Below the pieces are notes generated by a model. The model was not told the origin of the DNA. It made no database searches and worked only from the letters and a program-made list of their open reading frames with translations. A stretch of DNA of 33,372 nt, from positions 1-33,372 of the forward strand of contig NZ_JAEMTF010000050.1 of NCBI RefSeq assembly GCF_016462415.1, in the 5' to 3' direction. Positions 1 to 33,372 of this stretch are shown here, piece after piece (position 1 is the first letter of the stretch; every line of letters begins with the position of its first letter). The translations under genes were made by a program, and so were the position numbers. This stretch comes from Williamsia sp. (lineage in GTDB: Bacteria > Actinomycetota > Actinomycetes > Mycobacteriales > Mycobacteriaceae).

Positions 1-22
1 CGCCCACCCCGCCCGCCGACCA

Positions 23-718
23 CTACTTAGCCCCCACTTCGAGTTCGAGGCACAGCCGCTGCACGTCTTCGCGAGCTTGCAGCGCCACTCGGCTGGAGCC
101 GTATTCGGTGACGACCCGACCTTCGGCTGCGGCGCGGGAGTGGACCTTGTAGTGCCGGACCACGGTGCGAGCCAACGGCCACCCGCGCGACCGGACAAAC
201 GCCTGCGTCTGCTCGAGATCCGACCGACCGTCTCGTGGATCCCAGTCATTGACCACCACCACGTACGGGATGCCCAACGGTTCGATCACTTTGGTGATCG
301 TGCGTGCGGTCGGGTCGAACGCCAACGGCTCGGGAACAATCGGAACGATCACCAGATCCGCCGACCCCAACACCGCGTCCAACGCGTAGCCGGTGCCACC
401 GTTGTCCGTCGCTCCCGGGGTGTCGCCGATCCACCCGGGAGTGTCGACAATGACGTGATCGATACCCGGCAGATGCCGCAGTCGACCGAGCATCCCGACG
501 TCGTCGTGGGCTTGGGCGATGCGGAATGGGAGATCGGCAACCCGGTCGGCCCACCACACCGCCGACCCTTGCGGATCGATCGACACCGCCAGCACCGGCG
601 ACACCTCCCCCTCCCCTGCCGGATCGGTGAGGACGTCTGCCTTTACCGCGGCGAGGTTCATCGCCAGCGTCGATTTACCGACCCCACCCTTTTGATTCAT
701 CACCACATGCACACCCAT
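23..718 (-). CDS. ParA-family partition ATPase
   Basis: Deviant Walker-A ATPase of the ParA/MinD superfamily, which binds DNA non-specifically as an ATP dimer and segregates plasmids or integrated elements together with a ParB partner. The P-loop KGGVGKST lies within the first 20 residues, followed by a Walker A'-like segment (SIDPQG) and a Walker B-like segment (HVIVDTPG). At 231 residues it is the short form without an N-terminal DNA-binding domain, as found on plasmids and integrative elements. I chose the ATG at 718 because a purine-rich GGTGGAG lies just upstream; an in-frame ATG 13 codons earlier has no such support. The gene reads out of the window, so a ParB-like partner could follow beyond position 1. 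It lies next to a tRNA-Pro attachment scar, which fits carriage on an integrative element. Confidence 0.9.
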   Translation of the reverse strand: MGVHVVMNQKGGVGKSTLAMNLAAVKADVLTDPAGEGEVSPVLAVSIDPQGSAVWWADRVADLPFRIAQAHDDVGMLGRLRHLPGIDHVIVDTPGWIGDTPGATDNGGTGYALDAVLGSADLVIVPIVPEPLAFDPTARTITKVIEPLGIPYVVVVNDWDPRDGRSDLEQTQAFVRSRGWPLARTVVRHYKVHSRAAAEGRVVTEYGSSRVALQAREDVQRLCLELEVGAK

Positions 719-1031
719 TTTCTCCACCTCTCCGATCCGTCCGTAAATGCCTGTCATCCCGCGCAGTGCGGCGCCGGTGTTTACCGCGGTAAACCAGGCC
801 GCTCGGCGGGCCCCGGGCAGACGCTGTGCACGAGGAGACGTCGATCGAATACGGTTGCTTGAGAGCAGGTTCTAATTGCGAGAAATCAAGAGCTGGGGAA
901 ATACGCCCAGTCCGCAGACAGTCCGCAGCAGCACCGAAAGGGGCCATCACCGGCAAACACCCACAACGCCGCTCACCAGCAGAAACAGTGAATCCGCAAC
1001 TGCGTCAACAACACCAAACTCCCAGGTGCGC
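719..1031. other. Non-coding leader between parA and the attachment site
   Basis: No credible gene was seen here. It holds the promoter side of the ParA gene, a 16-bp palindrome, and a pair of 10-bp direct repeats (CAGTCCGCAG at 908-917 and 919-928). A third copy of the repeat lies at 1172-1181, on the other side of the tRNA fragment. The stretch is somewhat less GC-rich than the coding regions. Confidence 0.6.
779..794. promoter_or_regulatory. Perfect 16-bp palindrome upstream of parA
   Basis: GTTTACCGCGGTAAAC is a perfect palindrome about 60 bp upstream of the ParA start codon. It does not resemble the chromosomal parS consensus. It could be the operator through which the partition system represses itself, a centromere-like site, or a site for another element-encoded regulator. 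The role is inferred; the symmetry is seen directly. Confidence 0.6.
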
Positions 1032-1076
1032 TCGTTCGGGACGAAGAGGTCGTGGGTTCGAATCCCGCCACCCCGA
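1032..1076 (+). other. tRNA-Pro 3' fragment, probable att site of an integrative element
   Basis: This matches the 3' half of a bacterial tRNA-Pro: anticodon loop TTCGGGA with putative anticodon CGG, a 3' anticodon strand, a T-arm with loop TTCGAAT at 1057-1063 closed by GTGGG/CCCGC, then acceptor strand CACCCCG and discriminator A. Upstream of about 1032 the anticodon stem no longer pairs, and there is no D-arm or 5' acceptor strand, so the gene is incomplete. A 3' tRNA copy of this kind is left at the distal end when an element integrates into a tRNA gene. pSAM2 of Streptomyces is a known case in a tRNA-Pro. The intact tRNA should lie beyond the left edge. Confidence 0.85.
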
Positions 1077-1100
1077 CGTGTTGGTTGAGACACAGAAGAG

Positions 1101-1129
1101 GCCCTGACCAGGGGAAACCCGGTCGGGGC
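1101..1129 (+). terminator. Hairpin terminator behind the tRNA-Pro fragment
   Basis: The arms GCCCTGACC (1101-1109) and GGTCGGGGC (1121-1129) form a 9-bp stem with one G-U pair around an 11-nt loop, followed by TTCCTCGTTTC. GC-rich hairpins 20-30 bp behind a tRNA are common in actinobacteria. Its presence supports the view that DNA to the right of 1076 is the original chromosomal downstream flank of the tRNA gene. Confidence 0.7.
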
Positions 1130-1135
1130 TTCCTC

Positions 1136-1684
1136 GTTTCCGGAGTCATCTCAAACTGTCGCCAGTCCCCCCAGTCCGCAGGAGAAAAACTCCGGCCGCA
1201 TTCTGGCGCCAGATCAGGGCTCAGTGGGCGGTTGGCTGTCATGGCCAGGTGTTGAACACCGTTGACAGCGTGTGCGTCCGCGCCCGTGACTGCTGTGCAT
1301 TCTTCGCGTCCACCTAAGAGGTCGCGCCGGGTCGGAGTCGCGCTGACAAGCGGCCGCTGACAGATCGGCGTTGGCCTGGGATGAAAACTCTCCACGCTGC
1401 TTGCCGCCGGATTAATCGGGTACTACGGGGGCATTTGAAGCTCGACCCACCCGCGGTGGATAACTCAGGGCGGGCTAGCCGGTGGTTCCTTCATGTGAAT
1501 GTGGTCGCCCGGTACAGACCCAGCTGAGGACACCTGTTCGTGGTCCCGCGAGGACCACTGTTGCTGGGGCATACCCACACACCGTCGTCAGGAGCCACTG
1601 TTGGTGACGGCGCACTGCGGTCGCGGAGAGTCGGCTGATCGTAGGTCGGTTGCAGTGGTGGTTCACCAATGAAGGGAAGAGGTT
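1136..1684. other. Intergenic region, no gene recognised
   Basis: Open frames here are antisense or chance extensions across the tRNA fragment and the following gene. The stretch contains a perfect inverted repeat GTGGTCC-cgcga-GGACCAC at 1540-1558 that could be a hairpin or an operator for the downstream SDR-like gene. It also has a third copy of the CAGTCCGCAG repeat at 1172-1181. No tRNA, transposase remnant or CRISPR-like structure was seen. Confidence 0.6.
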
Positions 1685-2464
1685 ATGAGCGGGTTGGCTG
1701 TTGTTACGGGTGCGTCTTCGGGAATTGGTCGGGAGTACGCCCGACGTTTGGCCGCGCGTGGGACAGATTTGATCGTGGTCGGGCGTCGCGAGGAAAGACT
1801 TCGAGATCTGGCGTCCGAATTTCCCGCCGTCGAGGTGCACACGGTTGTTGCCGATTTGTCCACCAGTGACGGCATCGGTCGCGTGATCGCAGCAGTGGGC
1901 ACCCAGCCCGTGACGGTGCTGATCAACAACGCAGGCGTGGCCCACTACAAGGCGTTCACGGACCTCCCCGACGAGCAGGCCGCGGAGTTGGTGGGCGTGA
2001 AAGTACTTGCCCCGACACTTTTAACCCGCGCAGTCGCGCCGGGCATGGTCGCTCGTGGCTCGGGGCAGATCGTCAACGTCGCGGGCATGATCGCCTTCAG
2101 CGGCCCAGCCACACTCGAGCAGGTTCCACTTCGTCGTGCGGTCTATGCGTCCGGGCTGGCGTACGCCCTCACCCTTTCGCAGACGTTGCACGCCGAACTC
2201 TCGAGAAGCGGTGTGAGCGTTCAGGTCCTGTGCCCCGGCGTCGTCGCGACAGAGTTTCACGAACGCCAAGGACTCGACCTGTCAGCCACGCCCCGGATGA
2301 GCGCGGCTGACGTGGTGACCGCGAGCCTTCGTGGCATCGAGCTGGGTGAACTGGTCACCGCGCCAGGGGTCGAGCACGCAGAGCTGCTCGCCGACGTGTT
2401 CAACGCGGATCTCGCCGCGTTCGGTGGGCAAGCACCGGTACTGGCATCGCGCTACCGCGGCTGA
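1685..2464 (+). CDS. SDR-fold protein lacking most catalytic residues
   Basis: Short-chain dehydrogenase/reductase fold protein of 259 residues, a normal length for classical SDRs. The NAD(P)-binding motif TGASSGIG is at residues 8-15 and NNAG at 81-84. The active site is degenerate. Tyr154 remains, but the Lys expected four residues later is Leu158, the structural Asn region reads GVKV (Lys106), and the catalytic Ser position falls in VNVAGM with no Ser. A short insertion lies before Tyr154. The fold can probably bind a nucleotide but may not do standard SDR chemistry. The start has a good GGGAAGAGG ribosome site. The next gene follows after 44 bp, so the two are probably co-transcribed. Confidence 0.88.
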   Translation: MSGLAVVTGASSGIGREYARRLAARGTDLIVVGRREERLRDLASEFPAVEVHTVVADLSTSDGIGRVIAAVGTQPVTVLINNAGVAHYKAFTDLPDEQAAELVGVKVLAPTLLTRAVAPGMVARGSGQIVNVAGMIAFSGPATLEQVPLRRAVYASGLAYALTLSQTLHAELSRSGVSVQVLCPGVVATEFHERQGLDLSATPRMSAADVVTASLRGIELGELVTAPGVEHAELLADVFNADLAAFGGQAPVLASRYRG

Positions 2465-2508
2465 ACCACACACAGACCGGGCGTGACGACATCCACGAAG
2501 GAGACACC

Positions 2509-3366
2509 GTGACGACAGCAGGAACTCAAACTCCGGAACAGCCCATCAAAGAAGTCGGGTTCATCGGTCTCGGCGATCAAGGTCTGCCGATGGCCAGGGC
2601 GATTGCCGAGCAGGGTTACACCCTTCATGTCTGGGCTCGTCGTCCGTCGGCGATTGCACTCGAGCGGACGCCGCACACTGTTCACGCCTCGATCGCATCT
2701 CTTGGAGCGGCTTCTGACATTGTCGCACTGTGCGTCGGCACCGACCAGGACGTTTTGCAGCTCGTCGACGGTGGTCTGCTCGGCGCGCTTCGTCCAGGCA
2801 GCCTGGTGATCAATCACGGCACCGGAACCCCGAAGAACGCCCGCCAGATGTTCGACCTGTGCGCGAGTTACGGGGTCGTCATGGTCGACGCGCCGGTCAG
2901 TGGTGGACGACCGGCGGCCGAAGCGCGTGCACTGGTCGTCCTTGCCGGTGGTCCAGATGCTGCCGTGGCCACCGCAGCGCCTGTTTTCGAGTGCTTCGCG
3001 ACGGTGGTGGCGCACGTCGGGGGCGCAGGAGCCGGCCAGCTCGCGAAGCTTTTCAACAACGCGTTGCTGATGATGAACCAAGCGGCGATCGCCGACATCA
3101 TGGAGCTCGCCGGTCAGGCAGGTTTCGCGCCGGGCCCGCTGGTCGACGCACTTCGAGCAGGGTCTGCCGACAGTCGCGCGCTGAGCCTGATGAATACAAT
3201 GGTCAATCCCGACACCGTCGGTCACCTCTCCACCGTCGAAGCCCTCGAGATGGACCTGTTCCAACAGGCAATGACTGATGCCGGCGTGGAAGCGACGGAA
3301 GCCACGGCTCGTGGTCTCTCGGGCGCCCGCCGGCTGGGGGACGTCATTGGTTGGCTCAACCACTGA
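2509..3366 (+). CDS. 3-hydroxyisobutyrate dehydrogenase-family NAD(P)-dependent oxidoreductase
   Basis: Member of the beta-hydroxyacid dehydrogenase family (HIBADH, tartronate semialdehyde reductase, GLYR-like). These enzymes oxidise a 3-hydroxyacid or reduce the matching semialdehyde with NAD(P). The dinucleotide motif GFIGLGDQG spans residues 17-25, the substrate-binding signature DAPVSGG 127-133, and the catalytic Lys lies in GAGQLAKLFNN (Lys180, with Asn184), so the active site looks intact. The length of 285 residues is typical. The start is GTG with GAAGGAG upstream. It probably forms an operon with the preceding SDR-fold gene and converges on an XRE regulator. The exact substrate cannot be read from the sequence. 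Confidence 0.9.
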   Translation: MTTAGTQTPEQPIKEVGFIGLGDQGLPMARAIAEQGYTLHVWARRPSAIALERTPHTVHASIASLGAASDIVALCVGTDQDVLQLVDGGLLGALRPGSLVINHGTGTPKNARQMFDLCASYGVVMVDAPVSGGRPAAEARALVVLAGGPDAAVATAAPVFECFATVVAHVGGAGAGQLAKLFNNALLMMNQAAIADIMELAGQAGFAPGPLVDALRAGSADSRALSLMNTMVNPDTVGHLSTVEALEMDLFQQAMTDAGVEATEATARGLSGARRLGDVIGWLNH

Positions 3367-3446
3367 GCCACCCGCCCCCACTTCCGGGTCTCAACCGGAC
3401 CGACTCCGCTGGACGGGCAATACTTTTGATTCAGCGTCGAGTGCGC

Positions 3447-4286
3447 TCAACTGTCAGTGACCGGCGCTCTGGAAGCGAGCAACCTCAATTTGTCGGCGCT
3501 GTCGGTTCCCGGATCGGGGTGATAGATCGCCAGAGCCAATGATTGGGCAGTGTCTCCGATCCCCAGTTTCTCTCTGTTCAAGGTCAGTTCGCCGACCACC
3601 GGATGGCTGATCACCAACGGCCAGTTCTGCAACGCTTGGACGTCGTTGTGCGCCCACACGGTCCGGAACCGTTCGCTTGCCAGTGAGAGCTCATCGACCA
3701 GCTCGGTACAGCGTGGGGTGTTCGTGTCAGCGCCGACCGAACGACGAAAGCCGGCAACCAGTCGGGCGGTGGTGTCCTCCCAGTCCGAGTACAGGTTTCG
3801 TTCGTCGCGGTCCAGGAACACCGCGCGCAGACGATTGTCACCGACGACGAGTCGCGGAGAAATCGAAGCGGCAAGCGAGTTCGCCGCCAGGACATCGAAA
3901 TAGCGGTTCTCGACGAACGCGGGCAGGTTCAGAGAATGCAGAAGCTTGCCTACCCCATCTGGCACCGGTTCCCAGCCCTGTGGCCGATCGTCGGACTGCG
4001 TCGGGCGGCGCTCGGCGAGGGACAACAGATACGAGGTACTGATCGAGTCCAACCCGAGAACGCGAGCCAATGCCTCGAGAACCTCCGGCGACGGGTTTCG
4101 ATCGCGCCCCTGCTCGAGGCGCAGGTAGTAGTCGACACTGATCCCGGCCAGCAGAGCGACTTCCGATCTCCGCAAACCACGCACCCGGCGATTGCTGCCG
4201 CCAGGAAGGCCGACCTGATCGGGACGAACACGGTCCCGCTGCGCGCGGAGGTATTCACCGAGCATCGTGCCGTTGGCCGCCATCAC
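3447..4286 (-). CDS. XRE-family regulator with MmyB-type ligand-binding domain
   Basis: A 279-residue regulator. A helix-turn-helix of the XRE type lies in about residues 10-75, including LRRSEVALLAGISVDYYLRLEQGRD. It is followed by a C-terminal region of the MmyB-like PAS-fold type (pattern around LHSLNLPAFVENRYFDVLAAN), which in related proteins binds a small hydrophobic ligand. Such proteins usually repress a neighbouring oxidoreductase operon. Here it converges on the HIBADH-like gene rather than diverging from it. The start is uncertain: GTG at 4286, ATG at 4283 or ATG at 4265 are all in frame and none has a clear ribosome site. A second paralogous regulator lies at 25505-26341. Confidence 0.88.
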   Translation of the reverse strand: MMAANGTMLGEYLRAQRDRVRPDQVGLPGGSNRRVRGLRRSEVALLAGISVDYYLRLEQGRDRNPSPEVLEALARVLGLDSISTSYLLSLAERRPTQSDDRPQGWEPVPDGVGKLLHSLNLPAFVENRYFDVLAANSLAASISPRLVVGDNRLRAVFLDRDERNLYSDWEDTTARLVAGFRRSVGADTNTPRCTELVDELSLASERFRTVWAHNDVQALQNWPLVISHPVVGELTLNREKLGIGDTAQSLALAIYHPDPGTDSADKLRLLASRAPVTDS

Positions 4287-4401
4287 GGCAGTCTAGGACC
4301 GTCCGCAGCTGTTGGTCCGGGACCGCCAGCCCAGCTGCCGCAACGGTCAGAACTCCCCCTGTAAATGCGATCGCGGTTCAACTCGCCGTGGGCTCGACCC
4401 A

Positions 4402-5004
4402 TCAACGGCCGGGCTCTCGGGCAGCACCCAGTGCTGCGATCGTGGCGATGAGAAGCGAGTCGACGTAGTCGGCCTCGACTGGTTGGTTGAAGGCGAGCAT
4501 CCTGAAGGCCAGTGGCGCAAACAACAGGTCGATGCCCACATCGAAGTTGAAGTCCTGGGGCAGTTCGCCCCGGTCGACAGCAGCCCGGAGAATTTCGGCC
4601 ACCACGGCCCGGCGCGGCTCGGCGACTGTTGTCCACACTGCGTTTCTGAAGGCAGCGTTGATTACCGACTCCGCGAGTAGACCCGGTGCAATGCGGACGA
4701 CCAGGGGATGCGCGAGTTGGGTTCGTATCCCCTCGAGGACCACCCGCAGGTCGGAGACGAGTCGGCCGGTACTCGGCTGCACGACCAGCGCTGATCGCAC
4801 GGTGGTGCCGATGATGTCGAGAACCATGTCTTCTTTCGAGGCCCAGCGTCTGTACAGCGCGGCTTTTCCCACCCCGGCCCGCCGCGATACCGCCTCCATC
4901 GACGTCCCGGCGTATCCGCGTCCCGCGAGTTCCTCGAAAAGCGCCTGAGTGATCGCCTCTGTCACACCCGGCCGAAGAGCAGCACCGCCACGTTGATCGG
5001 TCAT
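4402..5004 (-). CDS. TetR/AcrR-family transcriptional regulator
   Basis: A 200-residue TetR-family protein. The N-terminal helix-turn-helix region (about residues 12-58) includes the typical TSMEAVSRRAGVGKAALYRRWASKEDM pattern, and the C-terminal part fits the TetR_C ligand-binding and dimerisation domain. It is transcribed divergently from the alpha/beta hydrolase gene. The start codons are about 94 bp apart, and the space between holds a pair of near-identical 19-bp inverted sites. It therefore most likely represses itself and the hydrolase and is released by a substrate-like ligand. The ligand is unknown. Confidence 0.92.
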   Translation of the reverse strand: MTDQRGGAALRPGVTEAITQALFEELAGRGYAGTSMEAVSRRAGVGKAALYRRWASKEDMVLDIIGTTVRSALVVQPSTGRLVSDLRVVLEGIRTQLAHPLVVRIAPGLLAESVINAAFRNAVWTTVAEPRRAVVAEILRAAVDRGELPQDFNFDVGIDLLFAPLAFRMLAFNQPVEADYVDSLLIATIAALGAAREPGR

Positions 5005-5021
5005 ACCTCAGTCTAATCAAA

Positions 5022-5076
5022 CGAGACGGTTGCGTTCCATTGCGAAACCGCTAACCTATGGAACGACACCGTTTCG
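5022..5076. promoter_or_regulatory. Paired inverted operator between tetR and hydrolase genes
   Basis: CGAGACGGTTGCGTTCCAT at 5022-5040 recurs on the opposite strand at 5058-5076 with 16 of 19 positions identical, separated by 17 bp. The right copy also contains the inner repeat GGAACG-N9-CGTTCC. The pair spans the region where the divergent promoters must lie. It is the probable binding site of the adjacent TetR regulator. Confidence 0.75.
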
Positions 5077-5098
5077 TTCCGATAATGGAGGTATAGCT

Positions 5099-6247
5099 GT
5101 GAAGTTCCTTTTCGATGACGAGTCGTTCTCGTTTGAGGCGTTACGGGCTGCGGGGTATGCGACCTACGCCGGTGCAGAGCTCGGTGAGGTCCTGGTGACG
5201 TGCCGGGAGATCCCGGAAACCGACGAGCGGGCATGGTCGCGCGAGTGGTCGGCCACCGCGGCCCGCGTCGAGCAGATCGCGCGGGACTCTCTTGCCGCGG
5301 GCCACCGCGTCAGCGCCCGGGAAGCGTTGTTTCGCGCGTCCAACTACTACCGGACCGCCGACTTCTATCGGCGGGAGGACCCTGCCGGTGACGCTGAGTC
5401 GACGCGCCTGTCGCGTCGTTCGCAGGAAACGTTTGCAGAGGCCGTCACCCTGTTGGATTACGAGACGCAGTCCGTTCGAATCCCTTACGGCGAAACAACG
5501 TTGCCGGGCTATCTGTATCTCTCGCCGGGCACCCACACACCCCGGCCACTCGTGATCTACCACGGCGGTTTCGACTCCACTCTCGAGGAGGACTACTTCG
5601 CTCTGGTGGCCGGCGCAATCTCGCGCGGCTACCACGTTTTGACCTTCGACGGGCCAGGGCAGGGCAGTGCGCTTCGCGATCAGGGCCTGCATTTTCGCCC
5701 CGACTGGGAAGCGGTGGTCACTCCCGTCGTCGACTTCGCGATGACCCTCCCACAAGTGGACACGACCAAACTGGCCTTAGCCGGAACAAGCCTTGGCGGA
5801 TACCTCGCCGCCCGGGCCGCGGCGTTCGAGCCAAGGTTGGCCGCCTGCATCCTGCACGACGGTGTCTACAGCCTCGCCACGACGATCGAAGCGATGACCT
5901 CGGCATCCGAAGCCGAACTCATGAAGCACACCGGGAGCCGCTGGGTCATCCGCAACGGGAAGTGGACCTTCGGGGCCGCCGACCTCGCCGAGTTCCGTGA
6001 CCTGTGCCAGGCGTACACCCTCGCCGGGGTGGTCCACCAGATCAACTGCCCCACGCTCGTTCTCGACGCAGAAAACGACCAATTCTTCAAGGGCCAGGCC
6101 CACCAGGTGTTTTCCGAGTTGACCTGCGAAAAGCGGTACATCCCCTTCGCCGAGAAGAACGGCGGCGGGGAGCACTGCCACGAGGGCGCCGTTGCGCTCT
6201 GGCATCAACAGGCATTCGACTGGCTCGACGAACTCCTCACACCCTGA
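5099..6247 (+). CDS. Alpha/beta hydrolase of the FrsA / 2,6-dihydroxypseudooxynicotine hydrolase type
   Basis: Serine-type alpha/beta hydrolase of 382 residues. An N-terminal helical cap (with SNYYRTADFYRRED) precedes the hydrolase core. The core has an HGGFDS oxyanion segment near residue 155, the nucleophile elbow GTSLGG with Ser231, a probable acid Asp327 (LDAENDQFF) and His359 (GGGEHCHEG). The combination resembles the family containing FrsA and the C-C bond hydrolase of nicotine breakdown, though esterase activity is equally possible. I chose GTG at 5099 because GGAGG lies 7 nt upstream; a longer in-frame start at 5030 would fall inside the operator. It is divergent from the TetR gene that probably controls it. 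Confidence 0.88.
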   Translation: MKFLFDDESFSFEALRAAGYATYAGAELGEVLVTCREIPETDERAWSREWSATAARVEQIARDSLAAGHRVSAREALFRASNYYRTADFYRREDPAGDAESTRLSRRSQETFAEAVTLLDYETQSVRIPYGETTLPGYLYLSPGTHTPRPLVIYHGGFDSTLEEDYFALVAGAISRGYHVLTFDGPGQGSALRDQGLHFRPDWEAVVTPVVDFAMTLPQVDTTKLALAGTSLGGYLAARAAAFEPRLAACILHDGVYSLATTIEAMTSASEAELMKHTGSRWVIRNGKWTFGAADLAEFRDLCQAYTLAGVVHQINCPTLVLDAENDQFFKGQAHQVFSELTCEKRYIPFAEKNGGGEHCHEGAVALWHQQAFDWLDELLTP

Positions 6248-6304
6248 GGAGCCGTCTGCCGGGACTCGCGCAGGAGATTCGCGCGGTCACGGCCCGTCGA
6301 TCAG

Positions 6305-6922
6305 TCACACCACAATCGACCCGATCACCTCGTCAATCCATGGATAGAACTCTTCGGCGCTGTCGCTCATCCGCGCCTTCACCATGCCCGTCCAGTCATC
6401 GGCGATCACCTCGATCGATCCGTCGCGTACCGCGTCATAGGCTTGTGTCACAACGCTTTCCGGGGTCACCTTCGGCACATCCCAGCGAGCTGCCATCGGC
6501 GTATCGATCATCCCCACCTGGAGCCCGATCACGTGAGTTCCCTGTCCGCGAAGCGCCGAGCGCAATCCGTTGGTGGCCGACCACATCGCCGCCTTGGACG
6601 CCGCGTAGGCGGTGGGGATGCTGATCCAACTCGCGGCCGAGAGGACATTGAGCATCGCGCCTCCCCCGTTGGCCGCGAGGATCGGCGCAAACGCGTTCGC
6701 GACTCGAAGGTTCCCAAAGAAATTGGTCTCGAAGATGCGGCGCAGGTTATCTTCAGAACCGGTAATGGAGTCACCTTCGGGCGCTATGCCCGCGTTGTTG
6801 ATGAGCAGATCGACATCTGCAGCGACCGACACAGCGCTGCCGAGGTCATCAGCAGAGGTGATGTCGAGAGACATAGGCGTGACTCGGTCGTCGCCCCAAT
6901 CCTTCGTCGACCGCGCCGCGGC
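6305..6922 (-). pseudogene. SDR gene lacking its N-terminal NAD(P)-binding part
   Basis: The reading frame encodes most of an SDR: an AAARS segment that normally ends the second beta-strand, LLINNAG, a VLSAAS serine region and the intact YAASK catalytic motif, then a full C-terminus. The first ~30 residues with the glycine-rich TGxxxGIG motif are absent. Upstream the sequence turns directly into the front part of a TRIC-type channel gene in another frame. There is no own start or ribosome site before the break, so the gene is most likely dead. An internal ATG would give a product without the cofactor-binding loop. It was probably created by a deletion at about 6920-6930. Confidence 0.8.
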
Positions 6923-6924
6923 AC

Positions 6925-7176
6925 GAAGGCGACGACGGCACCAGTCGCGGCCACCGTGAGGTAGCGCCAATCAGTGAAGGTTGCCGGCGGGAGAGCGCCG
7001 AGAAGGATGTCTCGGAGGAAGCCGCCGCCGAGCGCGGTGAGCACGCCCAGGGTCACCACGCCGACGATGTCCAGTCGAGCGACGCGCATCGCCGTCCAGG
7101 CGCCGTTGAGCGCGAATGCGAAGGTGCCGGCGAGATCCAGGACGAGAAACGTCGCAGAAGTGGTGTGCACGCTCAC
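6925..7176 (-). pseudogene. Truncated TRIC/UPF0126 membrane channel gene (N-terminal repeat only)
   Basis: The start of a UPF0126/TRIC-family membrane protein (YadS-like, trimeric cation channel fold). It begins with GTG at 7176, has hydrophobic segments around LDLAGTFAFALNGAWTAM and IVGVVTLGVLTALGGG, and contains the family signature GGGFLRDILLG, followed by a third hydrophobic segment near AATGAVVAFV. Full-length members have about 200 residues built from two such repeats. Here only the first repeat of about 80 residues remains, and the frame then runs out of phase into SDR sequence, stopping at 6784. It is a remnant of a deletion that removed the second half of this gene and the front of the SDR gene. 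Confidence 0.78.
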
Positions 7177-7299
7177 TGTCTACCCGCCCGGGTGCGCGCG
7201 GCATCAAATGCCACGACAGGGTCTTGCTCAACGCCCCTTCCACAAGTGGGTGGTGGTCAGGGCGTCGTCACGAGGGGACGCCGGAGGGTACCGTGCCGC

Positions 7300-7866
7300 T
7301 CACGACAGGTCGATGGCCGCGAGCGAGGCGTCCACGTCCTGCGCGCCCAGCACCGCGCTGCGGACGATGTAGCCCTGACAGAAGGTGAGCATTGCCAGCG
7401 CCGTGGCCGGCGCAGTTGCAGGCTCACGTCCCTCGGCGATGAGCCAGCGTTCGGCGGCAGCGGCGAACGCGCGCTCGATGTCGCTCATCCGACGCTGCAC
7501 GATCTCCCGCATCGTGGCGTCAAAGGCCGCCTCGCCCCAGAATTGCACCACGGTCGCGAACGGGATGCCGGCCTGCTCCAGGCCGACCAGCCACCGCCGG
7601 ACGACGTCGCGCGGGGAACGTGCCGGCTCGTCGTCCGGCATGGCGAGCAGGCTGAGCCGCTTCCCGATCACCTCGGCCGCGACCAGCTCGATCAGCTCGT
7701 CCTTACGCGCGAAGTGGGAGTAGACCGAACCGGCGGACAGTCCGGCCTCCTCGATGATGTCGGCCATCGTCAGGTTGTTCAGCGCTCGCCGACGCAACAC
7801 GCGCAGGGCCGCAGCGACGATCTCATCCCGACGCGCTTGGCGATACGCGTCACTGACTCGAGGCAT
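7300..7866 (-). CDS. TetR-family transcriptional regulator
   Basis: A 188-residue TetR-type regulator with an N-terminal helix-turn-helix (LTMADIIEEAGLSAGSVYSHFARKDEL, about residues 32-56) and an all-helical C-terminal domain. It is divergent from the gene for a multi-pass ABC-2-like membrane protein, with 64 bp between the starts. The space holds two inverted repeats, which suggests that it represses itself and the membrane protein. TetR control of a membrane export component is a common arrangement. The inducing ligand is unknown. Confidence 0.92.
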   Translation of the reverse strand: MPRVSDAYRQARRDEIVAAALRVLRRRALNNLTMADIIEEAGLSAGSVYSHFARKDELIELVAAEVIGKRLSLLAMPDDEPARSPRDVVRRWLVGLEQAGIPFATVVQFWGEAAFDATMREIVQRRMSDIERAFAAAAERWLIAEGREPATAPATALAMLTFCQGYIVRSAVLGAQDVDASLAAIDLS

Positions 7867-7873
7867 ACGACGA

Positions 7874-7917
7874 AGCCTAACCTAGGCTACTCTCCAAACA
7901 GAACCGTCATTCTGTTT
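7874..7917. promoter_or_regulatory. Two adjacent inverted repeats between tetR and the membrane protein gene
   Basis: AGCCTA-acc-TAGGCT lies at 7874-7888 and AAACAGAA-ccgtca-TTCTGTTT at 7896-7917. Both are perfect. The first sits just before the TetR start and overlaps -10-like sequence; the second lies about 13 bp before the ATG of the membrane protein. They are probable operators for the adjacent TetR protein, or one for each gene. Confidence 0.72.
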
Positions 7918-7930
7918 AGGGAGCACTGCC

Positions 7931-8914
7931 ATGAGTAACACCACCATCGATCGCACCCGTCCCACTGTCGCCGTCGGTTTCGGAGTCGTCGCCGGCCTCG
8001 TCGTCGCGCTCGTGGTCCTGGCCTTCCTCTGGCCCATTGCCACCTCTGAGCCGCGCGACCTCCCGGTAGGCGTCGTCGGCGCGGCGCTTCCACAGGGGGT
8101 CGAGCTACCGGTTGACGCCACGTCCTACAACACCCGCGCCGACGCAATCCAGGCAATCAAGGAGCGAAAGGTGTACGGCGCCTACATACTCGACCAGGCC
8201 GCGCCGGAGGTGTTGATCGCCGGGGCCGGCTTGGCGTCAGGCACCGCGGTCATCGAGAAGGTCGGCGCCCAGCTGACCGCCACGCAGGGAAAGCCCCCGA
8301 CCGTCACCGACGTGGTCCCACTCTCCTCAGGCGATCCGACCGGAACCGGGCTCGGCGCAATGGGGTTCCCGCTGGTCCTGGGCGGCATCGTCGGCGGCGT
8401 CCTGGTCTCGTCACTCGTCACCGGCCTGAGGCGCAGACTCCTGGCCCTCGGCGTCTACGGCGTCGCCGCCGGCCTCCTTGCCGCCGTGGTGACCGGACCC
8501 GTGCTCGGCATCGTCGCGGGCTCTTTCTGGGCGGACGCCGTGGTCCTCGGGGTCGCGATGCTCGGCACCGCCTCGACTGTCGTGGGCCTCAACGCCCTGC
8601 TCGGTGCAGCGGGTACCGGCGTGGGCGCTGCCATCACGATGCTGCTCGCGAACCCGATCTCAGGTGGGGCCACGCCGCACCAGTTCATCACCGGCCCCTG
8701 GGGCGAGATCGGCCAGTACTTCGTCCCCGGCGCCTCGCAGAGCCTCTTCCGTGAGGTCAACTACTTCCCCGATGCATCGACCCTGCACGAGTGGCTCGTC
8801 CTGATCGCCTGGATCCTCGGCGGCGTAACTCTTTCGGTCGCCGCCCATTTCCGGAGCTCGACACCGGTGGACGTCCCCGTCGACGAGCGCGAGGAGGCGC
8901 CCAGCGTCGCCTGA
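7931..8914 (+). CDS. ABC-2 / YhgE-Pip-like multi-pass membrane protein
   Basis: A 327-residue membrane protein. One transmembrane helix at about 15-37 is followed by an extracytoplasmic domain of about 100 residues. At least four further helices follow (about 145-167, 172-197, 200-224, 228-246), with a last one near 285-308 and a charged acidic tail. This topology matches ABC-2-type permease-like proteins of the YhgE/Pip or DUF3533 kind, which take part in export of lipids or drugs. No ATPase gene lies beside it, so if it works in a transporter the partner is elsewhere or not needed. RBS-like GGGAG precedes the ATG. It is likely controlled by the divergent TetR regulator. Confidence 0.75.
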   Translation: MSNTTIDRTRPTVAVGFGVVAGLVVALVVLAFLWPIATSEPRDLPVGVVGAALPQGVELPVDATSYNTRADAIQAIKERKVYGAYILDQAAPEVLIAGAGLASGTAVIEKVGAQLTATQGKPPTVTDVVPLSSGDPTGTGLGAMGFPLVLGGIVGGVLVSSLVTGLRRRLLALGVYGVAAGLLAAVVTGPVLGIVAGSFWADAVVLGVAMLGTASTVVGLNALLGAAGTGVGAAITMLLANPISGGATPHQFITGPWGEIGQYFVPGASQSLFREVNYFPDASTLHEWLVLIAWILGGVTLSVAAHFRSSTPVDVPVDEREEAPSVA

Positions 8915-8952
8915 CGGCTGCCGCGACGTTTCCGGTGAGGGCTTCGCGGGTT

Positions 8953-9387
8953 TCAGTCGACCGTGTCCCCGCACAGAACGTCCAGGCTCTCCAGCACGAG
9001 CCGAATCCTGTCCGGGCTCAGAAGGCGGAGTCGCCGACCCAGAACAGGTGTGATTCGCGCCCCGATGTCATCGGTCGTCTGCACACCGTGATCGGTCAGT
9101 CGGATCCGCGACCGGCGCGAGTCCGCGAGATCGATCTCCCGAGTCACCAGGCCCGAGTCGGCAAGCTTGGACAGTGCCCTGCTGAGAACGGACGGGTTGA
9201 GACCGAGGTCGCTCACGAGATCACCCGGACTGTCGACGCCCATCTTGACCGTGCGCAGCACCAGGAAATCCACGAGGTCCAGGTGCGCGGCGGCAGCGAC
9301 GTGCACCCGGGCGTCGGCCACGACCAACTTGTTCAGTCGGTAGAGCGCATCGAGCAGCTGCAGCTCGGGGGTGTCGGTGTCAGCCAT
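8953..9387 (-). CDS. MarR-family transcriptional regulator
   Basis: A 144-residue winged-helix regulator of the MarR type. The recognition helix region DLGLNPSVLSRALSKLADSGLVTREID is followed by the wing DSRRSRIRLTDHG, and the terminal helices form the dimer interface. No Shine-Dalgarno sequence precedes the ATG, so the message may have a very short leader. The gene is divergent from the amidohydrolase gene with 62 bp between the starts and an inverted repeat between them. MarR proteins in such places usually respond to aromatic acids or phenols. Confidence 0.92.
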   Translation of the reverse strand: MADTDTPELQLLDALYRLNKLVVADARVHVAAAAHLDLVDFLVLRTVKMGVDSPGDLVSDLGLNPSVLSRALSKLADSGLVTREIDLADSRRSRIRLTDHGVQTTDDIGARITPVLGRRLRLLSPDRIRLVLESLDVLCGDTVD

Positions 9388-9413
9388 GGGAGAAATCTAA
9401 CATCGGATGATTA

Positions 9414-9427
9414 TTGACATACGTCAA
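9414..9427. promoter_or_regulatory. Inverted repeat between marR and the amidohydrolase gene
   Basis: TTGAC-atac-GTCAA is symmetrical and overlaps a -35-like TTGACA on one strand and TTGACG on the other. It is a good candidate for the binding site of the adjacent MarR protein. The TTG at 9414 could be read as a start codon in frame with the amidohydrolase, but its place in this operator argues against that. Confidence 0.6.
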
Positions 9428-9449
9428 CTATTGCGAGTTGGGTGTGGGT

Positions 9450-10454
9450 ATGAATGATGACAGTGCCACCACACCCGGCCGAATCGATTTTCACCACCAC
9501 TTCATGCCGACCACCATGCTCACCTCGGGTTTGTTCGGCGACACCGCCGGCTGGAAATTCCGCGACGGGGACGCGTGGACACCGCAGGTCAGTGTGGACT
9601 TCATGGATCGCCTGCAGATCGACACCGCGATCCTGTCCGTGCCCAACGATGTGGAGGCACGACTGCCGGAGAACAAGCGTCATCATTTCGCTCGCGAGGT
9701 GAACACCTTGTCCCGTCAGGCCGCGGACGACCACCCCGGACGCTTCGGGCTGTTCGCGCATCTACCGACCCCGACGGACACCGACGCCGCACTCGAGGAA
9801 CTGACCTATGCATTCGACGTGCTGGGAGCCGACGGCGTCACCCTGACCAACGTCTACGGCACCGGTGATGAGGCCCGATCCCTGGGCGACCCGATCTTCG
9901 AGCCACTGTGGGCTGAGCTCGATCGCCGCAACGCGCTGGTGTTCCTGCACGGCGAGCAGACGCCCGGCAGCAATCGGGCCCCGAGCAAGTTCTTACCCAC
10001 CCCGATCAGTGAGACCCCGAACGAGACCTACAAAGGCGCAGCCGATCTGGTGACCAGCGGGCGCAAGCGGCAGTACCCGAACGTGCGGATCATCCTCGCC
10101 CATTCGGGCGGCAGCACACCCTATCTGGCCGCCCGCGTCGCCGCTCTGTGCGCGTTCCATCTCGACTGCGAACTGACCGCAGACGAGATACTCGCCGACT
10201 TCCAGACCTTCTACTACGAAACCGCCCTGTCAGGATTCGAGACGAATCTGGTGGCGCTCGAGAACTTCGTCGACCCGAGCCACATCCTGTTCGGCACCGA
10301 CTTCCCTGCCGCCAACCCGCGCACCGCCGGCTGGTTCACCGACAACGTCGACGAGTACTTTGCGACCCGTCCCGCGATGCTCGCGAAAGTCATGCACGAC
10401 AACGCATACAGTCTCGTACCCCGGCTGACCGCCGCAGCCCCCGCGCACCGGTGA
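9450..10454 (+). CDS. Amidohydrolase-family (ACMSD / gamma-resorcylate decarboxylase-like) metalloenzyme
   Basis: A 334-residue TIM-barrel metalloenzyme of the amidohydrolase-2 group. That group includes 2-amino-3-carboxymuconate semialdehyde decarboxylase, resorcylate decarboxylases and related lactonases. The metal motif HxH is at residues 15-17 (DFHHHFMP). Further conserved segments are VFLHGEQ, ILAHSGG (metal-binding His) and LFGTDFP with the catalytic Asp. All metal ligands appear present. The likely reaction is decarboxylation or hydrolysis of an aromatic acid or its ring-cleavage product. I chose the ATG at 9450; earlier in-frame codons lie in the operator. The divergent MarR gene probably controls it. 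Confidence 0.88.
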   Translation: MNDDSATTPGRIDFHHHFMPTTMLTSGLFGDTAGWKFRDGDAWTPQVSVDFMDRLQIDTAILSVPNDVEARLPENKRHHFAREVNTLSRQAADDHPGRFGLFAHLPTPTDTDAALEELTYAFDVLGADGVTLTNVYGTGDEARSLGDPIFEPLWAELDRRNALVFLHGEQTPGSNRAPSKFLPTPISETPNETYKGAADLVTSGRKRQYPNVRIILAHSGGSTPYLAARVAALCAFHLDCELTADEILADFQTFYYETALSGFETNLVALENFVDPSHILFGTDFPAANPRTAGWFTDNVDEYFATRPAMLAKVMHDNAYSLVPRLTAAAPAHR

Positions 10455-10476
10455 ACCTCGACAACCGGCCGAGCCG

Positions 10477-11136
10477 TCAGGTCAGCGCGGGGTAGCGGGG
10501 ATCGGCGTCGGAGCGTGCCTCGTACAGGTCGAAGTAGGTGGGAGCGATCTCGGCTGCCGACGTGCCGGGTTGACCGGATCCGATCCACACGATGATCGCG
10601 AGATGCGCTGCGTACACGCCGTGTTCCGAGAGCACGTTGTGCAGGTTGAGAACCCAGTTGCGCAAACCGGCGGAGGCGATGTTGATGTTCGCCATAGCCG
10701 GTGACGGGTCCACTGATCCACCTCCGGCGGTGATGATGATGGTGCCGGTTCTGGCGGCGATCATGTCGTCGACGACCTGCTTCACCACATGTATCGCACT
10801 GAAGTAGAAGTCGAGCTGTGGCTGAAGATTAGCCGGCGTGACCTCCAGGACGCCGGCGACGGGCAAACTGGTGTCGGCCGCGGAAAACTCGAGAACATCG
10901 ACGGTTCCCAAGGTTTCACGGATCTGGGCGAACGCCGCGGTGATCGACTCCGCATCGAGCAGATCAGCGGGGAAGGCAGTCGCGGCGATCCCCTCGCCGT
11001 TGAGCACGTCGGTGAGGGAATCCAGCTTCGCCCGATCACGGGCGACGAGCGCGACGGTGAAACCGTTTCGACCGAACACGCGGGCGATCTCCAGCCCCAT
11101 CCCTGGCCCGGCACCGACTATGACAATCAACGACAC
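10477..11136 (-). CDS. Atypical SDR-fold protein without the Tyr-Lys active site
   Basis: A 219-residue Rossmann-fold protein of the SDR superfamily. The cofactor motif is GAGPGMG (residues 8-14) and the second strand ends in ARD. The usual NNAG is replaced by EFSAAD (83-88). The catalytic region, ITAGGGSVDPSPAMANINIASAGLRNW, has no Tyr-x-x-x-Lys: the two positions are taken by Asn/Ile and Ser/Ala. It may bind NAD(P) but cannot do the usual proton relay. It is divergent from an HxlR regulator with 99 bp between. Related proteins with a GAGPG motif occur in proteobacteria and actinobacteria with no known role. A sensor or binding function is possible. Confidence 0.85.
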   Translation of the reverse strand: MSLIVIVGAGPGMGLEIARVFGRNGFTVALVARDRAKLDSLTDVLNGEGIAATAFPADLLDAESITAAFAQIRETLGTVDVLEFSAADTSLPVAGVLEVTPANLQPQLDFYFSAIHVVKQVVDDMIAARTGTIIITAGGGSVDPSPAMANINIASAGLRNWVLNLHNVLSEHGVYAAHLAIIVWIGSGQPGTSAAEIAPTYFDLYEARSDADPRYPALT

Positions 11137-11235
11137 GTTCTCACCCCTGAATGGTTACTGTTTGTGTGCAACCACATCGTCTGTGTGTTTCACCGTCGCC
11201 ACAAGAAGGCACATTCGTGTTCGTGAGGAGCGCCC

Positions 11236-11655
11236 ATGTCCACCAGCGAGAACGCAACGCTCACAAACGACGCCGCCCTGCCCGGTCCGTGCGAGGGGTG
11301 GGGTGACGACGCCCCGTTGATCCGCAGCATCCTCGACCGTGTCGGAGACAAATGGGGCATTCTCGTGATCGCCGTTCTCCGCGACACCCCGATGCGATAC
11401 AAACAGTTGCACCGCAGCGTCCCCGGCATATCCCAGCGGATGCTCACCCTCACCCTGCGCCACCTCGAGCGCGACGGTCTCGTGACACGCACCGTCTACC
11501 CCGAGGTACCTCCGCGCGTCGACTACGCCCTGACCCACCTCGGCGTCTCGCTCCTCGAACACGTTCTGGGCCTCGCGATGTGGGCGTCAGAACACACCGA
11601 CGAGATCCATCACCACCGTGTCGCATTCGACCAGAGACAATCAGGGACAGCCTGA
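11236..11655 (+). CDS. HxlR-family transcriptional regulator
   Basis: A 139-residue winged-helix regulator of the HxlR type. The family core is clear: LDRVGDKWGILVIAVLRDTPMRYKQLHRSVPGISQRMLTLTLR, then LERDGLVTRTVYPEVPPRVDYALTHLG. The short N-terminal extension has a Cys (PGPCEGW), as in many members that sense electrophiles, oxidants or aldehydes through a conserved Cys; such a role is inferred here. RBS GAGGAGC precedes the ATG. The gene is divergent from the atypical SDR gene, its likely target. Confidence 0.92.
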   Translation: MSTSENATLTNDAALPGPCEGWGDDAPLIRSILDRVGDKWGILVIAVLRDTPMRYKQLHRSVPGISQRMLTLTLRHLERDGLVTRTVYPEVPPRVDYALTHLGVSLLEHVLGLAMWASEHTDEIHHHRVAFDQRQSGTA

Positions 11656-11789
11656 GAACGCTTCACCTGCAGGAAGAACAATCCGACAACGCCACTCGCA
11701 GCCGATAACGTCAGAAAGCTACGCGCACCGGTGACGTATCGGGCCACCGATCTCATATGTACCTGTCACACCTCCACAGCGGTGATCGG

Positions 11790-12980
11790 TCAGTCTCGCT
11801 TGGAAGTCTGCAGGCGGATCGCGCGGTCGAGCGTCGGTAGCACCGCGCCGAGTACGGGGCGGCGTAGAGCTTCGCGGCGCAGAGCTGAGCGCGCCGCCAG
11901 AACCCGGGAACTCGATCGTTGTGCTTGCGCAGCGCGGCGCAGCATTGGCTGTTGCATAGCCTCGGCGGCGGTCGTCGGGTCGCCCGACGATCTGAGGGCG
12001 GCGGCGAGATCGCCGACGTCGGCGATCGCAATGGACGCCCCGATTCCCGCCGTAGGTGGAATGGGATGTGCTGCGTCCCCGACGACGGCGACGCGTCCGG
12101 CCGGCCACCCGGTGAGGTCCACAGGCCGGTAGAACACAAAGGCGTCAACGCTGTCTGGGTCACTACGTCGCACCAGCTCGCGAAGCGGGTCAGACCAGGA
12201 CGTTGTGGCGGCGAGCGCTCGGCGCAACAGGTCCGAACGCGGTCGATCTTCCCCGTCGAGGACCAGCGACCACAGCAGGTAGGGATCCTCGAGATCGGGG
12301 CTCACCTCTGCGTGAGTGGGGTTCGCCTCGGGTCGGTGCGTCGCGAGGAACGCGGTGGTCGCGCGCGGACCCACCACAAACCCTGGGCCCCTCCAGAGGT
12401 CATCGGGGACCACCGGGCAGGTGTCGGCGGTGAGCGGGGTTCGTCCGGCGATGCCAATGACTCCGGCGGGGCGGGCGGTGGGACGGCCGATGACGTCGGC
12501 CGCGATCAATGAGCCGGTCCCGTCGGCGACCACGACGAGGTCTCCCTCGGCGATGACCCGATCAGCCTGATCGCGGATGCTGACACGATCGTTATCGTGC
12601 GAGACGCGTGCGGCATGGACACCCCACCTGACGGCATCACCCAGTTCGCGCAGCAAGATCCGCCGCAGCGGACGCCGGCCGATCATCAACGATTCATCGC
12701 CTCGAGGGATGCGAAGCCGCGTCCGACCCTGTTCGTCGAGCACCACCAGATGCGTGAACGCCTCACCCCTGGTCCCGCTGTACTCGAGAGCGGAAAAGGT
12801 GTGGTCCGGCAACGCTTTTTTCAGAACCGCGAGGGCAGTCGGGTCCAAATGTAAGCGGTAACCGGCGGTTCGGTCGGCGTCCTTGTCGCGCTCGACGACG
12901 GTGACGGCGTGCCCGTCGACACGGAACAGATGTGCTGCCGCCAGACCTGCGATACCGGCACCCACCACCACAATGTCCAT
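11790..12980 (-). CDS. FAD-dependent aromatic-type monooxygenase (class A)
   Basis: A 396-residue flavoprotein of the PHBH-like class A monooxygenase family. GAGIAG (7-12) binds the FAD ADP part, VADGTG (152-156) is the DG motif that contacts FAD and NAD(P)H, and GDAAHPIPPTAGIGAS (301-316) is the GD motif. The length is normal for the single-domain type. Such enzymes hydroxylate phenolic rings or modify polyketides and antibiotics. The start codon is the ATG at 12980, only 36 bp from the start of a divergent MarR gene, with no room for a Shine-Dalgarno sequence, so the message is probably leaderless. MarR control through the intervening palindrome is likely. Confidence 0.9.
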   Translation of the reverse strand: MDIVVVGAGIAGLAAAHLFRVDGHAVTVVERDKDADRTAGYRLHLDPTALAVLKKALPDHTFSALEYSGTRGEAFTHLVVLDEQGRTRLRIPRGDESLMIGRRPLRRILLRELGDAVRWGVHAARVSHDNDRVSIRDQADRVIAEGDLVVVADGTGSLIAADVIGRPTARPAGVIGIAGRTPLTADTCPVVPDDLWRGPGFVVGPRATTAFLATHRPEANPTHAEVSPDLEDPYLLWSLVLDGEDRPRSDLLRRALAATTSWSDPLRELVRRSDPDSVDAFVFYRPVDLTGWPAGRVAVVGDAAHPIPPTAGIGASIAIADVGDLAAALRSSGDPTTAAEAMQQPMLRRAAQAQRSSSRVLAARSALRREALRRPVLGAVLPTLDRAIRLQTSKRD

Positions 12981-12982
12981 CT

Positions 12983-13014
12983 CGCCACAGTATCAGTCAA
13001 CTGATACTCTGGCG
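12983..13014. promoter_or_regulatory. 32-bp near-perfect palindromic operator and divergent promoter
   Basis: The repeat CGCCA-c-AGTATCAGT-ca-ACTGATACT-c-TGGCG fills almost all of the 36 bp between two divergent ATG codons. Each arm ends in GATACT, a good -10 hexamer, placed 8-9 bp or slightly more before the corresponding ATG on each side. Both genes therefore probably start transcription at or next to their start codon. A MarR dimer bound here would block both promoters. Confidence 0.82.
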
Positions 13015-13016
13015 AT

Positions 13017-13511
13017 ATGTCAGATACCAGGTCGCACGACGGACCTTCTCGCCGCGAATCGCCGCATCCGTGGACGCAGGAGGCCCTCGACGCGCTACCG
13101 CTGTGGACGCTGGTGCAGGCGTTCCACGGTGTCGCGGGTCGGCTCTATGGGTTGTTCGGCCAGCACGATCTGACCCCTACACAGTTCGGGGTCCTCGCGC
13201 AGCTGGCCACCGGTGCTGTCGAATCGCAGGCCGAGCTCGCCCGGCGGGTACTGGTCACGCCGCAGTCCCTCCAGGTGCTGGTGACCGAACTCGGCGCTCG
13301 CGGTCTACTCGACATCTCCGGTCCGGGTGGCCGGGGGCGACGCAGGCGTCTGGAGTTGACCGACTCGGGGTGGGAACTGATCGACCGGGTGCGGCCAGGA
13401 CTGGAACAGGCCAACAATCCCGCACACCTCGGGTTGAGTCCGACCGACAGCGCGCGACTCAACCGGTCGCTCCACACCCTGCGTCACCACCTGTCCGAGA
13501 CGGTTCCCTGA
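13017..13511 (+). CDS. MarR-family transcriptional regulator
   Basis: A 164-residue MarR-type regulator. The winged helix includes LTPTQFGVLAQLATGAVESQAELARRVLVTPQSLQVLVTELGARGLLDI, followed by a basic wing (GGRGRRRRLELTDSG) and helical ends. It lies divergent from the flavin monooxygenase across a palindrome and shares one nucleotide region (TGATG) with the following membrane protein gene, so the two are translationally coupled. The message is probably leaderless. It likely represses both directions until an aromatic or antibiotic-like ligand is present. Confidence 0.92.
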   Translation: MSDTRSHDGPSRRESPHPWTQEALDALPLWTLVQAFHGVAGRLYGLFGQHDLTPTQFGVLAQLATGAVESQAELARRVLVTPQSLQVLVTELGARGLLDISGPGGRGRRRRLELTDSGWELIDRVRPGLEQANNPAHLGLSPTDSARLNRSLHTLRHHLSETVP

Positions 13512-14122
13512 TGTGGCGCAACGTGATCGCGACCCTGACACTCGATGTCGCACTTCCTCTGGCGGCGTACTTCGCGCTGACCGCATCGGGCATGGCGCCC
13601 GTGTGGGCGCTGCTGTGCGCGGCGGCGGTGTCGGTTGTCGTGCTCCTAGCGAGATGGACGCGCAGCCGCTCCATCTCCACACTCGGGGCCCTCGTGTTGG
13701 TCCGCTTCGCGTTGGGCGTTCTCGTCGCGGTCATCACCGGTGACGCACGGTTCGTACTGGCGAAGGACTACCTCGTCACCTTCGGGATCGCGATCTTCGC
13801 GGCGGTGTCCCTGAACTTTGAGCGCCCGTTCATTGCCCGTATCCGTCGAGACCTCTCGGGTGACCGCAACGGCTTCGACCTCCGGTGGGAAGCAAGCAAA
13901 CCATTCCGCGACGAGCATCGACTGCTCACATGGCTGTGGGTGGCCGGACTCGTGATCGAGGTGGCCATTGCGGTGGCGGTCATCTACACGGCTCCGTTGG
14001 ACGTCGCGGTCGTCGTCACCAATGTGCTCTCCCCGGTCACGATCATCACGCTGATCGCAGTCACGCAATTCCGTGGGCATCGCGCCGCGCGGGCGGCGGA
14101 GCCCCTGGTATTCCTGGGATAG
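13511..14122 (+). CDS. VC0807-like integral membrane protein
   Basis: A 203-residue membrane protein with about five or six predicted helices (around 8-24, 28-46, 58-78, 84-102, 141-160 and 165-190). Conserved-looking polar segments such as LVLVRFALGVLVAVITGDARFVLAKD lie between the third and fourth helices. The pattern resembles the VC0807 family of unknown function. The ATG overlaps the stop of the MarR gene (TGATG), so it is co-expressed with the regulator. It may export or sense the compound that the flavin monooxygenase acts on; this is inferred from context only. Confidence 0.78.
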   Translation: MWRNVIATLTLDVALPLAAYFALTASGMAPVWALLCAAAVSVVVLLARWTRSRSISTLGALVLVRFALGVLVAVITGDARFVLAKDYLVTFGIAIFAAVSLNFERPFIARIRRDLSGDRNGFDLRWEASKPFRDEHRLLTWLWVAGLVIEVAIAVAVIYTAPLDVAVVVTNVLSPVTIITLIAVTQFRGHRAARAAEPLVFLG

Positions 14123-14147
14123 TCAGCACAACTGAACACGGTCACCC

Positions 14148-14576
14148 TCATCGAGCCTCTTCCGGCGGTTCGCGAACCGCCGGCGTTGATGATTCCTTCG
14201 GCTGCCCACCGCGTGCGGGCGGGGTGACATCCCGCTGCTCAGCGCATACGGCGATGACGGTCAGGCCATCAGGCCCGGCATGGAGGTGGCGTCGATGGTG
14301 GAGTTCGACAGACACGAACTGTCCAGGTCCGACAGCGATGGAAGCGCCGTCGATCACGATCCATCCGTCGCCGGCGATGACGGCATAGACGTCGTCGTTG
14401 CGATCATCGAGGTGGTCGTGCGGCACAGTCTCGGCCCCTGGCGGTAGCTCCACTTGATAGACCTCGAACGCCGAGACGTGGAGGGCGTCACTGATTCGTC
14501 GGTCAAACGGGCTTGCTGCAGGGTGCGGTCCGTGTCCTGCGGGGATTGACGTGGCGTCGACAACGACATACGACAT
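14148..14576 (-). CDS. Cupin-domain protein
   Basis: A small single-cupin protein of 142 residues when started at the ATG at 14576. The cupin core has HDHLDDRNDDVYAVIAGDGWIVIDG and a second motif near GPGQFVSVELHHRRHLHAG, giving His residues that could bind a metal. Families of this kind include small isomerases, dioxygenases and storage-fold proteins, and no specific activity can be assigned. The frame is open for 24 more codons upstream, but MSYVVVDATSI is a more natural start. It converges on the membrane protein gene, with a palindromic hairpin at the 3' end. Confidence 0.8.
   Translation of the reverse strand: MSYVVVDATSIPAGHGPHPAASPFDRRISDALHVSAFEVYQVELPPGAETVPHDHLDDRNDDVYAVIAGDGWIVIDGASIAVGPGQFVSVELHHRRHLHAGPDGLTVIAVCAEQRDVTPPARGGQPKESSTPAVREPPEEAR
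14162..14183. terminator. 22-bp perfect palindrome at convergent gene ends
   Basis: CCGGCGGTTCG-CGAACCGCCGG is a perfect palindrome that would form a very stable hairpin on either strand. It lies inside the last codons of the cupin gene and about 40 bp behind the convergent membrane protein gene, so it probably acts as a bidirectional terminator. No T-run follows, which is usual for actinobacterial terminators. Confidence 0.6.
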
Positions 14577-15052
14577 GCAATCGACCGTAACAACTGTCCG
14601 ACAACCTGGCAGTTCGCCCGCTGCGAAAACCCACCCACAGCATCGCATTGGCCTGCAACGGTTCCCACAGCACCTCAGAGAGAACCAGATGGACCGCGGA
14701 ACCTACTGGGCAATACTGAGTGTTCCACTATCGCTGTTCAAGAGACTGACCAAGCAATCGATCTGACTGCCGGTGTACACCTCACGCACAACCGCAGCGA
14801 CATCGCTGGTTCTGCCTTCGTGCTTCGCATGGTCGTCGGGCGACTCAGTTGACATCGGCCGGATGGCCGGCCGATGCCGTGTTGTTGTGAATAGGGTCGC
14901 CGCGCCCCGGTTGAGTAGGTCCCAGAAGCGTGCGACGGCACCGGTGGGACCGAACCAGACTGTGCCGCCGAACAGTCCGGCTCGTGACAGATCCGCAGAG
15001 AAGTCAGGTCGCTTGAGTACAGTCAGCTGCGGCCCGCGCTCCAGGAGGAATA
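14577..15052. other. Gap with one doubtful gene remnant
   Basis: No gene is firmly supported. On the minus strand a frame from 15113 to 14703 (136 codons) has protein-like stretches such as FGGTVWFGPTGAVARFWDLL, but third-position GC is lower than in neighbours, it has no good start, and it overlaps the next gene's first codons. It may be a decayed gene fragment. The remainder holds the upstream sequence of the small membrane protein gene. Confidence 0.4.
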
Positions 15053-15421
15053 ATGTATCGACCAACCGCCCGTTCTGCTGCCGCCTCGTGGCTTGCCGGC
15101 ACCGCGGTCGCACTCGTTGTTCAAGGAGTCTTCCCGCAGCGGTTCGCAGCGAGCACAGCGTGGGACTTCAACGCGGGGTGGCAGCGCGAGATCGCGATCT
15201 GGAACCTGGGCACCCTCGTCGCCGGCGGGGTAGTCGTGGCCGGCCACGACGATCCCGTACGCGCTCAGCTGCGCGGTCTCGCAGTGCTATCGGCACTGTT
15301 CAGCGCCAACCATGCCGCGGCAGCCGTGCGGACAAACAAACCAGGCAACTGGGCATGGGCCGTTATCAATGCCGGCGGTGTGATCACCAGCGTCGCCGGG
15401 CTGTCCAAGTCCCGCCGATAG
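15053..15421 (+). CDS. Small four-helix membrane protein
   Basis: A 122-residue hydrophobic protein with four probable transmembrane segments at about 12-28, 47-66, 75-92 and 99-116, separated by short loops. The topology and size recall small DoxX/DUF-type membrane proteins, but I do not recognise the family. A strong CCAGGAGGA ribosome site precedes the ATG. It is followed after about 100 bp by a DUF1349 gene on the same strand. Confidence 0.75.
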   Translation: MYRPTARSAAASWLAGTAVALVVQGVFPQRFAASTAWDFNAGWQREIAIWNLGTLVAGGVVVAGHDDPVRAQLRGLAVLSALFSANHAAAAVRTNKPGNWAWAVINAGGVITSVAGLSKSRR

Positions 15422-15522
15422 CAAACCGTTCGTACCACAAGACCACCAGCAGCGTTACCCCGCTAGGGCAGCAGTCGACCAGCAGGAGGCCGCTCCGAAT
15501 CCCAACTCCTCGAAAGGACACC

Positions 15523-16110
15523 ATGTCCGCCATAGTTCCCTGGAGTGAAGGGACCTGGACAAACGAACCCGTCCACGTCGCGGTCGACGATGAAGGGATG
15601 CGTGTCACCGCCCGTGAGGGCAGCGACGCGTGGCGCCTCACTTCCTACGACTTCATCCACGCCTCAGAGCATGCTTTGTTGGCCCCCTTGGCACCCGAGA
15701 CGGCGGTTGAGGTGGAGTTTCGCCTCGACTTCGTCAACCAGTTCGACCAGGCGGGCATCTTCGTCAGGATCGACGACAGATTTTGGATCAAAGCCGGCGT
15801 TGAGGTCAGCGATGGTGAGAGCAGTCTGGGCGCTGTCGTGACTCGGGGCGCCTCTGACTGGTCATTGCGCCCGGTAGGTGAGTGGGATGGGCATCTGGTG
15901 ACCGTCCGCGGCAGCCGGTCCGGCAACGCGCTCACAGTACGTGCCCGCGTCGAAGACGAGCCCTGGCAACTCGTTCGGGTTGCTCCTTTGGATCCGGACG
16001 CCGAAGTGACGGCGGGACCATTCTGCTGCGCGCCACTGAGCGCCGACCTGACCGTCCATTTCACGTCGTGGCGAAGGGCCCCGGCGGACGCCAGTCTTCA
16101 TCCAGAGTGA
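15523..16110 (+). CDS. DUF1349-family beta-sandwich protein
   Basis: A 195-residue protein of the DUF1349 type, a concanavalin-like beta-sandwich related to the yeast protein annotated as regulation of enolase. Typical segments are WRLTSYDFIHASEHALL near residue 37, VEVEFRLDFVNQFDQAGIFVRIDDRFWIKAGVE at about 62-93, and SLGAVVTRGASDWS. The role is unknown; members are cytosolic and often lie near stress or sugar-related genes. The ATG is preceded by GAAAGGA. Upstream, the same frame stays open for a long way through non-coding sequence, which should not be included. Confidence 0.85.
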   Translation: MSAIVPWSEGTWTNEPVHVAVDDEGMRVTAREGSDAWRLTSYDFIHASEHALLAPLAPETAVEVEFRLDFVNQFDQAGIFVRIDDRFWIKAGVEVSDGESSLGAVVTRGASDWSLRPVGEWDGHLVTVRGSRSGNALTVRARVEDEPWQLVRVAPLDPDAEVTAGPFCCAPLSADLTVHFTSWRRAPADASLHPE

Positions 16111-16186
16111 GCCAAAGCGGGCGCGAGACAAGGCATCGCACGACGCGTCCGCCCCTACCCCAGCCGTTGTCTCTCAGCCCAGCGGG

Positions 16187-16315
16187 CTACTGAGCGGCCT
16201 TCTCAGCTGCGACGGCTCGCGCCCATCCGCCGATCGCCAACACGACGTACGTGCCGACGAACGCGGCCACCAACCGGGCGCCCGGCCGGCGCGACAACGA
16301 TTCCACTACCGACAT
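16187..16315 (-). CDS. 42-residue single-helix membrane peptide
   Basis: A very short gene: 42 codons from ATG at 16315 to TAG at 16187, with AGGGGAG 3 nt before the start. The peptide has a basic N-terminus (SLSRRPGAR), one hydrophobic helix at about residues 14-30 (LVAAFVGTYVVLAIGGW) and a charged tail (ARAVAAEKAAQ). This looks like a real small membrane protein, positive side in. It lies in the same direction as and downstream of the two-helix membrane protein gene. No family is recognised. Support rests on the ribosome site, the composition and the helix; no homology is known to me. Confidence 0.6.
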   Translation of the reverse strand: MSVVESLSRRPGARLVAAFVGTYVVLAIGGWARAVAAEKAAQ

Positions 16316-16417
16316 GTTCTCCCCTGTCGACGACGTCTGATCCTGTCCACCGATCATCAAACCACGAACACTGTGCGCGCAGTCGGGGTGACCGTTACCG
16401 ACTCGACGGCCCCTGTC

Positions 16418-16831
16418 TCAGTCGGCGCCGGGCGCGAGGAGCGACACCGGCGGGCGGTAGGGCTCGACGTGATTGGAGGACCCCGAATCTGTGGCCGAGG
16501 GATATGAACGGCGATACCGCGAGCGCTTGACGCGGGCGATGTGCTCCTGCAGCGTGCGATCTCCGCGGGCCATTGCTCGTGCGCGGGTCGAGTAGATGGC
16601 CAACCCGTAGGCCACGACCCACACCACCAGGCCGACTATGCCCGCGGCCGTGAGGCCCGTCGCGAGACCCGCCAATCCCAGCGCCAGTGCAGCGGAACCC
16701 GACATGAATGCCGCCCATCCGACCTGCGCCCACATGGCTGCGCGTCGCAATCGCGCCCGGCGCATGCGCGCCGCACTCATCGGTGGCCTGCGATGCAGAT
16801 GTGGTGCCTGAAAGCTGATCGAGACGGCCAT
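16418..16831 (-). CDS. Two-helix membrane protein with basic N-terminus
   Basis: A 137-residue protein. A strongly basic stretch (RMRRARLRR, 22-30) precedes two transmembrane helices at about 36-58 and 61-80. A charged cytoplasmic tail follows, with a Ser/Pro-rich end. The start has AAGGAG upstream. It is not recognised as a characterised family; such hairpin membrane proteins are common in actinobacteria. The 42-residue membrane peptide lies about 100 bp downstream on the same strand. Confidence 0.72.
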   Translation of the reverse strand: MAVSISFQAPHLHRRPPMSAARMRRARLRRAAMWAQVGWAAFMSGSAALALGLAGLATGLTAAGIVGLVVWVVAYGLAIYSTRARAMARGDRTLQEHIARVKRSRYRRSYPSATDSGSSNHVEPYRPPVSLLAPGAD

Positions 16832-16911
16832 GACGCGCTCCTTGGGAGATTTGTGATCTACACCACATATACACCCGATTCGGCGTCACCGGATCTCACC
16901 GAGATGCCGGA

Positions 16912-17901
16912 TCAGCCGGCCGAGACCCCACGCCGATCGGCCTCACGTGCGGCGAACTCCCGGTAGCCCGTTGCCGGGCGACCGAGGAGCTCCGGCAGCA
17001 CTGTCGTGTCGCCGGCCGGCAGCCCGACCTTGTCGTAGTAGGTCATCATCGCGACGTAGCAGTCCTTGGACTCGTCCGGCCAGTTCCGCACGCCTCGGGT
17101 GTTGGACGAGCCGGCCAGTCCACGGACCACGTTTCCCAACGCATGGGTCTTGGTCGACGCGAGCGATTTCGCGACGATCGTCGCCGCCGCGGCGACTCCC
17201 TGCAGCGGGCTCTTCACCGCTGTCGGAGGTAGTCGCACAGCTGAGACAGGGTGGCCGAGAACGGCAGTCCATATGGTCGCCATCTCGTGGCGGGTCAGCT
17301 CCTGGGTCGACAGGTCGTACGTCTCACCCGCGTGACCGTCCGGCGACGTGGTGATCATCGCTCCCACCTCACCGATGTCCTCCGCGTCCACAACACCCAT
17401 GACGGACGTCGGCGACGACGGGTACGGCAGAGTCCCCGCGAGCATGAGGTCCCAGAAGTCGAGGTAGTTCTGCATGAAGTGTGACGGCCGTAGGACGGTC
17501 GTCGGGATGTCCGACGCGTGGAGCAACTCCTCGACTCGCAACTTCTCCTGGTGGTGGGGCAACTCCTTGATCTCCGGGTGGATCACGGAATTGAACACGA
17601 TGTGTTCGACACCGTTCGCGCGCGCCGCAGCGACCAGCCCTTCGGCGATCGACACCTCGCGAACGACGGCCGTCGGACAGACGTGGAACACCCGTGCGAC
17701 GCCGGGGATCGCGCCGGCCACGTCGGCGTTCGACCGGATGTCGCCGATCACCACCTCGGCCGCACCGTCCGCACGCGCGACGCGGGCCTGCTCCTCGCTC
17801 TTGACGAAAGCACGCACGGTCTCGCCTCGCTCGGCCAGCCTGCGCGCGACGCTGCGGCCCACTCCTCCGCCGGCACCGGTCACCAGAATTGTTCCCACCA
17901 C
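16912..17901 (-). CDS. NmrA-like NAD(P)-binding atypical SDR
   Basis: A 329-residue atypical short-chain dehydrogenase of the NmrA/HSCARG type. ILVTGAGGGVGRSVARRLAERG sits at the very start, followed by a strand ending in AFVKS, VFHVCPT, and NSVIHPE in the region where classical members have catalytic residues. The C-terminal part contains YPSSPTSVMGVVDAEDIGEV, typical of the family. Such proteins act as redox-sensing NADP-binding regulators, or as quinone or isoflavone-type reductases. I chose GTG at 17901 with GAGGGAG 5 nt upstream; an earlier in-frame start at 17988 would add a peptide unlike the family. It is divergent from the classical SDR gene, with a perfect 15-bp operator-like repeat between them. 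Confidence 0.85.
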   Translation of the reverse strand: MVGTILVTGAGGGVGRSVARRLAERGETVRAFVKSEEQARVARADGAAEVVIGDIRSNADVAGAIPGVARVFHVCPTAVVREVSIAEGLVAAARANGVEHIVFNSVIHPEIKELPHHQEKLRVEELLHASDIPTTVLRPSHFMQNYLDFWDLMLAGTLPYPSSPTSVMGVVDAEDIGEVGAMITTSPDGHAGETYDLSTQELTRHEMATIWTAVLGHPVSAVRLPPTAVKSPLQGVAAAATIVAKSLASTKTHALGNVVRGLAGSSNTRGVRNWPDESKDCYVAMMTYYDKVGLPAGDTTVLPELLGRPATGYREFAAREADRRGVSAG

Positions 17902-18000
17902 GTCCACTCCCTCGTCGACAACCGAACCGCCATGCACCGCAAGCGCTTGTGCGGCACCCGGCGACAGCACGAACGTGCGACGCCGCAACGGATGGTGGCG

Positions 18001-18043
18001 ACGCTACAGACTGGTTGACTGACAGTCAATGAAATGCCACTCT
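18001..18043. promoter_or_regulatory. Divergent promoters sharing a TTGACTG-a-CAGTCAA operator
   Basis: TTGACTG-a-CAGTCAA at 18015-18029 is a perfect inverted repeat. Each arm provides a -35 hexamer TTGACT. To the right, CACTCT follows after 17 bp. To the left, on the minus strand, TAGCGT follows after 17 bp. One regulator bound here would control both genes. Nearly the same sequence recurs at 20623-20637. Confidence 0.8.
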
Positions 18044-18075
18044 CGTGGTCATGACCGCGAAAACAGGAAACGACC

Positions 18076-18906
18076 ATGCCGTCGAATGAGCGCCGGCGCT
18101 TCGAGGCCCGACGCACCCTCATCACCGGCGCGAGCTCCGGAATCGGCGCACAGTTCGCGCGCGCCTTCGCGGCGCGGGGATCGGATCTCGTCCTCGTGGC
18201 GCGGCGAGCCGACCGGCTCCACGAGCTCGCCGACGAGCTGAGCAGCGAGTATGCAGTCGACTGCACCGTCGTGCCCTTCGATCTGGCCACCGACAACCCG
18301 GGCGCGACCTTGCGTGCACAGGTCGACGGAGACGTCGACCTGCTCATCAACAACGCCGGCTTCGCGACACAGGGACTCTTCGTGGACACCGATGCAGCGG
18401 ACCACCGCAAAGAGATCGCCGTCGATGTTCTCGCGGTCGTCGATCTCACGCGCGCCTTTCTGCCCGCGATGATCGAGCGCGGACACGGCGGCATCATCAA
18501 CGTCTCCAGCACCACGGGCTTCCAGCCGGTGCCCTCGCTCGCGGTGTACTCGGCGTCGAAGGCATTCGTACTCAGCTTCAGTCAGTCGTTGTGGCACGAG
18601 GCGAGAAAGCACGGGATCACGGCGTTCACCCTCGCGCCGGGACCCACGACGACCGAGTTCTTCGACGTCATCGGCGACAGCGCGTCGGTCGTGGGGTCGT
18701 TCCAGACACCGCAGCAGGTGGTGGCCACCGGATTGCGCGCGCTCGATCGTCGCCGACCGCCACCGCATGTGGTCTCCGGTCGGAGGAACGCCATCGCCGC
18801 CCACCTCGCCGGCCTCGTGCCGCGACGGATCCTCGTCCCCGCGCTGGACAGGGCGATGCATCCGACCACCTCGAGCAGTCACCGGGACAGCCGTGTCCGA
18901 CCCTGA
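18076..18906 (+). CDS. Classical short-chain dehydrogenase/reductase
   Basis: A 276-residue classical SDR with all key residues: TGASSGIG at 17-24, NNAG at 92-95, Ser145 in INVSSTTG, and Tyr158/Lys162 in YSASK. It is probably cytosolic and NADP-dependent, judging by the basic residues after the second strand (LVARRADR). It acts on an alcohol or ketone of an unknown pathway. AGGAAAC precedes the ATG. Its end overlaps the start of the alpha/beta hydrolase gene by 14 bp, so the two are translationally linked. Expression is likely driven by the divergent operator-promoter region upstream. Confidence 0.92.
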   Translation: MPSNERRRFEARRTLITGASSGIGAQFARAFAARGSDLVLVARRADRLHELADELSSEYAVDCTVVPFDLATDNPGATLRAQVDGDVDLLINNAGFATQGLFVDTDAADHRKEIAVDVLAVVDLTRAFLPAMIERGHGGIINVSSTTGFQPVPSLAVYSASKAFVLSFSQSLWHEARKHGITAFTLAPGPTTTEFFDVIGDSASVVGSFQTPQQVVATGLRALDRRRPPPHVVSGRRNAIAAHLAGLVPRRILVPALDRAMHPTTSSSHRDSRVRP

Positions 18907-19822
18907 CGGCGACGACCTCCCGGCCACGCCCGACTGGCGCGACTATCCGTGGGAGACGGTGACACGCGACGTGGAACTCGACGGGAGGCGAGTGCACCTC
19001 GTCGACCTCGACCAGGCCGGCGACGACCGCGACGTGGTGATCTTCCTGCACGGGATCTCCGCGAGTTGGCGCTGGTTCATCGAAATCCTCCCCGAGGTCG
19101 CCGAGACCCATCGGGTCATCGCCATCGACCTCCCCGGGTTCGGCGATTCTGAGATCTTTTGGAGGAAGACCAGTTTCACCGCGCTTGCGGAGACCGTGGC
19201 CGAGGTGTGTGCGACGCTGTCGATCGACAGGGCGACAATCGTCGGGCACTCCATGGGATCGATCGTCGCGACACGCCTGGCCATCGACCGGCCCGATCTC
19301 GTCGAACGACTCGTCATCACCGGCGGCCCGATTCTCTCGCTGACCGGGCTGGCGCGTAACCCCCTGCAGACACTCCGGGCCCAGCCGCGGTCGGTCGCCA
19401 CGCTGCTCGCCGAACTGATGACCATCGGGGTTCCGCTGCCTGCGCCGGTGAGCAGAATGGTGGCCTCCTCACCGAGGTTGCTGAAGCTGGCCCTGGGACC
19501 GTTCCTCGCACATCCCGAGCGCCTGGACCCCGACCTCATGCAGCAGGTGATGTCCGCGCTCGGCGCTCCGGGTTCCTTCCCGGCACTGCTGTCCACGATC
19601 GGCGACGACCCGGGAACCGATCTGCACAAGATCGCCTGTCCGACAAAGATCATCCGTGGGCCCAAGGACCCGCTGTCGCCGCCTGTCGACGTCGACCGAT
19701 TCCTCGCGGCCGTCGCCACCGCGTCCGCGGTCGAGATCCCAGACACCGGGCACTGGCCACACATCGAAAAGCCGTCGGACTTCCTGTCCGAACTCGACAC
19801 ATTCCTTCGCGAGGTGGGCTGA
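18893..19822 (+). CDS. Alpha/beta-fold hydrolase
   Basis: A 309-residue alpha/beta hydrolase with an intact catalytic set. The oxyanion motif is FLHGIS (51-56), the nucleophile is GHSMG with Ser120, the acid lies in GPKDPLSPP and the histidine in GHWPHIEKP. The pattern fits the MhpC/epoxide hydrolase-like group, which includes C-C bond hydrolases of meta-cleavage pathways and esterases. GTG at 18893 is the best start, overlapping the SDR gene end; a longer open frame upstream lies wholly in the SDR gene. Its place close to a dioxygenase-like and a monooxygenase gene supports a catabolic role. Confidence 0.88.
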   Translation: MSDPDGDDLPATPDWRDYPWETVTRDVELDGRRVHLVDLDQAGDDRDVVIFLHGISASWRWFIEILPEVAETHRVIAIDLPGFGDSEIFWRKTSFTALAETVAEVCATLSIDRATIVGHSMGSIVATRLAIDRPDLVERLVITGGPILSLTGLARNPLQTLRAQPRSVATLLAELMTIGVPLPAPVSRMVASSPRLLKLALGPFLAHPERLDPDLMQQVMSALGAPGSFPALLSTIGDDPGTDLHKIACPTKIIRGPKDPLSPPVDVDRFLAAVATASAVEIPDTGHWPHIEKPSDFLSELDTFLREVG

Positions 19823-19922
19823 CGCCTCGCCCCAACGGACCGGGACTGCGCTGCGCTGCCGTCCACACGCGACATCACGTCGGCGAGTAATCTTGCCGCG
19901 TGGTCATCTGGGGTCTCGAGTC

Positions 19923-20612
19923 ATGACGGGTGACACAGGACAGGCCCGTCCCGCCACGACGCGTTCACAGCAGAAGGCCGCAACGCGCGACCGAATGTTG
20001 ACGGCGGCCTCCGAGCTGTTCGCCGAGCGTGACTACAGCGACGTGACGATCGCGGACATCGCCAAGCGCGCAGGCGTCGCCCACGGACTGCTGTTCCATC
20101 ACTTCTCGAACAAAGAGGGAATCTACCGCGCTGTCCTCGACAGGGTTGTCGCGCAAATGGATTCTGCATTCACCACCCCCGTGGGCGCCGACACCCCGAC
20201 GATCATCCGAGCCGCACTGCGCACCCATCTGAACTACCTCGCGACCCATCGAGGCGTCGCGCTGCGGCTGATCGTCGGTCGACGACACCCCGACCCGACT
20301 GTCGCCGCCGTGTCCGACCGCGGACGCACCCGGGCATTGACGGCGTTGGCAGGATCGCTGGAACTCGACCCGACCAACCGACTCATGCAGTTCGTCGGCA
20401 GCACTCTGGTGGCCGCGTTCGACGAGGCGTCGTCGTGGTGGCTGAACGACCCCGATCCGATACATGTCGACGCTCTCGTCACGTCGTTCATCGAACTCGG
20501 CATCGGCGCGCTGAAGGGCGTGCAGAACCTGGAGGGGTGCCCTGACCTGCGTGGACCCATCGCCACACTGTCCTCTGCCGCCGCCATGGATGGCGACGGA
20601 CAGAGGTCGTGA
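19923..20612 (+). CDS. TetR-family regulator of the catabolic cluster
   Basis: A 229-residue TetR regulator. The helix-turn-helix spans about residues 20-65 (SELFAERDYSDVTIADIAKRAGVAHGLLFHHFSNKEGIYRAVL), followed by a helical ligand domain. It sits between the SDR/hydrolase pair and the FAH operon, both preceded by near-identical 15-bp motifs, so it is the natural candidate to bind them. Roughly 100 bp separate it from the preceding gene. The start is the ATG at 19923 within GAGTCATGAC; the leading sequence lacks a strong ribosome site. Confidence 0.9.
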   Translation: MTGDTGQARPATTRSQQKAATRDRMLTAASELFAERDYSDVTIADIAKRAGVAHGLLFHHFSNKEGIYRAVLDRVVAQMDSAFTTPVGADTPTIIRAALRTHLNYLATHRGVALRLIVGRRHPDPTVAAVSDRGRTRALTALAGSLELDPTNRLMQFVGSTLVAAFDEASSWWLNDPDPIHVDALVTSFIELGIGALKGVQNLEGCPDLRGPIATLSSAAAMDGDGQRS

Positions 20613-20622
20613 CCACGATTCA

Positions 20623-20652
20623 TTGACTGACATTCAGCGAACGAGATAGCCT
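20623..20652 (+). promoter_or_regulatory. Promoter with second copy of the shared operator
   Basis: TTGACTGACATTCAG at 20623-20637 matches the operator at 18015-18029 in 13 of 15 positions. Its TTGACT serves as -35, and TAGCCT follows at 20647-20652 after 18 bp. The start codon of the FAH-family gene lies 36 bp further on. This is the likely promoter of the three-gene catabolic operon. Confidence 0.75.
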
Positions 20653-20687
20653 GAGCTCCGACATCCACCACGGACGGAGTTCAGACG

Positions 20688-21644
20688 ATGGCGACCTACA
20701 TCAGCCGTTTCGCGACGGAAGACGCCGTGCTGTGGGGTGTGGTGTCGCCCGCCGGGATCACCGCTCTGGAAGGGCACTACGCGACGACTGCGGAGCTGCT
20801 GGAGAACGGTCGGGCCGATTGGACGGCCGCGTCCTCGCGACGGCCGACCCACCAGGCCGATGCCGTCGAGATGCGCTCGCCCATCACCACCCCGTGCCGA
20901 GTGCTGTGTCAGGGGGCTAACTTCCGCCAACACGCGATCGACTCCGGCATGGACCCCGACAACCGTGCATTCAACCTCTTCTTCGACAAGACCGACGCCT
21001 CGGTCACCGGACCACACGCCCCGGTCACCCGCCCGGCGCACGTGCAGCTGCTCGACCATGAGATCGAACTCGCCCTGGTGATCGGCAAGGCCATCACCGA
21101 CCCGGTGACGATCACCGAGGAATCGCTGCGCGAGTACGTGGTCGCGGTGACCATCGCCAATGATCTGTCGGCCCGCGATGTCCAACTGCCGCAGGGTCAG
21201 TACCTGAAAGGCAAGAGCTACCGGGGGTTCTGCCCGCTCGGCCCGGTGCTCGCGATCCTCGACGATGCCGACTACGACCGCCTCGACGACCTGGTGTTGC
21301 GGTTGCACGTCAACGGCGACCTCCGTCAGACCGACACCACCGCCAACTTCGTCTACCGTCCCGCAGAATCGCTCACCGAACTGAGCACGTTCAGCGACCT
21401 GGCCGTCGGCGACGTTCTCCTGACCGGAACTCCGCACGGCACCGCGGCGAAGTCCCCGCCGGCGCTGGTGCGTCGACTCGCGACCGCGGTGCTGCCCGAG
21501 CACGTCATGTGGAAGCTGTTCATCCGCCGCAACCTCGACGGTCCGTTCCTGAAGCCCGGTGACACCGTCACCGCCACCATCCGATCCTCTGACGGTGCAC
21601 TCGATCTCGGTGAACAACGCACGCCGATCGTCGCACCCCGCTGA
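20688..21644 (+). CDS. Fumarylacetoacetate hydrolase-family protein
   Basis: A 318-residue FAH-family enzyme. Metal ligands appear in DHEIELAL (Glu125 and Glu127) and IANDLSARD (Asp159), with Lys residues of KGKSYRGF (174-180) next to the site. The family contains fumarylacetoacetase, acylpyruvases, 2-hydroxyhepta-2,4-dienedioate isomerases and 2-keto-4-pentenoate hydratases. These act on products of aromatic ring cleavage. It is the first gene of a tight operon with a VOC-fold dioxygenase-like protein and a flavin monooxygenase. Decarboxylation, hydration or C-C hydrolysis of the ring-cleavage product is likely, but which of these is unclear. GGAG precedes the ATG. Confidence 0.9.
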   Translation: MATYISRFATEDAVLWGVVSPAGITALEGHYATTAELLENGRADWTAASSRRPTHQADAVEMRSPITTPCRVLCQGANFRQHAIDSGMDPDNRAFNLFFDKTDASVTGPHAPVTRPAHVQLLDHEIELALVIGKAITDPVTITEESLREYVVAVTIANDLSARDVQLPQGQYLKGKSYRGFCPLGPVLAILDDADYDRLDDLVLRLHVNGDLRQTDTTANFVYRPAESLTELSTFSDLAVGDVLLTGTPHGTAAKSPPALVRRLATAVLPEHVMWKLFIRRNLDGPFLKPGDTVTATIRSSDGALDLGEQRTPIVAPR

Positions 21645-21659
21645 ACCCAAGGAGTCGAT

Positions 21660-22298
21660 ATGCCCTCCACGACACCGAGTCCCGCCCCGGTCACGACAGC
21701 ACTCGCACCGGATCTGCTCGCTCACTTCGTGGTGAAGACCGCCCGACCGACAGAGATGATCGAGTGGTACTCCACCGTGCTGGGCGCGCATGTCGTCCAT
21801 GAAGACGACCAGATCGCGTTCATCACATGGGATGACGAGAGCCACCGTTTGGCCCTGGTGAAGGTGCCCTCGGTGCTGCGATACCTGTTCCCGCTGGCCA
21901 GGTTCCGACGCAAGGTCTACGGCGTCGATCACCTCGCGTTCACGTACAACTCGCTGGAGCCGTTGCTGCTCAACTACGAACGCCTCGCCGCCGCGGGCAT
22001 CACGCCGGTGTGGTCGATCAACCACGGCCCCACCACGTCGCTGTACTACGAGGATCCCGACGGCATCCGTCTGGAGTTCCAGACCGAGAACTTCCCCACG
22101 CCCGAGGCGACCGCCGAGTTCTTCTCCAGCCGCGAATTCGAGGCCAATCCGATCGGGGTCACCATCGATCCGTCCTACCTGCTCGAACGACTGCGTGACG
22201 GCGCTGCGACCGAGTCGCTGCTGCGACGTGACGCCGGCGTCCGGCCGGGAACAAGGCCGCGGGTCAACAAGCGTGCCATCACCCTACGAACACTGTGA
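21660..22298 (+). CDS. VOC-fold extradiol dioxygenase-like protein
   Basis: A 212-residue glyoxalase/bleomycin-resistance/dioxygenase (VOC) fold protein. Candidate 2-His-1-carboxylate iron ligands are all present: His22 in LAHFVVKT, His91 in GVDHLAF and Glu139 in DGIRLEFQ. The lone tandem module and length resemble single-domain extradiol dioxygenases (such as the BphC-like small type) rather than glyoxalase I. It is the second gene of the operon, 15 bp behind the FAH gene with AAGGAG at the start. Its stop codon overlaps the next start (GTGA). Ring cleavage of a catechol-like compound is the best guess; other VOC roles remain possible. Confidence 0.85.
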   Translation: MPSTTPSPAPVTTALAPDLLAHFVVKTARPTEMIEWYSTVLGAHVVHEDDQIAFITWDDESHRLALVKVPSVLRYLFPLARFRRKVYGVDHLAFTYNSLEPLLLNYERLAAAGITPVWSINHGPTTSLYYEDPDGIRLEFQTENFPTPEATAEFFSSREFEANPIGVTIDPSYLLERLRDGAATESLLRRDAGVRPGTRPRVNKRAITLRTL

Positions 22299-24136
22299 GC
22301 GCATCTGATCCGGTGCCGGTGCTGATCGCCGGCGCCGGTTCGACCGGAGCCACCGCGGCATTGTTGCTCGCGCGCCGCGGAATCCCCACGATCATCGTCG
22401 ACCGCCGTTCCGACGCACTCACCCATCCCGCCGCACACGTCATTCACGGGCGCTCCCTGGAGATCTGGCGCGAGGCCGACCCTGCCCTGGCGGAACGGAT
22501 CGCCGGAATCGCGCCACCGATCGAGTCGGTCAACCTCATCCGATGGTGCTCGGACCTGAGTGGACTGCCGCTCGGGGAGATCGACCTGGCGTCTCGTCCG
22601 GAACAGCTCGTGCGTGTGAAGTCACACAGCGACTTCCTGATATCCCATATCGGACAGCACCAGTTGATGCCGGTGTTGTGGTCGGCACTCGATCGGGAAC
22701 CGCTGATCGACTTTCGGAGATCCACCCGGGTCGATTCAGTCGAGCAGCACGGCGACACGGTGACCGCGACGATGAGCACCGGCGAGAACGTGACCGCGCG
22801 CTATGTCGTCGGCGCGGACGGCGCCAACAGCGAACTGCGTGAGACTGCCGGTATCGAGATGCACGGTCCGGTGCTGGCTCGGATGGGCAGTGCGTTCTTC
22901 CGAGCGCCGGGGCTCTATCCCGCCGACGCTCGCCCCCTGCTGAGCTGGATCTACCAGCCGAATTTCGCCGGTGTGATGATCGCTCACGCCGATGACCACT
23001 ACGTCCTGATGAACACCTACCTACATCCCGACCAGGACGTGGCCCGCTCACGCGAGGCGTATTGGGCAAGAACGCTTCCCGAGGTACTGGGGCACGAACT
23101 GCAGTTCGACATCGTGTCAACCGGGACGTGGACGATGACCTCCCAGACCGCTGAGGTGTTCCGCAGCGGACGTCTCCTCCTGGCCGGCGATGCCGCACAC
23201 CGGTTCCCGCACACAGGCGGGTACGGGCTCAACAGCGGTGTGCAGGACGCGCACAACATCGCGTGGAAACTCGACGCGGTCCTCAGCGGCCGGTCCACCG
23301 ATCGCCTCCTCGACACCTACGAGGTCGAACGGCGCCCGGTGATCAATCTGTTCGCCCGGCACAGCGTCGCCAATCACTTCGAGCTCGACTCCGCAACGAA
23401 GTACTTCGGAGTGACCAACAGGATGCTGCAGCGCGCGACCACAGCGATGTCGCGGCCCCCGATGACATTGCTACCGGGACGCCTCGCAGCCCCACTCGCA
23501 GAACGGATCACCCGCGCCGGCCTGGCCCGCACGACGATCCTCGCGTCGACGAGTTGGCGGGCGCAGCGGGTGCGTGACCTCGTGGCCGGCAACATCCCCG
23601 GGCAACTCGCCCATTTCGTCTCCACCGGTCTGGAATTCGGCTACCGGTACGCCGGCCCTCTCGTCTCGACCGAACCCGGTGAACGCGAGCCGGCAATCGG
23701 TTCCGACGACGTCGTCGAATACCGCCCGAACACCAGACCCGGTGGGCGTCTGCCGCACGCGGTCATCAACACCCCCGACGGACCCAGGTCGACCCTCGAA
23801 CTGGTCGAGACTGCTCCAACCGCATTGACCGTGTTCACCTTCGACCCCGCAGGGTGGACTGGTGCCCTCGGGTCCGCGGCTGACGCGCTCTCACCACTGA
23901 CGACCCACGTTGTCGATCTCGAGAGTGCGACCTCCCCGGCGACTGCGATCGATCTCTACGAGGTGGGGACGGACGGCGCCGTGGTGGTCCGCCCGGACGG
24001 GCACATCATCTGGCGTACCTCGGACGCCGCCGACGCAGCGACGTCAGCACTCATGGAGACCATCGGACGCCTGTGGCTGCCCTACTTCTCCCGCATCCCG
24101 GTTGTCGTCAGCCGTGGGCAGGCCGGTTCTTTCTGA
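22295..24136 (+). CDS. Class A flavin monooxygenase with C-terminal thioredoxin-like domain
   Basis: A 613-residue FAD-dependent hydroxylase of the phenol hydroxylase/TfdB/MhpA group. GAGSTG is at 13-18, the DG motif at 174-178 (GADGANS), and the GD motif GDAAHRFPHTGGYGLNSG at 298-315. About 170 further residues form the thioredoxin-fold C-terminal domain typical of these longer enzymes. They hydroxylate phenols or similar rings using NAD(P)H and oxygen. GTG overlaps the upstream stop by 4 bp, so it is translationally coupled. It would supply a dihydroxylated ring for the VOC-fold dioxygenase in the same operon. The substrate is not identified. Confidence 0.92.
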   Translation: MSASDPVPVLIAGAGSTGATAALLLARRGIPTIIVDRRSDALTHPAAHVIHGRSLEIWREADPALAERIAGIAPPIESVNLIRWCSDLSGLPLGEIDLASRPEQLVRVKSHSDFLISHIGQHQLMPVLWSALDREPLIDFRRSTRVDSVEQHGDTVTATMSTGENVTARYVVGADGANSELRETAGIEMHGPVLARMGSAFFRAPGLYPADARPLLSWIYQPNFAGVMIAHADDHYVLMNTYLHPDQDVARSREAYWARTLPEVLGHELQFDIVSTGTWTMTSQTAEVFRSGRLLLAGDAAHRFPHTGGYGLNSGVQDAHNIAWKLDAVLSGRSTDRLLDTYEVERRPVINLFARHSVANHFELDSATKYFGVTNRMLQRATTAMSRPPMTLLPGRLAAPLAERITRAGLARTTILASTSWRAQRVRDLVAGNIPGQLAHFVSTGLEFGYRYAGPLVSTEPGEREPAIGSDDVVEYRPNTRPGGRLPHAVINTPDGPRSTLELVETAPTALTVFTFDPAGWTGALGSAADALSPLTTHVVDLESATSPATAIDLYEVGTDGAVVVRPDGHIIWRTSDAADAATSALMETIGRLWLPYFSRIPVVVSRGQAGSF

Positions 24137-24207
24137 CAGAGTCCTCCCGGCACGGAGCCGACGAGTCCGGGGGCTCACCGATGTCACCGCCACGTGAGAC
24201 TCCTCAG

Positions 24208-24229
24208 GCACCTACCGATCGGTAGGTGC
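24208..24229. promoter_or_regulatory. 22-bp perfect palindrome upstream of the broken ridA gene
   Basis: GCACCTACCGA-TCGGTAGGTGC is perfectly symmetrical, about 100 bp before the RidA start and about 70 bp behind the monooxygenase gene. Sites built on CTACCGATCGGTAG are typical of TetR-type operators. It could also act as a hairpin terminator for the operon upstream. Which regulator would bind is not known. Confidence 0.6.
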
Positions 24230-24328
24230 TACGGCGCTACCGTGAACCACGTAGTGGCCGAGGCCGTACGGACGCCGAACAGTCGTCCGGCGGGTGTCGG
24301 CCGAGGCCCCGACGACCGAGGAACTCCC

Positions 24329-24733
24329 ATGACAGTCTCGTTGATCAACCCGGACGGTCATGTCCAGGTGCCGCTCTATCACCACGTGGCGGTTGCCACC
24401 GGGTCCACGCAGATCCATCTCGCGGGTCAGGTCGCCTGGGACGGCGACGGAAACCTGGTTGCACCTGGTGATCTCGCCGGTCAGGTCGCGCAGGTGTATC
24501 GCAACGTCGCGAGGGCGCTCGCCGCAGCAGGCGCCACATTCCGTGACGTCGTCAGGTTCACCTGATACGCGGTGGACTGGGAGAAGTCGAAGATGGAGGC
24601 ATTCACCGCCGGCGTCGAGCAGGCTGGTCGTGAGTTCGACCTGCCCACTCCGCCGTTGGCACTGATCGGCGTCAGCATCCTCTACGAGCCCGGCATCCTG
24701 ATCGAAGCCGAGGTCACCGCGATCATCGACTGA
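24329..24733 (+). pseudogene. RidA-family gene with in-frame TGA at codon 79
   Basis: The frame from ATG 24329 (GAGGAA upstream) reads as a full RidA/YjgF/UK114 protein of 134 codons to TGA 24731, apart from one internal TGA at 24563-24565. The text around it is VVRFT-stop-YAVDWEKSK, where homologues have an aromatic residue, so a TGG-to-TGA change fits. Residues 1-78 hold LAGQVAWDGDGNLV, and the C-terminal part has YEPGILIEAE, both typical. The Arg needed for imine hydrolysis in canonical RidA is not visible in SILYEP, so it belongs to a divergent Rid group. The product is probably a 78-residue fragment. Sequencing error remains possible. Confidence 0.85.
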
Positions 24734-24745
24734 TCACGCGCCCAC

Positions 24746-25426
24746 CTACAGGTCGATGCGCCCGCTACGGCTGTGGAATTCGCCGGTCGGTCCGTTCCGG
24801 TCGAGTGTCGCCAGATGAACAGTGGCGTCGGTTCCCTCGGTGACCGACTGGTGGCCTGTGTTGGCGTTGAGATCGGTTGCGGTGTAGCCGGGATCGGAGG
24901 CGTTGACCCGCATCTCCGGGAGGTTCTTGGCGTACTGCACGGTCAGGGTGATCACCGCCGCCTTCGACGCGGCGTACGGGATCGCGCCGACGGGGAACTC
25001 ATCGCGCTGCGGGTCCTGCAGGAAGCGGCCCATCCCGACGCCCGAGGCCACATTCACGATGACCGGGTTGGACGACTCCCGCAAAAGCGGTAGGGCCGCC
25101 TGCGTCACCCTCACGATGCCGACGACGTTGGTGTCGAGGGTGTCCGTCATCGCGTCGGCGTCGAGATCGTCGACACCGTGTGCGGAGCCGAGGACGCCGG
25201 CGTTGTTGACGAGGACATCCAACCGGGGGATGGACGACAGGGCTTCGGTGACCGATGCGGTGTCGGTGACGTCGAGACGGATGACCTGCGCGCCCAACGC
25301 GCGGACATCGCCGGCCGTGTCCGGGTCGCGAACGCCTGCGATGACGTCGTGGCCTGCCTCGATGAGTCGCCGGGTCGTCTCGAGTCCGAGACCCTTGTTC
25401 GCTCCTGTGATCAGTGTTGTGGTCAT
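24746..25426 (-). CDS. Short-chain dehydrogenase/reductase
   Basis: A 226-residue classical SDR with intact motifs: TGANKGLG at 7-14, NNAG at 74-77, the serine region VNVASGVGMG at 125-134, and Tyr151/Lys155 in YAASK. The short C-terminus and KGLG motif fit the carbonyl reductase-like group. It is divergent from an XRE/MmyB-type regulator with 78 bp between the starts, a recurrent actinobacterial pairing in which the regulator controls the neighbouring SDR. The true start is the ATG at 25426; a longer frame upstream lies in the antisense of the regulator. Confidence 0.9.
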   Translation of the reverse strand: MTTTLITGANKGLGLETTRRLIEAGHDVIAGVRDPDTAGDVRALGAQVIRLDVTDTASVTEALSSIPRLDVLVNNAGVLGSAHGVDDLDADAMTDTLDTNVVGIVRVTQAALPLLRESSNPVIVNVASGVGMGRFLQDPQRDEFPVGAIPYAASKAAVITLTVQYAKNLPEMRVNASDPGYTATDLNANTGHQSVTEGTDATVHLATLDRNGPTGEFHSRSGRIDL

Positions 25427-25504
25427 GTGCTCAATCCTGGGGTCCGAGCGGACGCGGTTCCAGGTACTCCTGTTACCACCCCGCCGCCCGGCAGGGGATG
25501 CAGG

Positions 25505-26341
25505 ATGGTGGACATGAGTGAACTGTCGACCGTGCTCCGCGCGTGGCGGGAGCGGACCAGGCCCGAGGAGGTCGGGCTGCCCGCGATCCCCGGCCGTCGA
25601 ACCCCGGGCCTGCGTCGCGAGGAACTCGCGGCGTTGGCGACCGTCAGCGTCGATTACATCGTCAGGCTCGAGCAGGGACGTGCACGACACCCGTCGGCGC
25701 AGACCGTCGCCGCGCTGGCACGAGCGCTGCGCCTCACCGACGAGGAGGTCGACCATCTCTACCAGGTCGCCGGATTGGCGTCGCCGAGTGGACACGTTGT
25801 CCCGCAGCACATCAGCCCCGGAGTGCGCCGGATGGTCGACCGGCTGGGGGATGTACCGCTGGCGGTGTTCACCGCGACGTGGGACATCATCCACTGGAAC
25901 GGCCTGTGGGCGGCCATCAGTGGCGACCCTGCTCAGAGACAGGGAGTCGACCGCAACGTGGTGTGGCGTCACTTCACCGACGACTTCTCAGACGTCAGCT
26001 ACGACGACCTCCACCACGAGGAGTTCAGTGACGATCTCGTGGCCGATCTCCGCGCCGCGCACGCCCGGTATCCCGATGACCGCACCCTGCGAGATCTCGT
26101 GACACGACTTCGCGCGACCAGTTCGGATTTCGATACCCGGTGGGGGCGCGTCAGCATGTCGGTTCACAAGTCCAGTCGCAAGGTGATGACGACATCGGTC
26201 GGTCCGATCGCCATCGACTGCGATGTGCTCACCGCACCGGGCAGCGATCTGCGAATAGTCGTCTACACGACCGCTCCCGGCTCGCAGGACGAGCAGCGCC
26301 TCGACTTGCTGCGCGTGGTGGGGACCCAGACTCTCGTCTGA
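25505..26341 (+). CDS. XRE-family regulator with MmyB-type ligand-binding domain
   Basis: A 278-residue regulator with an N-terminal helix-turn-helix (LRREELAALATVSVDYIVRLEQGRA, about residues 37-62) and a C-terminal MmyB-like PAS-fold domain (VFTATWDIIHWNGLWAAISG). It is a paralogue of the protein at 3447-4286 but more diverged in the ligand domain. The ATG at 25505 has AGGGG 7 nt upstream; ATG 25514 is an alternative. It is divergent from the SDR gene, its probable target. Confidence 0.9.
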   Translation: MVDMSELSTVLRAWRERTRPEEVGLPAIPGRRTPGLRREELAALATVSVDYIVRLEQGRARHPSAQTVAALARALRLTDEEVDHLYQVAGLASPSGHVVPQHISPGVRRMVDRLGDVPLAVFTATWDIIHWNGLWAAISGDPAQRQGVDRNVVWRHFTDDFSDVSYDDLHHEEFSDDLVADLRAAHARYPDDRTLRDLVTRLRATSSDFDTRWGRVSMSVHKSSRKVMTTSVGPIAIDCDVLTAPGSDLRIVVYTTAPGSQDEQRLDLLRVVGTQTLV

Positions 26342-26358
26342 GACGTCGACGCACGTTG

Positions 26359-26964
26359 TCAGGCCGGATGACGGGGCAGGGTCTGGTGGGTGGGCGACGA
26401 ACGCATCGCGTCGATCATCAGGGCGGAGAAGCGACGCGCAGCTGCGACTCGATTCTCCGGCGGGGATGTCGCCAGCCCACGGTTGGCCGTCACGAACAGA
26501 ATGAGGTCGGTGACGGCGAAATCCGCCCGGAGCGCCCCCTGCGCTTTCGCCCTACGGGCGAGGTCTGCGAATGCACCGAGCATCTCGGTCCGGTGTGATC
26601 TGATGTCGACGACGTCTGGGTACTCCGCGAGGAAGGCTTCGGTGAAACCCTGGTTCTGAGACTGCAGTTCGCTGAGCTCGGTGAGCACGTGACAGAAACC
26701 ACGCCACGGGTCGCTGTCGTCGAAGCCGGCTCGTACGATCTCACGACACCTGTGGAACTCGTCCATGAACGCCTCCACGACCAAGTCCTTCTTGGTCGGG
26801 AACCGTCGGTACAGCGTCGCCGGACCCACGTCCGCCCTGCGTGCCACTTCGCGCATGGACACCCCGAGACCGTCGGTCGCGAACACCTCCCGCGCCACCT
26901 CCAGAATGCGGTCGCGGTTGTCCTTCGCGTCGGACCGGAGGAACTGATGCAGCTGATCGACCAT
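26359..26964 (-). CDS. TetR-family transcriptional regulator
   Basis: A 201-residue TetR regulator with a helix-turn-helix in about residues 20-60 (LGVSMREVARRADVGPATLYRRFPTKKDLVVEAF) and a SufR/TetR-like C-terminal domain. ATG 26964 is the sensible start, as an 18-codon extension would run through the operator. It is divergent from the quinone oxidoreductase gene. The intervening repeat AACGGACG-ggag-CGTCCGTT is very near the start, so strong autorepression is likely. Confidence 0.92.
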   Translation of the reverse strand: MVDQLHQFLRSDAKDNRDRILEVAREVFATDGLGVSMREVARRADVGPATLYRRFPTKKDLVVEAFMDEFHRCREIVRAGFDDSDPWRGFCHVLTELSELQSQNQGFTEAFLAEYPDVVDIRSHRTEMLGAFADLARRAKAQGALRADFAVTDLILFVTANRGLATSPPENRVAAARRFSALMIDAMRSSPTHQTLPRHPA

Positions 26965-26981
26965 GGCTCTCACTTTACGTA

Positions 26982-27001
26982 AACGGACGGGAGCGTCCGT
27001 T
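26982..27001. promoter_or_regulatory. Inverted-repeat operator between tetR and quinone oxidoreductase genes
   Basis: AACGGACG-ggag-CGTCCGTT is a perfect 8-bp inverted repeat placed 18 bp before the TetR start and 37 bp before the oxidoreductase start. A TetR dimer bound here would cover both promoters. Such GGACG...CGTCC cores are common TetR operators in actinobacteria. Confidence 0.78.
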
Positions 27002-27037
27002 ACGTTCGAGACCGTCACTCACCCATGGAGGTCTCCA

Positions 27038-27994
27038 GTGAAGGCAGTAGCAGTCCACACATTCGGCAGCCCGGACGGAATGCAGGTCATCGATACCTCG
27101 ACGCCGACTCCACCGGCCGGTCACCTCCTCATACAGACCGAAGCCATCGGGGTCGGAGGTGTCGATGCGGTCATCCGCCGAGGCACTGTGAGCGGTTCCG
27201 GCTTCGGTCCCGGATATGTACCGGGCAGCGAGGTGGCCGGGATCGTCACCAAAACCGGCGAGGGAGTGGACCGGATCTGGGTGGGCCGACGCGTCTGGGC
27301 CTTCACCGGCGTCGGTGGCGGTTACGCAGAGCACGCAATCGCATCCGTCGGCAACGTGGTGGCGCTCCCGGAAGGGCTTTCCACCGTCGACGCTGTCGCG
27401 CTCGGCAGCGCTGCGCCGGTGGCCCATTTCGCGCTCGCCCAGGCCCGATTCACCGCGGGTGAGTCGGTCCTCGTGCGTGGCGCGTCCGGCAGCATCGGCA
27501 TCGCGGCGGTGGAGCTAGCCTCGCGCGGTGGTGCGGGCTCGGTGACCGTGACCGCCTCGTCGGCCTCACGCGGTGAGCGACTGCGCGGATACGGTGCGAC
27601 GCACGTGCTCGACCGCGACGGGAACGGAGAGGGGCCCGGGCTGTTCGACGTCATCATCGACATCGTGGCCGGGTCAGCGTTGCCCCGCTTCATCGAGCGC
27701 CTCGCACCCAACGGGCGGATGGTCCTCGTCGGTGTCGTGGCCGGCTATCCCCCGTCAGACTTCGGCATGACCCTTCTGGGAGCCTTCCAGAAATCCCTGA
27801 CGCTGAGCACGTTCAGTCTCGACACCGTGCCCGCGGCCGATCGCGACCGGACTCGGATCGAACTGTTCGACGCTGCGGTGCGCGGCGACATCCACGCGGT
27901 CGTTCAGGACGTTCTCCCCCTGGACCGCGCCGCGGACGCGCACCGCCGCATGGACGAGGGAACGGTGTTCGGCAGGCTGGTCCTGAGACCGTGA
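27038..27994 (+). CDS. Zinc-independent MDR-family quinone oxidoreductase
   Basis: A 318-residue medium-chain dehydrogenase/reductase of the quinone oxidoreductase type. The GroES-like N-terminal part includes GSEVAGIVTKTGEGV and GRRVWAFTGVGGGYAEHA. The cofactor domain has VRGASGSIGIAAVELA in place of the usual AAAGGVG. No catalytic or structural zinc-site cysteines are seen, which fits the NADPH:quinone reductase subfamily. Expected work is one- or two-electron reduction of quinones or enones with NADPH. GTG at 27038 has ATGGAGG 7 nt upstream. It is probably derepressed by the divergent TetR protein when an electrophile is present. Confidence 0.9.
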   Translation: MKAVAVHTFGSPDGMQVIDTSTPTPPAGHLLIQTEAIGVGGVDAVIRRGTVSGSGFGPGYVPGSEVAGIVTKTGEGVDRIWVGRRVWAFTGVGGGYAEHAIASVGNVVALPEGLSTVDAVALGSAAPVAHFALAQARFTAGESVLVRGASGSIGIAAVELASRGGAGSVTVTASSASRGERLRGYGATHVLDRDGNGEGPGLFDVIIDIVAGSALPRFIERLAPNGRMVLVGVVAGYPPSDFGMTLLGAFQKSLTLSTFSLDTVPAADRDRTRIELFDAAVRGDIHAVVQDVLPLDRAADAHRRMDEGTVFGRLVLRP

Positions 27995-28161
27995 CTCGTG
28001 AGCCCGGCCCTCGCCGTCGAGGTTCAGGTGAGCTCGCACCGGGCATGGGACTCGGGTGCGATCCGAGCGAGTGGTGCAACCGCACCAGTCGCAGAGGACG
28101 ACGGTGACACATTCCATCCCACTCATGCCCTCCCTGGCCACACGCGACGCCCACCCTGGGG

Positions 28162-28761
28162 TCACACCTGTTCGGTCTCATCCCTGACGCTTGGCTCGAG
28201 ACCGCCCTGCGGCGCAGGGTCCGCCGGAATCGGCTCGACGTCATGGACGACGTGGGCTCGTACGAGCAGCTTGTTCCACAGTGGTTGCGACACAGGTGTT
28301 CGGCGCCGGATCTCGTCATCACAGAGCTGCAGATCCCTGGTGACACCCCGTACGAACTGCGCAGAGACGTCGAACTCAGCTGATTGCCGAAGGACGGTCT
28401 CGAGACACTCCCGGTATTCAGCCAGTTGGGAATCGTCCATCTTCACGAGCGCCACAATGGTCTCCCGAGCCGACACATCGTTCGTGACGTGGCAACCCCA
28501 TTTTCGGGTCAGAGAACTTGTCGAGAAAGTATGGGTGGCATTCGACCTGTAGGGTTTGAACCCGAACACCTGATCAAATCCAGCGCCGCGGCATCGGTTC
28601 CGATCTGATTCCGACAGTACATCTTTCGTTGCCCAAATGTCGAATAGCGTTCTAAATAAACTTTTTTCGTGATCCGGCAGCGCGCTTCGCACATGCGTGA
28701 CAACCGATCGGGGTCCCGCTGCCGTGACGCCCAACTCAACTGAAAGCATGCGGTTTCGCAT
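28162..28761 (-). CDS. Unrecognised protein in an AT-rich patch
   Basis: About 199 residues from ATG 28761; a TTG nine codons earlier is also in frame, and no ribosome site decides. The product is mostly soluble and helical, with segments such as SLFRTLFDIWATKDVLSESDRNRCRG, KMDDSQLAEYRECLETVLRQSAEF and LWNKLLVRAHVVHDVEPIPADP. Its first half is markedly more AT-rich than neighbours (for example around 28640-28670) and uses codons such as AAA, GTA and TTT, which suggests recent transfer or relaxed selection. I do not recognise the family. The frame is convincing by length and residue mix, but functional status is unknown. Confidence 0.6.
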   Translation of the reverse strand: MRNRMLSVELGVTAAGPRSVVTHVRSALPDHEKSLFRTLFDIWATKDVLSESDRNRCRGAGFDQVFGFKPYRSNATHTFSTSSLTRKWGCHVTNDVSARETIVALVKMDDSQLAEYRECLETVLRQSAEFDVSAQFVRGVTRDLQLCDDEIRRRTPVSQPLWNKLLVRAHVVHDVEPIPADPAPQGGLEPSVRDETEQV

Positions 28762-28815
28762 GTGTTGTTCTACATCAACATGTTTCAAGCTCGGGGTTGT
28801 GGTCGTGTATGCGCC

Positions 28816-29238
28816 CTACGTCGCGTGGTCACCACTCCGCGGCGATTTGCCGACCCCCACACCGCGCTGGGATCGTTGATGCGAATGCAATGAGCGCACC
28901 ACCGAGGACGTGTCGTCGACCGCCGCGGACCGACTGATGTCGACGCCGTCGCCCTCGTCATCGGCGGGCTGCGGGGTGCGTAGCGCGAAGACCGACGCCT
29001 GCTCGATCAGCCGCAGGGCCACCAATCCGGAGACGGCCACCACGCGTAGCGCCAGTCCGACCGGATTGGTCAGGGCGGACCGCAACGTTCGGTCAGGCGA
29101 GGTGGCCACGGACACCGGCGGCGCATGGCGCTGTGGTGGCACCACGGTCAACTGGACGGGACCGGATTGCTTGCGGCTCAACTCGATCTCGAGTCGGTTG
29201 AACCCGACGACCACCTTGAGTGAAAGCGGTACAGACAT
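28816..29238 (-). CDS. Hypothetical protein with one possible membrane helix
   Basis: A 140-residue protein starting at ATG 29238 with GAGGAGA upstream. The N-terminal region (MSVPLSLKVVVGFNRLEIELSR) is strand-like. A hydrophobic segment at about 62-78 (LALRVVAVSGLVALRLI) may be a membrane or amphipathic helix. The C-terminal third is charged and Ser-rich, ending in a basic stretch. No family is recognised. A much longer frame upstream of 29238 is unlikely to be coding. Confidence 0.5.
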   Translation of the reverse strand: MSVPLSLKVVVGFNRLEIELSRKQSGPVQLTVVPPQRHAPPVSVATSPDRTLRSALTNPVGLALRVVAVSGLVALRLIEQASVFALRTPQPADDEGDGVDISRSAAVDDTSSVVRSLHSHQRSQRGVGVGKSPRSGDHAT

Positions 29239-29684
29239 CGTCGATCTCCTCGGCAGAACCGCCTGGAGGCGAACTCGGACGCCGGACGCACCCAGCGATC
29301 TGCAGGTGTCGAATCCGGTGGGCTCGTGAGATGAGTTCGGTCGCAGGGAAACGTGTCGTGACATCTCGCCAACGGCAAGACAGACAAGAGCGCGGAAAAC
29401 CTTTGGGCGGCGGATGCTCCTCCGCGTCACGGCCGTCTCAGACAGCGGTGATTGCGGTCCCGGACCGGCTGACATGCTCAGCACCGTCACCCTACCCTGT
29501 CCGAGCGAGGGACGGTCGCGACGTGTGCCCGGACCCGGGTCCGATCGGTTGCCGCCTCCAGAACCACAGGTGGCGGTACCGTTGGCAACACAGTCCACCC
29601 CGTTGTGATGGCCGCGTTCATTGCTCGCGAGTTCACATGGGCAACACGGGGCCGGAGCAGTTCCGATGAGCAGGGTGACGTGGG
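29239..29684. other. Gap upstream of the first ANTAR gene
   Basis: No gene is supported in this 446-bp stretch. Open frames are short or antisense in nature. It should hold the promoter and leader of the GAF-ANTAR gene. I could not identify a clear dual-hairpin ANTAR target by eye. Confidence 0.45.
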
Positions 29685-30491
29685 ATGACCGAGTTGGACG
29701 ACGGCAGTGACAACGATCATCAGGGGGAGCCCCTCGGCTCGCAGGAGGCCGGTATGGCCGTCTCGGACCTGAACGCTGCGATCAGCGACCTGGCAGGCCT
29801 CGTTGCAGACAGCCACGACCTGCCTGGCCTCCTGGCGGAGGTCGCGGCGTTCGCCGTGCAGGCGATACCCGGTGCCGAGGGCGCCGGAGTCACCCTGCTC
29901 CGAGTGGATCGGCCCGAGAACATCGTCGAAACCCTCGCTGCGAGTTCATTGTTGGTTGAGGAGATCGATCACATCCAGTACGTCACGCTGCAGGAAGGCC
30001 CCTGTATCACCGCGGCGCTGGAACGACGAACCGTCCGCTCGGGCTCACTCGGCGGCGAGAAGATGTGGCCCCGATTCGGCCCACGAGTGGGCAGACTCGG
30101 AGTGCACAGCGCCCTGTCCCTGCCTCTGTTGCTGCCGGGCAAGGTGGTCGGCGCCATCAACGTCTACGCTCGCGAGAAGAACGCTTTCGACGAGCACGCC
30201 GAGCATCTCGGAGAACTGTTCGCCAAACCAGCGGCCGCCGCCGTTCACAACGCTCAAATCCTCTCTCAAGCGATGACACTGACGTCGCAGCTGCAGATGG
30301 CACTCTCATCGCGGCCGACAATTGATCAGGCGATCGGGCTGGTGCGCGGGCGATCCGGACTCAGCGCCGAGGAGGCCTTCGACCATCTGAGGGCCATCAG
30401 TCAGGCAGAGCATCGCAAGTTGTCCGCTGTCGCGCAACGCATCGTCGACGAGGCGGTCCGACGCGCGGTCGCCCGTCAGACCCCGCACTGA
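29685..30491 (+). CDS. GAF-ANTAR domain regulator
   Basis: A 268-residue protein with a GAF sensor domain (about 35-195: VTLLRVDRPENIVETLAASS, LQEGPCITAALERRTVR, LSLPLLLPGKVVGAINVYA) and a C-terminal ANTAR domain (about 200-260: MALSSRPTIDQAIGLVRGRSGLSAEEAFDHLR). ANTAR proteins bind paired RNA hairpins with hexanucleotide loops and prevent transcription termination. The GAF domain may sense a small ligand or redox state. Actinobacteria have many such proteins, some linked to dormancy or redox stress. A second ANTAR-domain gene lies 178 bp downstream on the same strand. ATG 29685 lacks a strong ribosome site. Confidence 0.9.
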   Translation: MTELDDGSDNDHQGEPLGSQEAGMAVSDLNAAISDLAGLVADSHDLPGLLAEVAAFAVQAIPGAEGAGVTLLRVDRPENIVETLAASSLLVEEIDHIQYVTLQEGPCITAALERRTVRSGSLGGEKMWPRFGPRVGRLGVHSALSLPLLLPGKVVGAINVYAREKNAFDEHAEHLGELFAKPAAAAVHNAQILSQAMTLTSQLQMALSSRPTIDQAIGLVRGRSGLSAEEAFDHLRAISQAEHRKLSAVAQRIVDEAVRRAVARQTPH

Positions 30492-30669
30492 GGCAATCGT
30501 CAGACGGCGGCGATACGCACGGGTTTCCGCGTACGGTCGACGAGGAAGCACACACCGGGAGACGGCACCTGACCCGATCCCCAGACCTCCACCGTGCACG
30601 GCGACTCGCCCTGGGCGGCCCCTGGCAGGCTCGATCGGCGCTCAGGAGCGTCAACGGAGCACGCACTCC

Positions 30670-31272
30670 ATGACCATCACCGAATCGCTGGCGACCGCAT
30701 TGGCCACACTGACCCAGGCGCTCGATCAACCCGGCGCCGACATTGCAGTCGGCCTCGATCGATTGACCGCGGACGCTGCGGCCTCGATACCGAGCTACAA
30801 GGGGCTCAGTATCATTGTTTCCCAATCGGAACCACCCTTTGCCGTCACGGTTCTGGCCAGTGGCAACCAACCCGGCGAGATCCGCACATCGCTCCGCTTC
30901 ACGATTCGCGCCGAGGGTGGCGGTCACGAACATCCACCCGTTGATCTCATCTTCTACGGCGGTTCGCCGGGCACCTTCGTCGATCTGGCGGCTGACATCG
31001 CCTGGCTCACGAACCAGCCGTTGGATGCCCTGACGCTCGACGAGCACCTGACCGTCACGGCCGCATCCGATATCGCCACCCAGCTCGATGCCGCTTCGGA
31101 GATCAACCAGGCAATCGGCGTCCTCATCGGACGCGGGCTGACCCCTCACGAGGCGGTTCTGCGACTCGAGCAGATCGTCGGCGACAACGCCACTGACCGA
31201 CACGGCGCCGCTCGAATCGTTCTGGACACGATGGTGTCTCGATCGCCCCCATGGGATCAGACGTCGATGTGA
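30670..31272 (+). CDS. ANTAR-domain protein with unknown N-terminal domain
   Basis: A 200-residue protein. The C-terminal ANTAR domain (about 138-190: LDAASEINQAIGVLIGRGLTPHEAVLRLEQIVGDNATDR) is shorter than usual. The N-terminal ~130 residues (GLSIIVSQSEPPFAVTVLASG, DLIFYGGSPGTFVDLAADIAWL) form an alpha/beta domain not recognised as GAF. An RNA-binding antitermination role is likely from the ANTAR part; the trigger is unknown. GGAG lies 10 nt before the ATG. It follows the GAF-ANTAR gene. Confidence 0.85.
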   Translation: MTITESLATALATLTQALDQPGADIAVGLDRLTADAAASIPSYKGLSIIVSQSEPPFAVTVLASGNQPGEIRTSLRFTIRAEGGGHEHPPVDLIFYGGSPGTFVDLAADIAWLTNQPLDALTLDEHLTVTAASDIATQLDAASEINQAIGVLIGRGLTPHEAVLRLEQIVGDNATDRHGAARIVLDTMVSRSPPWDQTSM

Positions 31273-31294
31273 TGGTCTCCGTCGGGTGTTCGAG

Positions 31295-32191
31295 TCACGG
31301 GACAGGCCGCCGACCACCCAGGGTCACCGTGGCCACGCCGGCGATCACCACAAGACCGCCGAAGAGCTCCGCGACAACCGGGGCCTCGTCAAGCCACACG
31401 AACGCGATCAGTGTTGCCACCGCGGGAACAAGGTAGAGCAGTGACGTCGACGTCGCGACCGGCACTCGCGACACCGTGTATCCCCACATCACGAATCCGA
31501 GCGCGGACGGTACGAGTCCGAGGTAGACCGCTGCCCACCACGCGCCCGCATCGGCGTCGGCGAGGTCCGCCCATGCGAGACCTGCGAACGGCACGGTTGC
31601 GACGACTCCGACAACCATCCCGTACGTCGCCACCTCCAGACCGGTGTGCCGACGCAGCAGAGGCTTGGTCAACGGGTGATAGATCCCCTGGACGACGGCC
31701 GCAGCGACCACGATCCAGATCGCCGACGTGACGGAGATGTCCGATCGTGCGGTCGACACCAGTACGACACCGACGACGGCCACGACACTTCCGGCGACCT
31801 TCACGATGGTGAGTCGTTCGCCGAAAACCCCTGCGGCGATGGCGATGCTGACCAACGGCGCGGTGGCCACGATGATGCTGGCGGTCCCGGCCGGCACATG
31901 TAACTCACCCCAGTTAAGCAGCACTTGATACGCGGCCATACCGAAGAAGCCGCACGCCACGACCAGCGGCAGTTCACGACGCGCCGGCAGTCGCATACCC
32001 GTGAACGGTGCGATCGACAGCAGTGCGAGAGCGGCGACCACCAGGCGCACGAGCGACAGACCGACCACACCCAGTTCCGGTGCGGCCACCCTGATGGCGG
32101 GAAATGCGCTGGCCCAGGAGATCACAACCACAGCACCGGCCAGCGTGGTGGCAAAGGTGCTCGCGGTGAGGGACGGATGACTACCGGGCAT
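31295..32191 (-). CDS. DMT-superfamily (EamA) transporter
   Basis: A 298-residue membrane protein with two EamA repeats and about ten transmembrane helices, as in RhaT/YdcZ-type drug/metabolite transporters. The first repeat starts with LAGAVVVISWASAFPAIRVAA. The second follows about residue 150 with WIVVAAAVVQGIYHPLTKPLLRR, and GLVPSALGFVMWGYTVSRVPVATSTSLLYLVPAVATLIAFVWLDE is very typical. It probably exports a metabolite, amino acid or drug across the inner membrane. It is divergent from a LysR-type regulator, with 71 bp between the starts if the GTG at 32263 is used. Confidence 0.92.
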   Translation of the reverse strand: MPGSHPSLTASTFATTLAGAVVVISWASAFPAIRVAAPELGVVGLSLVRLVVAALALLSIAPFTGMRLPARRELPLVVACGFFGMAAYQVLLNWGELHVPAGTASIIVATAPLVSIAIAAGVFGERLTIVKVAGSVVAVVGVVLVSTARSDISVTSAIWIVVAAAVVQGIYHPLTKPLLRRHTGLEVATYGMVVGVVATVPFAGLAWADLADADAGAWWAAVYLGLVPSALGFVMWGYTVSRVPVATSTSLLYLVPAVATLIAFVWLDEAPVVAELFGGLVVIAGVATVTLGGRRPVP

Positions 32192-32244
32192 GGTTCAGCC
32201 TGCGCCACCGGTTCAGGAATCACCATTTACTTGTTGTGACTGTG

Positions 32245-32265
32245 CACGTAACGTCCGGTTACGTG
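32245..32265. promoter_or_regulatory. 21-bp inverted repeat overlapping the LysR start
   Basis: CACGTAAC-gtccg-GTTACGTG is a perfect inverted repeat with the T-N11-A spacing typical of LysR-type sites. The GTG proposed as the LysR start lies at its right edge. It is the likely autoregulatory site and may also activate or repress the divergent transporter gene. Confidence 0.7.
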
Positions 32266-33189
32266 TTGGATCCTCGCCGATTGCGAATGTTGGCCGAGCT
32301 CGGACGGCTGGGGACGATAGCGGCTGTGGCGAGACAACTGCATCAGACGGCCCCCGGAGTCTCGATGCAACTGGCTGCGCTGGAGAGGGAGGTCGGTGTC
32401 GCACTGACCGAGAAGAACGGGCGAAATCTTCGGCTCACCCCCGCGGGACGCGTTCTCGCCGACCATGGCGCCGACGTCGTCGAGCGACTGACTCTCGCCG
32501 AGATGGAAGTCCAGGCCCTCCGCGACGGCACAGCGGGCACGTACCGGGTTGCGGCGTTCCCCTCCGCCGCGCGCACCATCGTCGCGGCGATGTGGTCCAC
32601 CCTGCGCGGGCCCGGACGCATCCCCCTCCAGCTCGAACTGGTCGAGATGGAACCCGACGAATCCATGGCCGCCCTGCGATCCGGTGACGCGGATCTTGCG
32701 CTGACACATACATATTCGATCATGGAGCCGGTCGACACGCGCAGGGTCTCGCTGTCGCCGCTACGGGTGGAACCAGTCTGGCTGGCCGTGCCCACGACCC
32801 GGCAGTCTGCCGCGCCCGCAAACCTTCACGACTACGCCGACGACGACTGGCTGGCGCCTCGACGCGAGAGCAGCTGCTTCGACATGACCTCCCGCGCGTG
32901 CGGCGTCGCAGGTTTCGTTCCCCGTGTTGTCGCCGAGGCCACCGACTTCGCCGTACTTCTCGCGCTCGTCGACGCGGGTGTCGGCGTCGCACTGGTCCCG
33001 GACCTGGCCATCGACAGGTTGCCTGCCGGGGTTCGGCTGCTCCCACTCGAGCAACCGGTGAACCGGCACATCTTCTCCGCCACGCGCGCCACTTCGGCTA
33101 CGGACCCCGGGCTCGCACACTTGCGGGAAGCCATCGGTGACGCCTCGGCCGCTCTGGACCGCGAGCATGTCGGTCGTCCCCGTCGCTGA
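32263..33189 (+). CDS. LysR-family transcriptional regulator
   Basis: A 308-residue LysR-type regulator. The N-terminal winged helix is typical (LDPRRLRMLAELGRLGTIAAVARQLHQTAPGVSMQLAALEREVG), followed by a two-lobed periplasmic-binding-like effector domain ending in VGVALVPDLAID and a proline-turn C-terminus. GTG 32263 gives the standard LysR start; GTG 32236 would add nine residues across the operator. It is divergent from the EamA transporter, so control of export in response to a small molecule is likely. This is the LysE/EamA-type pairing known for amino-acid exporters. Confidence 0.88.
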   Translation: MLDPRRLRMLAELGRLGTIAAVARQLHQTAPGVSMQLAALEREVGVALTEKNGRNLRLTPAGRVLADHGADVVERLTLAEMEVQALRDGTAGTYRVAAFPSAARTIVAAMWSTLRGPGRIPLQLELVEMEPDESMAALRSGDADLALTHTYSIMEPVDTRRVSLSPLRVEPVWLAVPTTRQSAAPANLHDYADDDWLAPRRESSCFDMTSRACGVAGFVPRVVAEATDFAVLLALVDAGVGVALVPDLAIDRLPAGVRLLPLEQPVNRHIFSATRATSATDPGLAHLREAIGDASAALDREHVGRPRR

Positions 33190-33259
33190 CCCGCCATCGA
33201 TGAACGGCCGCCTGCGCCTCGATGGTGGATGAGAACTCACCTGACGACCGCGTGCGGAC

Positions 33260-33372
33260 TCAGTCGTTCGCCAGCAACCGCTGATGCGTCTCGGCCCACT
33301 GCGCCAACGCCAACACTGGTCCGGTCGCAAGCGATTCACCGAGGTCGGTCAACTTGTACACGGCCCCGTCGT
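33260..33372 (-). CDS. HxlR-family regulator, C-terminal part (cut by window edge)
   Basis: The last 37 codons of a gene entering from the right edge: DGAVYKLTDLGESLATGPVLALAQWAETHQRLLAND, ending with TGA at 33260. The YxLTxxGxSL and QWAE pattern is the HxlR winged-helix end. It is a second member of this family in the window. The start and function lie outside. Confidence 0.75.
   Translation of the reverse strand, partial: DGAVYKLTDLGESLATGPVLALAQWAETHQRLLAND

Follow-up and report, generated by a model that had tools for sequence, protein, structure and literature searches.

A parABS module beside a tRNA-Pro core in a Williamsia genome, a probable joint between stacked mobile elements

Near one end of a 33,372-nucleotide stretch of DNA from Williamsia, a soil actinobacterium, a ParA-type partition gene lies next to a 3′ piece of tRNA-Pro. 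We consider this arrangement to be probably a joint where two mobile elements are stacked at a single tRNA-Pro gene, with the left one ending in a parABS partition module and the right one starting with DNA that also follows the intact tRNA gene (the P′ flank), which in the analyzed stretch leads into catabolic and regulatory genes. The stretch, here called the window, makes up the whole of contig C164 in a draft assembly (G000; 4.95 Mb in 243 contigs). We compared it with a relative (G001), with further genus-mates (the set G002 to G007, in which G004 is Williamsia herbipolensis), with a genome of another genus (G022), and with plasmid records.

The attachment core is the last 46 nt of tRNA-Pro(CGG), at positions 1032-1077 on the plus strand, and was recognized by its identity to an intact tRNA-Pro(CGG) gene on contig C198 of the same genome (34015-34089, minus strand). 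A preliminary description of this DNA had given the 3′ fragment a length of 45 nt; the fragment is real, its length being 46 nt. The run identical to the intact copy is 84 nt long and ends at position 1115, and ARAGORN found no complete tRNA in the window. Directly behind the core lies a copy of the tRNA-Pro terminator hairpin (1078-1140, plus strand), identified by folding and by alignment of the flanks: the segment 1077-1140 folds at -36 kcal/mol (z -5.27), which none of 200 shuffles equaled, bearing out the earlier statement that the tRNA's own terminator follows the fragment. The hairpin is absent from the list of a simple terminator scan. Beyond the terminator, the window still resembles the intact tRNA locus as far as position 1323 (87% over 292 bp, core included), and the resulting P′ flank (1078-1323, plus strand), common to the DNA after the intact tRNA-Pro, is also present in the G001 and G004 copies.

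A tRNA-targeting element is marked by an intact tRNA gene on one side and a repeat of its 3′ piece on the opposite side. Both are found here, on separate contigs in G000 and, in G001, with the intact gene leftward on the same contig; the intact tRNA-Pro(CGG) that the preliminary description had proposed to look for thus exists, and its idea of integration at tRNA-Pro is supported. Contigs C198 and C164, together with a third contig discussed below (C73), are separate in the draft assembly, with no physical join. A direct step from CCGAC to GTGTTGGTTGAG, considered as a mark of the element, was rejected: 19, 20 and 38 extra nucleotides lie between the two motifs in G002, G006 and G003, respectively, and the genome of the other genus (G022) is also free of them, so that the direct step may be ancestral. 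Within the P′ flank, positions 1249-1317 hold a short, cysteine-containing, leader-like frame, VLNTVDSVCVRARDCCAFFAST, that has the same end in five of the seven P′ flank copies examined, while the DNA after each copy differs; it is possibly the relic of an attenuator peptide. Scans found no sigma-70-type promoter in 700-1700 and no Rfam match in 1-3000 at E-values up to 0.1.

Repeats of AGTCCGCA stand on both sides of the core. Two of them (909-927, plus strand) lie at -123 and -112 from the core and are probable left (P) arm integrase sites, and one (1173-1180, plus strand) lies at +95 and is a probable right (P′) arm site. The left pair occupies the same positions in all five Williamsia modules compared (the window, three in G001 and one in G004), with a mismatch in one of the ten sites. 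On the right, repeats occur at +84 to +105 of the tRNA flank, two each in G000, G001, G004 and G005 and one in G007. A paired AGTCCGCA repeat was found twice in 760,000 strand-bases (19 stretches), and both occurrences are the tRNA flanks of G000 and G001. By analogy with known tyrosine integrases, the repeats are probably the arm-type sites of the integrase. Judged from its sequence, the window is laid out as left arm, core and right arm, as in an attP site, and it is because AGTCCGCA flanks the core on both sides and the 292 bp also follow the intact tRNA that we read it as an attP-like joint of stacked elements.

The preliminary description had taken the fragment for the right end, or distal junction, of an integrative element. 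It would then be the attR of a single element, with host chromosome to its right, a reading that we consider quite unlikely. After the fragment come a right arm repeat and the 292-bp flank, as they do after the intact tRNA and at the G001 joints, and the genomes without the family marks (G002, G003 and G006) have no right repeats at their tRNA flanks; for the former reason the identity as a distal junction was dropped. Two features speak for it nonetheless. The window's right-hand repeat at +86, directly before the exact one at +95, is a degenerate copy, AGTCCCCC, and a 4.4-kb block further to the right (7299-11661) is 95.2% identical to DNA of G001 (C1:474267-478628) that lies 3.7 kb right of the last joint there, so that this match could be a shared chromosomal flank. 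The same block exceeds in identity the DNA upstream of tRNA-Pro in this genome pair (91-92%), which raises the question of whether it was recently exchanged. A hint that the right side of the window belongs instead to a related element, as in a joint of stacked elements, comes from a block with an ANTAR-domain regulator (by Pfam) at 28868-31223 (plus strand), which is a second copy (79.6% over 2,365 bp) of a block found on C198 at 1.3-3.7 kb downstream from the intact tRNA.

The stacked arrangement can be followed on one contig in G001. Its tRNA-Pro lies at C1:372.8 kb and three tRNA fragments follow at 444.5, 458.0 and 470.3 kb of the same 2.99-Mb contig, a span of 98 kb in which parA, parB and the palindrome described below lie to the left of each fragment. 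This matches the composition of an accretion array of cis-mobilizable elements, several integrase-less units bounded by attachment sites at one locus: in the 105-kb stretch holding the tRNA and the three cores, tblastn found no integrase of the family present in G004. Pfam scans of 30 proteins of this stretch (from 109 picked ORFs) showed two ParB proteins, a cargo made up chiefly of catabolic, transport and regulatory proteins, and one IS481 transposase. Right of the last G001 joint there is one repeat (+85). The same holds for the tRNA flank of G007, a genome with neither the parA nor an integrase of the G004 family, so that a lone right repeat proves little. Immediately to the right of the second G001 joint, the DNA is similar to that which directly follows tRNA-Pro in G007, so some of the stretches between cores may not be elements. 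In a search for the native right flank, G002 and G006 proved collinear in the DNA downstream of tRNA-Pro. The related DNA of G001 is about 1.2 Mb distant and not beside the array; in G003 it lies 12.6 kb from the tRNA, in G005 another contig starts with it, and in G000, G004 and G007 it is on contigs other than that of the tRNA.

The partition genes occupy the extreme left of the window. An intact parA (23-757, minus strand; Pfam CbiA/AAA_31) encodes a protein of 244 aa with KGGVGKST, a deviant Walker A motif, and with sequence matches to ParA, ParF and Soj chains of known structure. The first seven codons of parB follow (1-22, minus strand), with a GTG start that overlaps the parA stop, as in the G001 parB, before the gene is cut by the contig end. 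Residues 69-290 of ParB appear at the start of the 3,711-bp contig C73, 83% identical to the G001 ParB, so that the parB of G000 is spread over two contigs; the gene is open in the four modules seen whole. HTH_ParB was detected in all four ParB frames scanned, including the C73 piece, and the second G001 ParB was assigned by sequence match alone. A ParA-type ATPase and, directly after it, a parB with a helix-turn-helix are therefore both present, and on the element side of the core, as the preliminary description had placed parA.

The four other Williamsia copies share 95-98% identity with the window parA, and dN/dS is 0.023-0.052 over the ten pairs among the five. The three G001 copies differ from one another by dS of 0.349, 0.433 and 0.651, like copies from different species (0.466-0.605), and so are not recent duplications; all Williamsia parA copies have been kept under purifying selection over that history. 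The table of these values was made without the Rhodococcus fascians ParA, for which the start motif gave no recovery, and a usable dS was absent in three of five Kitasatospora pairs. Against phages, ParA matched 106 records, every one below 60% identity. One contig of Kitasatospora arboriphila NRRL B-24581 (contig12.1, locus L055) carries parAB, its ParA being 79% identical, with four copies of the palindrome lying upstream of that gene; its neighboring genes look Mycobacteriales-like by eye, and this assembly is possibly contaminated.

Between parA and the core lies the palindrome GTTTACCGCGGTAAAC (779-794), a probable parS according to motif counts across genomes and plasmids; the preliminary description had rightly put a palindrome on the element side. 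Counts within the window lend it modest support (two 14-mer sites with at most three mismatches against 0.26 expected, a number that 3 of 100 shuffles reach), and the genome-wide counts are much stronger. Exact sites of TTTACCGCGGTAAA number one in G000, three in G001 and two in G004, the motif is absent from five genus-mates without this parA, and its reversed control occurs in none of eight genomes. For 18 homologues we also scanned the DNA upstream of parA to a distance of 900 bp; the set includes the close pairs L057/L058, L061/L063 and L062/L064 and leaves aside L066, whose upstream DNA is truncated at a contig end. Ten have the exact 14-mer (the G004 module, L054, among them), five have TTAACCGCGGTTAA, one has TATACCGCGGTATA, and two have none of these forms. 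One of the latter two, Prescottella pVAPN1572, carries six copies farther out, at 1.3-2.4 kb upstream. When whole records or genomes were searched, exact TTTACCGCGGTAAA turned up in 9 of 12, at 2-14 copies each, and the control in none of the 12. The motif clusters on Rhodococcus, Prescottella and Gordonia plasmids with related parAB. We conclude from these counts that TTTACCGCGGTAAA is a probable candidate parS, and on its motifs and gene order the window parA is assigned to a plasmid-type parABS. Elsewhere, contig C45 of G004 has a lone palindrome without parA (29077-29090), some 0.5 kb to the right of a partial core that lacks its 5′ part. R. aetherivorans pN1 (NZ_CP106984.1) holds 13 copies of TTTACCGCGGTAAA in 1.8 kb (41553-43391), far from its parAB at 209.6 kb, which has one TTTACCGCGGTAAA 0.6 kb upstream. 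Among the literature matches listed for the text of TTTACCGCGGTAAA there is one paper, which is on a fungus.

A ParA match was found on 708 plasmid records, and five of the best 20 were opened. Plasmids of Rhodococcus, Gordonia, Prescottella and Mycolicibacterium resemble the Williamsia module in their ParA (63-72% identity), in having parB next to it, and in carrying TTTACCGCGGTAAA (all five opened); they differ in having 2-14 palindromes, whereas the Williamsia modules have one each, fused to a tRNA-Pro core. The core itself matched 12 plasmid records, five of which were opened. The circular Rhodococcus qingshengii pDJL3 has the core, with repeats at -134 (one mismatch), -123, +58 and +69, and beside it an integrase 63% identical to the G004 enzyme over 419 alignment positions. 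It is thus alike in its tRNA-Pro core, in its repeats on both sides and in its related integrase, and unlike in being a 15.9-kb phage-like circle with annotated terminase and tape-measure genes and with no par gene annotated in the 10 kb that were read. Within 5 kb of the core, no par gene is annotated in Streptomyces pSITFR-21c, Tsukamurella 'plasmid 8' or Pseudarthrobacter pACHL01. In Tsukamurella 'plasmid 27' (L176, NZ_LR134469.1), GatB/YqeY and metallophosphoesterase genes adjoin the core, and this record is probably a mislabeled piece of chromosome.

The resemblance to pDJL3, in which both arms flank the core just as in the window, together with the plasmid type of the parABS and a window contig that is joined to no other, would also suit a free circle or plasmid bearing a true attP rather than a piece of chromosome. 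We regard this as very unlikely, given that in G001 the modules and the 4.4-kb right block lie behind tRNA-Pro within a 2.99-Mb contig.

A candidate enzyme for the joint of stacked elements is encoded in G004, where a 414-aa tyrosine integrase gene lies directly downstream of tRNA-Pro, reads toward it, and shares 4 bp with the gene of a 640-aa AAA_25 protein that is RepA-like by eye; a TrwC relaxase gene follows about 13 kb beyond the integrase. In G005, a 54-residue integrase remnant is 70% identical to the G004 enzyme. No orthologue, and no cognate integrase within the element, was found in G000 (best match 41%, on contig C124) or in G001 (weak partial matches). The C124 integrase was rejected as the cognate enzyme on its 41% identity and because the 16 kb read there contain no AGTCCGCA; that contig begins with a tRNA-Val and has one 10-nt match to the core tail, without extension. 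TrwC is absent from G001, is represented in G000 by one partial match with a stop, and occurs once each in G002 and G004, near tRNA-Pro in G004 only, the partial G000 match lying elsewhere. Pfam scans of 30 window ORFs, chosen from the 131 that reach 100 aa, recognized no gene for an integrase, for replication or for FtsK-type transfer. The likening of the element to the pSAM2 type finds no support in these scanned ORFs, nor in the TrwC relaxase gene near the G004 integrase.

On the tRNA side of G000, ten proteins were scanned, two of them from C73, and they include stress-protein, two-component, nitroreductase and arginine-deiminase-pathway genes. The 34 kb downstream of tRNA-Pro on C198 (L141/L142) encode universal stress proteins, a GAF histidine kinase with a LuxR-type regulator, and a nitroreductase; C198 and C73 (L140) also hold genes for arginine deiminase, a carbamoyltransferase, a kinase, an NAD(P) transhydrogenase and a phosphoketolase, with C73 itself encoding a universal stress protein and the phosphoketolase. 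Judging from these annotations, the set resembles an island for low oxygen or dormancy that the tRNA-side element would carry.

The missing integrases bear on whether such arrays still move. They may be fossils, that is, immobile remnants whose parABS no longer serves mobility, and we rate this as possible but on the doubtful side. The lack of a cognate integrase in G000 and G001, the state of TrwC in the two genomes, and a scanned cargo that is mainly catabolic, transport and regulatory would all fit. Against it, parA is open in five of five modules and under strong purifying selection, although dN/dS reports history and not present activity, and parB is open in the four whole modules, with the palindrome and left repeats kept. 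The probabilities of the alternatives overlap with that of the stacked joint, because a stacked array may also be inactive.

If the stacked elements do move, a tyrosine integrase of the G004/pDJL3 family would recombine at the tRNA core. The integrase gene would read toward attL and parAB away from attR, so that in the excised circle, where the right end meets the left end, repA and int (each where present), attP, parS, parA and parB would all align in the same direction. In G000 and G001 the integrase would act in trans, from outside, or, in G000, may alternatively have been lost. The partition genes could then be expressed from the free element, as soj is reported to be in PAPI-1 (PMC4489591, PMC2704930), and ParABS would segregate the low-copy circle until reintegration. 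Segregation of an excised circle, which the preliminary description had suggested, is the role that we favor for ParABS. A bolder version, which we hold only tentatively and think unlikely, makes the parS-parA-parB module with its two-armed attachment site the conserved mobile unit, a portable centromere with a docking site. It would gather cargo at tRNA-Pro, be excised in trans by the integrase of a visiting integrative and conjugative element (ICE) or phage satellite, and be held as a segregating circle by its own ParABS, with parAB turned on once excision places it behind int.

Partition genes near attachment sites have precedents. In the ICEs of the PAPI-1, pKLC102 and ICEclc group, soj lies near the att end. 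Like the Williamsia units, these are tRNA-integrated elements with a ParA-type gene; they are proteobacterial, in contrast to the actinobacterial Williamsia units, which have a parB and a plasmid-type parS, use another integrase and are stacked at tRNA-Pro. The PAPI-1 reports describe loss of the element without soj and increased soj expression on excision (PMC4489591, PMC2704930), and with ICE-borne soj/ParA known from this group, the earlier remark that a ParA gene close to att is less usual needs tempering. The integrative element SGI1 is reported to be stabilized through the parABS of its IncC helper (PMC10954446); it has parS-like sites and depends on the helper's ParAB, whereas the Williamsia element brings its own parAB. 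Stacking also has actinobacterial parallels in the tandem actinobacterial integrative elements (AICEs) of Frankia (Fean5518/Fean5534) and Streptomyces avermitilis (Sav3708/Sav3728), each pair at one tRNA gene, and the Frankia elements are reported to excise singly and together (PMC3218068). AICEs have an att-tra-rep-int-att layout, unlike the G000 and G001 units, in whose scanned parts no such genes were recognized and which end in parABS. A literature search, with most subscription papers outside its scope, gave no report of a parABS/tRNA-Pro joint among the matches listed. The Williamsia joint is an actinobacterial variant of a known theme, that of integrated elements with a partition system, as with soj of PAPI-1.

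The joint would thus offer a concrete actinobacterial case of integrated elements that retain a plasmid partition system at a recombination joint. It also yields, in TTTACCGCGGTAAA, a specific parS candidate for a family of ParAB proteins that many Mycobacteriales plasmids carry. Should excision turn on parAB through their placement behind int, the layout itself would be the switch between an integrated and a plasmid-like state.
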